This document shows positions 1 through 37,598 of a stretch of DNA of 37,598 nucleotides, one piece after another. Both the position numbers and the translations under genes were made by a program. Location of the stretch: contig JAUWTJ010000038.1 in NCBI GenBank assembly GCA_030614785.1, forward strand, positions 1 through 37,598, given 5' to 3'. The DNA comes from Alphaproteobacteria bacterium. Its GTDB lineage: Bacteria > Pseudomonadota > Alphaproteobacteria > M2410. Numbering within the stretch: position 1 is the first letter of the stretch; every line of letters begins with the position of its first letter. A model generated the notes under the pieces. The model had not been told where the DNA came from. It saw only the letters and a list, made by a program, of their open reading frames with translations, and ran no database searches.

Positions 1-209
1 GCTCCCAATACTGGTCGAAGATTGTCGAGTTTGGTCAGATGGCGGAGTTTGGCACCATCGACAAAGAGGACCTCGATCTGTTTCACATTACCGATTCCGT
101 CGATGAAGCCTTTGACTGGCTGAAAGCGCAGCTCACCGAATGGGCCGTGGATAACCCGGGCGCGGGGCTGACGACCCAGGTTGAGGTGGTGGGGTCGCGG
201 AAGGGGTGA
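1..209 (+). CDS. LOG-family (TIGR00730-type) protein, C-terminal fragment
   Basis: An open frame enters from the left edge and ends at a TGA at 207-209, leaving about 68 residues. The visible part has the tail pattern of LOG/'lysine decarboxylase-like' Rossmann proteins: an aromatic YW near the start, then an E-x-G-x-I-x-x-x-DL stretch followed by LFHITDSVDEAFDWL. Family members cleave nucleoside 5'-monophosphates to base and ribose 5-phosphate; activity here is inferred. The catalytic GGxGT and PGGxGTxxE motifs would lie upstream, outside the window, so they cannot be checked. The gene converges with the minus-strand membrane-protein gene that ends 7 nt later. Family assignment rests on a short tail and is moderate. 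Confidence 0.65.
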   Translation, partial: SQYWSKIVEFGQMAEFGTIDKEDLDLFHITDSVDEAFDWLKAQLTEWAVDNPGAGLTTQVEVVGSRKG

Positions 210-215
210 GGTTGT

Positions 216-623
216 TTAGGGTGAGGAAGAACCAGTAACGCTCGGCCACCTCACAAATGCGAAGACCCACACCGTCGCGTGACTGACCCACGGGATGAAT
301 GCCACCAATAGCCAGCCCCATAACCAGACGGAACTGAAGCCCGCATTCTTGACAAGTTTATGGCTTACAAACGCTATCAAAATGAAAGACGCGACTGACG
401 ATATAATGAGCGGCGTCAGCCCCATCCAAACCGATAGCGGAGGATTGCCGGTCTCGTACGCTGCCAAAACAATACCCAGGAACATCAAGCAAAACGGAAC
501 GGCTGCCAGCGGACCTGCACACAGAACCCCAAGCATTGGATTCAATCGTGCCCTCTTGAAAATACGGTACAAAGGCACGGTGTACAGCGCTACGTATAAG
601 GCAAGAAGTTTCGCGAGAATCAC
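216..623 (-). CDS. small integral membrane protein, function unknown
   Basis: A 135-residue, strongly hydrophobic protein with about four predicted membrane segments (roughly residues 3-18, 29-54, 66-88 and 99-122). I do not recognise the family. The start is a GTG at 621-623. It is chosen because a GGGAG-type ribosome binding site (minus strand, about 632-636) sits 8 nt upstream. There is no signal peptide apart from the first membrane segment and no obvious motif. It stands alone on the minus strand between a LOG-family tail and another membrane-protein gene. The surrounding 2 kb is rich in small membrane proteins and looks accessory, so it may be lineage-specific. It is likely real because of composition and the ribosome binding site. 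Confidence 0.55.
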   Translation of the reverse strand: MILAKLLALYVALYTVPLYRIFKRARLNPMLGVLCAGPLAAVPFCLMFLGIVLAAYETGNPPLSVWMGLTPLIISSVASFILIAFVSHKLVKNAGFSSVWLWGWLLVAFIPWVSHATVWVFAFVRWPSVTGSSSP

Positions 624-835
624 ACCTTTTCTCCCTTTCGCAATGTAAATGTGCCGTCACCTCGGTTGATAACTTTTTTGGGATTCATACCTGTTCCTCT
701 TCGAGACTTGCAGGAAGCCGTCAATCCTACACAACCAGAGACGACATATCAATGGACGGGAAACACCTGACGAGCTACTGTTCGAAACAAAGTGTGGCGA
801 CTTGACCAGCACTGGAGAGAAACCACCAGCTAACG

Positions 836-1336
836 ATGGAGCGTAGGGTGAAGTTTTTTGGATTTGTGCTTGCTTTGGTACCCCATGGCGTCTTCTTGGC
901 CACAGTGATCTTCCTTTTGTCGCCGGACCTAAACACGGCAACACCTCCGCTCGGTCAATGGAGTGACTGGGTATTCTTGCCCATTGCATTTCTTGTAAGT
1001 TTGGTGTGGATGTCTGCTTTGGCTCTTGAGTACAAGTATTTGGTTCATCCCGACAAAGATGATCCAGAGCCCGATAATGGACTTGCTGCTCTGCCCAGGA
1101 CTTACCGCGGGATCTGCAGACTCTCCATTGCCTTGGTCGCAACGATTGTGATTGCGGATGTAATCGCTTTAGGATTTATCTTTCTCGGTGTCTGGCCATG
1201 GCTGAATGTCGCACTTTGGCTTGTCAGCCACTATTTTGTGGGTCTGAAGTTAGGTGCCTTTCAAAACCACGACAACCGGTTCATCAGTACCTCCGGTGTT
1301 ATTCGCCCGGTGATAGATCTAAACAGATCGTATTGA
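836..1336 (+). CDS. integral membrane protein, function unknown
   Basis: A 166-residue protein with about four membrane segments: residues 8-28, 45-65 (with a WMSALALEYKYL turn), 96-117 and 119-137. A charged cytoplasmic or periplasmic loop around residues 70-90 (DKDDPEPDNG) separates the two pairs. I do not recognise a family. The ATG at 836 has only a weak upstream purine stretch (GGAGAGA around 813-819, about 16 nt away), so the start is uncertain; a GTG at 848 is possible. The gene lies between minus-strand small membrane-protein genes, and no operon partner is visible. Base composition is a little more AT-rich than the metabolic genes further right, in keeping with an accessory region. 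Confidence 0.55.
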   Translation: MERRVKFFGFVLALVPHGVFLATVIFLLSPDLNTATPPLGQWSDWVFLPIAFLVSLVWMSALALEYKYLVHPDKDDPEPDNGLAALPRTYRGICRLSIALVATIVIADVIALGFIFLGVWPWLNVALWLVSHYFVGLKLGAFQNHDNRFISTSGVIRPVIDLNRSY

Positions 1337-1395
1337 TGAATCAGGTACTGAAATCACCGAAAAGCCTGTCGCGATCAGAGTAACAGGGGGCGCTT

Positions 1396-1665
1396 CTAAT
1401 CTGAGCTGCTGACTACCTTTAATTCGCCAAGGCGGTCATAAATCTTGAATGCAAGTATCATCAGCTCACACCATATCCGCCAAAATACCAGAGATATTGG
1501 TGTTATGATGAGTATCTGAGCAATTCCGCCCAAGAAACTCTGCGTCATTGTGAATAGCCCTGTTCCCACTCCTCCGAGGAGGATTAATCCGCCGACGATG
1601 TAATACATGAACTGAATTATCTGAGGGGCTATCATCTTTTCGAAGTCCAGGAATGATCGAAACAT
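1396..1665 (-). CDS. DUF4282-like small membrane protein
   Basis: The 89-residue product starts MFRSFLDFEKMIAPQIIQF, followed by two membrane segments with glycine-rich turns (YIVGGLILLGGVGTGLF and LIITPISLVFWRIWCELMIL). It ends with FKIYDRLGEL. An FR-x-L-x-DF start, two TMs and a WxEL-x-(I/L)xxF-x-I tail is the pattern of the DUF4282 family, whose function is unknown. The frame is open to an ATG at 1689, but the ATG at 1665 is preferred: an AAAGGA ribosome binding site (minus strand, 1675-1680) sits 9 nt before it, and conserved family sequence begins there. The family call is from memory of the pattern and was not searched. Confidence 0.65.
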   Translation of the reverse strand: MFRSFLDFEKMIAPQIIQFMYYIVGGLILLGGVGTGLFTMTQSFLGGIAQILIITPISLVFWRIWCELMILAFKIYDRLGELKVVSSSD

Positions 1666-2042
1666 TGTGTGCAATCCTTTGTGAACCATGATGTTCGCCA
1701 GCGTGCATCAAATCCCCATTCAAGTCACGAGATTTCGCGTTTCCTTTGCATTGATTCATAAAGAAGCCTCTATAGTTGTCATAACTCAATTCGGACGAGG
1801 GCGCTGGCGGCAGGGCACCAACTGTTACTTCAGATTTTCAATGATGATCGAAGTTTCACAATTTGTCTGGTGCGGTCGGAGCGGTGCTGAACCCACCGAA
1901 AAGTCTTCGTCTTTTCGGTCGCTTGGCAATGGGAGGAAAGAATGCGTTCGCTTAGGGGTGCAGATGAACGCATTCTGTGTTAGAATTCATCGTCCGCGTA
2001 ATTGGGGAGGAGATCATGGTTGATTAACTCACGGAGATTACA
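1666..2042. other. intergenic stretch with a hairpin repeat and the PEP-CTERM gene leader
   Basis: This gap contains repeat copy A (described separately). Just before the PEP-CTERM gene there is a strong GGGGAGGAG ribosome binding site followed by a tiny open frame, ATG GTT GAT TAA, at about 2016-2027. The real start codon, with its own GGAG site, follows at 2043. The three-codon leader could influence translation of the next gene, but this is inference. No convincing longer gene is seen; the frame across 1688-2023 lacks recognisable protein character and runs through the hairpin repeat. Confidence 0.4.
1868..1950. repeat. tRNA-end/hairpin repeat, copy A
   Basis: Begins with a degenerate copy of the tRNA 3'-end motif (tggtgcggtcggag), then gctgaaccc, then the perfect inverted repeat ACCGAAAAG-tcttcgt-CTTTTCGGT at 1895-1919, then a cgcttggcaatgggagg tail. 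It aligns almost end to end with copy C (3165-3260), which lies next to tRNA-Leu, and more loosely with copy B (2985-3060). Copies A and B flank the PEP-CTERM gene. A short relic (ctgaaatcaccgaaaag, 1347-1363) is a possible fourth copy. Confidence 0.75.
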
Positions 2043-2903
2043 ATGTGGATCAGAAATATTCGACCTTCGACACCCCTGTCATTTGTCACTATACTGATAG
2101 GGGTGTGCAGTATCGCTGTAGTGAACCCCTCTGCAACGGCCGGTGTGATACACCAATACTGTGACAACATAGGTGTATGCGTTCAGACATGGACATTTGG
2201 TTCGACTGATCGTGGCGCTTATCAGCAGGACGGGTTATCGACAGTCGCCAATCAGAATTACCTCGTTGGATCACAGAGCGTTTCGCCGCCAGGTTCGTTC
2301 GATGTATGGCGTAACTTCTTTGTTTTCGACATCAACCAACAGGTGACGGTGTCAAGTTCAAGCAATCGTCTCATAGGAGAACTGCGGATCCGGTGGCCAT
2401 CCGGCGGTGGCGGTCCGTATCCAGGCGGTACGTCCTACCATGTCTTTGATGTGCTTCACGGATTGTCGTTTGATCAGAAGATTGCGCTTACCGACGCCGT
2501 GATTGACGGTTCAGGCGGCATATCGGCCTATACCCGCCTGGGAGGCCAAATCCCGTTCCAGACTGACTTCGGGATCGCGAACACCTTCGCCCTGTTAGAC
2601 GGCATCGTGACGCTCAATCTGCATGGAATTGCGGCGGTCGTAAACGCGCCTTCTACCGGGAACAACAATCGAGTTGTTTTTGGAGGTGTGCTCGAAGACA
2701 TAAACGGCAACCTGATAAGCGGTATCGACCTGATTGCGTTTCTGGGTTCTGACATCTTCAATTGTCCGGAATGCGGCGCTGAGTTAATACTCGCAGAGGT
2801 TCCCCGTGGCATCAGTGTCCCCGAACCAGGCGTGCTCGGTTTATTCGGTATTGGCCTTGCGGGACTGGTTTTCGCCGGACACAAGCGACGACGGCAGTAT
2901 TGA
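2043..2903 (+). CDS. PEP-CTERM sorting domain protein (secreted/surface)
   Basis: The 286-residue product has an N-terminal signal peptide: a basic start (MWIRNIRPS), a hydrophobic run to about residue 28, and likely cleavage after the A-T-A region near residue 33. It ends with a textbook PEP-CTERM tail: VPEPG, a hydrophobic helix (LGLFGIGLAGLVFAG), then HKRRRQY. Such tails direct export and processing by an exosortase and are typical of exopolysaccharide-associated surface proteins. The middle (residues 35-255) is a Gly/Ser/Asn-rich, probably beta-rich domain I do not recognise. It carries Cys pairs near residues 40-46 and a CPEC motif near residue 239. No exosortase is in the window. The ATG at 2043 has a GGAG site 7 nt upstream. 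The gene is flanked by hairpin repeats and looks like a separate islet. Confidence 0.85.
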   Translation: MWIRNIRPSTPLSFVTILIGVCSIAVVNPSATAGVIHQYCDNIGVCVQTWTFGSTDRGAYQQDGLSTVANQNYLVGSQSVSPPGSFDVWRNFFVFDINQQVTVSSSSNRLIGELRIRWPSGGGGPYPGGTSYHVFDVLHGLSFDQKIALTDAVIDGSGGISAYTRLGGQIPFQTDFGIANTFALLDGIVTLNLHGIAAVVNAPSTGNNNRVVFGGVLEDINGNLISGIDLIAFLGSDIFNCPECGAELILAEVPRGISVPEPGVLGLFGIGLAGLVFAGHKRRRQY

Positions 2904-2984
2904 ACAATAGAAATTGTCGTCCGGGGAGATGCCCTGAATTGGCCTGTGTCAGCCGGAAGTCCACCCTGTTGCTGGATCAAAATG

Positions 2985-3060
2985 TGCAGTGCTGAAATCA
3001 CCGAAAAGTCTTTGCCTTTTCGGTCGCTTGGGAGTGGGAGGGTGGAGCGCGTTTGCTTTG
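2985..3060. repeat. tRNA-end/hairpin repeat, copy B
   Basis: Contains gctgaaatc followed by the inverted repeat ACCGAAAAG-tctttgc-CTTTTCGGT (3000-3024), then cgcttgggagtgggagggtggagcgcgtttgctt. The stem is identical to copies A and C; the loop differs by two bases. The tRNA-end portion is mostly lost. It sits about 80 nt after the PEP-CTERM stop codon and could also act as a transcription terminator for that gene. Confidence 0.7.
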
Positions 3061-3080
3061 CGTTGCAGCAGCGATAGCCT

Positions 3081-3164
3081 CCCTGCGCTCTTCGAGCTTC
3101 GGGAGACACTTGGCTCTAAATGACCTCCAGGTGGCCTGCCACCCGAAGCTCGAAGAGCGCAGGG
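3081..3164. repeat. long perfect inverted repeat (23-nt arms)
   Basis: The arms at 3081-3103 (ccctgcgctcttcgagcttc and on) and 3142-3164 are exact reverse complements over 23 nt. They are separated by 38 nt that hold a smaller hairpin (ggtggc-ct-gccacc). The right arm directly abuts the 18-nt copy of the tRNA-Leu 3' end at 3165. There is no T-run, so this is not a classical terminator; it may be an end of a small mobile or dispersed element. Confidence 0.7.
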
Positions 3165-3260
3165 TGGTGCGGATGGAGAGACACTGAACCCACCGAAAAG
3201 TCTTCGTCTTTTCGGTCGCTTGGGAATGGGAGGATGGAGCGCGTTTGCTTGCGCAAACGC
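3165..3260. repeat. tRNA-end/hairpin repeat, copy C, with duplicated tRNA-Leu 3' end
   Basis: The first 18 nt (tggtgcggatggagagac, 3165-3182) exactly repeat the 3' end of the tRNA-Leu gene at 3265-3282, in the same orientation. They are followed by the hairpin ACCGAAAAG-tcttcgt-CTTTTCGGT (3192-3216) and a second hairpin GCGTTTGC-ttgc-GCAAACGC (3241-3260) just past the tRNA. On the minus strand these hairpins lie directly downstream of tRNA-Leu and may end its transcript. The duplicated tRNA end resembles an attachment-site remnant. Confidence 0.75.
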
Positions 3261-3264
3261 TTAT

Positions 3265-3349
3265 TGGTGCGGATGGAGAGACTCGAACTCTCACTTCCGA
3301 AGAAACCAGATTTTGAATCTGGCGCGTCTACCAGTTCCGCCACATCCGC
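3265..3349 (-). tRNA. tRNA-Leu (anticodon CAA)
   Basis: Read on the minus strand, the 85-nt gene has the acceptor stem GCGGATG/CATCCGC, discriminator A and an encoded CCA (3265-3267). The anticodon arm is CCAGA-TTCAAAA-TCTGG with anticodon CAA. A long class-II variable arm (tttcttcggaagt region) and a T-arm with GTTCGAG follow. The long variable arm and the D-arm with GGTAGACGC fit leucine tRNA. A good promoter lies upstream at 3382-3409 and hairpins lie downstream. Confidence 0.95.
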
Positions 3350-3381
3350 ACATATCCGACATTTGGTGCCAGAGCGGCGGC

Positions 3382-3409
3382 ATCATAGAGGAGCGAGGCG
3401 CGGCGTCAA
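3382..3409 (-). promoter_or_regulatory. sigma70-type promoter of tRNA-Leu
   Basis: On the minus strand TTGACG (3409-3404) and TATGAT (3387-3382) are separated by 16 nt. The predicted transcription start is near 3375, about 26 nt before the tRNA 5' end. The spacing and position fit a housekeeping promoter. Confidence 0.7.
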
Positions 3410-3475
3410 GCGGGGTTTTTTGTGCCCGCCCGACGAGATTTGGCAGATGGGCGAACGGCTGATATAGCCTTCTCC

Positions 3476-4087
3476 ATGACCACACACCACGAACAGAGCA
3501 CCACCGCGCTCCTGCTGGCCCTTGCCCACGAGATAGATGGGGAGATTTCCATCGGGGCGCTGGTTGACAGGCTGTCGGACCGGGGCTTTGGTCTGGTGCA
3601 GCTGATCCTTGCCCTGCCCGTCTGCATCCCCTTCCTGTGGGGCATTCCGCAGGCGGTCGCCGTGCCAATGCTCTTTATTGCGCTGCAAATTGTCATCGGG
3701 CGCCATGCGCTGTGGCTGCCAGCCGGGGCGCGGGCGAAGACGATTTCGCACGAGGCCATGCTCAACCTGGCGACCCGGGCGGGAAAATATGTTGGCTGGT
3801 TCGAGCGACTGGCGCGGCCACGCCTCGAGTTCCTGACGCGGGGGGTTCCGGAGCGGATCTTCGGGGCCTTGATGTCTGTCTTCTGCATCTCGATCATGGT
3901 GCCGCTGCCGGGCACCAATACGGTCCCCGGGATCGGCGTTGCGATCCAGTCGATCGGGTTCCTTGAGCGCGACGGGCTGCTTGTGCTTCTGGGCACCGCA
4001 ATTGGGGCGATCTGGGTCGCGCTGCTCCTGTTTGTCGGGGCCGAAGTTGCCGACTTTTTGAAACAGCTCATTTCAGGTCTGCTATAG
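3476..4087 (+). CDS. exoD: ExoD-family membrane protein (exopolysaccharide synthesis ExoD)
   Basis: A 203-residue inner-membrane protein. The N-terminal soluble stretch has the ExoD pattern: STTALLLALAHEIDGEISIGALVDRLSDRG (residues about 8-37), then hydrophobic segments starting ILALPVCIPF and a PMLFIALQIVIGRHALWLP stretch. Two to three further membrane segments follow, including VPLPGTNTVPG and the C-terminal VLLGTAIGAIWVALLLFVGA. ExoD proteins were linked to exopolysaccharide production and alkali tolerance in rhizobia; the molecular role is unknown. The frame is open upstream to a GTG at 3422, but the ATG at 3476 is preferred because family similarity starts just after it. It is followed 8 nt later by dsbB and probably shares its transcript. 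Confidence 0.8.
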   Translation: MTTHHEQSTTALLLALAHEIDGEISIGALVDRLSDRGFGLVQLILALPVCIPFLWGIPQAVAVPMLFIALQIVIGRHALWLPAGARAKTISHEAMLNLATRAGKYVGWFERLARPRLEFLTRGVPERIFGALMSVFCISIMVPLPGTNTVPGIGVAIQSIGFLERDGLLVLLGTAIGAIWVALLLFVGAEVADFLKQLISGLL

Positions 4088-4095
4088 GTAGCCCC

Positions 4096-4632
4096 ATGGA
4101 ACATATGCGAAAACTCCTCCTTAAAGCATTCTGGCCGGAAGCGGCGATGATGCCGGTTCTTGTGGTTCTGGCCTCGGCCGCCACGCTGGCGACGGCGCAC
4201 GGGTTCGAGCACATCGGGGGCTTGCGCCCCTGCGCGCTATGTCTTGAGCAACGCGGCGCCTATTGGGTCGCCATCGGATTTGGCGCCGCCGCCGCCCTGC
4301 TCTACCGTCAGGATGCTTTGAAAGAGACCATGGTGCCGCGCCTCCTCATCGCGGGTATGGCTCTGGCACTCGGTTATGGTGCATACCTTGCCGGATTTCA
4401 TACGGGCGTTGAGGCCGGCTGGTGGGAAGGACCTGCAAGTTGCACCTCCACGGGTGTGCGCAGCCTTGAGGACATGCTTAAGGACACAGCTGGCGACATT
4501 GTGATGTGCGATGAGGTGCCCTGGGCCTTGTTTGGCATCTCCATAGCGGGCTATAATTTCCTTATTGCGCTGTCGCTGACGCTTTATTCGGCGACCGGAT
4601 TTGTCAGGACGCTGCCAAAGCGCCACGAGTAA
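4096..4632 (+). CDS. dsbB: DsbB-family disulfide bond formation protein
   Basis: A 178-residue, four-TM inner-membrane quinone reductase that reoxidises a periplasmic DsbA-like thiol oxidase. The first redox pair is C46-A-L-C49 in PCALCLEQR, the DsbB signature with its quinone-binding Arg. The second pair is C116 and C138 in the second periplasmic loop (PASCTST ... VMCDEVPW), followed by LFGISIAGYN and the last TM. The start at 4096 has a TAGGTAG ribosome binding site close upstream; the ATG at 4105 is an alternative. It is 8 nt downstream of exoD and 23 nt upstream of coq7, suggesting one transcript. No DsbA partner is in the window. Confidence 0.88.
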   Translation: MEHMRKLLLKAFWPEAAMMPVLVVLASAATLATAHGFEHIGGLRPCALCLEQRGAYWVAIGFGAAAALLYRQDALKETMVPRLLIAGMALALGYGAYLAGFHTGVEAGWWEGPASCTSTGVRSLEDMLKDTAGDIVMCDEVPWALFGISIAGYNFLIALSLTLYSATGFVRTLPKRHE

Positions 4633-4655
4633 AGTGAAAGAGAGTTGAGACCCCG

Positions 4656-5312
4656 ATGGCCCGTCGCCCGGATTTTAGAGAAAAGCCCAAACTGAAAAAG
4701 CTTGATCGCAGAGATATGAGCCTGAAGCGTCCCGGCCTGGCGACCGATCGGACCGGGGCTCAAACTTCGTCGAGCCCAAAGAAGCGGCGCCTGAATGAAA
4801 TGCTGCGGGTTGATCATGCGGGCGAATATGGTGCGGTGCGGATCTATCAGGGGCAGATCGCGGTCCTGAAGGCGCGCAAACGGCGCGGCACGGCTGATGA
4901 CGACATGCTGAAAACCATCCGGCATATGGAGGAACAGGAGCAAGAGCATCTTGCCGCCTTCAACAAGATCCTCAATGAGCGAAAAGTCCGCCCGACGGCG
5001 ATGACGCCGGTGTGGCATGTCGCTGGCTATGCGCTTGGTGCGACCACGGCACTGATGGGCGAAAAGGCAGCGATGGCCTGCACCGCCGCCGTTGAGGAAG
5101 TCATCGAGGAACACTATCAGGATCAGCTTGATACTCTTGATGCGGATGAAGAAGAGCTGCACGCAGCGATCACGCAGTTTCGCGAAGACGAGCTTGCCCA
5201 CCGCGACACGGCGCTGGACCACGGTGCCGAGGAAACGCCGGGTTACCGGGCACTTTCCGGCGCCATCAAGGCCGGCACCCGGCTGGCGATCCGGATTTCC
5301 GAGAGAATCTAG
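4656..5312 (+). CDS. coq7: Coq7-type 3-demethoxyubiquinol 3-hydroxylase
   Basis: A 218-residue di-iron hydroxylase of ubiquinone synthesis that inserts the last ring hydroxyl. The duplicated ferritin-like iron ligands are visible: E in VDHAGEYGAVRIYQGQ, EEQEQEH, then EEVIEEHYQDQL and FREDELAHRDTALDHG. A lysine/arginine-rich N-terminal extension of about 40 residues precedes the core, so the protein is a little longer than the roughly 175-residue core family. The ATG at 4656 follows a GAGAGTTGAGA purine stretch. Alphaproteobacteria often use Coq7 instead of the flavin enzyme UbiF. The stop codon overlaps the stop of the convergent methyltransferase gene by 4 nt. Confidence 0.92.
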   Translation: MARRPDFREKPKLKKLDRRDMSLKRPGLATDRTGAQTSSSPKKRRLNEMLRVDHAGEYGAVRIYQGQIAVLKARKRRGTADDDMLKTIRHMEEQEQEHLAAFNKILNERKVRPTAMTPVWHVAGYALGATTALMGEKAAMACTAAVEEVIEEHYQDQLDTLDADEEELHAAITQFREDELAHRDTALDHGAEETPGYRALSGAIKAGTRLAIRISERI

Positions 5313-6151
5313 AGCGGTTTTGTTGCCTTGATTGAAAAGCTGAGCGGCATGCGCGGCCAGCCTTCGGGCAGGGTCCACATGCCGTCGGGGCGCTCGACCA
5401 TGGCGGGCCACTGGTCATTGCAGGTAAAATCGTGTTCGTGAACGAACTCGATGACGAGACCTTTTTCGATCAGCAGGGTCACGATCCGTCCAAGCTCGAA
5501 GATCCATGAATGGGTGCGATTGTTGTTATAGCTCGTTTCACCCGTCGCATAGGAGCCGCCGCCGTCTTCGACAATTGGATCCTGCTTGTGAAAATAATCG
5601 TACAGGCCATAATAAACCGGCTTGTCGCGCGGAATACGCGTCTCGTCCTGATCGTCAAACAGCCAGATCAGGGGATGAATTTCTGCGATGTAGAAGGTGC
5701 CGCCCGGTTTGACAAAATTGGCAGCGACCTCCGCCCATCTTTCATGATCGGGCAGCCAGCCAAGCACACCCCATGATGTGAAGACAATATCGAACTGTTC
5801 ATCCAGCGCCTTGTCGGCCTCCAGGATGTTGGCCTCGATGAAGCGGGCTTTGATGCCTGTTTTGGCGGCAATCTCCCGCGCGGCGACAATTGCTTCGGAC
5901 GAGAAATCAAGGCCGGTCACCTTTGCGCCGTACATCGCAAGGGACAGCGTATCAAGACCGAAGTGGCATTGCATGTGGAGGAGCGATTTTCCCGTCAGAT
6001 CACCAAGCTCGGCGCGTTCCAGAGTGAGCGGCCGGGGGTTTCCGGCCATGACATCTTTGGCGTGATAGAACGGCGAGGCGACGTGGGACGCGACGCGCTC
6101 ATTCCACCACAAGCGATTGACTTCGGTTTGGTCGATTGGGGATTTGGTCAT
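5309..6151 (-). CDS. class I SAM-dependent methyltransferase
   Basis: A 280-residue protein with a Rossmann methyltransferase core at residues about 50-155. Motif I is LLHMQCHFGLDTLSLA (the usual GxGxG is replaced by QCHFGLDT, as in many UbiE-like homologues). Motif II is VTGLDFSSEAI, with the ribose-binding Asp. FDIVFTSWGVLGWLPD and a KPGGTFYIAE post-motif follow. An N-terminal WWNERVASH helix and a C-terminal Trp-rich tail (WTLPEGWPRMPLSFSI) are typical of a small-molecule methyltransferase group common in Proteobacteria. The substrate is unknown. It is convergent with coq7 and overlaps its stop codon by 4 nt. Proximity to coq7 alone does not make it a ubiquinone enzyme. Confidence 0.8.
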   Translation of the reverse strand: MTKSPIDQTEVNRLWWNERVASHVASPFYHAKDVMAGNPRPLTLERAELGDLTGKSLLHMQCHFGLDTLSLAMYGAKVTGLDFSSEAIVAAREIAAKTGIKARFIEANILEADKALDEQFDIVFTSWGVLGWLPDHERWAEVAANFVKPGGTFYIAEIHPLIWLFDDQDETRIPRDKPVYYGLYDYFHKQDPIVEDGGGSYATGETSYNNNRTHSWIFELGRIVTLLIEKGLVIEFVHEHDFTCNDQWPAMVERPDGMWTLPEGWPRMPLSFSIKATKPL

Positions 6152-6173
6152 TGGGAACGTCCACTTTTATTCT

Positions 6174-6283
6174 GTCATTACCCCTCTCGGGTGTGCAAAG
6201 CACACCCTGCCGGGCAGGGCAAGCCTTGACCCGGTAATCCAGAAAGCCACGCACTGGAGACCCGGGTCAAGCCCGGGTATGAC
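6174..6283. repeat. dispersed palindromic repeat (alphaproteobacterial 'cccgggtcaagcccgggtatgac' type)
   Basis: The element starts gtcattaccc and ends gcccgggtatgac. The inner parts ccttgacccggtaatccag and ctggagacccgggtcaagcc are near reverse complements. The pattern matches a palindromic intergenic repeat seen many times in alphaproteobacterial genomes. It lies between the methyltransferase start and the 3-hydroxybutyryl-CoA dehydrogenase stop, both on minus, so it would be transcribed as a hairpin. Confidence 0.75.
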
Positions 6284-6311
6284 AAAAGAAAAGAAAGAAA
6301 TACCAGGTAAC

Positions 6312-7187
6312 CTACCGCGTCGGGATGGGCGTTCCGCTGCGGTAGTCGTAAAACCCGCGGCTGGTCTTGCGGCCGAGCCATCCGGCCTCGACGTATTTTA
6401 CAAGCAGTGGACACGGACGATATTTGGTATCGGCCAGCCCCTCATAGAGCACCTGCATAATAGACAGACAGGTATCCAGGCCGATAAAGTCAGCCAGTTC
6501 CAGCGGCCCCATAGGATGGTGCGCGCCGAGCTTCATGGATTTGTCGATATTCTCAACCGTCCCGACGCCTTCATAAAGCGTATAGACCGCTTCATTGAGC
6601 ATCGGCATCAGAATGCGGTTGACGATAAAGGCCGGGAAGTCTTCCGCGTTGGTTGGCTGTTTTCCGAGGCGCTGGACAAAAGTCAGGACCTCCTTGTAAG
6701 TCTCTTCGCCTGTCGCAATACCGCGAATGAGCTCGACCAGCTCCATCATTGGCGCCGGTTTCATGAAGTGAAGACCCATGAATTGTTCCGGGCGGTCCGT
6801 TGATGCGGCAAGGCGGGTGATGGAAATCGATGACGTATTGGATGCCAGGATCGCTTCGGGTTTGACGATTTCACACAGCGATGAAAAAATATCGCGCTTG
6901 ACCGCTTCGTTTTCGATAGCCGCTTCTATCGCAAGGTCGATATCGGCAAGGTCAGCCAGGGTATCGGTCGGCTTGATATGGGCCAGGGCCGCTATTTCGT
7001 CGCCGGGAGAGATCGTTCCGCGAGCGACCTGACGGCCGAGATTTGCCTCGATGATGCCAAGCGCTGCGGCGGTTTTCTTGGGGTCAGCGTCAAACAAGCG
7101 CACGTCAAACCCGGCAAGTGCGCAAACATGGGCAATACCGTTGCCCATCTGGCCCGCGCCAACAATGCCGATCCGTTCAATTGTCAT
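6312..7187 (-). CDS. hbd: 3-hydroxybutyryl-CoA dehydrogenase
   Basis: The 291-residue enzyme converts (S)-3-hydroxybutyryl-CoA to acetoacetyl-CoA with NAD(P). It has an N-terminal Rossmann fold with G-A-G-Q-M-G-N-G (residues 9-16), D33 in LFDADPKK, and the ASNTSSISI segment. The catalytic His lies in GLHFMKPAPMMELVELI, and the conserved N follows in FIVNRILMPMLNEA. The C-terminal helical domain ends with GLGRK-like WLGRKTSRGFYDY. Length is normal for the single-domain enzyme (about 280-295). It lies 119 nt downstream of etfA on the same strand, a pairing common in alphaproteobacteria. It is a natural partner of the ethylmalonyl-CoA genes at 21-26 kb because it supplies or consumes C4-CoA intermediates. 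Confidence 0.93.
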   Translation of the reverse strand: MTIERIGIVGAGQMGNGIAHVCALAGFDVRLFDADPKKTAAALGIIEANLGRQVARGTISPGDEIAALAHIKPTDTLADLADIDLAIEAAIENEAVKRDIFSSLCEIVKPEAILASNTSSISITRLAASTDRPEQFMGLHFMKPAPMMELVELIRGIATGEETYKEVLTFVQRLGKQPTNAEDFPAFIVNRILMPMLNEAVYTLYEGVGTVENIDKSMKLGAHHPMGPLELADFIGLDTCLSIMQVLYEGLADTKYRPCPLLVKYVEAGWLGRKTSRGFYDYRSGTPIPTR

Positions 7188-7272
7188 CGTTCACCCTCAA
7201 ATTCCGCAAGCCTGCTCAGGCTCTGTCATACGCAAATACAAAAAAGCTGATCTTTACCGCCGTGCATTTCTC

Positions 7273-7299
7273 TCACAAAACCGGTTCCCACTTTTGTGA
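7273..7299. repeat. hairpin TCACAAAA-N11-TTTTGTGA
   Basis: Perfect 8-nt arms (7273-7280 and 7292-7299) surround ccggttcccac. It is located between etfA and the dehydrogenase on their coding strand. The 'aaaccggttcccactttt' core resembles a short repeat dispersed in alphaproteobacterial genomes. It may modulate read-through or mRNA ends within the operon. Confidence 0.55.
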
Positions 7300-7306
7300 A
7301 TGCCCT

Positions 7307-8248
7307 CTAAAGACCCAACTTCCCAAGTTCTTCTTCCAGTTCCGGAACCGCCTTGAAGAGATCTGCCACGAGGCCGTAGTCGGCAACCTGGAAGATCGGT
7401 GCTTCCTCGTCCTTGTTGATAGCAACAATGACTTTGGAATCCTTCATGCCGGCCAGATGCTGGATCGCGCCGGAAATTCCGACGGCAATGTAGAGATCCG
7501 GAGCGACGACCTTGCCGGTTTGGCCGACCTGGTAATCATTCGGCACAAAGCCCGCATCAACGGCCGCGCGCGAGGCGCCGACGGCAGCGCCGAGCTTGTC
7601 GGCAACCTTTTCGATGATGGCGAAGTTTTCGCCCGAGCCCATACCGCGGCCACCGGAGATGATGATCTTCGCGGCGGTAAGCTCGGGGCGTTCCGACACG
7701 GACAGGTCTTCAGAAACAAATTCTGTCAAGCCCGGGTTGTCGCCTGCGCCGATGGCTTCAACAGCCGCAGAGCCTGTTTCCTCGGCCGATTTGAACGCTG
7801 TCGTGCGAACCGTGATGACTTTTTTGGCGTCGCCTGATTTGACCTTTTGCATGGCGTTACCGGCATAGATCGGGCGCACGAAGGTATCAGAAGATTCAAT
7901 CGCTGTAATTTCCGAGATCTGGGCAACGTCGAGCGCAGCCGCAACGCGCGGCATGAAGTTCTTGCCTGACGTGGAGGCCGGCGACAGGATTGCGTCATAG
8001 TCGCCTGCAAGGCCAACAATGAGCGCGGACATGTTTTCGGCTATTTGCTGCGCATAAAGCGCATCATCGGCCACCAGCACTTTGGCAACACCTGCGATTT
8101 TTGCGGCCGCTTCACCAACGCCGCCGCAGCCGGAGCCCGCGACAAGGACAATAACGTCGCCGCCAAATTCCTGCGCAGCCGTTACGGTCTTGTGGGTGGA
8201 TTCTTTCAGATCAGAATTATCATGTTCTGCAATTACAAGAGTAGCCAT
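7307..8248 (-). CDS. etfA: electron transfer flavoprotein subunit alpha
   Basis: The 313-residue FAD-binding subunit of ETF carries electrons from acyl-CoA dehydrogenases to ETF:quinone oxidoreductase. It has an N-terminal ETF domain ([11 protein letters not shown]) and a C-terminal FAD domain with [40 protein letters not shown] and [22 protein letters not shown], which are the family signatures. Length is typical. Its ATG overlaps the etfB stop by one base (TAATG), so the two are translationally coupled. The likely electron donor in this window is the methylsuccinyl-CoA dehydrogenase at 21.1-22.8 kb, along with fatty-acid acyl-CoA dehydrogenases elsewhere. Confidence 0.96.
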
Positions 8249-8997
8249 TAGAAGGACCCCGCTTCGTTTTTCAATTTGTCGACAAGTTCAGCGACGGATT
8301 CCACAATGACGCCAGCCTGACGGGTTGGCGGCTCGGTGGTTTCGAGAACTTCGAGACGCGGGGTGATATCGACACCGTAATCTTCCGGTGTCTTTGCATC
8401 GATCGGCTTTTTCTTCGCCTTCATGATGTTGGGCAGCGACGCATAACGCGGCTCGTTGAGCCGCAGGTCAGACGTAATGACAGCCGGCATTTTGAGATTG
8501 ATGGTCTGGAGACCACCATCAACTTCGCGGGTCACCGCGATGGTATCGCCTGCCGGTTCAATCTTTGAAGCAAAGGTGCCCTGCGCCCAGCCGAGCAGTT
8601 GTGCGAGCATCTGACCGGTCTGATTTGAATCATCGTCAATCGCCTGCTTGCCGACAATGACCAGATCCGGGTTTTCCTCGGCGACAATGGCCTTCAGGAT
8701 CTTCGCAACCGCGATCGGCTCAACTGTATCATCTGTTTTGACCAGAATGCCGCGATCTGCGCCCATGGCAAGAGCAGTGCGGATAGTTTCCTGAGCCTGC
8801 TGGGGTCCGACAGAAATCGCAATGATCTCCGTTGCGGTCCCGGCTTCTTTCAGACGAATGGCCTCCTCGATGGATATTTCATCAAAGGGGTTCATGGACA
8901 TTTTGACATTGGCGAGGTCGACCCCGCTGCCGTCTGGCTTGACGCGGATTTTGACATTATAATCGACGACCCGCTTGACGGGCACGAGAACTTTCAT
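8248..8997 (-). CDS. etfB: electron transfer flavoprotein subunit beta
   Basis: The 249-residue AMP-binding ETF subunit starts [19 protein letters not shown]. It carries the [16 protein letters not shown] stretch, the [15 protein letters not shown] motif and the beta-subunit signature ([20 protein letters not shown]) near residue 200. It is first in the etfB-etfA-dehydrogenase operon. A GGGAG site sits about 9-10 nt before the ATG, and a good sigma70-type promoter lies at 9041-9069. In related bacteria the adenosyltransferase gene usually lies directly upstream; here a four-gene block intervenes (9.2-13.7 kb). Confidence 0.96.
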
Positions 8998-9040
8998 TGT
9001 TTGGCTGCTCCCAAAACTTCTTGTTTATGTTGCGGTGCGA

Positions 9041-9069
9041 AAAATAGTCTCGGGACGCCCAAGAGTCAA
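9041..9069 (-). promoter_or_regulatory. sigma70-type promoter of the etf operon
   Basis: On the minus strand TTGACT (9069-9064) and TATTTT (9046-9041) are separated by 17 nt. The predicted start is near 9034, giving a leader of about 37 nt before the etfB ATG. The operon therefore has its own promoter and does not depend on the upstream block. Confidence 0.65.
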
Positions 9070-9213
9070 CGCGAAGAACGTGCAAAAAACGGGCTGAATG
9101 CCGCAGTCGGGTTCAGGTTTTCAGAATTTGAACGTCAGCCGGGCGAAACCCGCTGAAAAGTCCCTGAAAACCCCCAGAAAACTCCGGGAAAACTCAGGGA
9201 AACCGGGCGTGAT

Positions 9214-9738
9214 CTACAGGAGCGGCGCGGTTTCGCCATCGGCTAGATGATCGATGAAGGTCTCCAGAACCGTCGTCCACATGACGAAGTTATTGACCAG
9301 ATTGCCTTCGGTGATCCCGTCGGTGAGGTTCATCGGGTATTCGACGTGAGCCTTGCCATCAGGGGTCACGTAGGCCTTGCCGAAAACCCAGGATTTGTTG
9401 AACTCGTTCATCCAGGTGGCGCTGGGATAGGCCTTGAGGTCAAAACTGGCGCGAAACTGCATTTTGGTGCAGCGCACGTCCGTCGAGGGCGCCGCCTTGC
9501 CCGCACATTCAACGCCCCGGACGATAAAGCGGATCTTGCCCTGGCGCACCAGGATCATCGGCTCGCCCTGAACGCCAGATGTGAGCGTCGTATCCAGATC
9601 GGCCGCGCCCAGCAGGGCCGCCATCTCGCGGGTTGAGATATCGCCGTAAAGCTTCGGGGCTTGCGCCATCGCAGCGGGTGCCACCAAAAACCAGGTGCCG
9701 ACAACACAACATATTGATTTTACTGCGAAATTACCCAT
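9214..9738 (-). CDS. YbjN-domain exported protein
   Basis: The 174-residue product has a signal peptide (MGNFAVKSICCVVGTWFLVAPAAMAQA, cleavage probably after AMA). The YbjN-like domain follows, with EMAALLGAADLD, a central MILVRQGKIRFIVRGVEC strand and CTKMQFRASFDL. The typical N-x-x-N-x-x-W-V-F-G-KAYVTPDGKAHVEYPMNL segment and the NLVNNFVMWTTVLETF helix come next. The family has no established biochemical function. The start at 9738 is preferred over 9756 because a GGGGA site lies 5-6 nt before it. It ends the TetR-led minus-strand block and is separated from etfB by 216 nt that contain the etf promoter. Confidence 0.72.
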   Translation of the reverse strand: MGNFAVKSICCVVGTWFLVAPAAMAQAPKLYGDISTREMAALLGAADLDTTLTSGVQGEPMILVRQGKIRFIVRGVECAGKAAPSTDVRCTKMQFRASFDLKAYPSATWMNEFNKSWVFGKAYVTPDGKAHVEYPMNLTDGITEGNLVNNFVMWTTVLETFIDHLADGETAPLL

Positions 9739-9834
9739 GAAATCCCCACTGTTCATCCTGCCTACACCCCGGCTGCGCAGCCAGTATACCTTATGGAAAG
9801 GGGGTGGAGCAAGGGAGCATGAAAACGGGTTGTA

Positions 9835-10905
9835 TCAGGCCCGCGCTTCGAGCACCATATTGGTCGGTGTTTCGGTTGCCCGGCGTACAGCGGAGAATCC
9901 GGCTTGATTGAGAACCTCTGTCAGCTGCTTCTCGCCCGCCTGAGCGCCGAGGGCGAGCCCAACTTCCTGGGACCTGGACGTCGGAACACAGATTGTTGTC
10001 GAAAAGCCATAGAAAATTGCCGCGAGCACGTTGAGGTTCTCTCCAAGGCTGTCGGCGGCGGCTGGTTCGACCACCATGAAGGTGCCATCGGGTTTCAGAA
10101 CTTCCTTGATGTGGGCAGCAGCACCAACCGGGTCCCCCATGTCGTGCAGGGCATCGAATATGCAAGCGAAATCAAAGTCACTTCCGGAGAATTCCTTGGC
10201 GCTCGATACATGGAATTCCACATTCCTGACACCGGCTCTTTTCGCCTTGGATCTTGCTTCATCAATAGAAGGGCCATGAAAGTCAATACCGTGAATTGTG
10301 GACTTTGGATAAGCCTGAGCCATCAAAATTGTCGAGGAGCCATGACCGCAGCCAACATCGGCAACCTTCGCGCCGGACTTGAGTTTCGCCTCAACACCGT
10401 CAAGGGCCGGTATCCAGTTTTCAACCAGATTGGCCGCATAGCCGGGTCTGAAGAACCTGTCGGTGCCGCAGAAACAACAGGGCAGATGATCCGACCAGGG
10501 ACGCCCTTTACCGGTTTTGAATACATCAACAGCGGTTTCGTAACCTGCGTATTGCGCCACGATAGTCTCAAAGAAACCTTGCATACAGGTCGGCTCGCCT
10601 TCATGCGCGAACAGAGCCGCCTGTTCCGGGGATAAACTGAACGTGTCATCTGCGGCGTCATAGCCAACATATCCGGACGCCGCATTCGACGACAGCCATT
10701 CGCGCAGGTAACGCGGATCAATGCCGGACTTCTCCGACAAGGTTTTGTGGGTACACGGCCCGGCTTTTTCAAGAGCTTTATAAACCCCGGCCTGATCGCC
10801 GATATAGGCCATCAAGACACCTACAGCACCGCCAATGTCTCCCAGAACCTTGCCCTGCAATTCGGCAAACTTCGCCTCGTCAAATGATTGTTCACTCACG
10901 TGCAT
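9835..10905 (-). CDS. SAM-dependent methyltransferase with N-terminal winged helix (Rv2258c-like)
   Basis: The 356-residue protein has an N-terminal winged-helix/dimerisation domain (residues about 20-100: GVYKALEKAGPCTHKTLSEKSGIDPRYLREWLS). A methyltransferase core follows: motif I VADVGCGHGSSTI (about residues 178-190), IHGIDFHGPSI, FDFACIFDALHDMGDP and LKPDGTFMVVEP. This two-domain layout is that of Rv2258c-type methyltransferases. The substrate is unknown. It has a GAGGAG site just before the ATG. It sits 35 nt after the hydrolase-glycosyltransferase fusion and is probably co-transcribed with it, which suggests joint modification of one small molecule or lipid. Confidence 0.8.
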   Translation of the reverse strand: MHVSEQSFDEAKFAELQGKVLGDIGGAVGVLMAYIGDQAGVYKALEKAGPCTHKTLSEKSGIDPRYLREWLSSNAASGYVGYDAADDTFSLSPEQAALFAHEGEPTCMQGFFETIVAQYAGYETAVDVFKTGKGRPWSDHLPCCFCGTDRFFRPGYAANLVENWIPALDGVEAKLKSGAKVADVGCGHGSSTILMAQAYPKSTIHGIDFHGPSIDEARSKAKRAGVRNVEFHVSSAKEFSGSDFDFACIFDALHDMGDPVGAAAHIKEVLKPDGTFMVVEPAAADSLGENLNVLAAIFYGFSTTICVPTSRSQEVGLALGAQAGEKQLTEVLNQAGFSAVRRATETPTNMVLEARA

Positions 10906-10940
10906 CTTCTCCTCTGAAAAAGTTGATATTTTTGACAGTC

Positions 10941-13061
10941 CTACAATAATTCCGAAAGCATCTTTGCAGCCCGAAAGGCGCCATCGGCTTCAACCGGGCA
11001 GCTGGCAACAGGTTTTTCCAACTCTTGCGCCATAGCGAGGGCGATATGATCCGGGCTGCTCTCATCAAAAATCATTTTTCGGCCCGCGCGATATTGGTCA
11101 AGGCGGTGGGCAACATGAAAGTTTTGCTCAAAGTGGTTTTTGAGCGGAAAATAGAGAAACGGTGTGCCTGCAGCGGCAAGCTCCATGGTGGTCGTGAGCC
11201 CACCCTGCACAAGGGCCAGATCGCAGGCCGCCAGATGGCGATCGAGGTCCGGCACAAAGGCGCGTGCCTCCACCCCGTCCGGCAGATCAAACTGCGCCGG
11301 GTCAAGACGCGGCCCGGTCACAAGGATCATCCGCAGTTCGGGGATATGACGTTTGGCAATAGGATAAGCCGCCAGGATACGCCGGATCAAAGTTCCACCA
11401 ACGCCCGAGCCACCAACGGTAACGATGCAGACTTTTTCATCCTCGGCATACCCAAGCCGCGCCCGCAATTCACCTTTGACACCAAAACCAGAGGGATGTT
11501 CCCCCAGGACATAGCCGCAGAAATCAAAATGCTGTGGCACCCAGTCACGCATCGCCGGCAGATCCTTGCCGAAGCCATGCGGCACAATGTCTGCCGGGTT
11601 GCCGACGAAAATGGATCGGTCGCGCACGCCTGGATGATTTTCAACATGCTCGATCATCTCGGCATTATAGTCCGTCGTCAGAAAGGCTTCATGAGTCCCA
11701 CCTTCAGGCATCGGGACATAGCCAACAAAATCGGTTAGCCAGGCCACCTGGGCTTTCTTGAGCTCAGGGTGTTCATGCCAATAGTGATCCACGTCCCAGG
11801 CTTCGTCGGCGATCACAAGGTCGTAAGCCTCCTGTTCAACGGCTTCCTGAAAGATCATGAAATTGGCAATCAGGATTTCATCCATATGTCGGATCGCCTG
11901 AAAGGCGTGCAAATCATGTTCGCCAGCCTCGCTCTCGATATGCGCGGATTCGTTGGCAAGCCTTACACTGGCCGGATGGATACGCTCGTCATTTGCCTTC
12001 AAAAACCGGGTCACCGGATCCTGGGACAGCCAGTCGACCTGAAGATCCGGGTGCAGCTTGCGCAACTCCCGTGTGATTGCAAGGTCGCGGCGAGCATGGC
12101 CGAGCCCGATAGGAGAAGAAAGATAGAGTGCCTTTGGACGACGAATTTTGCGTGGTGCCGTCTGCGGAACTTCTTTGTTGTCAGATCCGGGAACCCCCAG
12201 CTTGCGTGTCAGGAAATCACGCATCAATACATTTATTTTTGCTGGGATACGCGCCAACGGATTATGTCCGGCACCGGGAATAATTACTAATTCCCCCTGA
12301 GTTAGGCTCGCCACAATTTTTGAGTCCTCATCAGGAATTATTGCGTCATCATCGCCGTGGATTGCCAATACCGGACATTTAATGGACCTGTAAATTGATT
12401 CATCCAAAACAGGGTCAGCATCTTCGGGAGCAGCTCTCGCAGCAATGAGAACTTCGCCGCTGGTTTGCATCATCCACTTGATCCCATCTTCAATCTGCTT
12501 GGTCGAATGGGGTTCCGGAAAGATTTGATTTATAAAGAAGTCTGCATAATCGGGATAATTCTCACGCCAATAGTGCAGGTTTTGTTTCTCCCATCCCTGG
12601 GGCTTGTCAAATTTTCGGAAATAATCGGTTACTGACCTATGCTCGTGTGATGCAGCAAAAGGTGAAGCCGCACCCACCGTAATCATGGCAGTCACCCGGT
12701 CAGAATAGTAGGCCGCCAGCGCGGCGCAAACAGGACCCGAAGCTGATAGCCCAACCAGAATAGCCTTTTCTGTTTTGGTCTCATCCAGAACTGCAATTGC
12801 ATCTTTCACAGAATCTACAAAGCGATAAGCTTCAGGATCTGTCGGACGATCCGACTGGCCATTGCCCCGGGGGTCATAGGTGATACAGCGAAAGTGATTG
12901 CTAAAAAAAGGGATCTGCGCTTTGTAGCCCCGCGAGTGAATTACAGGCCAGCACGGGACCAGAAAAAGGATCGTATGATCACCCTTGCCATAGACCTCGT
13001 AGTGAAGTTGAACGCCATCGCGATCAAGTGTGCCCTGTGTCGTGGGTTGCTTTGCACGCAT
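10941..13061 (-). CDS. alpha/beta hydrolase - glycosyltransferase fusion
   Basis: A 706-residue two-domain enzyme. Residues 1-290 are an alpha/beta hydrolase: oxyanion/cap region LVPCWPVIHSRG, nucleophile elbow G-L-S106-A-S-G, acid in HGDDD (237-239) and H266 in GAGHNP, so the triad looks intact. Residues about 308-706 are a UGT/MurG-like GT-B glycosyltransferase: N-terminal SSPIGLGHARRDLA, then VTVGGSGVGG, and the donor site QGGLTTTMELAAAGTPFLYFPL followed by HFEQN. The frame is open to 13256, but the start at 13061 is preferred: it has an AAGGGAA site and lies just after the TetR stop, implying coupling. Substrates are unknown. It may attach a sugar and hydrolyse or transfer an acyl group on the same metabolite. 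Confidence 0.85.
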   Translation of the reverse strand: MRAKQPTTQGTLDRDGVQLHYEVYGKGDHTILFLVPCWPVIHSRGYKAQIPFFSNHFRCITYDPRGNGQSDRPTDPEAYRFVDSVKDAIAVLDETKTEKAILVGLSASGPVCAALAAYYSDRVTAMITVGAASPFAASHEHRSVTDYFRKFDKPQGWEKQNLHYWRENYPDYADFFINQIFPEPHSTKQIEDGIKWMMQTSGEVLIAARAAPEDADPVLDESIYRSIKCPVLAIHGDDDAIIPDEDSKIVASLTQGELVIIPGAGHNPLARIPAKINVLMRDFLTRKLGVPGSDNKEVPQTAPRKIRRPKALYLSSPIGLGHARRDLAITRELRKLHPDLQVDWLSQDPVTRFLKANDERIHPASVRLANESAHIESEAGEHDLHAFQAIRHMDEILIANFMIFQEAVEQEAYDLVIADEAWDVDHYWHEHPELKKAQVAWLTDFVGYVPMPEGGTHEAFLTTDYNAEMIEHVENHPGVRDRSIFVGNPADIVPHGFGKDLPAMRDWVPQHFDFCGYVLGEHPSGFGVKGELRARLGYAEDEKVCIVTVGGSGVGGTLIRRILAAYPIAKRHIPELRMILVTGPRLDPAQFDLPDGVEARAFVPDLDRHLAACDLALVQGGLTTTMELAAAGTPFLYFPLKNHFEQNFHVAHRLDQYRAGRKMIFDESSPDHIALAMAQELEKPVASCPVEADGAFRAAKMLSELL

Positions 13062-13062
13062 T

Positions 13063-13695
13063 TCATTTCCCTTCGGCCTGGTCTGGTCTGGTCTGGCCTT
13101 CGGCAAGGCGGATGACGTCACCGAACCGGCGCAAGGCACGTCGGAGCGGGACCTTCCGATCTTCAAGCCCCAGTAGCAAAAACGCTTCCGCCCCGATGAA
13201 GGCACTGCCGACAAGCGCGGCGATGTCCTCAGGTTCAAAGGGGCCGATTGTGCCAAATGTCTGTTGTGCCCTGCGCGCGACCTGGGTCAAAAGGCCTTGC
13301 CATCCCGCCAGACCATCGCTTACGACCCGGCCGATGTCAGGGCTGGACCAGCCTGCCGCAGTCAGTTCATGGAGCACGCGCACATAGCCGGATGCCAGAT
13401 CATCATCGAGATAATCACAGGCAAGATCCCATTGCTGCGAGATCTTCAGGCTCGCATCGCTGAACATGGCGTTCTGCCGTTCAAGCAACTGGCCGTCCAT
13501 GTATTCATAGAGGGCCAGGATCATGCCTTCCTTGGAGCCGAAGTGATACTGGATCTGGCTCATGGGAGCACCGACGACGCCTGAGACAGCGCGGGTCGTG
13601 AGCCCCGCATAACCGCTATCGAGCAGAACCTGTTTTGCAGCCTCCAGAAGGCCGGTTCTTGTTTCCAGTGCTTTTTCGGCTGTGACGCGCGCCAT
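13063..13695 (-). CDS. TetR/AcrR-family transcriptional regulator
   Basis: A 210-residue regulator. The N-terminal helix-turn-helix lies at about residues 29-60 (YAGLTTRAVSGVVGAPMSQIQYHFGSKEGM) and contains the QYHFGSKEGM end typical of TetR DNA-binding domains. The rest is a helical ligand-binding domain. Its TGA is followed one base later by the ATG of the hydrolase-glycosyltransferase gene, so it heads that operon. A perfect 16-bp palindrome 36 nt upstream of its start is the probable autoregulatory operator. The inducer is unknown, probably the substrate or product of the operon enzymes. Confidence 0.9.
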   Translation of the reverse strand: MARVTAEKALETRTGLLEAAKQVLLDSGYAGLTTRAVSGVVGAPMSQIQYHFGSKEGMILALYEYMDGQLLERQNAMFSDASLKISQQWDLACDYLDDDLASGYVRVLHELTAAGWSSPDIGRVVSDGLAGWQGLLTQVARRAQQTFGTIGPFEPEDIAALVGSAFIGAEAFLLLGLEDRKVPLRRALRRFGDVIRLAEGQTRPDQAEGK

Positions 13696-13730
13696 TATTG
13701 ATCCCTCATTCCAGATGAAGGGATCATATA

Positions 13731-13746
13731 ATTCGTTCGAACGAAT
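13731..13746. promoter_or_regulatory. probable TetR operator: perfect 16-bp palindrome
   Basis: ATTCGTTCGAACGAAT is a perfect palindrome 36 nt before the TetR start codon, and a TATATGAT -10-like element follows on the minus strand. Size, symmetry and position fit a TetR-type operator. The adenosyltransferase gene ends 50 nt away on the other side, so only the TetR operon is an obvious target. Confidence 0.7.
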
Positions 13747-13796
13747 AAATCAAGAAAAAAGGAATGCCCGGAAACGCCAGCTTCGCAGGCGTGCTC

Positions 13797-14363
13797 TTAG
13801 CGGGTTTCGCCGGGAACCCACAATACGTCGTCAGCGCCGTCATTATTAGCGTGGCGGGCGGCGACGAAGAGGAAATCTGACAGGCGGTTGAGGTATTTGA
13901 AGGCCGCGTCCGAGACGGTCTCGGTCTCCATGAGTTCGCTGGTGATCCGCTCGGCACGCCGGGCGATAGTGCGTGCGACATGAAGATGGGCGGCGGCGGC
14001 GGACCCTGCAGGCAGGATAAAGGATGTGAGCGGGGCGATGGCGGCGTTCATTTGATCGATCTCGGCCTCGAGCCGACCCACCTGGGCCTCAATGATGCGC
14101 AAGGGCTCATAGCCCAGATCCTGATCAGTATCGGGCGTCGCGAGATCTGCGCCGAGGTCGAAGCAATCGTTCTGGATGCGCGACAGCATGTCGTCGAGCG
14201 GGCCATCGGTATAAAGCCGGGCCAGACCGATCATCGCGTTGGTCTCGTCCACTGTGCCATAGGCGGCAATGCGAAGGGCGTGCTTGGCGACCCGTTCCCC
14301 GGAGGCCAGCACGGTCGTGCCCTTGTCACCGGAGCGGGTGTAGATCTTGTTGAGTTTGACCAT
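13797..14363 (-). CDS. PduO-type ATP:cob(I)alamin adenosyltransferase
   Basis: The 188-residue enzyme makes adenosylcobalamin from cob(I)alamin and ATP. The N-terminal ATP loop is TRSGDKGTTVLASGERVAK, followed by LRIAAYGTVDETNAMIGLAR. The C-terminal signature is HVARTIARRAERI ... ALKYLNRLSD-like AAFKYLNRLSDFLFVAARHAN. Length is normal. The product is the coenzyme of ethylmalonyl-CoA mutase, encoded at 24.5 kb. It lies 10 nt after the small two-TM protein gene on the same strand. In many alphaproteobacteria this pair is directly followed by etfB-etfA; here a TetR-led block separates them. Confidence 0.93.
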   Translation of the reverse strand: MVKLNKIYTRSGDKGTTVLASGERVAKHALRIAAYGTVDETNAMIGLARLYTDGPLDDMLSRIQNDCFDLGADLATPDTDQDLGYEPLRIIEAQVGRLEAEIDQMNAAIAPLTSFILPAGSAAAAHLHVARTIARRAERITSELMETETVSDAAFKYLNRLSDFLFVAARHANNDGADDVLWVPGETR

Positions 14364-14373
14364 CGGGGACTTT

Positions 14374-14568
14374 CTAGCGCAGGACCATGATCAGGATGAT
14401 GAGCGCGAAAGCCGCCAGATGCAGGCCGACGCGCCAGCGCATCAACCTGCCGGATTGCTCCCTGGCCGCGTCGCCGTTGCGGTTCATGGCAAGGAGCCCG
14501 AGCCCGAGCGAGGCCAGAACCGCCAGAAGCACGGCGGGCAGCGCAAACATTGTCAGAAATTCGACCAT
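14374..14568 (-). CDS. small two-TM protein ('twin transmembrane' / HIG1-like)
   Basis: A 64-residue protein with two membrane helices (residues 5-28, VLLAVLASLGLGLLAM; 46-63, VGLHLAAFALIILIMVL) joined by a polar loop NRNGDAAREQSGRLMRWR. The RLMRWRV(G)LH stretch and size match the small 'twin transmembrane'/HIG1-like proteins found next to cobalamin adenosyltransferase and ETF genes in alphaproteobacteria. The role is unknown; HIG1 proteins elsewhere associate with respiratory complexes, which is only suggestive here. A GAGAGG purine stretch precedes the ATG. It is first in the adenosyltransferase operon. Confidence 0.8.
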   Translation of the reverse strand: MVEFLTMFALPAVLLAVLASLGLGLLAMNRNGDAAREQSGRLMRWRVGLHLAAFALIILIMVLR

Positions 14569-14784
14569 TGATCGATTGCCTCTCAGGTTGGATTTTCCTC
14601 TCTATAGCCGATATCGGCGTCCGGCCCAAGGGGAAAGCCGCTGGCGCGCCTGCCCGCAAGGAGTTGAAAGCCCGGCAGAACTGTGGATAGATGGTCAAAA
14701 TAAACATCTGCCAGATCCCGCAAAGAACCCTCGAAGCTCTTTTGCGGGCTCTTACAAGAAGCAGGACCAACGGAGAAAACCCAT

Positions 14785-16347
14785 ATGGCCGAGATTTTCA
14801 AACCCTATGCGACACAAAAAGGCGATGAGATCGCTCTCACCGATGACTTTGGCGATCGGACGTGGGCGGATTATAATGCGCGTGTCAATCAGCTCATCGA
14901 CGCCTTGCGCAAGGCAGGTCTCAAACCGGGCGCGCCTGTGGCCCTCCTGTCGGGCAATCGCCGCGAATACTATGAGACCCTGGGCGCGGTCAACCACGCC
15001 GGCTATATCGTGGTTCCGGTCAACTGGCACTTTGTCGGTGACGAAGTGCGCTACATGGTCGAGGATTCTGATGCCGAGGCCCTGATTGCCGATGCACGGT
15101 TTACCGATGTTGCCGTCACTTGCGGCAACCTTGCCAAACTCAAAATCAAGATCCTCATTGACGGGACCCCGCCGGAAGGCTTTGAAGACTATGATGCTTT
15201 GCTGGCCGCATCGTCTGCCGAGGAACCGGCAGATCAGGTTTCCGGCGGGATCATGTTTTATACTTCCGGCACAACAGGTCGCCCGAAAGGCGTTCGCAGC
15301 TCGGCCTTGAGCGTCGTCGGCGGTCCGATGGAGGGCATGCATGAGGTGGCCCAACTGATCGGCGCCACTCTTGGCGCGCCGGAGGGCGGGCGGTCGCTCC
15401 TATGCGGACCAGCCTATCACTCGGCGCAATGGGCGTTTTCCTGGATGCCGTTTATGGCGGGCAGCTCGATCATCATGCGGCACAAGTTTGACCCGGCAGA
15501 AACCCTTGAGCTGATCGATAAATACAAGATCACCAATTCTCACATGGTGCCGACGCAATTTGTCCGCTTGCTCAAGGCGAGGGACGGCGGCGACATTGGC
15601 GACAGCTTCGACGGCTCCAGTATCGCCATCATCTGGCACGGGGCGGCGCCATGCTCGCCGATGATCAAGAAGCAGATGATCGAATGGTGGGGACCGAAGA
15701 TCACCGAATATTATGGCGGTACCGAGGGCGGCATCCTGAGCACGATCACGTCAGAAGAGTGGCTTGAGCGCCCGTCGAGCGTCGGCAAACCTGCCGAGGG
15801 CTACAAGGTCACCATCATTGACGACGACGGCAACGAGTGCCCGGTTGGCACTTCCGGCACGATCTACCAGGAAAACCTCGCCGGGACTGATTTTGAATAT
15901 CACAACAAACCGGAAGAAACCGCCAAACGTCACCGCGGCAAGGCGAACCTGACGCTGGGTGACATCGGTTATGTTGATGAAGAGGGCTATCTTTATCTGA
16001 CTGACCGCAAGATCGACATGATCATATCGGGCGGGGTCAACATTTATCCAGCCGAGATCGAGAGCGTACTGGTGGCTCATACTGCGGTAAAAGATGTCGC
16101 TGTCTTTGGCGTGCCGAACGACGAATTTGGTGAGGAGATCAAGGCGGTTGTCGAGCTTATCGATCCGGCTGGTGCCAGCGATGATATGACGACGAGCCTC
16201 GTTACCTATGCCCAGGAACATCTGGCAAAATACAAGGTGCCGCGAAGCTTTGATTATTCCGAAGACATGCCGCGCACACCGGCAGGCAAGCTGCTCAAAC
16301 GGTTGCTGCGCGATCCTTACTGGGAAGGCAAGGACCGGTCTATCTAG
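14785..16347 (+). CDS. acyl-CoA synthetase (AMP-forming ligase)
   Basis: The 520-residue ANL-family ligase activates a carboxylic acid with ATP to the acyl-AMP and then the CoA thioester. The P-loop is YTSGTTGRPKGVR (about residues 160-172). The A5 region is EYYGGTEGG, the A7-A8 region has LGDIGYVDEEGYLYLTDRKIDMIISGGVNIYPAEIE, and the catalytic Lys is in TPAGKLLKR near the end. Length is typical. The substrate is not evident; the neighbouring crotonase and thioesterase suggest a fatty, branched or aromatic acid catabolic step. A GGAGA site precedes the ATG. The gene is divergent from the adenosyltransferase operon. Confidence 0.9.
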   Translation: MAEIFKPYATQKGDEIALTDDFGDRTWADYNARVNQLIDALRKAGLKPGAPVALLSGNRREYYETLGAVNHAGYIVVPVNWHFVGDEVRYMVEDSDAEALIADARFTDVAVTCGNLAKLKIKILIDGTPPEGFEDYDALLAASSAEEPADQVSGGIMFYTSGTTGRPKGVRSSALSVVGGPMEGMHEVAQLIGATLGAPEGGRSLLCGPAYHSAQWAFSWMPFMAGSSIIMRHKFDPAETLELIDKYKITNSHMVPTQFVRLLKARDGGDIGDSFDGSSIAIIWHGAAPCSPMIKKQMIEWWGPKITEYYGGTEGGILSTITSEEWLERPSSVGKPAEGYKVTIIDDDGNECPVGTSGTIYQENLAGTDFEYHNKPEETAKRHRGKANLTLGDIGYVDEEGYLYLTDRKIDMIISGGVNIYPAEIESVLVAHTAVKDVAVFGVPNDEFGEEIKAVVELIDPAGASDDMTTSLVTYAQEHLAKYKVPRSFDYSEDMPRTPAGKLLKRLLRDPYWEGKDRSI

Positions 16348-16384
16348 ACGCCGAATAACAATTACAAAAACAGTGGAGCAAACC

Positions 16385-17215
16385 ATGAGCGAGCGGATCA
16401 GAGTTGAGATTGAAGACGGTGTTGCGGATGTGACCCTAACCCGAGGCGACAAGATGAATGCCCTCGACGGGCAAATGTTCAAGGCGCTGGTGGAGACCGG
16501 AGAACGGCTCAAGACCGAAAAAGGTTTGCGTGCTGTTGTGCTGTCCGGCGAAGGCCGCGCGTTTTGCGCCGGGCTCGACATGGGCAATTTTGCTGCCATG
16601 GGGAATGCGAAGCCAAAAGATGAGTCTGGCGGGAGCAAAGGCGATCCAACAGTCGATGCCGGTCTTGCCAAACGCACACGCGGCATTGTCAACGATCCAC
16701 AATATGCCGCCTGGGTCTGGCACGAGGTGCCGGTGCCGGTCATTGCCGCGGTGCACGGGGTGGCGTTCGGCGGCGGCTTTCAGGTGATGCTCGGCGCCGA
16801 CATGCGCTATGCGGCGCCGGAGACAAAACTTTGCGTCATGGAAATCAAATGGGGGCTGGTACCCGACATGGCCGGGACTGAACTGATGCGCCATCTGGTG
16901 GGCGATGATGTGATCCGGGAGCTGAGTTATACGGGCCGCATTTTCCTGTCCGAAGAGGGCCGCGATCTGGGCCTCATCACGCGGATCTGCGATGATCCGA
17001 AAGCCGCGGCGATGGAAACCGCTCGCGAGATCGCCTCAAAGAACCCCGATGCGATCCGCGCCATGAAGCGGATGTATAATGCGCTACCAAATATCGACGT
17101 CGCGGCGCGCTTCATGAACGAGAGCGTTGAACAAGCCAAGCTCATCGGCTCGCCCAACCAGATCGAGGCCGTCATGAGCCAGATGGAAAAACGCCCTGCC
17201 ACCTTCAAGGATTGA
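16385..17215 (+). CDS. enoyl-CoA hydratase/isomerase (crotonase) family protein
   Basis: The 276-residue crotonase-fold protein has the oxyanion-hole motifs GRAFCAGLDMGNF (about residues 58-70) and HGVAFGGGFQVMLGADMRYA (about 124-143), then WGLVPDMAGT. The frame extends upstream into the ligase gene, but the ATG at 16385 has a GGAG site and lies 37 nt after the ligase stop. Whether it is a hydratase, isomerase or other crotonase enzyme cannot be decided, because the catalytic Glu positions were not aligned. The next gene starts 5 nt after its stop, so these three genes form an operon. Confidence 0.88.
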   Translation: MSERIRVEIEDGVADVTLTRGDKMNALDGQMFKALVETGERLKTEKGLRAVVLSGEGRAFCAGLDMGNFAAMGNAKPKDESGGSKGDPTVDAGLAKRTRGIVNDPQYAAWVWHEVPVPVIAAVHGVAFGGGFQVMLGADMRYAAPETKLCVMEIKWGLVPDMAGTELMRHLVGDDVIRELSYTGRIFLSEEGRDLGLITRICDDPKAAAMETAREIASKNPDAIRAMKRMYNALPNIDVAARFMNESVEQAKLIGSPNQIEAVMSQMEKRPATFKD

Positions 17216-17220
17216 CGCCC

Positions 17221-17637
17221 ATGCTTCTAATTTACAAAGGGGTCGTGCACCCCTGGCTCTGCGACATCATGGGTCACATGACGACGCGCAATTATCTCGC
17301 CATGTTCGATGATGCGAGCTATCACATGATCCACGAGACTTTTGGGTGGTCTGGTGGTGAAGGCGGCGACCGCCAGAACGGCTGGGTCGATGTGCGCCAG
17401 GTCATCGAGTACAAGGATGAGCTGAAGGCTGGAGACCTGACCGAGGTCAAGGGCGCCATGAAAAAGATCGGCACGAAGTCGGTCACCTATTACTACGAGC
17501 TCTACAATACCCGCACGGGAAATCTCTCGGCGACGCTTGAGACGACATCGGTCTATTTCGACCTGGTAGAACGGATCGGTATTCCGCTGACGGAGGAGAT
17601 GCGGGCGGGCGCAGAGAAGTATCTGGTTGAGGGGTGA
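17221..17637 (+). CDS. hotdog-fold acyl-CoA thioesterase (4HBT-like)
   Basis: The 138-residue single hotdog domain has the 4HBT-type motif D-I-M-G-H-M near residue 14-19 (catalytic Asp), NYLAMFDDASYHMI, and a strand pattern with TEVKGAMKKIGTKSVTYYYELYN. The family hydrolyses acyl-CoA to free acid and CoA. The ATG at 17221 is chosen; a TTG 9 nt earlier would overlap the crotonase stop. It ends the ligase-crotonase-thioesterase operon, with a hairpin at 17659-17676 after it. Its substrate presumably matches the chemistry of the two enzymes before it. Confidence 0.85.
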   Translation: MLLIYKGVVHPWLCDIMGHMTTRNYLAMFDDASYHMIHETFGWSGGEGGDRQNGWVDVRQVIEYKDELKAGDLTEVKGAMKKIGTKSVTYYYELYNTRTGNLSATLETTSVYFDLVERIGIPLTEEMRAGAEKYLVEG

Positions 17638-17658
17638 GGAACTTTCAACACATTTCCC

Positions 17659-17676
17659 TGTCATCCTCGGATGACA
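17659..17676. terminator. hairpin between convergent genes
   Basis: TGTCATCC-tc-GGATGACA forms a perfect 8-bp stem between the thioesterase and phosphatase stop codons. It lacks a clear T-run, so it is at best a weak bidirectional terminator; it also resembles a short piece of a dispersed palindromic repeat. Confidence 0.45.
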
Positions 17677-17684
17677 AGAGTGGG

Positions 17685-18458
17685 CTATTGCGCCTCTCGT
17701 CTCTCACGCTCCCTTTGCGCCATCAATTCCTTTGACGGGAACGGTGCTGTGCGCTCGCCCTTGACCTGAATGAACCGCGGCGCAACCTGGTCGAGAGCGA
17801 CAGCGGTCATGGTGCCAAACAGACAGGCGCCGGTGTCAACGTTGATCCGGTTGGGTCTGGATTCCGGATCGCGGTTCGTTGTGTGACCATGGACAATGAC
17901 CCGACCGTGATCGAGCTCGCTTTCCGTGAAATCGCTGCGGATCCACAAGGCATCGCGCTCCATTTGGGCTTCCAGATGGATACCGGGCCTGACACCGGCA
18001 TGGACGAACATATAGCCCTCTTCAAAATGCCAATGTGGCAGGGTGTTGATCCAGTCGATATGATCCCCCGGGATCGCCGCCAGAGCTTCTTTCACGTTGC
18101 CGCCGCTGGCCAGGATCGCAACAAGCTCTTCAAGCACAACGCCGTAGGATTCCAGTGTCTCCTTGCCGCCAACAAAATCACGCCGCCAGCTTTCCGCACG
18201 CTCGAGGGTTGGCTCTTCAAGGAAATCAAGAAACATCTGTTCGTGATTGCCGCGCAGGCAGATGGTCTCAAAACCGTCGATGCCCTGCATGACCAGATCA
18301 ATCACGCCGCGTGAATGCAGACCGCGATCCACATAGTCGCCGATGAAGATGAGCTTGTGGTCCCCGCTCGATTGCCTGTGCGCGTCCCAGCGGATCTCGT
18401 CGAGAAGCTCCTTGAGCAGCGGCAATTCGCCGTGAATATCGCCGATGGCATAAATCAC
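17685..18458 (-). CDS. PPP-family metallophosphoesterase (serine/threonine phosphatase-like)
   Basis: A 257-residue enzyme with all core motifs of the PPP superfamily: GDIHG (residues 6-10), GDYVDRG (about 40-46) and GNHE (about 70-73). The later metal-binding histidines are in FVHAGVRPG and VIVHGHTTNRDP. These bind a dinuclear metal centre. Bacterial members include protein phosphatases, Ap4A hydrolases and broad phosphodiesterases; the substrate cannot be read from the sequence. No kinase gene is adjacent. It is convergent with the thioesterase operon. Confidence 0.85.
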   Translation of the reverse strand: MIYAIGDIHGELPLLKELLDEIRWDAHRQSSGDHKLIFIGDYVDRGLHSRGVIDLVMQGIDGFETICLRGNHEQMFLDFLEEPTLERAESWRRDFVGGKETLESYGVVLEELVAILASGGNVKEALAAIPGDHIDWINTLPHWHFEEGYMFVHAGVRPGIHLEAQMERDALWIRSDFTESELDHGRVIVHGHTTNRDPESRPNRINVDTGACLFGTMTAVALDQVAPRFIQVKGERTAPFPSKELMAQRERERREAQ

Positions 18459-18812
18459 GTCAGATCCATTCTTGGCTGTCCCCTCTGGCCAATGTTATCG
18501 CCGCTCACGGTTCCGGCTGTCCTTATAGGCAATGCCTGGCACGTTAGTCGAGCGTACACTAACAAGGTGCGTTTATAACAGGGTGCGTTTATAACAGGGT
18601 GCGTTTATGAGGTAGAATTGGGATCATCCCGGCAAGTCTGACCGCCCCGCAGCACGCAGTCAATCTCCTGCGACGGTGCCCTCCACGGTCAATCTGCTTG
18701 ATAAGCTTTCTTAATATAAATCGTGATACCATACAAACCGCCCGTCATGGAGACATAATACCTCTCGTCGAAACGACCGATTGGTCAACCAGAATCAGGA
18801 GACTGCAGCCCA
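18459..18812. other. intergenic region between phosphatase and sensor kinase
   Basis: This 354-nt gap holds the promoters of the divergent phosphatase and sensor-kinase genes, a 16-nt tandem repeat (18566-18608) and an AT-rich stretch near 18708-18735. A GGAG site about 11 nt before the kinase ATG is visible. No protein-coding gene is convincing. Confidence 0.4.
18566..18608. repeat. 16-nt tandem repeat, 2.7 copies
   Basis: The unit ggtgcgtttataacag occurs twice in full (18566-18581 and 18582-18597), followed by ggtgcgtttat (18598-18608). The TTTATAA core is -10-like, so copy number could change promoter strength for the phosphatase or kinase; this is inference. Confidence 0.75.
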
Positions 18813-20684
18813 ATGCCCCCAAGACGGCTCTTGACCCTCTGGCACCCTCAGGTCGTATGTGGCTTTGCGGTGTTAGCCATTGTTGCAAGCTCCTTCCTCA
18901 CCTTTATCTATCTGAAGCATCATGCACATGACGCTCTCGACAAGTCCTTGCAGACGGTCCTCGACACTACATCTGAAGCCATTGCTCACTGGTCCGGGGC
19001 GCAAAAAATCACTGTTCAAGCCTGGGCGCAAAACCCTGCTGTTAACTCTCTTTCTACCGACCTGCTCTCAATTGGCACACAGGCCGAGGCGCTGATCTTT
19101 GCGCCTGCCCAACAGAAATTGAAAAGCTTCTTTGAACCTGTGACCGAAGCTGCAGCCTTCGAAGGATACTTCATTGTCAACAGGGATAACATCAACATTG
19201 CCTCGAGCAGAAGCGAGAATATTGGAATAGAAAACATCTTGAGTGACCGCGACAGATTTCTGGATCGGGCGTGGTCCGGTGAAACAATTATCAGCCCTCC
19301 GCTGATATCCGATGTGCCTCTGCCGGATTTATCAGGACGACTTCAACAACATCGCATTACAATGCTTGTCGTCTCTCCACTCATCGATGAACATGAGCAG
19401 GTCCACGCCCTCCTGATGCTGAGGCTTAATCCGCTCCATACGTTTACATCCATATTGAGAATGGGGCGAATTGGCGAAAGCGGCGAAACCTACGCTATCG
19501 ACGCGACTGGACGTCTCGCCAGCGAAAGTCGCTTCAATGAACAGCTGGAGATGGCTGGCCTCATCAAGGCAGGGGAAACGCCGGTGATGAATATCCGAAT
19601 CACTGACCCCGGGGGCAACCTTCTGAACACGGATATTGAAGCACTGTCTGAAGAGCCGCGACCCCTGACTCATATGGCAAGGCTTGCCATAAAGGAACGC
19701 AAGCCAGGGTCCCGGCTGGACAGCTACAAGAACTACCGCGGGGTCGATGTCATCGGGGCCTGGGTATGGAATGAGGAACTTCAAATCGGAATAGCCACAG
19801 AACTCGACAGTGAAGAGGCTTATGCGGGTTTGCGAAACACCGGCTGGTTTATCCTGGGGAGCGCGGTATTGCTGAGTTTTCTCAGCCTTCTGGTGCTGCG
19901 TTCCCATCTGACTGTTCGCAGACATGCAGAAGAGGCAATCCAACTGGCCGTCAAGGCGATTGATGCGGATCGCCTGAAGTCCGAATTTCTTGCCAATATG
20001 AGCCATGAAATCAGAACGCCGATGAACGGTGTCCTCGGGATGCTGGAGATCCTTCAAGACATGGAATTGCCGGAGAAAGCAAAAAAATATACCGGAGTCG
20101 CCTATCAATCAGCTGATGATCTGCTGAAAATTCTCAATGACATCCTGGATTACAGCAGACTGGAAAGTGGCAGGGTCAATCTGGAGCACGTTTCGTTTTG
20201 TCCGAAATCAATTGTCGCAGACCTCATTCCTGTCCTCCGACCAGAAGCAGACAGAAAAAACATCACTCTCAGCGCGACGTTTGGACCCGACCTGCCAGCA
20301 CAAATTTCGGGAGATCCGGGACGTCTTCGTCAAGTCCTGACCAACCTCATTCACAACGGCATCAAGTTTACTGATCAAGGCGCGGTTGAAATCAAGGTTT
20401 CGCAAATAAGCGCGCAACAAGTGCCAGTAGAGCTGCAATTTGAAATTCACGATACTGGCCCGGGCATTCCGGCGGACGCCCTGCCAATGATGTTCGAGCG
20501 CTTTCACCAGGCCGATCTTTCATCAACAAAGGAATTTGGTGGTGCCGGTCTTGGTCTTGCCATTTGCCAACAGCTCTCCGATCTGATGGGTGGAACACTC
20601 CAGGCCAAATCTGCTGTGGGCCAAGGGAGTTGCTTTACACTCACTTTGCCGATGTCTGGCTCAGGTTCCGCTCGCGCTGTATAG
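18813..20684 (+). CDS. membrane sensor histidine kinase (periplasmic Cache-like sensor)
   Basis: A 623-residue kinase. TM1 is at about residues 15-36. A long periplasmic sensor domain follows (37-340) that looks like a double Cache/PDC fold (IVNRDNINIASSR, GETYAIDATGRLASES). TM2 is at about 343-363. HisKA has phospho-acceptor H398 in MSHEIRTPMNG. The HATPase has N-box NLIHNGIKFT, G1 DTGPGIP, F-box MFERFHQ and G2 GGAGLGLAI. There is no receiver domain and no response-regulator gene nearby, so it is an orphan kinase. A GGAG site lies about 11 nt before the ATG. The ligand is unknown; Cache domains often sense small organic acids or amino acids. Confidence 0.9.
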   Translation: MPPRRLLTLWHPQVVCGFAVLAIVASSFLTFIYLKHHAHDALDKSLQTVLDTTSEAIAHWSGAQKITVQAWAQNPAVNSLSTDLLSIGTQAEALIFAPAQQKLKSFFEPVTEAAAFEGYFIVNRDNINIASSRSENIGIENILSDRDRFLDRAWSGETIISPPLISDVPLPDLSGRLQQHRITMLVVSPLIDEHEQVHALLMLRLNPLHTFTSILRMGRIGESGETYAIDATGRLASESRFNEQLEMAGLIKAGETPVMNIRITDPGGNLLNTDIEALSEEPRPLTHMARLAIKERKPGSRLDSYKNYRGVDVIGAWVWNEELQIGIATELDSEEAYAGLRNTGWFILGSAVLLSFLSLLVLRSHLTVRRHAEEAIQLAVKAIDADRLKSEFLANMSHEIRTPMNGVLGMLEILQDMELPEKAKKYTGVAYQSADDLLKILNDILDYSRLESGRVNLEHVSFCPKSIVADLIPVLRPEADRKNITLSATFGPDLPAQISGDPGRLRQVLTNLIHNGIKFTDQGAVEIKVSQISAQQVPVELQFEIHDTGPGIPADALPMMFERFHQADLSSTKEFGGAGLGLAICQQLSDLMGGTLQAKSAVGQGSCFTLTLPMSGSGSARAV

Positions 20685-20699
20685 CATCAACGGCACAGG

Positions 20700-21074
20700 T
20701 CAGATCCATTCGCCCGTGGTGGGTGCCATATCAACCCCTTCAGCATCGCCCGTATTCACGGTGCCAGCAGGCTCGAGCACCAGGATCTGACACTCCGCCG
20801 CTGCGTGCGGTGCGTGCTCCACGCCTTTGGGGACAACATAGAGCTCGCCTTCGCCAAGCTCAATGGTCTCCTCGCCGCCCCCGGCGCGTATGTCGATGGA
20901 GAGTTTGCCCGTCACAACGAGGAACAGCTCGTCGGTCTCCTCGTGAGCATGCCATGGGAACCGGCCCTCCACCTTTGCCAGTTTGACGTGATAGTCGTTC
21001 AGGCTGGCCACGATTTTGGGCGACCAATGCTCGGAGAAGCTGGCGAGTTTTTCGGCAATGTTGATGGCGGTCAT
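20700..21074 (-). CDS. small cupin-domain protein
   Basis: A 124-residue single-cupin protein. Cupin motif 1 is WHAHEETDELFLVVTGKLSI, with the His and Glu metal ligands. Motif 2 is ELYVVPKGVEHAPHAA, with the second His. The C-terminal tail (GEGVDMAPTTGEWI-like) is polar. Such proteins are metal-dependent isomerases or dioxygenases, or small-molecule binders; function is not predictable. It is convergent with the sensor kinase (15 nt between stops) and upstream of the mcd gene stop on the same strand. Confidence 0.82.
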   Translation of the reverse strand: MTAINIAEKLASFSEHWSPKIVASLNDYHVKLAKVEGRFPWHAHEETDELFLVVTGKLSIDIRAGGGEETIELGEGELYVVPKGVEHAPHAAAECQILVLEPAGTVNTGDAEGVDMAPTTGEWI

Positions 21075-21112
21075 GAAAGGCGCTCCCGATTAAAGACGCG
21101 CCCATTCAAGCA

Positions 21113-22780
21113 CTAGTTCCGCTCGCCCTCAAGCAATCGCCTTGCGATGACCTGGGCCTGAATTTCGGCGGCGCCTTCGAAGATGTTGAGGATGCGGGCG
21201 TCGCAGAGGACGCGGGAGACCGGATATTCGAGCGCAAAACCGTTGCCGCCGTGGATCTGGAGGGCGTTGTCGGCGGCGGCCCAGGCGACGCGGGCGCCCA
21301 GAAGCTTGGCCATGCCGGCCTCGAGGTCGCAGCGTTTGCCCTCGTCCTTGGAGCGGGCGGAGAAATAGGTGAGCTGGCGGGCGACCATGATCTCGACGAC
21401 CATCATCACCAGCTTGTTGCGCACGCGCGGGAAGTGGAAGATCGGTTTGCCAAATTGCTGGCGATCCTGGGCATATTTCAAGCCAAGCTCGAGGGCCGAC
21501 TGGGCAACGCCGATGGCGCGGGCCGCCGTCTGGATGCGGGCTGATTCAAAGGTTCGCATCAATTGCTTGAAGCCCTGGCCCTCTTCGCCGCCGAGCAGGT
21601 TTTCGGCCTTCACTTCAAACTCGTCAAAGCCGAGCTCATATTCCTTCATACCGCGATAGCCAAGCACTTCGATCTCGCCGCCGGTCATGCCGTCCGAGGG
21701 GAACGGGTTATCGTCATCCTCGCTGCGGGTCTTTTCGGCGAGCAGCATGGAAAGGCCCTTGTAGCCGGGCTCATCAGACGTCCGTGCAAGGAGGGTCATG
21801 ACGTCGGTGCGGGCGGCGTGGGTGATCCAGGTCTTGTTGCCGGTCACCTTGTAGACGTCGCCGTCTTTTTTGGCGCGGGTCCTGAGCGAGCCCAGGTCCG
21901 AGCCGGTGTTGGGTTCAGTGAAGACGGCTGTTGGCAGAACCTCGCCGGAGGCCAGCTTTGGCAGCCAGTGGTTCTTTTGCTCCTGCGTACCGCCGCCAAG
22001 AATAAGCTCGGCGGCAATTTCGGAGCGGGTGCCGAGGGAGCCAACGCCGATATAGCCACGCGACAGTTCCTCGGAGACGACGCACATGGCGGTCTTGCCC
22101 ATGCCGAGGCCGCCGTATTCTTCGGGGATGGTGAGGCCGAAGACGCCGAGATCGCTCATCTGCCCGACCACATCCATCGGGATAAAATCGTCGTTGAGGT
22201 GCCACTGGTGAGCCGGTTCAACGATCTTTTCGTCAGCGAAACGACGGAACTGGTCGCGGACCATGTCGAGGGTCTCATCAAGGCCGGTGTTGCCGAAGGT
22301 GGAAGATCCCGCCTGCTCCTCGATATGGAGGGCGATTTTTGAGCGCACCTGCTGGGTGAAGCCTTGCGTGACCAGGGTCTGGATCGCCGGGGTGCCCATC
22401 AGGGCCAGTTCCTCGCCGGTCAGCCCCATATCCATGAGGCGGATAATCTCGCCCTGGCTCATGGGAATGCCGCCGCCGATCTGCGCGATATATTCGGCGT
22501 AGGCCGCCTGCAGGATCAGCGCCTCTAGTTCGCCGTAGCGCCCTTCTGCCTCGAGCGCCTTTGCCCAACCGAGCATTTCGCGCAAGGCTTCGACATAGGT
22601 TGCGATCCAGGCAAAGCCGTGGGTGATATTCTGGTTCTGCTCGACCAGCGGAACGGCAATCTTTCCGTCTACGGAGACCAGTGCGGTGACATGGGCCTTG
22701 GCTTTTTCAAGCAGGGTGTCGAGCGTGCCGAGGGCGCTGTCGCACAGGGCGAACAAATTATCGAGCAGAGGAGCGGTCAT
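21113..22780 (-). CDS. mcd: methylsuccinyl-CoA dehydrogenase
   Basis: The 555-residue flavoprotein oxidises (2S)-methylsuccinyl-CoA to mesaconyl-CoA in the ethylmalonyl-CoA pathway and passes electrons to ETF. Residues about 1-150 form the extra N-terminal helical region of this subfamily (LFALCDSALGTLDTLL ... ITHGFAWIATYVEALR). The acyl-CoA dehydrogenase core follows (IPEEYGGLGMGKTAMCVVSEELSRG, FTEPNTGSDLGSLRTRA, QIHGGNGFALEYPVSRVLCDARILNIFEGAAEIQ). The extension makes it about 170 residues longer than ordinary acyl-CoA dehydrogenases, as expected for Mcd. The frame is open to 22861, but the ATG at 22780 has a GGAGA site 8 nt upstream. It follows ccr on the same strand, with a palindromic repeat between them. 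Confidence 0.92.
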   Translation of the reverse strand: MTAPLLDNLFALCDSALGTLDTLLEKAKAHVTALVSVDGKIAVPLVEQNQNITHGFAWIATYVEALREMLGWAKALEAEGRYGELEALILQAAYAEYIAQIGGGIPMSQGEIIRLMDMGLTGEELALMGTPAIQTLVTQGFTQQVRSKIALHIEEQAGSSTFGNTGLDETLDMVRDQFRRFADEKIVEPAHQWHLNDDFIPMDVVGQMSDLGVFGLTIPEEYGGLGMGKTAMCVVSEELSRGYIGVGSLGTRSEIAAELILGGGTQEQKNHWLPKLASGEVLPTAVFTEPNTGSDLGSLRTRAKKDGDVYKVTGNKTWITHAARTDVMTLLARTSDEPGYKGLSMLLAEKTRSEDDDNPFPSDGMTGGEIEVLGYRGMKEYELGFDEFEVKAENLLGGEEGQGFKQLMRTFESARIQTAARAIGVAQSALELGLKYAQDRQQFGKPIFHFPRVRNKLVMMVVEIMVARQLTYFSARSKDEGKRCDLEAGMAKLLGARVAWAAADNALQIHGGNGFALEYPVSRVLCDARILNIFEGAAEIQAQVIARRLLEGERN

Positions 22781-22799
22781 GAATTTGTCTCCGGTATTG

Positions 22800-22925
22800 C
22801 CCTTCTCCCTCCGGGAGAAGGTGTCGCATTGCGACGGATGAGGGGCGATGTTGCCGCACATTGAATGTGTTGAGAGGGCGATCCCTCACCCGCCCTTCGG
22901 GCACCCTCTCCCGGAGGGAGAGGGA
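22800..22925. repeat. dispersed palindromic repeat between ccr and mcd
   Basis: The left end ccttctccctccgggagaag and right end ccctctcccggagggagagg are self-complementary and also complementary to each other, flanking a ccctcacccgcccttcgggc segment. This is a common style of bacterial intergenic repeat (REP/MITE-like). It may set differential mRNA levels of ccr and mcd. Confidence 0.75.
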
Positions 22926-22939
22926 CTAACATTGCAATA

Positions 22940-24235
22940 CTAGCTGTTACCGACTTCGATTGCGTCTTCGATGGTGCGGAGGCCCGGCACCTTGGCGGAG
23001 ACCAGCACAGCCATATTGCCCGGCAGATGCTTGTTGTGATGCATCTTGGTGTGGGCCTTGGCTATATCATCCCATGCAAAGACTTCCGACATACACGGAT
23101 CAATGCGGCGCTCGATGACCAGCTTGTTGGCCTGTGCCGCCTGTTTCAGATTGGCAAAGTGGGACCCTTGCACACGCTTCTGGCGCATCCACAGGAAGCG
23201 CGCATCCATGGTGAGGTTGTAGCCCGTGGTCCCGGCGCAAATGACGACCATGCCGCCGTTCTTCACGACATTGACCGAGACCGGGAAGGTTTGCTCGCCG
23301 GGGTGTTCAAAAACACAATCAACGTTATTGCCTTTACCGGTGATGTTCCAGATGGCTTTGCCGAACTTGCGAACCTCGCCCATATATTCAGCGAAGCCCT
23401 CGCCATTGACTTCAGGCAGTTGACCCCAACAATTGTAATCCTTGCGATTAAGAACAGCCTTGGCGCCCATGGAGAGGACAAAATCGCGTTTGTCGTCATT
23501 GGACACCACACCGATGGCGTTGGCGCCGGAAACCGCACAAAGCTGAGTCGCGAAAGAACCAAGGCCGCCAGAGGCACCCCAGACCAGAACATTGTGGCCA
23601 GGGCGCAGGATATGCGGGCGATGGCCGAACAGCATCCGGTAGGCGGTCGCCAGCGTCAGCACGTAGCAGCCTGATTCTTCCCAGGTGAGATGCTGCGGGC
23701 GCGGCATCAGCTGCTGCGCCTGAACGCGGGTAAACTGGGCAAAGGAGCCATCCGGCGTCTCATAACCCCAGATCCGCTGGGAGGGCGAGAACATCGGATC
23801 GCCGCCGTTACATTCCTCGTCGTCACCGTCATCCTGATTGCAGTGCACAACGACCTCGTCACCGACCTTCCAGCGGGTGACTTTCGAGCCCACAGCGTAG
23901 ACAACCCCTGAGGCGTCGGAGCCGGCAACGTGGTAATCCTGCTTGTGGATATCGAACGGCGAAACCGGCGTGCCGAGAGCGGCCCAGACGCCGTTGTAAT
24001 TGACCCCGGCGGCCATCACCAGAACCAGCACCTCGTGGCTGTCGATTGTCGGCGTCGGCACGACCTCGACCTGCATCGCATCCTCAGGCTCACCATGGCG
24101 TTCGCGGCGGATCGCCCAGGCGTACATGTTCTTTGGCACATGGCCGAGCGGCGGGATTTCACCAACCTCGTAGAGGTCCTTGAGATTTGCTGGCGCCGGG
24201 CTTTTGGCGTCCGCGACGGTATCCGTGGTGGTCAT
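22940..24235 (-). CDS. ccr: crotonyl-CoA carboxylase/reductase
   Basis: The 431-residue NADPH-dependent enzyme reductively carboxylates crotonyl-CoA to ethylmalonyl-CoA, the defining step of the ethylmalonyl-CoA pathway. It is a medium-chain dehydrogenase/reductase with an N-terminal catalytic domain (residues 37-190; VNYNGVWAALG, YHVAGSDASGVVYAVG) and a Rossmann motif VWGASGGLGSFATQL near 217-231. The DCVFEHPGEQTFP segment is typical of Ccr. Asn81 lies where a CO2-binding Asn81 is reported in a characterised actinobacterial Ccr; no alignment was run. A GAGGAAG site precedes the ATG. It is divergent from ecm and upstream of mcd, the expected pathway neighbourhood. Confidence 0.95.
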   Translation of the reverse strand: MTTTDTVADAKSPAPANLKDLYEVGEIPPLGHVPKNMYAWAIRRERHGEPEDAMQVEVVPTPTIDSHEVLVLVMAAGVNYNGVWAALGTPVSPFDIHKQDYHVAGSDASGVVYAVGSKVTRWKVGDEVVVHCNQDDGDDEECNGGDPMFSPSQRIWGYETPDGSFAQFTRVQAQQLMPRPQHLTWEESGCYVLTLATAYRMLFGHRPHILRPGHNVLVWGASGGLGSFATQLCAVSGANAIGVVSNDDKRDFVLSMGAKAVLNRKDYNCWGQLPEVNGEGFAEYMGEVRKFGKAIWNITGKGNNVDCVFEHPGEQTFPVSVNVVKNGGMVVICAGTTGYNLTMDARFLWMRQKRVQGSHFANLKQAAQANKLVIERRIDPCMSEVFAWDDIAKAHTKMHHNKHLPGNMAVLVSAKVPGLRTIEDAIEVGNS

Positions 24236-24341
24236 GCTTCTTCCTCGTTATTATCGTCTGTGGTATCACCGCCGGAGACGGGAAATCCGCCCCCAAATGT
24301 GTGGTCCACAATTTTTCAGGATTTTTGGCGATGACGGCGTG

Positions 24342-24372
24342 TTATGCAAGGTTTTTTTGCAATGCAGCATAA
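24342..24372. promoter_or_regulatory. inverted repeat TTATGC-N19-GCATAA in the ccr/ecm divergent region
   Basis: TTATGC (24342-24347) and GCATAA (24367-24372) surround an AT-rich spacer containing TTTTTTTGCAATGC. It is roughly 110-140 nt upstream of both ccr and ecm starts. A TTTGCAA core is reminiscent of binding sites of short-chain-acyl regulators (RamB/ScfR family), but no regulator gene is near. Confidence 0.35.
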
Positions 24373-24446
24373 AGTAATATAGTTTCGCCGCCAGGGTTTC
24401 TGGCGCAATAAAAGGTAAATCCTGATGATTCCGCGCATTGTACCCG

Positions 24447-24468
24447 ATTGTTTCGGGTCTGAAACGAT
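24447..24468. promoter_or_regulatory. operator-like inverted repeat ATTGTTTC-N6-GAAACGAT upstream of ecm
   Basis: The arms match at 7 of 8 positions with a 6-nt spacer, and the element ends about 30 nt before the ecm ATG. A competing hairpin CCCGA-TTGTT-TCGGG overlaps the left arm. It could be a repressor site or a leader structure. No cobalamin-riboswitch-like sequence is seen. Confidence 0.4.
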
Positions 24469-24498
24469 AAAAAGAAAAACAGGAAAGAGCGTTTGAGC

Positions 24499-26478
24499 AT
24501 GAGTGAGAACAACAAGGACCGGACGAAAGATCGGCCGTGGATTTTCAGGACCTATTCGGGGCATTCCACCGCAAAGGCGTCCAACGAGCTCTACCGGACC
24601 AATCTGGCCAAGGGACAGACCGGGCTTTCCATCGCTTTCGATCTGCCGACGCAGACGGGATATGACTCAGACCACGTGCTGGCGCGCGGCGAGGTTGGCA
24701 AGGTCGGTGTGCCGATTTCTCATGTCGGCGACATGAAGGCGCTGTTCGAGAACATCCCCATCGAACAGATGAACACATCGATGACCATCAATGCCACGGC
24801 CCCATGGTTGTTGGCGCTCTATATTGCCGCGGCAGAAGATCAGGGTGCGGATCGCTCAAAGCTCCAGGGCACGACACAAAATGATATTGTGAAAGAATAC
24901 CTGTCGCGCGGCACCTATGTCTTCCCGCCTGCGCCATCACTGAAACTGACCACCGATGTCATTGCCTTTACCTACCGCGAACTGCCGAAATGGAACCCGG
25001 TCAATATTTGCTCCTATCATTTGCAGGAAGCCGGCGCGACACCGGTGCAGGAACTTTCCTTTGCGCTGGCAACAGCGATTGCGGTGCTTGATACCGTGAA
25101 GGCCTCGGGCCAGGTGCCGCAAGAAGATTTCGCAGGCGTGGTTGGCCGCATCTCTTTCTTTGTCAACGCAGGCCTCAGGTTCATCACCGAGATCGCCAAG
25201 ATGCGCGCCTTTGTCGATCTGTGGGATGAAATTTGCCAGCAAAGATATGGCGTGGAAGACCCCAAGATGCGGCGCTTCCGCTACGGTGTTCAGGTCAATT
25301 CGCTCGGGCTCACCGAGCAGCAGCCGGAGAACAATGCGACCCGCATCCTGCTTGAAATGCTGGCCGTTGTGCTGTCCAAGGACGCGCGGGCCCGGGCCGT
25401 GCAGCTGCCGACATGGAACGAGGCGCTTGGTCTGCCACGGCCCTGGGACCAGCAGTGGTCGCTGCGCACACAGCAGATCATGGCGATGGAAACCGACCTG
25501 CTTGAATATGACGATATCTTCAACGGCTCCCATGTCATGAATGCAAAGGTTGAAAGCCTGAAGGAAGAAGCAAAGGCCGAGCTTGCAAAGATCGAAGCCA
25601 TGGGCGGCGCCGTTGAAGCGCTCGACACGAGCTATCTGAAAGCAGCGCTGGTGCGCTCCAATACGGCGCGGCTGAAAAAAATCGAGTCCGGCGAGCAAAC
25701 TGTTGTGGGTGTTAATGCGTTTCAGGAAACCGCTGCGTCGCCGCTGGCCAATTCGTCAGACGGCGGTATTTTTACCGTGCCAGAAAGTGTTGAGTTTGAG
25801 CAGATCGCACGGCTTAATGAATGGCGCCAGAAGCGAGATGCAAAGGCTGTCACAGCAGCGCTGGTCGAACTTCAGGCGGCAGCAAAAGAAGGCCGCAATG
25901 TCATGGAGGCTTCGATCGAGGCCGCCCGAGCCGGTGTGACCACCGGCGAATGGGGCACGGCGCTGAGAGAAATCTACGGCGAATACCGCGCGCCGACCGG
26001 CGTCATTATTGACGAAGACATGAAGGCCGAAGAGCTCGCCGAAGTGCGCGCGAAGGTCGACAAGGTCTCCAAAAAACTCGGCCAGCGTCTCAAGCTGCTC
26101 GTCGGCAAACCGGGTCTCGACGGTCATTCAAATGGCGCCGAGCAAATCGCCGTGCGGGCCGGAGACGTCGGCATGGCCGTGGTCTATGACGGCATCCGCC
26201 TGACGCCGGAAGAACTTGTCGCCTCGGCCAAAAAAGAAGGCGTCAACGCCATCGGTATCTCGATCCTGTCCGGCAGTCACGTCCCCCTGATGCGCGACCT
26301 GATGGGGCGCCTGCGCACCGAAGGGCTCGACCATCTGCCTGTTGTGGTTGGCGGCATCATCCCCGATGAGGACCGCCTGGTGCTCAAGCAAATGGGCGTC
26401 ACGGCGGTGTTCACACCGAAGGACTATCAGCTGACGCAAATCATGGGCGAGATTGTCGATCTGGTGGATAAGGGGTAG
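24499..26478 (+). CDS. ecm: ethylmalonyl-CoA mutase (B12-dependent)
   Basis: The 659-residue adenosylcobalamin enzyme converts (2R)-ethylmalonyl-CoA to methylsuccinyl-CoA. The N-terminal TIM barrel starts PWIFRTYSGHSTA and contains GLSIAFDLPTQTGYDSDH and LQGTTQNDIVKEYLSRGTYVFPP. The C-terminal B12 domain has GKPGLDGHSNGAEQIA (DxHxxG, with the cobalt-ligating His) and ISILSGSH ... VVGGIIP. The mutase subtype (ethylmalonyl versus methylmalonyl) is assigned from its divergent pairing with ccr. A TTG at 24493 is an alternative start. The last 65 nt (through the TA of the TAG stop) are repeated at 28482-28546, so the present 3' end probably came with an inserted element; the encoded tail is unchanged. 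Confidence 0.93.
   Translation: MSENNKDRTKDRPWIFRTYSGHSTAKASNELYRTNLAKGQTGLSIAFDLPTQTGYDSDHVLARGEVGKVGVPISHVGDMKALFENIPIEQMNTSMTINATAPWLLALYIAAAEDQGADRSKLQGTTQNDIVKEYLSRGTYVFPPAPSLKLTTDVIAFTYRELPKWNPVNICSYHLQEAGATPVQELSFALATAIAVLDTVKASGQVPQEDFAGVVGRISFFVNAGLRFITEIAKMRAFVDLWDEICQQRYGVEDPKMRRFRYGVQVNSLGLTEQQPENNATRILLEMLAVVLSKDARARAVQLPTWNEALGLPRPWDQQWSLRTQQIMAMETDLLEYDDIFNGSHVMNAKVESLKEEAKAELAKIEAMGGAVEALDTSYLKAALVRSNTARLKKIESGEQTVVGVNAFQETAASPLANSSDGGIFTVPESVEFEQIARLNEWRQKRDAKAVTAALVELQAAAKEGRNVMEASIEAARAGVTTGEWGTALREIYGEYRAPTGVIIDEDMKAEELAEVRAKVDKVSKKLGQRLKLLVGKPGLDGHSNGAEQIAVRAGDVGMAVVYDGIRLTPEELVASAKKEGVNAIGISILSGSHVPLMRDLMGRLRTEGLDHLPVVVGGIIPDEDRLVLKQMGVTAVFTPKDYQLTQIMGEIVDLVDKG
26413..26477 (+). 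repeat. left copy of the duplicated ecm 3' end
   Basis: These 65 nt encode the last residues TPKDYQLTQIMGEIVDLVDKG plus TA of the stop. They match 28482-28546 at 64 of 65 positions. The only mismatch (gat versus gac) is synonymous, and the stop codons differ (TAG here, TAA on the right). Confidence 0.95.
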
Positions 26479-26490
26479 AAAATAGGGTAT

Positions 26491-27006
26491 TTACTGCAAA
26501 ACTGGCCAAGGTTTAGGCGCGTCAATTTCCCTAAACACCTCAAATAAACTGCGAGCTCTGACCAAGCGTCCATTATCTGACTTTTCTGGTTTTCGCCGTT
26601 CAGTCTCACCCCAAGGGTCCGGATATCCCTCGCGGCCAAGAAACACAGCTGTTGCCAATAGCTCTAGCTCAACAGCGTCAACATCGGCAGCCAATCTTAG
26701 GAGCTTGTGTTGGTTTTCATCGACCTCTTTGGACACAAAATTGTTCGTTGAATAAATTGAATACGTCCCACCCCATGTGGTTCGACTTTTGCTTTCACTC
26801 AGCAAACCCAGCAGACCTGCATACTTTGTTGCAGTTGCAAGTTCCTCGCTAAATGGGCCGTAATGCTTATAGGCAAAAGTGAAATCCTCTATATATCCCG
26901 CGGATTGCAACAGATAGACGATCTTCTGTAATCGCGTACGCCCTACGACTTGACCGCCTGCTGCGGAGATAATGGAAGCAACTTTTGCGGCATTAGTCCT
27001 CAACAT
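26491..27006 (-). CDS. YwgA-like protein, partner of HD hydrolase
   Basis: A 171-residue protein. The conserved part is N-terminal: GRTRLQKIVYLLQSAGY (residues 22-38), then FAYKHYGPFSEELATATKYAGLLGLL (45-69). RLQK-I-Y-L plus Y-x-YGP-(F/Y)-S-x-EL is the hallmark of YwgA and resembles the DUF4065/SocA ('Panacea') fold found in antitoxins. The C-terminal half is variable and helical, ending with a charged linker and FREIDAPKPWPVLQ. The gene overlaps the HD gene by 7 nt (ATGTTGA), implying coupled translation. In Bacillus subtilis ywfO (HD) and ywgA are also neighbours. Function is unknown; a regulator or neutraliser of the HD enzyme is inference. Confidence 0.75.
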   Translation of the reverse strand: MLRTNAAKVASIISAAGGQVVGRTRLQKIVYLLQSAGYIEDFTFAYKHYGPFSEELATATKYAGLLGLLSESKSRTTWGGTYSIYSTNNFVSKEVDENQHKLLRLAADVDAVELELLATAVFLGREGYPDPWGETERRKPEKSDNGRLVRARSLFEVFREIDAPKPWPVLQ

Positions 27007-28397
27007 GATGCTAGCTCCCCTTTTACAATTCCTTCGACGGCGTCTCTCGCCTCCGAATCGTTTTCAGAAACATACGCCCTGAAAACCTTGAACGACTTTA
27101 ACCCTGCAACGACATGAGATCGATCCCTAAGGTCAACCAATCCACTTCCACCATCAACCCGTACATTTATTTGATCCAGAAATCCCTTTGATTCGTCAAT
27201 AGGTTTGTAGGGAGAGCGAGCTGTTTCGTCGATCAAGATCCGAGGAATTGCGTCTTCATTACCTGACTTCCAATCATCGAGTTTCTCGCGTAATGCCGCG
27301 CACAGCTTATCGATCTTATCAATGTAATCGTCAGAGTTACTGCTCTTGGGATCAATTTTGCTTGCAACCTCGCGCCGGATATCATGGCACTTAAATAACT
27401 TACGATCATGGAGTCTTCTGGAAAATTCAGATACCAAGGGATCTGAAGCACCAGCCAATTGTGTTAGAGCACCGGTTACAACAGCATCATCAAGATCAAG
27501 AGCCACCTCGAGGTCTTCAGGGTCCTTTGCAAATCGGATCAGAGGATGGGCCAATGGCAATCCGGTCTCCTTCCATTTTCCATCCCGAACAAGCTCAACA
27601 ACCTTGACCAATAACTCAGTAAACAAGCATTCAGCACCTCTAGTTGCCTTGTGGAAATAGATCGTAGGGTACAATTGAAACAAACCCATTACATAGGCCT
27701 CCGCCGCATGAATGGCCTTAGGTTCTATTACAAAGGTCTCAATAGACCCCACCTGTGAATCATCGACACCAACGGGCACTTCGGCGATTGTCAAATTTGC
27801 CAACAGCCAAGTAAAATCAATGGCAGAATGCTGCGTACCTGTCATCAACCTATCACGCCTCATATAATCCAATCGGTCAGCATCAAACTGGCTCGAAACT
27901 ACTGCGCAATGCACAGATTTCTTGCCCCTCCCGGCGACAATGTCTGCAACATCACGAGCAAAACCACTCCCCATCTCATTCAGGATGTCGGCAACTTCGC
28001 CATTTTGTATCAACAAATCGCTCATGACTTCGTGATCTGCGAGCTTCAGTTCCAATCGCTTCCCAACACTTTCAAAAGAGTGGCTAAACGGCCCATGCCC
28101 CAAATCATGGACCAGAGCCGCAGCTAAGGCCCTGTGCTCCTTTGACTCCACCCTGGTGCCAGTATGATCCTCAACAATTTTCATCAATTGACGGCCAGTG
28201 TGAAACACGCCAACGCTATGCGCAAATCGAGTGTGGCTCGCACCAGGATATACAAAGTCTGAAAATCCCAATTGTTTCACTCTTCTCAACCTCTGAAACG
28301 GGCGGGTTTGCAGCACTTTCCACAAATTGCGTTCCAGCTCATCGGTGGAAAACTCTATCAAGTCATGCAACGGGTCGCGAATTCTCTGAGTGGACAT
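27000..28397 (-). CDS. HD-domain nucleotide phosphohydrolase (YwfO/SAMHD1-like)
   Basis: A 465-residue protein with a complete HD metal site. The N-terminal IRDPLHDLIEF motif is followed by FQRLRRVKQLGFSDFVYPGASHTRFAHSVGV (arginines plus H55/H60), then H97-D98 in ALVHDLGHGPFSHSFE, and the last Asp in QFDADRLDYMRRD (172-180). This set is that of YwfO/EF1143-type dNTP triphosphohydrolases related to SAMHD1 and dGTPase. A C-terminal region (about 290-465) is less conserved. Depleting dNTPs is a known antiviral strategy in bacteria, so a defence role is plausible but unproven. It has its own promoter at 28423-28450 and is the first gene of the islet. Confidence 0.88.
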   Translation of the reverse strand: MSTQRIRDPLHDLIEFSTDELERNLWKVLQTRPFQRLRRVKQLGFSDFVYPGASHTRFAHSVGVFHTGRQLMKIVEDHTGTRVESKEHRALAAALVHDLGHGPFSHSFESVGKRLELKLADHEVMSDLLIQNGEVADILNEMGSGFARDVADIVAGRGKKSVHCAVVSSQFDADRLDYMRRDRLMTGTQHSAIDFTWLLANLTIAEVPVGVDDSQVGSIETFVIEPKAIHAAEAYVMGLFQLYPTIYFHKATRGAECLFTELLVKVVELVRDGKWKETGLPLAHPLIRFAKDPEDLEVALDLDDAVVTGALTQLAGASDPLVSEFSRRLHDRKLFKCHDIRREVASKIDPKSSNSDDYIDKIDKLCAALREKLDDWKSGNEDAIPRILIDETARSPYKPIDESKGFLDQINVRVDGGSGLVDLRDRSHVVAGLKSFKVFRAYVSENDSEARDAVEGIVKGELASC

Positions 28398-28422
28398 CGC
28401 CTATATGTTCTCTATTTGTTCT

Positions 28423-28450
28423 TTTATACTGGATGTGCAATATATGTCAA
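28423..28450 (-). promoter_or_regulatory. sigma70-type promoter of the HD/YwgA islet
   Basis: On the minus strand TTGACA (28450-28445) and TATAAA (28428-28423) are 16 nt apart, a near-consensus promoter. Transcription would start near 28416, about 19 nt before the HD start codon. It lies wholly inside the islet. Confidence 0.75.
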
Positions 28451-28481
28451 TACAATCATACATGTGAATCGTAATTTCACA

Positions 28482-28546
28482 ACACCGAAGGACTATCAGC
28501 TGACGCAAATCATGGGCGAGATTGTCGATCTGGTGGACAAGGGGTA
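28482..28546 (+). repeat. right copy of the duplicated ecm 3' end
   Basis: Same 65 nt as 26413-26477 with one synonymous change, continuing into a TAA stop. The copy keeps the ecm coding frame although it has no gene upstream of it any more. A hairpin 28 nt downstream (28575-28597) would be the natural end of the ancestral ecm transcript. Confidence 0.95.
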
Positions 28547-28574
28547 ACAGGACAGGCCGGCAGCCAACGCGCGA

Positions 28575-28597
28575 AGGCAATAGATGTCGTATTGCCT
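28575..28597. terminator. hairpin AGGCAATA-gatgtcg-TATTGCCT between ecm tail and kinase gene
   Basis: A perfect 8-bp stem with a 7-nt loop just after the duplicated ecm tail; its last base is shared with the stop codon of the convergent kinase gene. There is no T-run, so intrinsic termination would be weak. Its place suggests the original junction between ecm and the kinase. Confidence 0.45.
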
Positions 28598-30168
28598 CAG
28601 GCGAGCACTTCTTCGCTCGGCGGCGCCAGCGGCAACTCGATCCAGAACGTGCTGCCGACGCCCTCCTGGCTGACAAATCCGATCCGGCCAGCCATGTGCT
28701 CGACAAGGAACTTTGTCACTGTCAGGCCAATACCAGCGCCCTCATGTGCCAGAGTAGAGGCCAGCCCGAGACGATCGAACATCCGGAACACTCTTGCGTG
28801 ATCCTTTTCGGCGATGCCGATACCGGTATCTGTCACAGACAGGCGCAGAAAGCCTTTTCCGGTTTCGCGGCCTTCAACAGTGACCGTTCCGCCTTGCCGG
28901 TTGTATTTAACCGCATTGGAAAGAAGATTGATGAGAACCTGTTTGAGACGCAGCTTGTCGGCGCGAAGATGGGTCGATGGTCCGCCAGTGAATTCGTCGA
29001 TAATCTGTACGCCCTTCGGTGCCCCCAGCGGAAACGCCATGGCCACGCACTCTGCAACCACTTCGCTGGCATTGACATCTTCAAGAGAAAGATCAAGCTG
29101 ATCGGCTTCAATCCTGGCCAGATCAAGCACCTGATTGACGAGCTCGAGCAGATGATTGCCGCCGCCAAGAATGTGATCGATGTGCTCAATCTGATGAGGC
29201 GAAAGTCGATTTTGGGGGTCTGCCCGCAAGATCTGGGCGAATCCAAGGACGGCATTGAGGGGCGTTCGCAGCTCGTGGCTCATGCTTCGGAGAAATTCAG
29301 ACTTGGCACGGCTGGCAGCCTCCGCCACATCGAAGAGACTGCGGGATCGCTCCTCGCTCTTTTGCAACGCTGCATAGGGCTCCTTCAAATGAGAAATGAC
29401 CACCGCCTGGAAAATCAGCCAGAAGGAAAACAGCTTGAAAATATGCCCGGTCAGGTTTGAAAAACCGTAGACATCAACGTAGAATGTAAAAGCAAGTTCC
29501 GCACACATTGTCATGAAGATGGAAGTGGCAATCAAGGCCTTTTCGCCTGTCGATATATCCCGGCCGTACCGCAGCAGCGTGACGAGCGCCAGGAGTAACA
29601 CCAGATTAATCGCGTATTCGCTATAGATCTTGAAGTTGGTAAGACCCTCGCCCTCGATGAAGCCAGTTGGAAAATTCCCCGTAAAGATCAAAATTGCCAG
29701 CCCCGCAGCAATAACCCCGAAGATCGTGAGGAGAAAATATTCGTTTTGCTTTTGTGTTGTCGCAAAAGGAGCGATGAGCAGGACCAGGGCCTCGAAATAG
29801 CGAGCGCTGATCCAGAACTGAACCGACAGGTTCCCGCTGCCTTCGATAAAGACATCCATCCCCTTGTAGACAAGAGTATGGATCAGATCGAGCGCGCCAA
29901 TCCAGAAATAACCACAGGCCAGGAAGAGCAGGAAATTATTTCTGGTGAATTTGCGTGTCGACCAGGCAAAGGCAAAAATGAGAAACGAAATCACGATCGC
30001 GAAAAGTTCGGCGAAGGTGTGGAAAGCCAGAAAGCTGTATCGGGCAACAACAATCAGGAAGACAGCTGCGGCGGCCGGGGGAGCCCACAATCGCCAGTCC
30101 ACGAGTGGCTCAAACCATTTTTCCTGATTAATCAACGTCCAGCCCTGTTTCCGCAGGATATCTTCCAT
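28597..30168 (-). CDS. MASE3-type membrane sensor histidine kinase
   Basis: A 523-residue kinase. Residues 28-265 contain about seven TM helices with the MASE3 pattern (FHTFAELFAIVISFLIFAFAW, FLACGYFWIGALDLIHTLVYKGMDVF, QFWISARYFEALVLLIAPF). A short coiled linker (AALQKSEERSRSLFDVAEAAS) precedes HisKA with H298 in SMSHELRTPLNAVLG. The HATPase carries NLLSNAVKYN, DTGIGIAEKD and GAGIGLTVTKF. No receiver domain and no nearby response regulator are present. The ATG at 30168 has AGCAGG directly before it, so the spacing is poor and the start is not certain. MASE3 ligands are unknown. Confidence 0.88.
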   Translation of the reverse strand: MEDILRKQGWTLINQEKWFEPLVDWRLWAPPAAAAVFLIVVARYSFLAFHTFAELFAIVISFLIFAFAWSTRKFTRNNFLLFLACGYFWIGALDLIHTLVYKGMDVFIEGSGNLSVQFWISARYFEALVLLIAPFATTQKQNEYFLLTIFGVIAAGLAILIFTGNFPTGFIEGEGLTNFKIYSEYAINLVLLLALVTLLRYGRDISTGEKALIATSIFMTMCAELAFTFYVDVYGFSNLTGHIFKLFSFWLIFQAVVISHLKEPYAALQKSEERSRSLFDVAEAASRAKSEFLRSMSHELRTPLNAVLGFAQILRADPQNRLSPHQIEHIDHILGGGNHLLELVNQVLDLARIEADQLDLSLEDVNASEVVAECVAMAFPLGAPKGVQIIDEFTGGPSTHLRADKLRLKQVLINLLSNAVKYNRQGGTVTVEGRETGKGFLRLSVTDTGIGIAEKDHARVFRMFDRLGLASTLAHEGAGIGLTVTKFLVEHMAGRIGFVSQEGVGSTFWIELPLAPPSEEVLA

Positions 30169-30445
30169 CCTGCTGCCAGTCTCTTGCGTGATCGGTGAAA
30201 TCGCCCTTTGATGTATTCGGACCGAGCCACCTTAAGAAAAACGAATTGAGTTAATACCCGGTTAACCATTCAGATTCTCCCTGCCTCTACCAAGGATTGA
30301 ATAAGGTCATGGCGGTAGTGACCGCGACGACCCCGGGGGCCCGGCCCTCCGGAGCACGCAGAAAGCTGCCCGCCACCCCGCGCCGTGACAATAATGGTTA
30401 ACAGGTTGTGCCAAACCCTGTATGTTCCTGCCAGGGGGATGGGTA

Positions 30446-31114
30446 ATGTCGGGGACGGCACAATCACGGTTACACGAACTCGCCAGTCACCTTCACGGGG
30501 CTTTGACGGAGCGCGAGCGTGCCGGCCGGCCGAAGGTAATTGGGCAAAGAGACCGCGTTGCACACCTCCATACGGGTAGAAAAGACCGTCGAACAGTTAC
30601 GACCCGCGTTCGCTCCCCTGGCGAACGGCAACCCAAAATTTCGCTCGCCGATGACCATATCTCTCTGAGCTGGGTCGGGGATCGCAGATATCATTCCGAA
30701 GTGTGGGATCAGCCGGGCCGAAAAATGGATAAGGACGCAAGGGTCCATTACGACCTTCTGATCTTCTACAAAGCCTCACAAACACCTCCAAAAGCCTGGA
30801 ATGAGGCAATGCAATGGACAGGCGCTCCCCTGGACATAGATGGCAAGACAATGGTCTCTCCACTGGATTGCTGGCAGGAGATCCTGTTGGAGAGCTATGT
30901 CGTCCTGACAAGAAACACTGCTGGCGCAGACACAAGGTTGAATGCCTCTGGCCAAATCGCCGGACAGCCGACCCTAGATGCCAATATCTTGCCGCCGCCG
31001 AAAAACCTGAAGGAAGCCCTGACCAGGGTAGAGCCCAACCGCTGGTTCGCTTTTCCTGGTGTTTTGGATAATAACAAATTTCGCCGATGGCCAAAGAGGC
31101 ACCCGTCGCGCTGA
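30446..31114 (+). CDS. basic protein, function unknown
   Basis: A 222-residue, Arg/Lys-rich soluble protein with no signal peptide or TM segment. The N-terminal 75 residues look poorly structured and very basic (ERERAGRPKVIGQRDRVAHLHTGRKDRR). The rest has a folded look (SLADDHISLSWVGDRRYHSEVW, VHYDLLIFYKASQTPP, CWQEILLESYVVL). I recognise no family. A GGGGGATGGG stretch precedes the ATG at 30446; the frame is open to 30422. The 277 nt before it (30169-30445) contain a GC-rich patch around 30327-30375 and the inverted pair gttaaccatt/aatggttaac at 30262 and 30393, but no gene. It may be the first gene of the membrane/vWA cluster. Confidence 0.5.
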   Translation: MSGTAQSRLHELASHLHGALTERERAGRPKVIGQRDRVAHLHTGRKDRRTVTTRVRSPGERQPKISLADDHISLSWVGDRRYHSEVWDQPGRKMDKDARVHYDLLIFYKASQTPPKAWNEAMQWTGAPLDIDGKTMVSPLDCWQEILLESYVVLTRNTAGADTRLNASGQIAGQPTLDANILPPPKNLKEALTRVEPNRWFAFPGVLDNNKFRRWPKRHPSR

Positions 31115-31150
31115 CAAGTCGTTGGCTTGGTGCCAGGAACCAGGGACCCG

Positions 31151-31939
31151 GTGAGCAGGAAAAAGTTCGCAGAAGGACATTGCCTGTTTCGCCACGAATC
31201 CGACGTCGCTACCGCAATAATAACCAAGATCTATCCGGAAAATGATGAATACGAAACCAATAACAACTGGGTCAGGCGGTGCATCAAGACTGCAGTTCTG
31301 ATTATAATCGGCCTCTCCTTGTTGTTCCTCGCCGGTGCGGCAGGACTGTGCTTGTTGAAGAACTCCGAAGATACTGAACTGGCCAACATCGGCTGCCGCG
31401 CCTGCGGAATCGTAGACGTCATAAAGGGTAAAATACCGCAGGGCCAGTCAGCCAGTCAAAGGGAGACCGAGGTGGCCTTGCAAGCGGCAGATGCCGAGGC
31501 GGATCGCCAGAAGGTTCAGCTGGACGCTCAGACGGAACGCATCAATAGCCAGTCTCGGGAGATTGAGCGGCTTGAAGCCCTGCCCGGAGGCCTTGATGCG
31601 CCGCCTTGCTGGCTTGATGAGAGCGGTACCCGGCCCGAATTCCTCTATGACATCACGATATCCGATGAAGGGCTGAGGGCTTCCAGAACCGCCCTGCCGC
31701 ACCGCGAGGCCGATTATCTGCTGCTGCCGGTTTCCGGGGTTCCGATGAACGAGATCCTGTCTGAACGGTCCTTTGCCCGCCATTTCAAGGAGCTCTACAG
31801 GGACAGCGTTCAGAAGGACTGCCGCCACTTTGTCCAGGTTTATGAGGGCCATCATGATCAGGTTGACCGCTATAAGGCCCAGCGCGATGTGATCGAGGGG
31901 TATTTCTATATCTATCGGCCGGACCGCAGGCGATATTGA
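31151..31939 (+). CDS. single-TM coiled-coil protein with conserved periplasmic C-terminal domain
   Basis: About 262 residues. A basic N-terminal segment leads to one TM helix (about 47-69, TAVLIIIGLSLLFLAGAAG), then IGCRACG (80-86), a heptad-like coiled coil (103-144), and a C-terminal domain (151-262) beginning PPCWLDESGTRPEFLYDITISD and ending YKAQRDVIEGYFYIYRP. A CxxDxxG-x-PE-x-(L/I)(Y/F)D ... ALPHR ... CRHFV ... E-x-Y/H-F-Y layout after a coiled coil is a pattern I have seen in uncharacterised membrane proteins of multi-gene clusters, but I cannot name a family. The start is uncertain: TTG 31127, GTG 31130 and GTG 31151 are possible; the last has AGGGA about 5 nt upstream. A gap of 37 nt separates it from the gene before. 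Confidence 0.65.
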   Translation: MSRKKFAEGHCLFRHESDVATAIITKIYPENDEYETNNNWVRRCIKTAVLIIIGLSLLFLAGAAGLCLLKNSEDTELANIGCRACGIVDVIKGKIPQGQSASQRETEVALQAADAEADRQKVQLDAQTERINSQSREIERLEALPGGLDAPPCWLDESGTRPEFLYDITISDEGLRASRTALPHREADYLLLPVSGVPMNEILSERSFARHFKELYRDSVQKDCRHFVQVYEGHHDQVDRYKAQRDVIEGYFYIYRPDRRRY

Positions 31940-32446
31940 GGCGCCGTCCCTGGAAGGTTTGACTGGCACGTTTGATTGGCAGACCAGTCCTGCGCCCTAA
32001 TCGGGCCCCATTTGTGCCTCATTTGAGAGGCGAAGCGGCAGAGGATCAAAGTTCTGACACGACGGCAATGTGGGCAATCTCGTTTATGTTACTGGCATCC
32101 AGCACGTTTTGAATTGCCTCATGGCTCGAGTTGCATCATTGTTGAGCTTTCAGACCCCCCGCCATATTCCCACCAATGTTCAGTCGAATTTGCCTTCTAG
32201 TGTTCTATTAACCTTAACTGACCATTTCGTCGGGGAAGTTGGTAAAACGAGCAGCGTATCCGGAAGGGATCCGGGGGGAACCAAAGGCCTGTCTTCATGG
32301 CCGAAACCAGACCTTGTGAGTGTTGCGTAGCGTGTTCGTGTCTATGAATGAGCCGGAGGACGAGTGACTTCTTCCTGCGGCGGGGCGAAACAGCTGGTGA
32401 GGGTCCGGGAGTATCCGTTGATCCGGCGCATTGACGAGGTGGCTAA
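31940..32446. other. 507-nt intergenic region inside the membrane/vWA cluster
   Basis: No convincing gene is seen. The frame 32070-32330 has no protein-like character. AT-rich DNA around 32195-32220 (ttctattaaccttaactg) could hold the promoter of the two following genes. A GC-rich segment at 32260-32310 contains ggatccggggggaaccaaag and a small GGCC/GGCC hairpin, which might be structured leader RNA; I could not match it to a known riboswitch. Confidence 0.35.
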
Positions 32447-33688
32447 ATGGGCGAGTTCTCCAACATCAGAACTTTGGCGTTCAACGACGGTAGTGGACGG
32501 GATGGCAATGACCGGGACGACAGTGACCGCGACGGGGGTGGTCGATACGACCATCAAGTTCGTGAGCAAGGTTGGCTGGAAAGAACCGGCCAGAAAATCT
32601 CGGACTTCTTCGGCAGCCTCGGCAGACGCATGGTCAGGGGCGACCCCCAGAAAGATCTGATGGATGAAGTCCTCGCAATGACCGCGATGGCAAAGCTGCG
32701 CGGCGTGCTGGGTGAAACCGATGACACCGTGCACGACATCGACACGACCCGGGAAGCGATACAACATTTCATTGACGCAAAGAGGATCGTGCTCAGCCAG
32801 GAGCTGACCAGGCCAAGCTGGGGACCGAGGATTTCCGTGCGGGACTACAAGCGCGGCAGAGACCGGGTCGGCAAGAGACTGTCAAAGGGTCTGGGTGTGT
32901 TCAGAGGCGGCAACGGCCGCCATGATCGCAGCAATGCGCTCGAACCGAACCGGCTGATGCACGAGCAGGATCAGGAGATCAGCTTCAATCTGGAGCAGGC
33001 CAGACGCTACAGCCACTTTTTGTGGCTCTATCTGGCTGCCGCCCTTGCCAGTCTGGGCATCGTCGCAGCGGCGCTGACGGTTGATTATTCCATCCTGAAG
33101 GAATTCTGGCATCAGGCCATGATGAACGAATATATGATGGTGCCGGCCGAGCTACAGGACAGCGTCAGCCTCAAGGCCCTGCAGGTTCTGTTTGCCACGA
33201 TCGGGCTCCATCTGGTACTGCGCCATTTGCCAAACTGGATGATTGCCGGGTTTACCGGTGTGATCTTTATCATGACGGTGCTGATGATGCTGGCCATCGG
33301 CTTTCTCTATGCCCACAAGACCTTGCCGGTTGAAAATCAGGCGACGGTCAATGGCGAGACCACAGAGGAAAGCGGCCTGCTGGGAGCGCTTGCAGATAGC
33401 GGCATCATGACCGGCTCGAACGCCGATGCGGAAGAGGCGGCGGGCGGACCGATTGGTCAGGGCCTCAGCGATTTCTTCGATGCCGATACGCTGGCCTGGG
33501 TCGATGCAGTTGGCTGGCTGGTCGCGCTCACCGCCATTTTCCTGGTGGTGGCCAGTATCGGGGCGCTCTTCCTTTTGTGGGGCGAACACAATATCCGCAA
33601 TTTCATCCTTGCGCGTGACTACTCCAATCGCAAATATGAGACCCAGCGACTGCGTTATGCGGAATCTGTTGCCTTGCAGATAAGTTAG
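32447..33688 (+). CDS. four-TM membrane protein with acidic N-terminus, function unknown
   Basis: A 413-residue protein. Residues 1-40 are Asp/Gly/Arg-rich and likely disordered (DGSGRDGNDRDDSDRDGGGR). Residues 45-185 are a soluble, charged helical domain (ISDFFGSLGRRMVRGDP, DEVLAMTAMAKLRGVLGE). TM segments follow at about 190-211, 243-259, 265-288 and 350-378, and a short basic tail follows the last. An acidic loop (300-345) lies between TM3 and TM4. I recognise no family. A GAGGTGG site precedes the ATG at 32447. It is followed 64 nt later by the vWA protein gene and probably forms a membrane complex with it. Confidence 0.7.
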   Translation: MGEFSNIRTLAFNDGSGRDGNDRDDSDRDGGGRYDHQVREQGWLERTGQKISDFFGSLGRRMVRGDPQKDLMDEVLAMTAMAKLRGVLGETDDTVHDIDTTREAIQHFIDAKRIVLSQELTRPSWGPRISVRDYKRGRDRVGKRLSKGLGVFRGGNGRHDRSNALEPNRLMHEQDQEISFNLEQARRYSHFLWLYLAAALASLGIVAAALTVDYSILKEFWHQAMMNEYMMVPAELQDSVSLKALQVLFATIGLHLVLRHLPNWMIAGFTGVIFIMTVLMMLAIGFLYAHKTLPVENQATVNGETTEESGLLGALADSGIMTGSNADAEEAAGGPIGQGLSDFFDADTLAWVDAVGWLVALTAIFLVVASIGALFLLWGEHNIRNFILARDYSNRKYETQRLRYAESVALQIS

Positions 33689-33752
33689 GCAAATAAGCTG
33701 GCAGATCAACAGCTAAATCAACCGGGCACGTGTTCTCGAGGGGGAGATCGGA

Positions 33753-34544
33753 ATGAACAAGTTACTTGCGACAGCCCTGCTTGGCGCTGTGATTGCCTTC
33801 TTCGTCTTTGACGGCGACAAGAAATTCACCACGCTGGTTGGCGGCCCCTCGGCCAGTGTTGCGACATCGACCCCAACGCCGGCAGCCGCTGCAAGTACCA
33901 GCAAGAAGAAATCGAGCAAGAAAACTGTGGTCCCACCGCTTGATGTTGGCGCGCCGCGCCGGGTGATTGTCGGACTTGATTTTTCTTCGTCCAACCCGCT
34001 GGTCATCGACCCGTCCTACGCTCGCAAGGTTGGCGCCCGTGTCCGCGATGAATTTGAAACCCTCGCCTTCCGCTCTGAAGTGCGCATACGGACTTTTGGC
34101 GCCTACGATTCCTCCAGCAATCCGTTTGCCTTTGATGCCGTGATATCGACCAAACAGCGTCCGGAAGTTCTGGCGCGTGACATGGAAACCTTCATCAGCA
34201 ATATTCCCTCTTTGGTCCAACAGGGAAAGATGGAGACGCAGCCCTACACCAACATCCTCGCGTTTCTGGAGGAGATGGCGATTGAGCTTGATTGCAGTAC
34301 CCTGCCGACCCAGATCATCCTGGTCACCGACGGGGTTGAAGACTCTGAATATGTCAGGCTCAAATATCGCGATGCCAAGCTGCCGCGCCCGAAAAAAATC
34401 TTTTCCGGATGCTATGAACTGCAAATGCTCGGTGTCGGCCGCGGGATTGACAGCGTGACCGAGACCGCCCGGATCCGCAAGGAGTGGAAGACCTGGGCGA
34501 AACGCGCCGGTTTCAAGAAATTCAAGGCCGTCAATGACTGGTAA
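33753..34544 (+). CDS. membrane-anchored von Willebrand factor A-like protein
   Basis: A 263-residue protein. An N-terminal signal anchor (residues 2-20, NKLLATALLGAVIAFFVFD) is followed by a low-complexity Ala/Ser/Thr/Lys linker (31-60). A single vWA-like domain spans about 68-263. All parts of the metal-ion-dependent adhesion site are visible: D76-F-S78-S-S80 (DxSxS), T166 in QPYTNIL, and D193 in ILVTDGVED. Such domains bind a partner through a metal ion, often in secreted or membrane assemblies. A GGGGGAGATCGGA stretch precedes the ATG. It is the last gene of the cluster and is followed by a strong terminator at 34597-34635. Confidence 0.8.
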   Translation: MNKLLATALLGAVIAFFVFDGDKKFTTLVGGPSASVATSTPTPAAAASTSKKKSSKKTVVPPLDVGAPRRVIVGLDFSSSNPLVIDPSYARKVGARVRDEFETLAFRSEVRIRTFGAYDSSSNPFAFDAVISTKQRPEVLARDMETFISNIPSLVQQGKMETQPYTNILAFLEEMAIELDCSTLPTQIILVTDGVEDSEYVRLKYRDAKLPRPKKIFSGCYELQMLGVGRGIDSVTETARIRKEWKTWAKRAGFKKFKAVNDW

Positions 34545-34596
34545 TTCCCCCAAAGGCGAATAAGACCCTCCCTCGTCAGGAGACTCCCCAAGACTC

Positions 34597-34635
34597 GGCT
34601 CGCTTTGATCCCCATCAAAGCGGGCCGTTTTTTTT
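34597..34635 (+). terminator. rho-independent terminator after the vWA gene
   Basis: GGCTCGCTTTGAT-cccc-ATCAAAGCGGGCC pairs along 13 bp with one wobble/mismatch and is followed by eight Ts after a G. It closes the 30.4-34.5 kb transcript. Confidence 0.9.
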
Positions 34636-34694
34636 GCTGCGGGTCATGAGGTGTCGGACTGTTTTGAGAATTGAAGAACGTAATCATCTACATT

Positions 34695-34810
34695 CCTCAT
34701 CCTGAGGGATTGCGAAGCAATCGTCTCGAAGGAGAAGGGCCCGGATGTATGCCTTCAGTGCTCGACTGGCCTCCTTCGAGACGCATCTGACGATGCTCCT
34801 CAGGATGAGG
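34695..34810. repeat. dispersed inverted repeat, CCTCATCCTGAGG ... CCTCAGGATGAGG
   Basis: The 13-nt ends are exact reverse complements. Inside, gtctcgaaggag and ctccttcgagac are also complementary, so the 116-nt element can fold into one long hairpin. The pattern is a well-known intergenic repeat of alphaproteobacteria. It lies 21 nt beyond the gluQ stop. Confidence 0.8.
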
Positions 34811-34831
34811 GTGGTGATTGTTGCTGATGAT

Positions 34832-35758
34832 TCAGCCAATCCGGAAATCAGTCCAGGGCATGCGGTCAATTTGGGCCCGGACACCTTCGGGCGACAAACC
34901 TTTTTCCCTGAGGGCGCGCAGGGTCTGGTCCTTGTCGCGTTTGGCCAGCCGCCTGCCCGCCTCGTCACGCACGAGGGGGTGATGAAAATATTTCGGGGGA
35001 TCGAAGCCGAGCAGCGCCTGAAGGACCCGCTGGATATGGGTCGCCTCGCGCAGGTCCTCGCCGCGTATGACATGAGAGATGGCCTGCAAATGGTCATCAA
35101 GAACCACGGAGACATGATAGGACGTCGGGATGTCCTTGCGGGCAAGAACGATGTCGCCGAAAAGGCGGGCATCGACTTCAAGGACCCTTTCCTCTTCCGA
35201 GGCGAGCGCGATCAGTTCCTAAAAGTGAAGCGGCAGTGCGCCGCTGGCCTGCAAATGCTCAACAGCCTTTTCAGTGTCGAGGCGCAGGGCGAAGGGCTCT
35301 CCGGCCCGCGTTCGGGCCTGGCGCTCATCGTCACCGAGGGCGCGGCAAGTACCAGGATAATGCGGTCCGTCCGGCCCATGGGGGGCGCTCACAGCCGCTT
35401 CGATTTCGGCGGCGATGTCCTTGCGGGTGCAGAAGCAGGGATAGGTGAGGCCCTCGTCTGTGAGGCGTTTGATTACTGCCTTGTATTCATCAAAGTGCTC
35501 CGCCTGACGGCGCACTGGCTCCTCCCACTCCAGGCCAAGCCAGCCAAGGTCTTCCAGGATCGCTGTATCAAACTCGGGCCGACAGCGCGACAGATCAATA
35601 TCCTCGATGCGCAGAACGAAGGCCCCGCCGCGCGCCCTGGCAAAATCATAGGCGGTGAGCGCAGAATATCCGTGCCCCGAATGGAGAAGGCCGGAGGGGC
35701 TCGGTGCAAAGCGGGTGCGTATTGATGAGCCGTTTTGGGGCCGTGCACTGGATGACAC
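34832..35758 (-). pseudogene. gluQ: glutamyl-Q tRNA(Asp) synthetase gene interrupted by an in-frame TAG
   Basis: GluQRS transfers glutamate to the queuosine base of tRNA-Asp. The N-terminal half has the HIGH-like motif in FAPSPSGLLHSGHGYSAL, LRIEDID, and the zinc-site cysteines (YPCFCTRKDI, YPGTCR). The C-terminal half has FGDIVLARKDIPTSYH, VIRGEDL, HHPLVRDEAGRRLAKRDKDQTLRALR (KMSKS-like). Both halves are in the same frame. A TAG at 35219-35221 (codon 180 of about 308) separates them, in LHF-stop-ELIALAS. So this is a nonsense mutation, a sequence error or read-through, not a frameshift. The start is a GTG at 35758. Everything else is intact, which suggests recent damage. Confidence 0.85.
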
Positions 35759-35808
35759 TTTGGCCTACTCTCTCCACATGGTTCAAACCCGGCTCGCCGG
35801 GGAAGCGA

Positions 35809-36747
35809 TCAATCTTCAAATTTGGCAGGGGCCAGGGTGCTTCTGTCAACTGTCAGAGAAAAGATATCCGGCCTGGAGTAATGGCCGCTGACATCCAGCG
35901 TTCGCCGCGCACGATGAGCCGCATCGACATCAATGTCTGCATACAGAATACTCGTGTCCTGTGTATGCGGTCCAGCGGCGATCATCCCGCCGGGCTTGAT
36001 AACAACTGCATCTCCATCATTGACCCACTTATCGTCTTCATAGAGTTCGTCGCGCTGCGGGAAATCGAGCGGAACATCACTGCCTTTCATGGCTGTTGCT
36101 GTCGCGATGACCCAGCATCCGCCTTCCTTGGCAATGTGCCGCATGGTGGCAAGCCAGTTTTCCCCGGAATCCCATGTCGGTGCGACGTAGATATCGATGT
36201 CTTGCGAATAGAGCGCGTAGCGCGCCAAGGGCATATAGTTTTCCCAACAAATCAGTGAGCCTATGCGGCCAACCGGCGTATCGACGACACGCAGTCCGGA
36301 GGCGTCGCCCTGCCCCCACACCATTCTTTCAGGATTGGTGGGCATGAGTTTTCTGTGACGATTGAGCAGCTTGCCATCTGATCCGATTGTCACAACGGTG
36401 TTGAAGAGCGTCGAGCCACTGTAGGTGCTGTCGATTTCATTCATCCCCATCACCATGGTAACCTGATGCTGTGCCGCTGCCTCCAGCAGGGGGTCCAGGT
36501 CGCCGCGCCGGATATCGACCGAGTTCTGCAACAGGCGCTGGTGAATTTCAGCGGTCACAGCGCTGTCAGTCCCGGGGCGCAGCTGCCAGATCCATGAAGG
36601 ATAGCCGGGCAGGAAGGTCTCAGGAAAAACAACAAGCGAGGCACCTTCAGCCGCAGCTTCCTCTATCGAAACGATAGCGCTTTCGATAGATTTTTGAAGA
36701 TCAAGCAAGACGGGTGGTCTTTGAATAACGGCGGCCTTGAAAGGCAT
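35809..36747 (-). CDS. nitrilase-superfamily carbon-nitrogen hydrolase
   Basis: A 312-residue enzyme with the Glu-Lys-Cys triad: E43 in VVFPETFLPGYPSW, K133 in NRHRKLMPTNPERMVW, C167 in IGSLICWENYMPL. The PETFLPGYPxW and CWENYMP contexts are those of true nitrilases/cyanide-hydrolase-like branch 1 enzymes, which turn nitriles into acids and ammonia; the natural substrate is unknown. The frame is open to 36771, but the ATG at 36747 has a GGGGA site 5 nt upstream and is preferred. It is 50 nt upstream of the gluQ start on the same strand; functional linkage is unlikely. Confidence 0.88.
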   Translation of the reverse strand: MPFKAAVIQRPPVLLDLQKSIESAIVSIEEAAAEGASLVVFPETFLPGYPSWIWQLRPGTDSAVTAEIHQRLLQNSVDIRRGDLDPLLEAAAQHQVTMVMGMNEIDSTYSGSTLFNTVVTIGSDGKLLNRHRKLMPTNPERMVWGQGDASGLRVVDTPVGRIGSLICWENYMPLARYALYSQDIDIYVAPTWDSGENWLATMRHIAKEGGCWVIATATAMKGSDVPLDFPQRDELYEDDKWVNDGDAVVIKPGGMIAAGPHTQDTSILYADIDVDAAHRARRTLDVSGHYSRPDIFSLTVDRSTLAPAKFED

Positions 36748-36871
36748 CTTTATCCCCTGATTTGCATTCAAATTTCAGGCATACTAACAGTGCGAGGTGA
36801 ACATGCCAGAGAAAATAAATCCAGCCATATCCAGACAATAGTGAATAGCCGTACCTTTCCAGACCAGAACC

Positions 36872-37540
36872 ATGCAGACCGGAACCATGATGCAAAAAAT
36901 CTCGACACATGACGAGCTTGTGGACGCGGCGCGGGGTCTGGCGGCGCGCGACGCCGACATGGCGCGGGCTTTGGTGCGGGTGGAGAAGACCATCGGCCCG
37001 CTCCCAACCGCGCTGCCGGACCGCAGCCGCCCTCCGGGTTTTGCCGCCCTGCTCAATCTGATTGTCGGGCAACAGGTCTCCATCGCCTCTGCCGCCGCCA
37101 TCTGGCAGCGCATTGAAGCCGGGGTTCAGCCTCTCACACCGGAGGTCTGGCTGGCCTTACCGAGTGACACGCTTGATACCCTGGGGCTGTCAAAACCAAA
37201 GAAGATTTATGCCACGGCTCTGGCCGAAGCGCTCATGAACGGGACGCTGGATCTGGAGGCCCTCGCCGCCCTCGCCGCGAGCGACCTTGTTGCTGCCGAA
37301 GCGCATCTGTGTGCCACAAAAGGCATTGGTCCGTGGACGGCGCGAACCTGTCTCCTCTTCTGCTACGGCGCCGCCGACATCTGGCCGACCGGCGACATCG
37401 CCCTCCACGCCGCAGCGGGCCACCTCCTCGACCTCAAAGACCGCCCGACAACACTGGAGATGCAGGACATGGCGCAAGCCTGGCAACCGGCGCGCGGCGT
37501 CGCGGCCCATATTCTGAGGGCGTATTACAAGACGATGTGA
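36872..37540 (+). CDS. AlkA-type DNA-3-methyladenine glycosylase (HhH-GPD)
   Basis: A 222-residue base-excision repair enzyme that removes alkylated bases from DNA. It has an N-terminal helical part with FAALLNLIVGQQVSIASAAAIWQR (about 57-80). The helix-hairpin-helix is LCATKGIGPWTARTCLLF (about 146-163), followed by the catalytic D175 in WPTGDIALHAA. It is shorter than E. coli AlkA (about 280) because the N-terminal TBP-like domain is missing, as in many HhH-GPD glycosylases. Start codons at 36872, 36887 and 36890 are possible; the last has GGAA at the best spacing. The gene is divergent from the nitrilase gene. Confidence 0.88.
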   Translation: MQTGTMMQKISTHDELVDAARGLAARDADMARALVRVEKTIGPLPTALPDRSRPPGFAALLNLIVGQQVSIASAAAIWQRIEAGVQPLTPEVWLALPSDTLDTLGLSKPKKIYATALAEALMNGTLDLEALAALAASDLVAAEAHLCATKGIGPWTARTCLLFCYGAADIWPTGDIALHAAAGHLLDLKDRPTTLEMQDMAQAWQPARGVAAHILRAYYKTM

Positions 37541-37598
37541 GGGGGGGGGGGGCCTTACACAAATATTATAAAGATATACAAATGAAATATTTTGAGCC
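37541..37598. other. poly-G run and AT-rich window end
   Basis: Directly after the glycosylase stop there is a run of 12 G (37541-37552), then AT-rich DNA (aatattataaagatatac). The run is prone to length change and to sequencing error. No gene can be seen before the window ends. Confidence 0.6.

Follow-up and report, generated by a model that had tools for sequence, protein, structure and literature searches.

Two genes enclosed by a duplicated 3' end of an acyl-CoA mutase gene in an alphaproteobacterial genome

Two copies of the ecm gene end

The ecm locus on a 37,598-nucleotide stretch of alphaproteobacterial DNA (the window, analysed at its full length) bears on how very small defence modules spread without a recombinase of their own. 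Two genes lie behind an intact ecm, and a second copy of the ecm 3' end follows them. Some prophages and islands integrate at the 3' ends of genes and carry a replacement end, and the original prediction took ecm for the attachment site of a small element lacking its own integrase. The features of the locus are as follows.

24493-26478, + strand: ecm, coenzyme-B12-type acyl-CoA mutase gene, 661 aa, intact, final codons within copy 1
26413-26478, + strand: copy 1 of the ecm 3' end, 65 nt plus the last stop base, the functional gene end
26479-28481, no strand given: inserted DNA, 2,003 bp, 46.7% G+C
26491-27006, - strand: gene for a 171-aa DarG-like protein that resembles the C-terminal part of DarG and in which no macro domain was seen
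27000-28397, - strand: gene for a 465-aa SAMHD1-like HD-domain protein (PF01966, 1.5e-9)
28439-28468, - strand: weak promoter-like match (sigma-70-like, 10/12) upstream of the HD gene
28482-28547, + strand: copy 2 of the ecm 3' end, probable displaced remnant
28575-28597, + strand: hairpin with a predicted 8-bp stem, 27 nt past copy 2
28597-30168, - strand: flanking MASE3 histidine kinase gene, outside the insert

Positions 26413-26477 and 28482-28546 of the window were identical at 64 of 65 nucleotides, and the sole mismatch (GAT/GAC) was synonymous. Each copy ended in an in-frame stop codon, TAG at 26476-26478 in copy 1 and TAA at 28545-28547 in copy 2. By a simple independent-letter estimate, chance alone would give about 3e-28 such pairs per 10 kb. 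A search of the whole 3.86-Mb genome placed the 65-mer at two positions, both within the window, and together with the alignment this confirmed the predicted recurrence of the gene end. The islet lies in the interior of the 37.6-kb contig, away from the contig ends. The ecm product matched MM_CoA_mutase (1.8e-132) and B12-binding (3.3e-14), and its relatives in G001 and G003 were 85% and 83% identical. The NCBIfam models above cut-off were two domain models of methylmalonyl-CoA mutase only; the name ethylmalonyl-CoA mutase is that of the original prediction.

The inserted DNA was poorer in G+C (46.7%) than the remaining window (56.2%), and according to the list of open reading frames it was filled by its two ORFs, which overlap by 7 bp. 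The stop codon of the 171-aa gene lies 12 bp from that of ecm. The insert had been described as two overlapping genes with a promoter in AT-richer DNA. The genes, their overlap and the composition were as described; the promoter is weak evidence, because the scanned region held 7 sigma-70-like matches against 3.1 +/- 1.7 in shuffled sequences. A terminator scan of positions 26300-28700 found none, and the 64-nt stretch around the hairpin was no more stable than its shuffles (z -0.77). This hairpin is perhaps the old ecm terminator.

The two predicted proteins

The 465-aa protein matched 2o6i_A by sequence (1e-42), and the same structure was the top fold match (E 2.5e-23) of its model, which had a pLDDT of 91.5. 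In an alignment of 39 sequences, residues H55, D98, D172 and D174 of the HD motif were invariant and H97 nearly so. Sequence and model together point to a probable dNTP triphosphohydrolase.

The small protein of the window matched no Pfam family at E 0.1. The PADLOC DarG profile matched it at 6e-9, only over positions 164-290 of the 329-position profile, and also matched 50 of the 51 aligned members of its family. This is presumably the part of DarG that binds DarT. The AlphaFold model (pLDDT 96.2) aligned with 7yk3_D, a chain of the DarTG complex, at Z 10.8 over 154 residues, with 5.9 for the next row of the VIA-align list, which re-ranks Foldseek matches only. As modelled, the 171-aa protein has a DarG-like fold.

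Both genes were present in 77 of 80 homologous loci, and the remaining three loci were cut by contig ends. In IMG/VR, three of eight loci had a clear relative of the small protein next to the HD gene, and in three more the match was weak or partial. A literature search showed no description of a conserved HD/DarG-like pair among the papers listed. From sequence and models, the pair is most likely a defence or toxin-antitoxin-like system, in which the HD enzyme would destroy dNTPs and the DarG-like partner would restrain it.

The idea that the HD pair is a habitual inserter at gene ends was rejected or at least weakened. When flanks of 2.5 kb were scanned, good scores were confined to the window and L043, and the repeats at L064 and L068 were weak. 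In a stricter and wider scan, repeats spanned only two (L043 and L106) of the 57 HD loci with enough flank.

Scars at ecm and at other gene ends

The same scar, with unrelated cargo, was found in two of 132 other ecm loci. In G145 the copies agreed at 79 of 88 nt and enclosed TcmP and Gp37; in G006 they agreed at 146 of 157 nt and enclosed one lipoprotein-like ORF. Their duplication scores were 68 and 133, compared with at most 18.8 for the other 130 loci. The duplications measure 65 nt in the window, 88 nt in G145 and 157 nt in G006, and their left boundaries lie at -66, -90 and -182 from the ecm stop. Other elements with the same 65-nt boundaries had been named as possible support for the original prediction; scars were present, with boundaries of their own. 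The 132 loci comprised 100 of the 113 genomes, apart from that of the window, in which ecm was found (the 13 left out had lower or truncated matches) and 32 of a further 37 family matches, four of which were already included and one of which, the truncated G410, was left out. Six of the flanks were shorter than 1.5 kb and eight shorter than 2.2 kb, and these could not have shown such an islet.

Empty sites accompanied both scars. Three of the six listed congeners of G145 (G012, G389 and G390) have only one ecm end, and behind it the flank found after copy 2 in G145; in the remaining three this flank is different. In G006, copy 2 is followed by a gene whose relative lies directly behind ecm in both congeners (G141 and G239). 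By analogy with G145 and G006, copy 2 of the window is read as the native ecm end, and the DNA after it is probably the original downstream DNA of ecm. G001 and G003, the nearest relatives of the window, have ecm without the islet, and the next gene is not the kinase gene. An empty site, which had been named as possible support, is clean for G145 and G006; no clean one was found for the window, whose relatives differ downstream.

A frequent hot spot at ecm was likewise rejected or weakened. A degenerate pattern of the ecm tail matched 26 of 61, 12 of 17 and 335 of 390 further genomes (373 of 468 in total, part of which were already in the class sample), and there was no neighbouring pair among the matches listed. 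In five re-searched genomes with two tail matches, these lay on different contigs or about 970 kb apart; G340 and G763 also had two matches each, on different contigs. The pattern preceded by A matched 105 of the 132 known ecm tails, so that neighbouring pairs can be missed. A degenerate pattern of the window's own ecm end had no match in IMG/VR, which speaks against viral carriage of this end.

Gene-end duplications were scanned in 212 loci (2.56 Mb), which gave 15 rows: the window, L125, L194 and 12 others. L133, L184 and L228 are paralogues, similarity is extended in L163 and two L176 pairs, and L192 and L043 (-) consist of locally arrayed repeats. Another L176 pair (226 nt, 78%) stands alone and is ambiguous, which also holds for L189 among the controls. 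Two of 131 ecm ends (the true total is 132) compared with none of about 2,150 other gene ends gave a Fisher p of 0.003, a value that rests on sorting the rows by eye.

Modules like that of G145 occur at other genes. A Gp37 relative was found in 34 genomes besides G145; 20 of these were examined, and three of the 20 loci were flanked by duplicated pieces of another gene: the start of an xerD-like gene in L338, the end of a GNAT-like gene in L339, and the 3' end of tRNA-Gln (39 nt) in L326. The names TcmP, Gp37/DUF5131, xerD, GNAT and XerC/XerD were assigned by reading the sequences. A TcmP relative was detected by tblastn in five of the 20 loci, and L326 and L339 have TcmP-like neighbours by sequence reading. 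The duplicated gene in L338 is itself a Xer-type tyrosine recombinase, and no tyrosine-integrase-like ORF was found within 5 kb of L339 and L326. The 39-nt duplication of L326 and the 70-nt duplication of control locus L209 look like classical integrase scars. Enrichment of duplications at Gp37 modules is weak: three of 20 loci compared with 3.0% of random control draws gave a binomial p of 0.02, compared with five of 74 control loci a Fisher p of 0.23, and compared with one of 74 a p of 0.03, reached only once the controls were sorted by eye.

Routes of entry and known systems

We somewhat favour the reading that a module of two genes, gained by horizontal transfer, entered the ecm 3' end through insertion with long target duplication. 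On the incoming DNA a copy of that gene end would have preceded the module, and homologous recombination would have joined this copy to the resident gene end. The far end would have closed inside the resident ecm tail, through an illegitimate joint or owing to a circular form of the incoming DNA. Copy 1 would then be the incomer's gene end, which keeps ecm intact, and copy 2 the resident end, left downstream of the cargo; the module would need no recombinase of its own. The reading builds on the repeat, the intact ecm end, the deviating composition, G145 and G006 with their empty sites, the varying duplication length and left boundary, the lack of a tyrosine-integrase-like ORF in the insert and the 132 ecm flanks, the three Gp37 loci between duplicated gene pieces, the conserved cargo pair and the two fold relationships. 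Within G145, and likewise within G006, the two copies match most closely in mid-repeat and diverge toward both ends, the pattern that recombination between diverged homologous ends should leave. We found no donor genome in which the module follows a near-identical ecm.

The copies in the window are near-identical throughout and end at the stop codon, a pattern that runs against a long target duplication and also suits a site-specific recombinase. Further points against our reading are the lack of a clean empty site for the window, the resemblance of the L326 and L209 duplications to integrase scars, the Xer-type gene at L338, the weak enrichment at Gp37 modules, the absence of neighbouring ecm tails among the listed matches of 373 genomes, and the low number of HD loci spanned by repeats (two of 57, one of them with an integrase-like ORF). 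The main rival, which we regard as possible but unlikely, is that the islet is a leftover or a non-autonomous passenger of an integrase island, its recombinase lost or acting in trans and its two copies representing attL and attR. The anatomy fits, with a replacement gene end, a displaced fragment and a match that ends at the stop codon. Islets at tRNA ends without a nearby tyrosine-integrase-like ORF (L326 and L209) are also in its favour, as is the recurrence of the ecm end in three families, with the Fisher value and by-eye sorting given above. The island that holds the HD pair in L106, moreover, has 117-nt repeats and an integrase-like ORF.

Against an integrase island, no tyrosine-integrase-like ORF was detected in the insert, the window or the 132 ecm flanks with a profile built on 31 integrases from related genomes, and an integrase motif scan found none in the first 100 of these flanks; both searches covered recombinases of the tyrosine type only. 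The absence from the insert agrees with the predicted small element without its own integrase. Integrases whose islands end at ecm, which the original prediction had proposed to look for, did not appear in these flanks, and the candidate of a single integrase using the ecm end was rejected or weakened. The two PF00589 matches of the host genome are XerC- and XerD-like by sequence reading. The three duplication lengths and left boundaries also speak against this rival, as do the similarity in G006, which begins about 180 nt before the ecm stop and is long for an att core, and the unrelated cargo of the window, G145 and G006. Elsewhere, the 31-integrase profile matched L051 (1e-53), L106 (8e-10) and L044 (4e-4) among the 80 HD loci, where an earlier 11-sequence profile had matched L051 only, and its matches among the 20 Gp37 loci were confined to L338, where it recognised the xerD-like gene and a fragment of that gene.

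Insertion at the ecm gene end, one part of the original prediction, is supported. A dedicated attachment site of one element family is not, given the varying lengths and left boundaries, the lack of a tyrosine-integrase-like ORF in the 132 ecm flanks and the G145-like modules at other gene starts or ends. Different integrases in different lineages could also give varying left boundaries.

A stronger form of the recombination reading, which we consider doubtful, is that the islet moves repeatedly as a RecA-dependent circle: recombination between the copies would excise it together with one gene end, and the circle would re-enter any ecm by a single crossover. The structure allows this, with copies identical at 64 of 65 positions and well conserved middle blocks in G145 and G006. 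However, 65 nt is short for efficient recombination, and no circle, second strain or clean empty site was seen for the host species. An artefact of assembly, or a tandem duplication that arose locally without gene transfer, is highly improbable even for a draft assembly of 148 contigs, since there is a one-base difference between the copies and the 2 kb between them deviate in composition, and since G145 (two contigs) has the same architecture while its congeners G012 and G389, each a single contig, are empty sites.

Returning to insertion with long target duplication, a broader version, which we also consider doubtful, is that small defence-type pairs travel as integrase-free islets with a copy of a core-gene end, using host homologous recombination for entry and exit, so that any conserved gene end could serve and ecm would be a recurrent one in this class. 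Scars that recur at gene ends, together with their empty sites, provide a tangible signature for genome-wide searches and for tests.

Insertion with long target duplication was reportedly described by Nobusato et al. in 2000 (Kobayashi group). The original prediction knew of no account of such an element; the accessible portions of two reports already suggest, from genome comparison, insertion with long, variable direct target duplication for restriction-modification gene complexes (PMC3031569, PMC1643837), the latter with a Helicobacter example. Those portions share with our locus a long host duplication of variable length, no named recombinase, and cargo of the addiction or defence type. The published cargo is restriction-modification, whereas here it is an HD/DarG-like pair, TcmP-Gp37 or a lipoprotein-like gene, all within a single bacterial class and in three instances behind the same gene. 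With long repeats of variable length and no restriction-modification genes, the locus would work like insertion with long target duplication with other cargo.

Homology-facilitated illegitimate recombination, as outlined for gene-end displacement in T6SS effector arrays in the part of a report that also cites rhs C-terminal displacement (PMC5361080), likewise combines one homologous anchor with one illegitimate joint, brings new cargo in and leaves the old part downstream. In those arrays the replacement concerns a toxin gene or toxin domain, and the old immunity genes stay; at ecm, what is displaced is a superfluous end of a metabolic gene, and the encoded protein remains the same. Integrase islands at the ends of genes and tRNAs, exemplified by Islander (PMC4383910) and by SGI1 at the trmE 3' end (PMC8409611), resemble the locus in that the target gene is restored and a displaced fragment marks the far end. 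They differ from it in that the insert has no tyrosine-integrase-like ORF and the boundaries are not constant.

The proteins invite two further comparisons. As in DarTG, the 171-aa protein matches the C-terminal part of DarG and the 7yk3 chain, but no macro domain was seen and the neighbour is an HD protein rather than DarT. The Clover anti-phage system, as summarised in part of its report (PMC12265719), also has two genes, pairing an HD dNTPase effector with CloB, a nucleotidyltransferase that makes p3diT. The likeness lies in an HD dNTPase (predicted here, and for CloA taken from its description only) beside a restraining partner, a role that the small protein here may fill. CloB is a nucleotidyltransferase, whereas the partner here is DarG-like by profile and fold; should this partner act as an inhibitor, it would be the protein equivalent of Clover's nucleotide inhibitor.

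Duplicated gene end in the window

The last 65 nt of ecm, the acyl-CoA mutase gene at 24493-26478 (+), are duplicated beyond an insert of 2,003 bp, and each of the two copies reaches an in-frame stop. Comparison of the copies bore out the original observation of a near-perfect repeat with a single mismatch, which is synonymous. The chance expectation for so good a pair in 10 kb is approximately 3e-28, and a search of the organism's own genome did not find a third copy of the repeat. The two genes predicted between the copies were also confirmed, as was the AT-richer DNA that holds them (46.7% G+C versus 56.2% in the remainder of the window). The stop codon of the small gene lies 12 bp from that of ecm.

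26413-26477, (+): copy 1, the end of the intact ecm gene
26491-27006, (-): small gene, within the insert
27000-28397, (-): HD gene, within the insert
28482-28546, (+): copy 2, the displaced duplicate

Insertion of this islet behind ecm with a replacement gene end is well supported. The claim that the insert lacks its own integrase held, in that a tyrosine-integrase profile made from 31 integrases of related genomes matched no ORF in the window or the ecm flanks. Two tyrosine-recombinase matches in the organism's own genome were read as XerC- and XerD-like. Elsewhere in the window, ORF 21113-22861 is overlapped at its 5' end by a 23-nt inverted repeat (22801-22823/22902-22924), whose arms are 91% complementary, and may in fact start further in.

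Comparison of ecm loci

DNA behind ecm was taken from 132 other genomes, and each gene tail was compared with up to 6 kb downstream (eight flanks were shorter than 2.2 kb). Two loci stood out by tail duplication: G006, with 146/157 nt and a score of 133, and G145, with 79/88 nt and a score of 68. The window scored 63, and the best remaining ecm locus 18.8. Behind ecm, G006 carries a single lipoprotein-like ORF and G145 carries TcmP and a Gp37-type protein, the names TcmP and Gp37 being our readings of the sequence. The cargo in these two genomes is unrelated to that in the window, and duplication lengths and boundaries vary.

Three of the six G145 congeners listed (G012, G389 and G390) have a single ecm end followed by the flank found after copy 2 in G145, and in both G006 congeners (G141 and G239) the gene immediately behind ecm is related to the one after copy 2 in G006. 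These matching flanks point to copy 2 as most likely the native ecm end, copy 1 having probably arrived with the insert. The two relatives of the window, G001 and G003 (83-85% identity to the window ecm), lack the islet, but a different gene lies behind ecm, so the window's own empty site is not clean.

Among 115 flanks longer than 5 kb, 16 have a tRNA-Leu(CAA) gene 4.5-12.5 kb behind ecm, accounting for 16 of the 23 tRNAs found there; this tRNA gene lies at 3265-3349 (-) in the window and at 4510-4596, behind ecm, in locus L209. At the 3' end of the L209 tRNA gene is an islet with a 70-nt duplication and without a tyrosine-integrase-like ORF.

The HD/DarG-like pair

The 465-aa protein matched PF01966 and is an HD-domain protein. 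Its nearest solved structure by sequence is the Enterococcus faecalis HD protein 2o6i (1e-42), its predicted structure (pLDDT 91.5) matches the fold of that protein and of SAMHD1, and its HD-motif residues are kept in the family alignment (n=39). The 171-aa protein matched no Pfam family; it matched the C-terminal part of DarG profiles, as did 50 of 51 aligned family members. Its model (pLDDT 96.2) matched chain D of the DarTG complex 7yk3 (Z 10.8, 154 residues; next row 5.9). The structure-match output gives no chain name, and we take chain D to be DarG because the protein matches DarG profiles.

Of 88 homologous HD loci, 80 were kept. A relative of the small protein was encoded in 77, in every case with a match no more than 254 nt from the HD match. 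In the other three (L083, L105 and L108) the HD match reaches the contig end. The contig cut falls inside the small gene in L090, and L096 has two small-protein matches, the higher-scoring one 1.7 kb from the HD match. Among eight IMG/VR loci, a clear small-protein relative adjoins the HD gene in L285-L287, and it is weak or partial in three more. Three features suggest a defence or toxin-antitoxin-like module: the two genes stay paired, the small protein is related to an antitoxin, and the HD protein has a dNTPase-type fold. Among the systems compared, the nearest functional analogue is Clover, a dGTPase held back by a nucleotide that its partner makes (PMC12265719).

The integrase profile matched three ORFs in the 80 HD loci. 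In L106 (4244-10283) 117-nt repeats enclose an island that adjoins tRNA-Leu(CAA) and contains both the pair and a tyrosine-integrase-like ORF. In L043 the pair adjoins a TcmP-like gene, an approximately 40-nt piece of which recurs beyond the pair (7912-7955, 10874-10917).

Gene-end scars elsewhere and mode of insertion

A general scan (212 loci, 2.56 Mb) found no clean gene-end scars beyond the three at ecm; a repeat in L176 was ambiguous. A Gp37 relative occurs in 34 other genomes; loci from 20 of these were examined, and long repeats spanned three of the 20.

L338: start of a xerD-like gene, repeat of approximately 170 nt
L339: end of a GNAT-like (acetyltransferase-like) gene, repeat of 118 nt, cargo of 5.4 kb
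L326: 3' end of tRNA-Gln, repeat of 39 nt

Within these stretches, a tyrosine-integrase-like ORF occurred in L338 alone, and it was the xerD-like gene that is duplicated there. Among 1,480 random draws of control segments, 3.0% were repeat-spanned, and these came from 5 of the 74 control loci; the excess at Gp37 loci gave p = 0.02 against the draw rate, p = 0.23 by locus, and p = 0.03 once paralogues, arrays and one ambiguous repeat were struck from the controls by eye. The 5.4-kb insert of L339, flanked by duplicated ends of the acetyltransferase-like gene, holds Gp37 and TcmP-like genes (2143-4542) and ORFs of 519 and 279 aa.

Because duplication length and boundary vary, the cargo is unrelated, no tyrosine integrase was found and the copies are most alike in the middle, we favour recombination between homologous gene ends, in which the second joint would be illegitimate or circular. 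That an integrase, since lost or acting in trans, placed the ecm islet is a less probable explanation, with which the tRNA-end islets of L326 and L209, which look like integrase products, agree. An ecm-specific attachment site, as originally proposed, was therefore not established. Under recombination between gene ends, the ecm islet matches "insertion with long target duplication", published for restriction-modification genes (PMC3031569, PMC1643837). It also matches homology-facilitated illegitimate recombination, the model put forward for T6SS arrays (PMC5361080).

Follow-up and report, generated by a model that had tools for sequence, protein, structure and literature searches.

A horizontally acquired HD dNTPase-YwgA gene pair at a duplicated ecm gene end: a candidate switchable defense against viruses

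Why should two overlapping genes, one for a putative dNTP-degrading enzyme and one for a small antitoxin-like protein, be wedged behind the 3' end of an unrelated acyl-CoA mutase gene? The genes were found in the window, by which we mean the whole stretch of 37,598 nucleotides analyzed here (Table 1). An earlier note, made from the letters of this DNA, had proposed that the small protein controls the nucleotide hydrolase and that together they form a compact mobile defense module. Both open reading frames and their short overlap proved to lie where that note had placed them, each with an ATG start. Its near-consensus promoter is likewise present as a 10/12 site upstream of the HD gene, but 7 sites of this type occur in the region versus 2.8 expected, so the match is weak evidence with little meaning by itself.

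Table 1. Coordinates of the HD-YwgA locus in the window
Feature	Position	Strand	Remarks
Crotonyl-CoA carboxylase/reductase gene	22940-24235		divergent from ecm
ecm-type acyl-CoA mutase gene	24493-26478	+	intact; 3' end is the insertion target
Left copy of 65-bp direct repeat	26413-26477	+	last 22 codons of intact ecm
Inserted DNA	26478-28481		~2.0 kb; contains the HD and YwgA genes only, without a recombinase
YwgA-family protein gene	26491-27006	-	171 aa; ATG start; predicted stand-alone relative of DarG C-terminal (antitoxin) domain
Overlap of HD and YwgA genes	27000-27006	-	7 nt; translational coupling probable
Putative HD dNTP triphosphohydrolase gene	27000-28397	-	465 aa; ATG start; EF1143/YwfO/SAMHD1 type
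Promoter-like site TTCACA-18-TATATT	28439-28468	-	upstream of HD gene; 10/12, consensus match only
Second promoter-like site	28482-28455	-	9/12 consensus match
Right repeat copy	28482-28546	+	orphan ecm 3' end on far side of pair

The larger protein carries the Pfam domains HD and HD_assoc_2, and its closest solved relative by sequence is EF1143 of Enterococcus faecalis (2o6i, E 1e-42), followed by Bacteroides and Aquifex proteins and SAMHD1. Its predicted structure (pLDDT 92) matched EF1143 chains over the full length, including the region past the HD domain (Foldseek; E 1e-21, TM 0.72-0.79), and the matched EF1143 structure is one with dNTPs bound. The metal ligands of EF1143 are H66, H110, D111 and D183 (PMC8177086). 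They align with H60, H97, D98 and D174 of the window protein, residues that were invariant in 25 HD relatives together with H101, H106 and H122; the complete YwfO/SAMHD1-type metal site claimed earlier is thereby confirmed. Sequence, active-site residues and predicted structure all identify the protein as a dNTP triphosphohydrolase, and hydrolysis of dNTPs is well supported by homology. The full-length fold, the H...HD...D site and the neighboring histidines are common to EF1143 (PDB 2o6i/3irh/4lrl), YwfO and SAMHD1. Differences from EF1143 lie in identity, which is ~27% in the structural alignment, and in the pairing of the window enzyme with a member of the YwgA family. Among the HD relatives sampled in an E. 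faecalis-associated record, Staphylococcus, Listeria or Aerococcus, none had a detected YwgA gene next to it. One high-ranking sequence match, 9mr6, was suspected to be the Clover dGTPase CloA and is actually SAMHD1 of the fungus Rhizophagus.

A Pfam search of the small window protein matched no domain. Alignment of 30 family members revealed invariant Y49-G50-P51, K28, F44, T119 and K139 and nearly invariant R23, Q27 and H48, and the RLQK-I-Y and YGPFSEEL motifs singled out in the earlier note are both present. The family profile found exactly one solved match, the DarG C-terminal domain in the DarT-DarG complex (7yk3_B, E 1.6e-6). The same entry was the top Foldseek match of the predicted structure (pLDDT 95.8; prob 1.00, TM 0.57, E 3e-3), with weak fold matches to PadR-like winged-helix regulators. 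PADLOC and NCBIfam DarG models were matched by all 30 family members, the window protein aligning with the models' C-terminal region. Thus, profile and predicted fold show the small protein as a stand-alone relative of the DarG C-terminal domain, its sole solved homolog by profile and its best by fold. In DarTG, this domain occupies the DarT active site and blocks DarT (PMC11481870). DarG also has an N-terminal macrodomain, by which ADP-ribose is taken off DNA, and has the DNA ADP-ribosyltransferase DarT as partner, in contrast to the small protein, which lacks a macrodomain and is partnered with a dNTPase. Its stand-alone length, a score of 24.6 bits against the DarG family cut-off of 250, and its HD enzyme partner argue against a DarG antitoxin proper. 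Net charge in the family has a median of -1 and is not consistently acidic, so DarG-type DNA mimicry need not carry over, and mimicry by the small protein is unsupported by charge.

The earlier note had likened the small protein to SocA/DUF4065 antitoxins. The antitoxin-like look survived structural comparison, but with the DarG C-terminal domain as the matching fold, and similarity to SocA/Panacea (DUF4065, PF13274) is faint. What the families have in common is a GP-containing signature: YGP is invariant among the small proteins, and neutralization by Panacea depends critically on its GPV signature (PMC8832971). PF13274 was not matched by the window protein and was matched weakly by 4 of 30 relatives (best E 0.0015, below any usual threshold), which argues against SocA/DUF4065 membership. 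No description of YwgA function was found in our literature search.

Are the two genes a unit? With only the small protein as query, a scan of 84,980 species genomes yielded 29 loci, from alphaproteobacteria, Desulfovibrio, a spirochaete, a planctomycete, a Chloroherpetonaceae bacterium, myxobacteria and an archaeon. An HD match by tblastn lay immediately upstream on the same strand in 28 of them; at the remaining locus, L160, the HD gene was also found by tblastn, with the small open reading frame (1919-2485) next to it and a 4-nt overlap. The genes overlapped in 19 of 29 pairs with measurable spacing, and most others were no more than 25 nt apart. Distances among HD proteins and among small proteins were strongly correlated (r=0.93, Mantel p 5e-4), which indicates that the two travel together. 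Pairing of the small protein with an HD gene is therefore near-obligate. The converse fails: some HD relatives in Bacilli, Bacteroides and certain alphaproteobacterial lineages lack the small protein, and paired HD proteins cluster on the HD tree but do not form a single clade. At L142, a second, partial HD relative (8649-8957) lies directly 3' of the pair. At three loci (L144, L148 and L158), the HD gene is broken by an in-frame stop, deletion or frameshift with the small gene open. Such asymmetry might reflect toxin-first decay, but the 2.7-fold greater length of the HD gene and the small number of cases, only three, speak against drawing that conclusion.

The locus had earlier been called mobile-looking, and the evidence for this is stronger than first claimed. 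The pair is flanked by a 65-bp direct repeat (64/65 identical, 98%) that duplicates the ecm end, and the G+C content of the insert is 46.8% versus ~57% in both flanks. In three family relatives, the ecm genes end in a single copy, and both the HD gene and the small gene were absent from the three relatives searched. The window insert thus resembles an integrative element at a gene 3' end in having direct repeats that duplicate that end, but the DNA between them is taken up by the HD and YwgA genes, with no integrase of its own. Judged from these sequence features, the pair was horizontally acquired as an insertion. The same architecture was found at other pairs. In Nannocystis pusilla (L158), the pair sits between a 92-bp, 97.8% duplication of a sodium:sulfate-symporter-like gene end (6444-6535 and 8505-8596), and in an alphaproteobacterial MAG (L160) between a 96-bp, 87.5% duplication of another gene end (301-396 and 2597-2692), with no recombinase inside either insert. 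Weaker repeats were present at L139 and L142, that of L139 possibly in part reflecting two similar terminators. By one fixed procedure, in which a repeat had to lie no more than 300 bp away on each side, flanking repeats were detected at 5 of 32 pairs versus 3 of 754 control spans drawn at random from the fetched loci (Fisher p 4e-6), and strong repeats at 3 versus 1, respectively (p 2e-4).

Target genes and repeat lengths differ from pair to pair, pairs lie in either orientation to the target, and no recombinase is present inside; all of this speaks against a single site-specific integrase. Integrases that acted in trans or were later lost could be responsible, as could homology-assisted insertion. 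We also considered whether the ecm repeat might be an attachment site for a phage and rejected this: a 32-base pattern drawn from the repeat was unmatched in viral contigs, and the search of the bacterium's own genome reported no third copy. In a genome of another family (L064), the same ecm 3' end carries an unrelated 1.4-kb insert with a gene for a 267-aa lipoprotein-like (secreted-protein-like) product, between a 157-bp, 93% duplication of the ecm end (about 10306-10462 and 11854-12010). Gene-end-duplication architecture is therefore not exclusive to the HD-YwgA pair. Such duplications at integrase-less islets raise the question of how single operons move without a recombinase of their own.

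Strong matches to the small protein (E<1e-15, our own cut) were obtained in 7 of 385 alphaproteobacterial genomes (~2%), and every one adjoins an HD gene or is split from one by a contig end. A phylum sample gave strong matches in 5 of 398 genomes, two of which, besides the window's own, were common to the class set. Many proteobacterial copies form solitary islets flanked by housekeeping genes (rpsB-tsf/pyrH, carB, lepA, pyk, topA-rnr; several of these names are our reading of the sequences), and most lie outside defense islands. Some pairs do have defense neighbors, namely type I R-M (L120), DrmMI/PglX-like (L151), a DUF1156 methylase (L156), IetA-like (L155) and a PADLOC candidate family (L138). 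Carriage by phages or plasmids was considered and rejected: no copy of the small protein was found in phage records or viral contigs, and the plasmids searched gave one weak match, on a large replicon with Bacilli chromosomal gene order.

Bacilli present a different setting. Named as neighbors in the earlier note, ywfO and ywgA are indeed adjacent in Priestia megaterium, where YwgA, encoded directly behind YwfO, scored E 5.9e-23 against a family profile built without it. The two families, their order and their strand are the same as in the window, but the Priestia pair holds a conserved position between RsfA/DUF1450 and tautomerase/site-2 protease genes, in contrast to the sporadic insertions of proteobacterial pairs. 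A conserved chromosomal locus suits a housekeeping role and indicates that mobile defense is not the whole story. Accordingly, the idea of a mobile defense module holds in part. Sporadic distribution and insertion bounded by a duplicated gene end speak for it; the conserved locus in Bacilli and the prevalence of lone islets outside defense islands speak against it.

HD relatives without a YwgA partner were also found on plasmids of rhizobia and Roseibium (NZ_CP045625, NZ_CP072166, NZ_CP144207 and NZ_CP021819; L161, L162, L164 and L165). By annotation, these unpaired genes end a constant four-gene operon of radical SAM, 3'-5' exonuclease, AAA ATPase and HD genes, with CBASS, Shedu or ABC-3C adjoining in three of four cases. 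Their HD proteins form a clade (100/100) inside a larger clade of paired HD proteins (96/99). The four-gene unit is a candidate defense operon, not modeled as such in PADLOC 2.0.0, and the occurrence of the same HD lineage with other partners in defense islands supports an effector role for the enzyme.

Among known systems, Clover offers an analogous logic. Its dGTPase CloA is restrained by the operon partner CloB (PMC12265719), and like the window pair it joins an HD dNTPase effector to an operon partner. CloB, however, is a Pol-beta nucleotidyltransferase making p3diT, to which the fold of the small protein is unrelated, and a partner with a DarG C-terminal fold argues against Clover membership. 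CloA is also octameric, in contrast to the tetrameric EF1143 (PMC8177086). The anti-phage dGTPase (PADLOC dGTPase, NCBIfam NF041026) belongs to the same HD dNTPase superfamily, but the window enzyme matches it at residues 17-110 only, the core HD segment, and its 20.7 bits against a cut-off of 400 exclude membership. No dNTPase-antitoxin pair of the YwgA-HD kind was found in our literature search. The overlapping operon would fit a type II toxin-antitoxin layout, and gene order in DarTG is toxin, then antitoxin.

We put at about even the chance that the pair is a horizontally acquired effector-regulator operon in which a dNTP-depleting HD effector is restrained by an antitoxin-like partner; both the restraint and the defense role are inferred. 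That the two genes are almost always together makes a switchable anti-virus defense plausible. The small protein would bind the co-translated HD enzyme and keep it inactive or at low activity. Phage infection would free the enzyme, either through a change in the dNTP pool or through a phage product removing the small protein, whereupon dNTPs would fall and phage DNA replication and host growth would stop. By analogy, the logic would be that of Clover, with a protein inhibitor replacing the nucleotide signal. The main rival is a housekeeping regulator of the dNTP pool, in which the small protein would adjust dNTP trimming by the HD enzyme to the growth state, and transfer to proteobacteria brought no dedicated defense role. 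Consistent with such a role, YwfO-YwgA keeps a conserved position in Priestia, HD relatives occur singly at ordinary places on the chromosomes of Staphylococcus and Bacteroides, and many proteobacterial copies stand alone beside housekeeping genes such as rpsB-tsf/pyrH, carB, lepA and pyk. Nonetheless, a housekeeping gene would not typically be limited to ~2% of the class and missing from family relatives, and duplicated gene ends at the insertion, occasional defense neighbors and between-phyla transfer also weigh against this explanation, which we regard as unlikely.

The near-obligate pairing that suits an inhibitor would fit an activator equally well. In a two-component defense without an antitoxin, the small protein would be a sensor, activator or recruiting subunit that switches on or directs the dNTPase; weak PadR-like winged-helix matches and a net charge unlike that of a DNA mimic point the same way. 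We judge this improbable, given that the only confident homolog is an antitoxin domain and that HD relatives without a YwgA partner indicate an enzyme type not dependent on the partner for activity. A selfish addiction cassette, harming cells that lose the pair and affecting phage only incidentally, would account for an overlapping two-gene unit with the candidate toxin first and for lone islets at gene ends. It is nevertheless very improbable, as the pair is almost absent from plasmids and phages, where addiction modules are common, and a large conserved catalytic enzyme would be unusual for such a module.

Returning to a restrained, dNTP-depleting effector, we offer a broader proposal only tentatively and with some doubt: that a DarG-C-like antitoxin domain has been recruited to restrain a SAMHD1-type dNTPase, making a widespread two-gene anti-phage system that is not modeled as such in PADLOC 2.0.0 and that may spread as a 2-kb recombinase-less cassette landing at, and duplicating, the 3' ends of unrelated genes. 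If true, the uncharacterized ywfO-ywgA pair, present from Bacilli to archaea, would gain a function, and the DarG-type antitoxin domain a new target class. There would be a second way to restrain a toxic dNTPase beside the nucleotide signal of Clover, and a bacterial parallel to how SAMHD1-like enzymes stay safe in uninfected cells.

Two further features of the window lie apart from the pair. A GluQ-RS-like gene at 34684-35758 on the minus strand continues in the same frame across a single stop near 35219, indicating a pseudogene or a sequencing error. At 1868-3250, an 86-nt element occurs three times in copies 76-86% alike, with the core CACCGAAAAGTCTT..CTTTTCGGTCGCTTGG.
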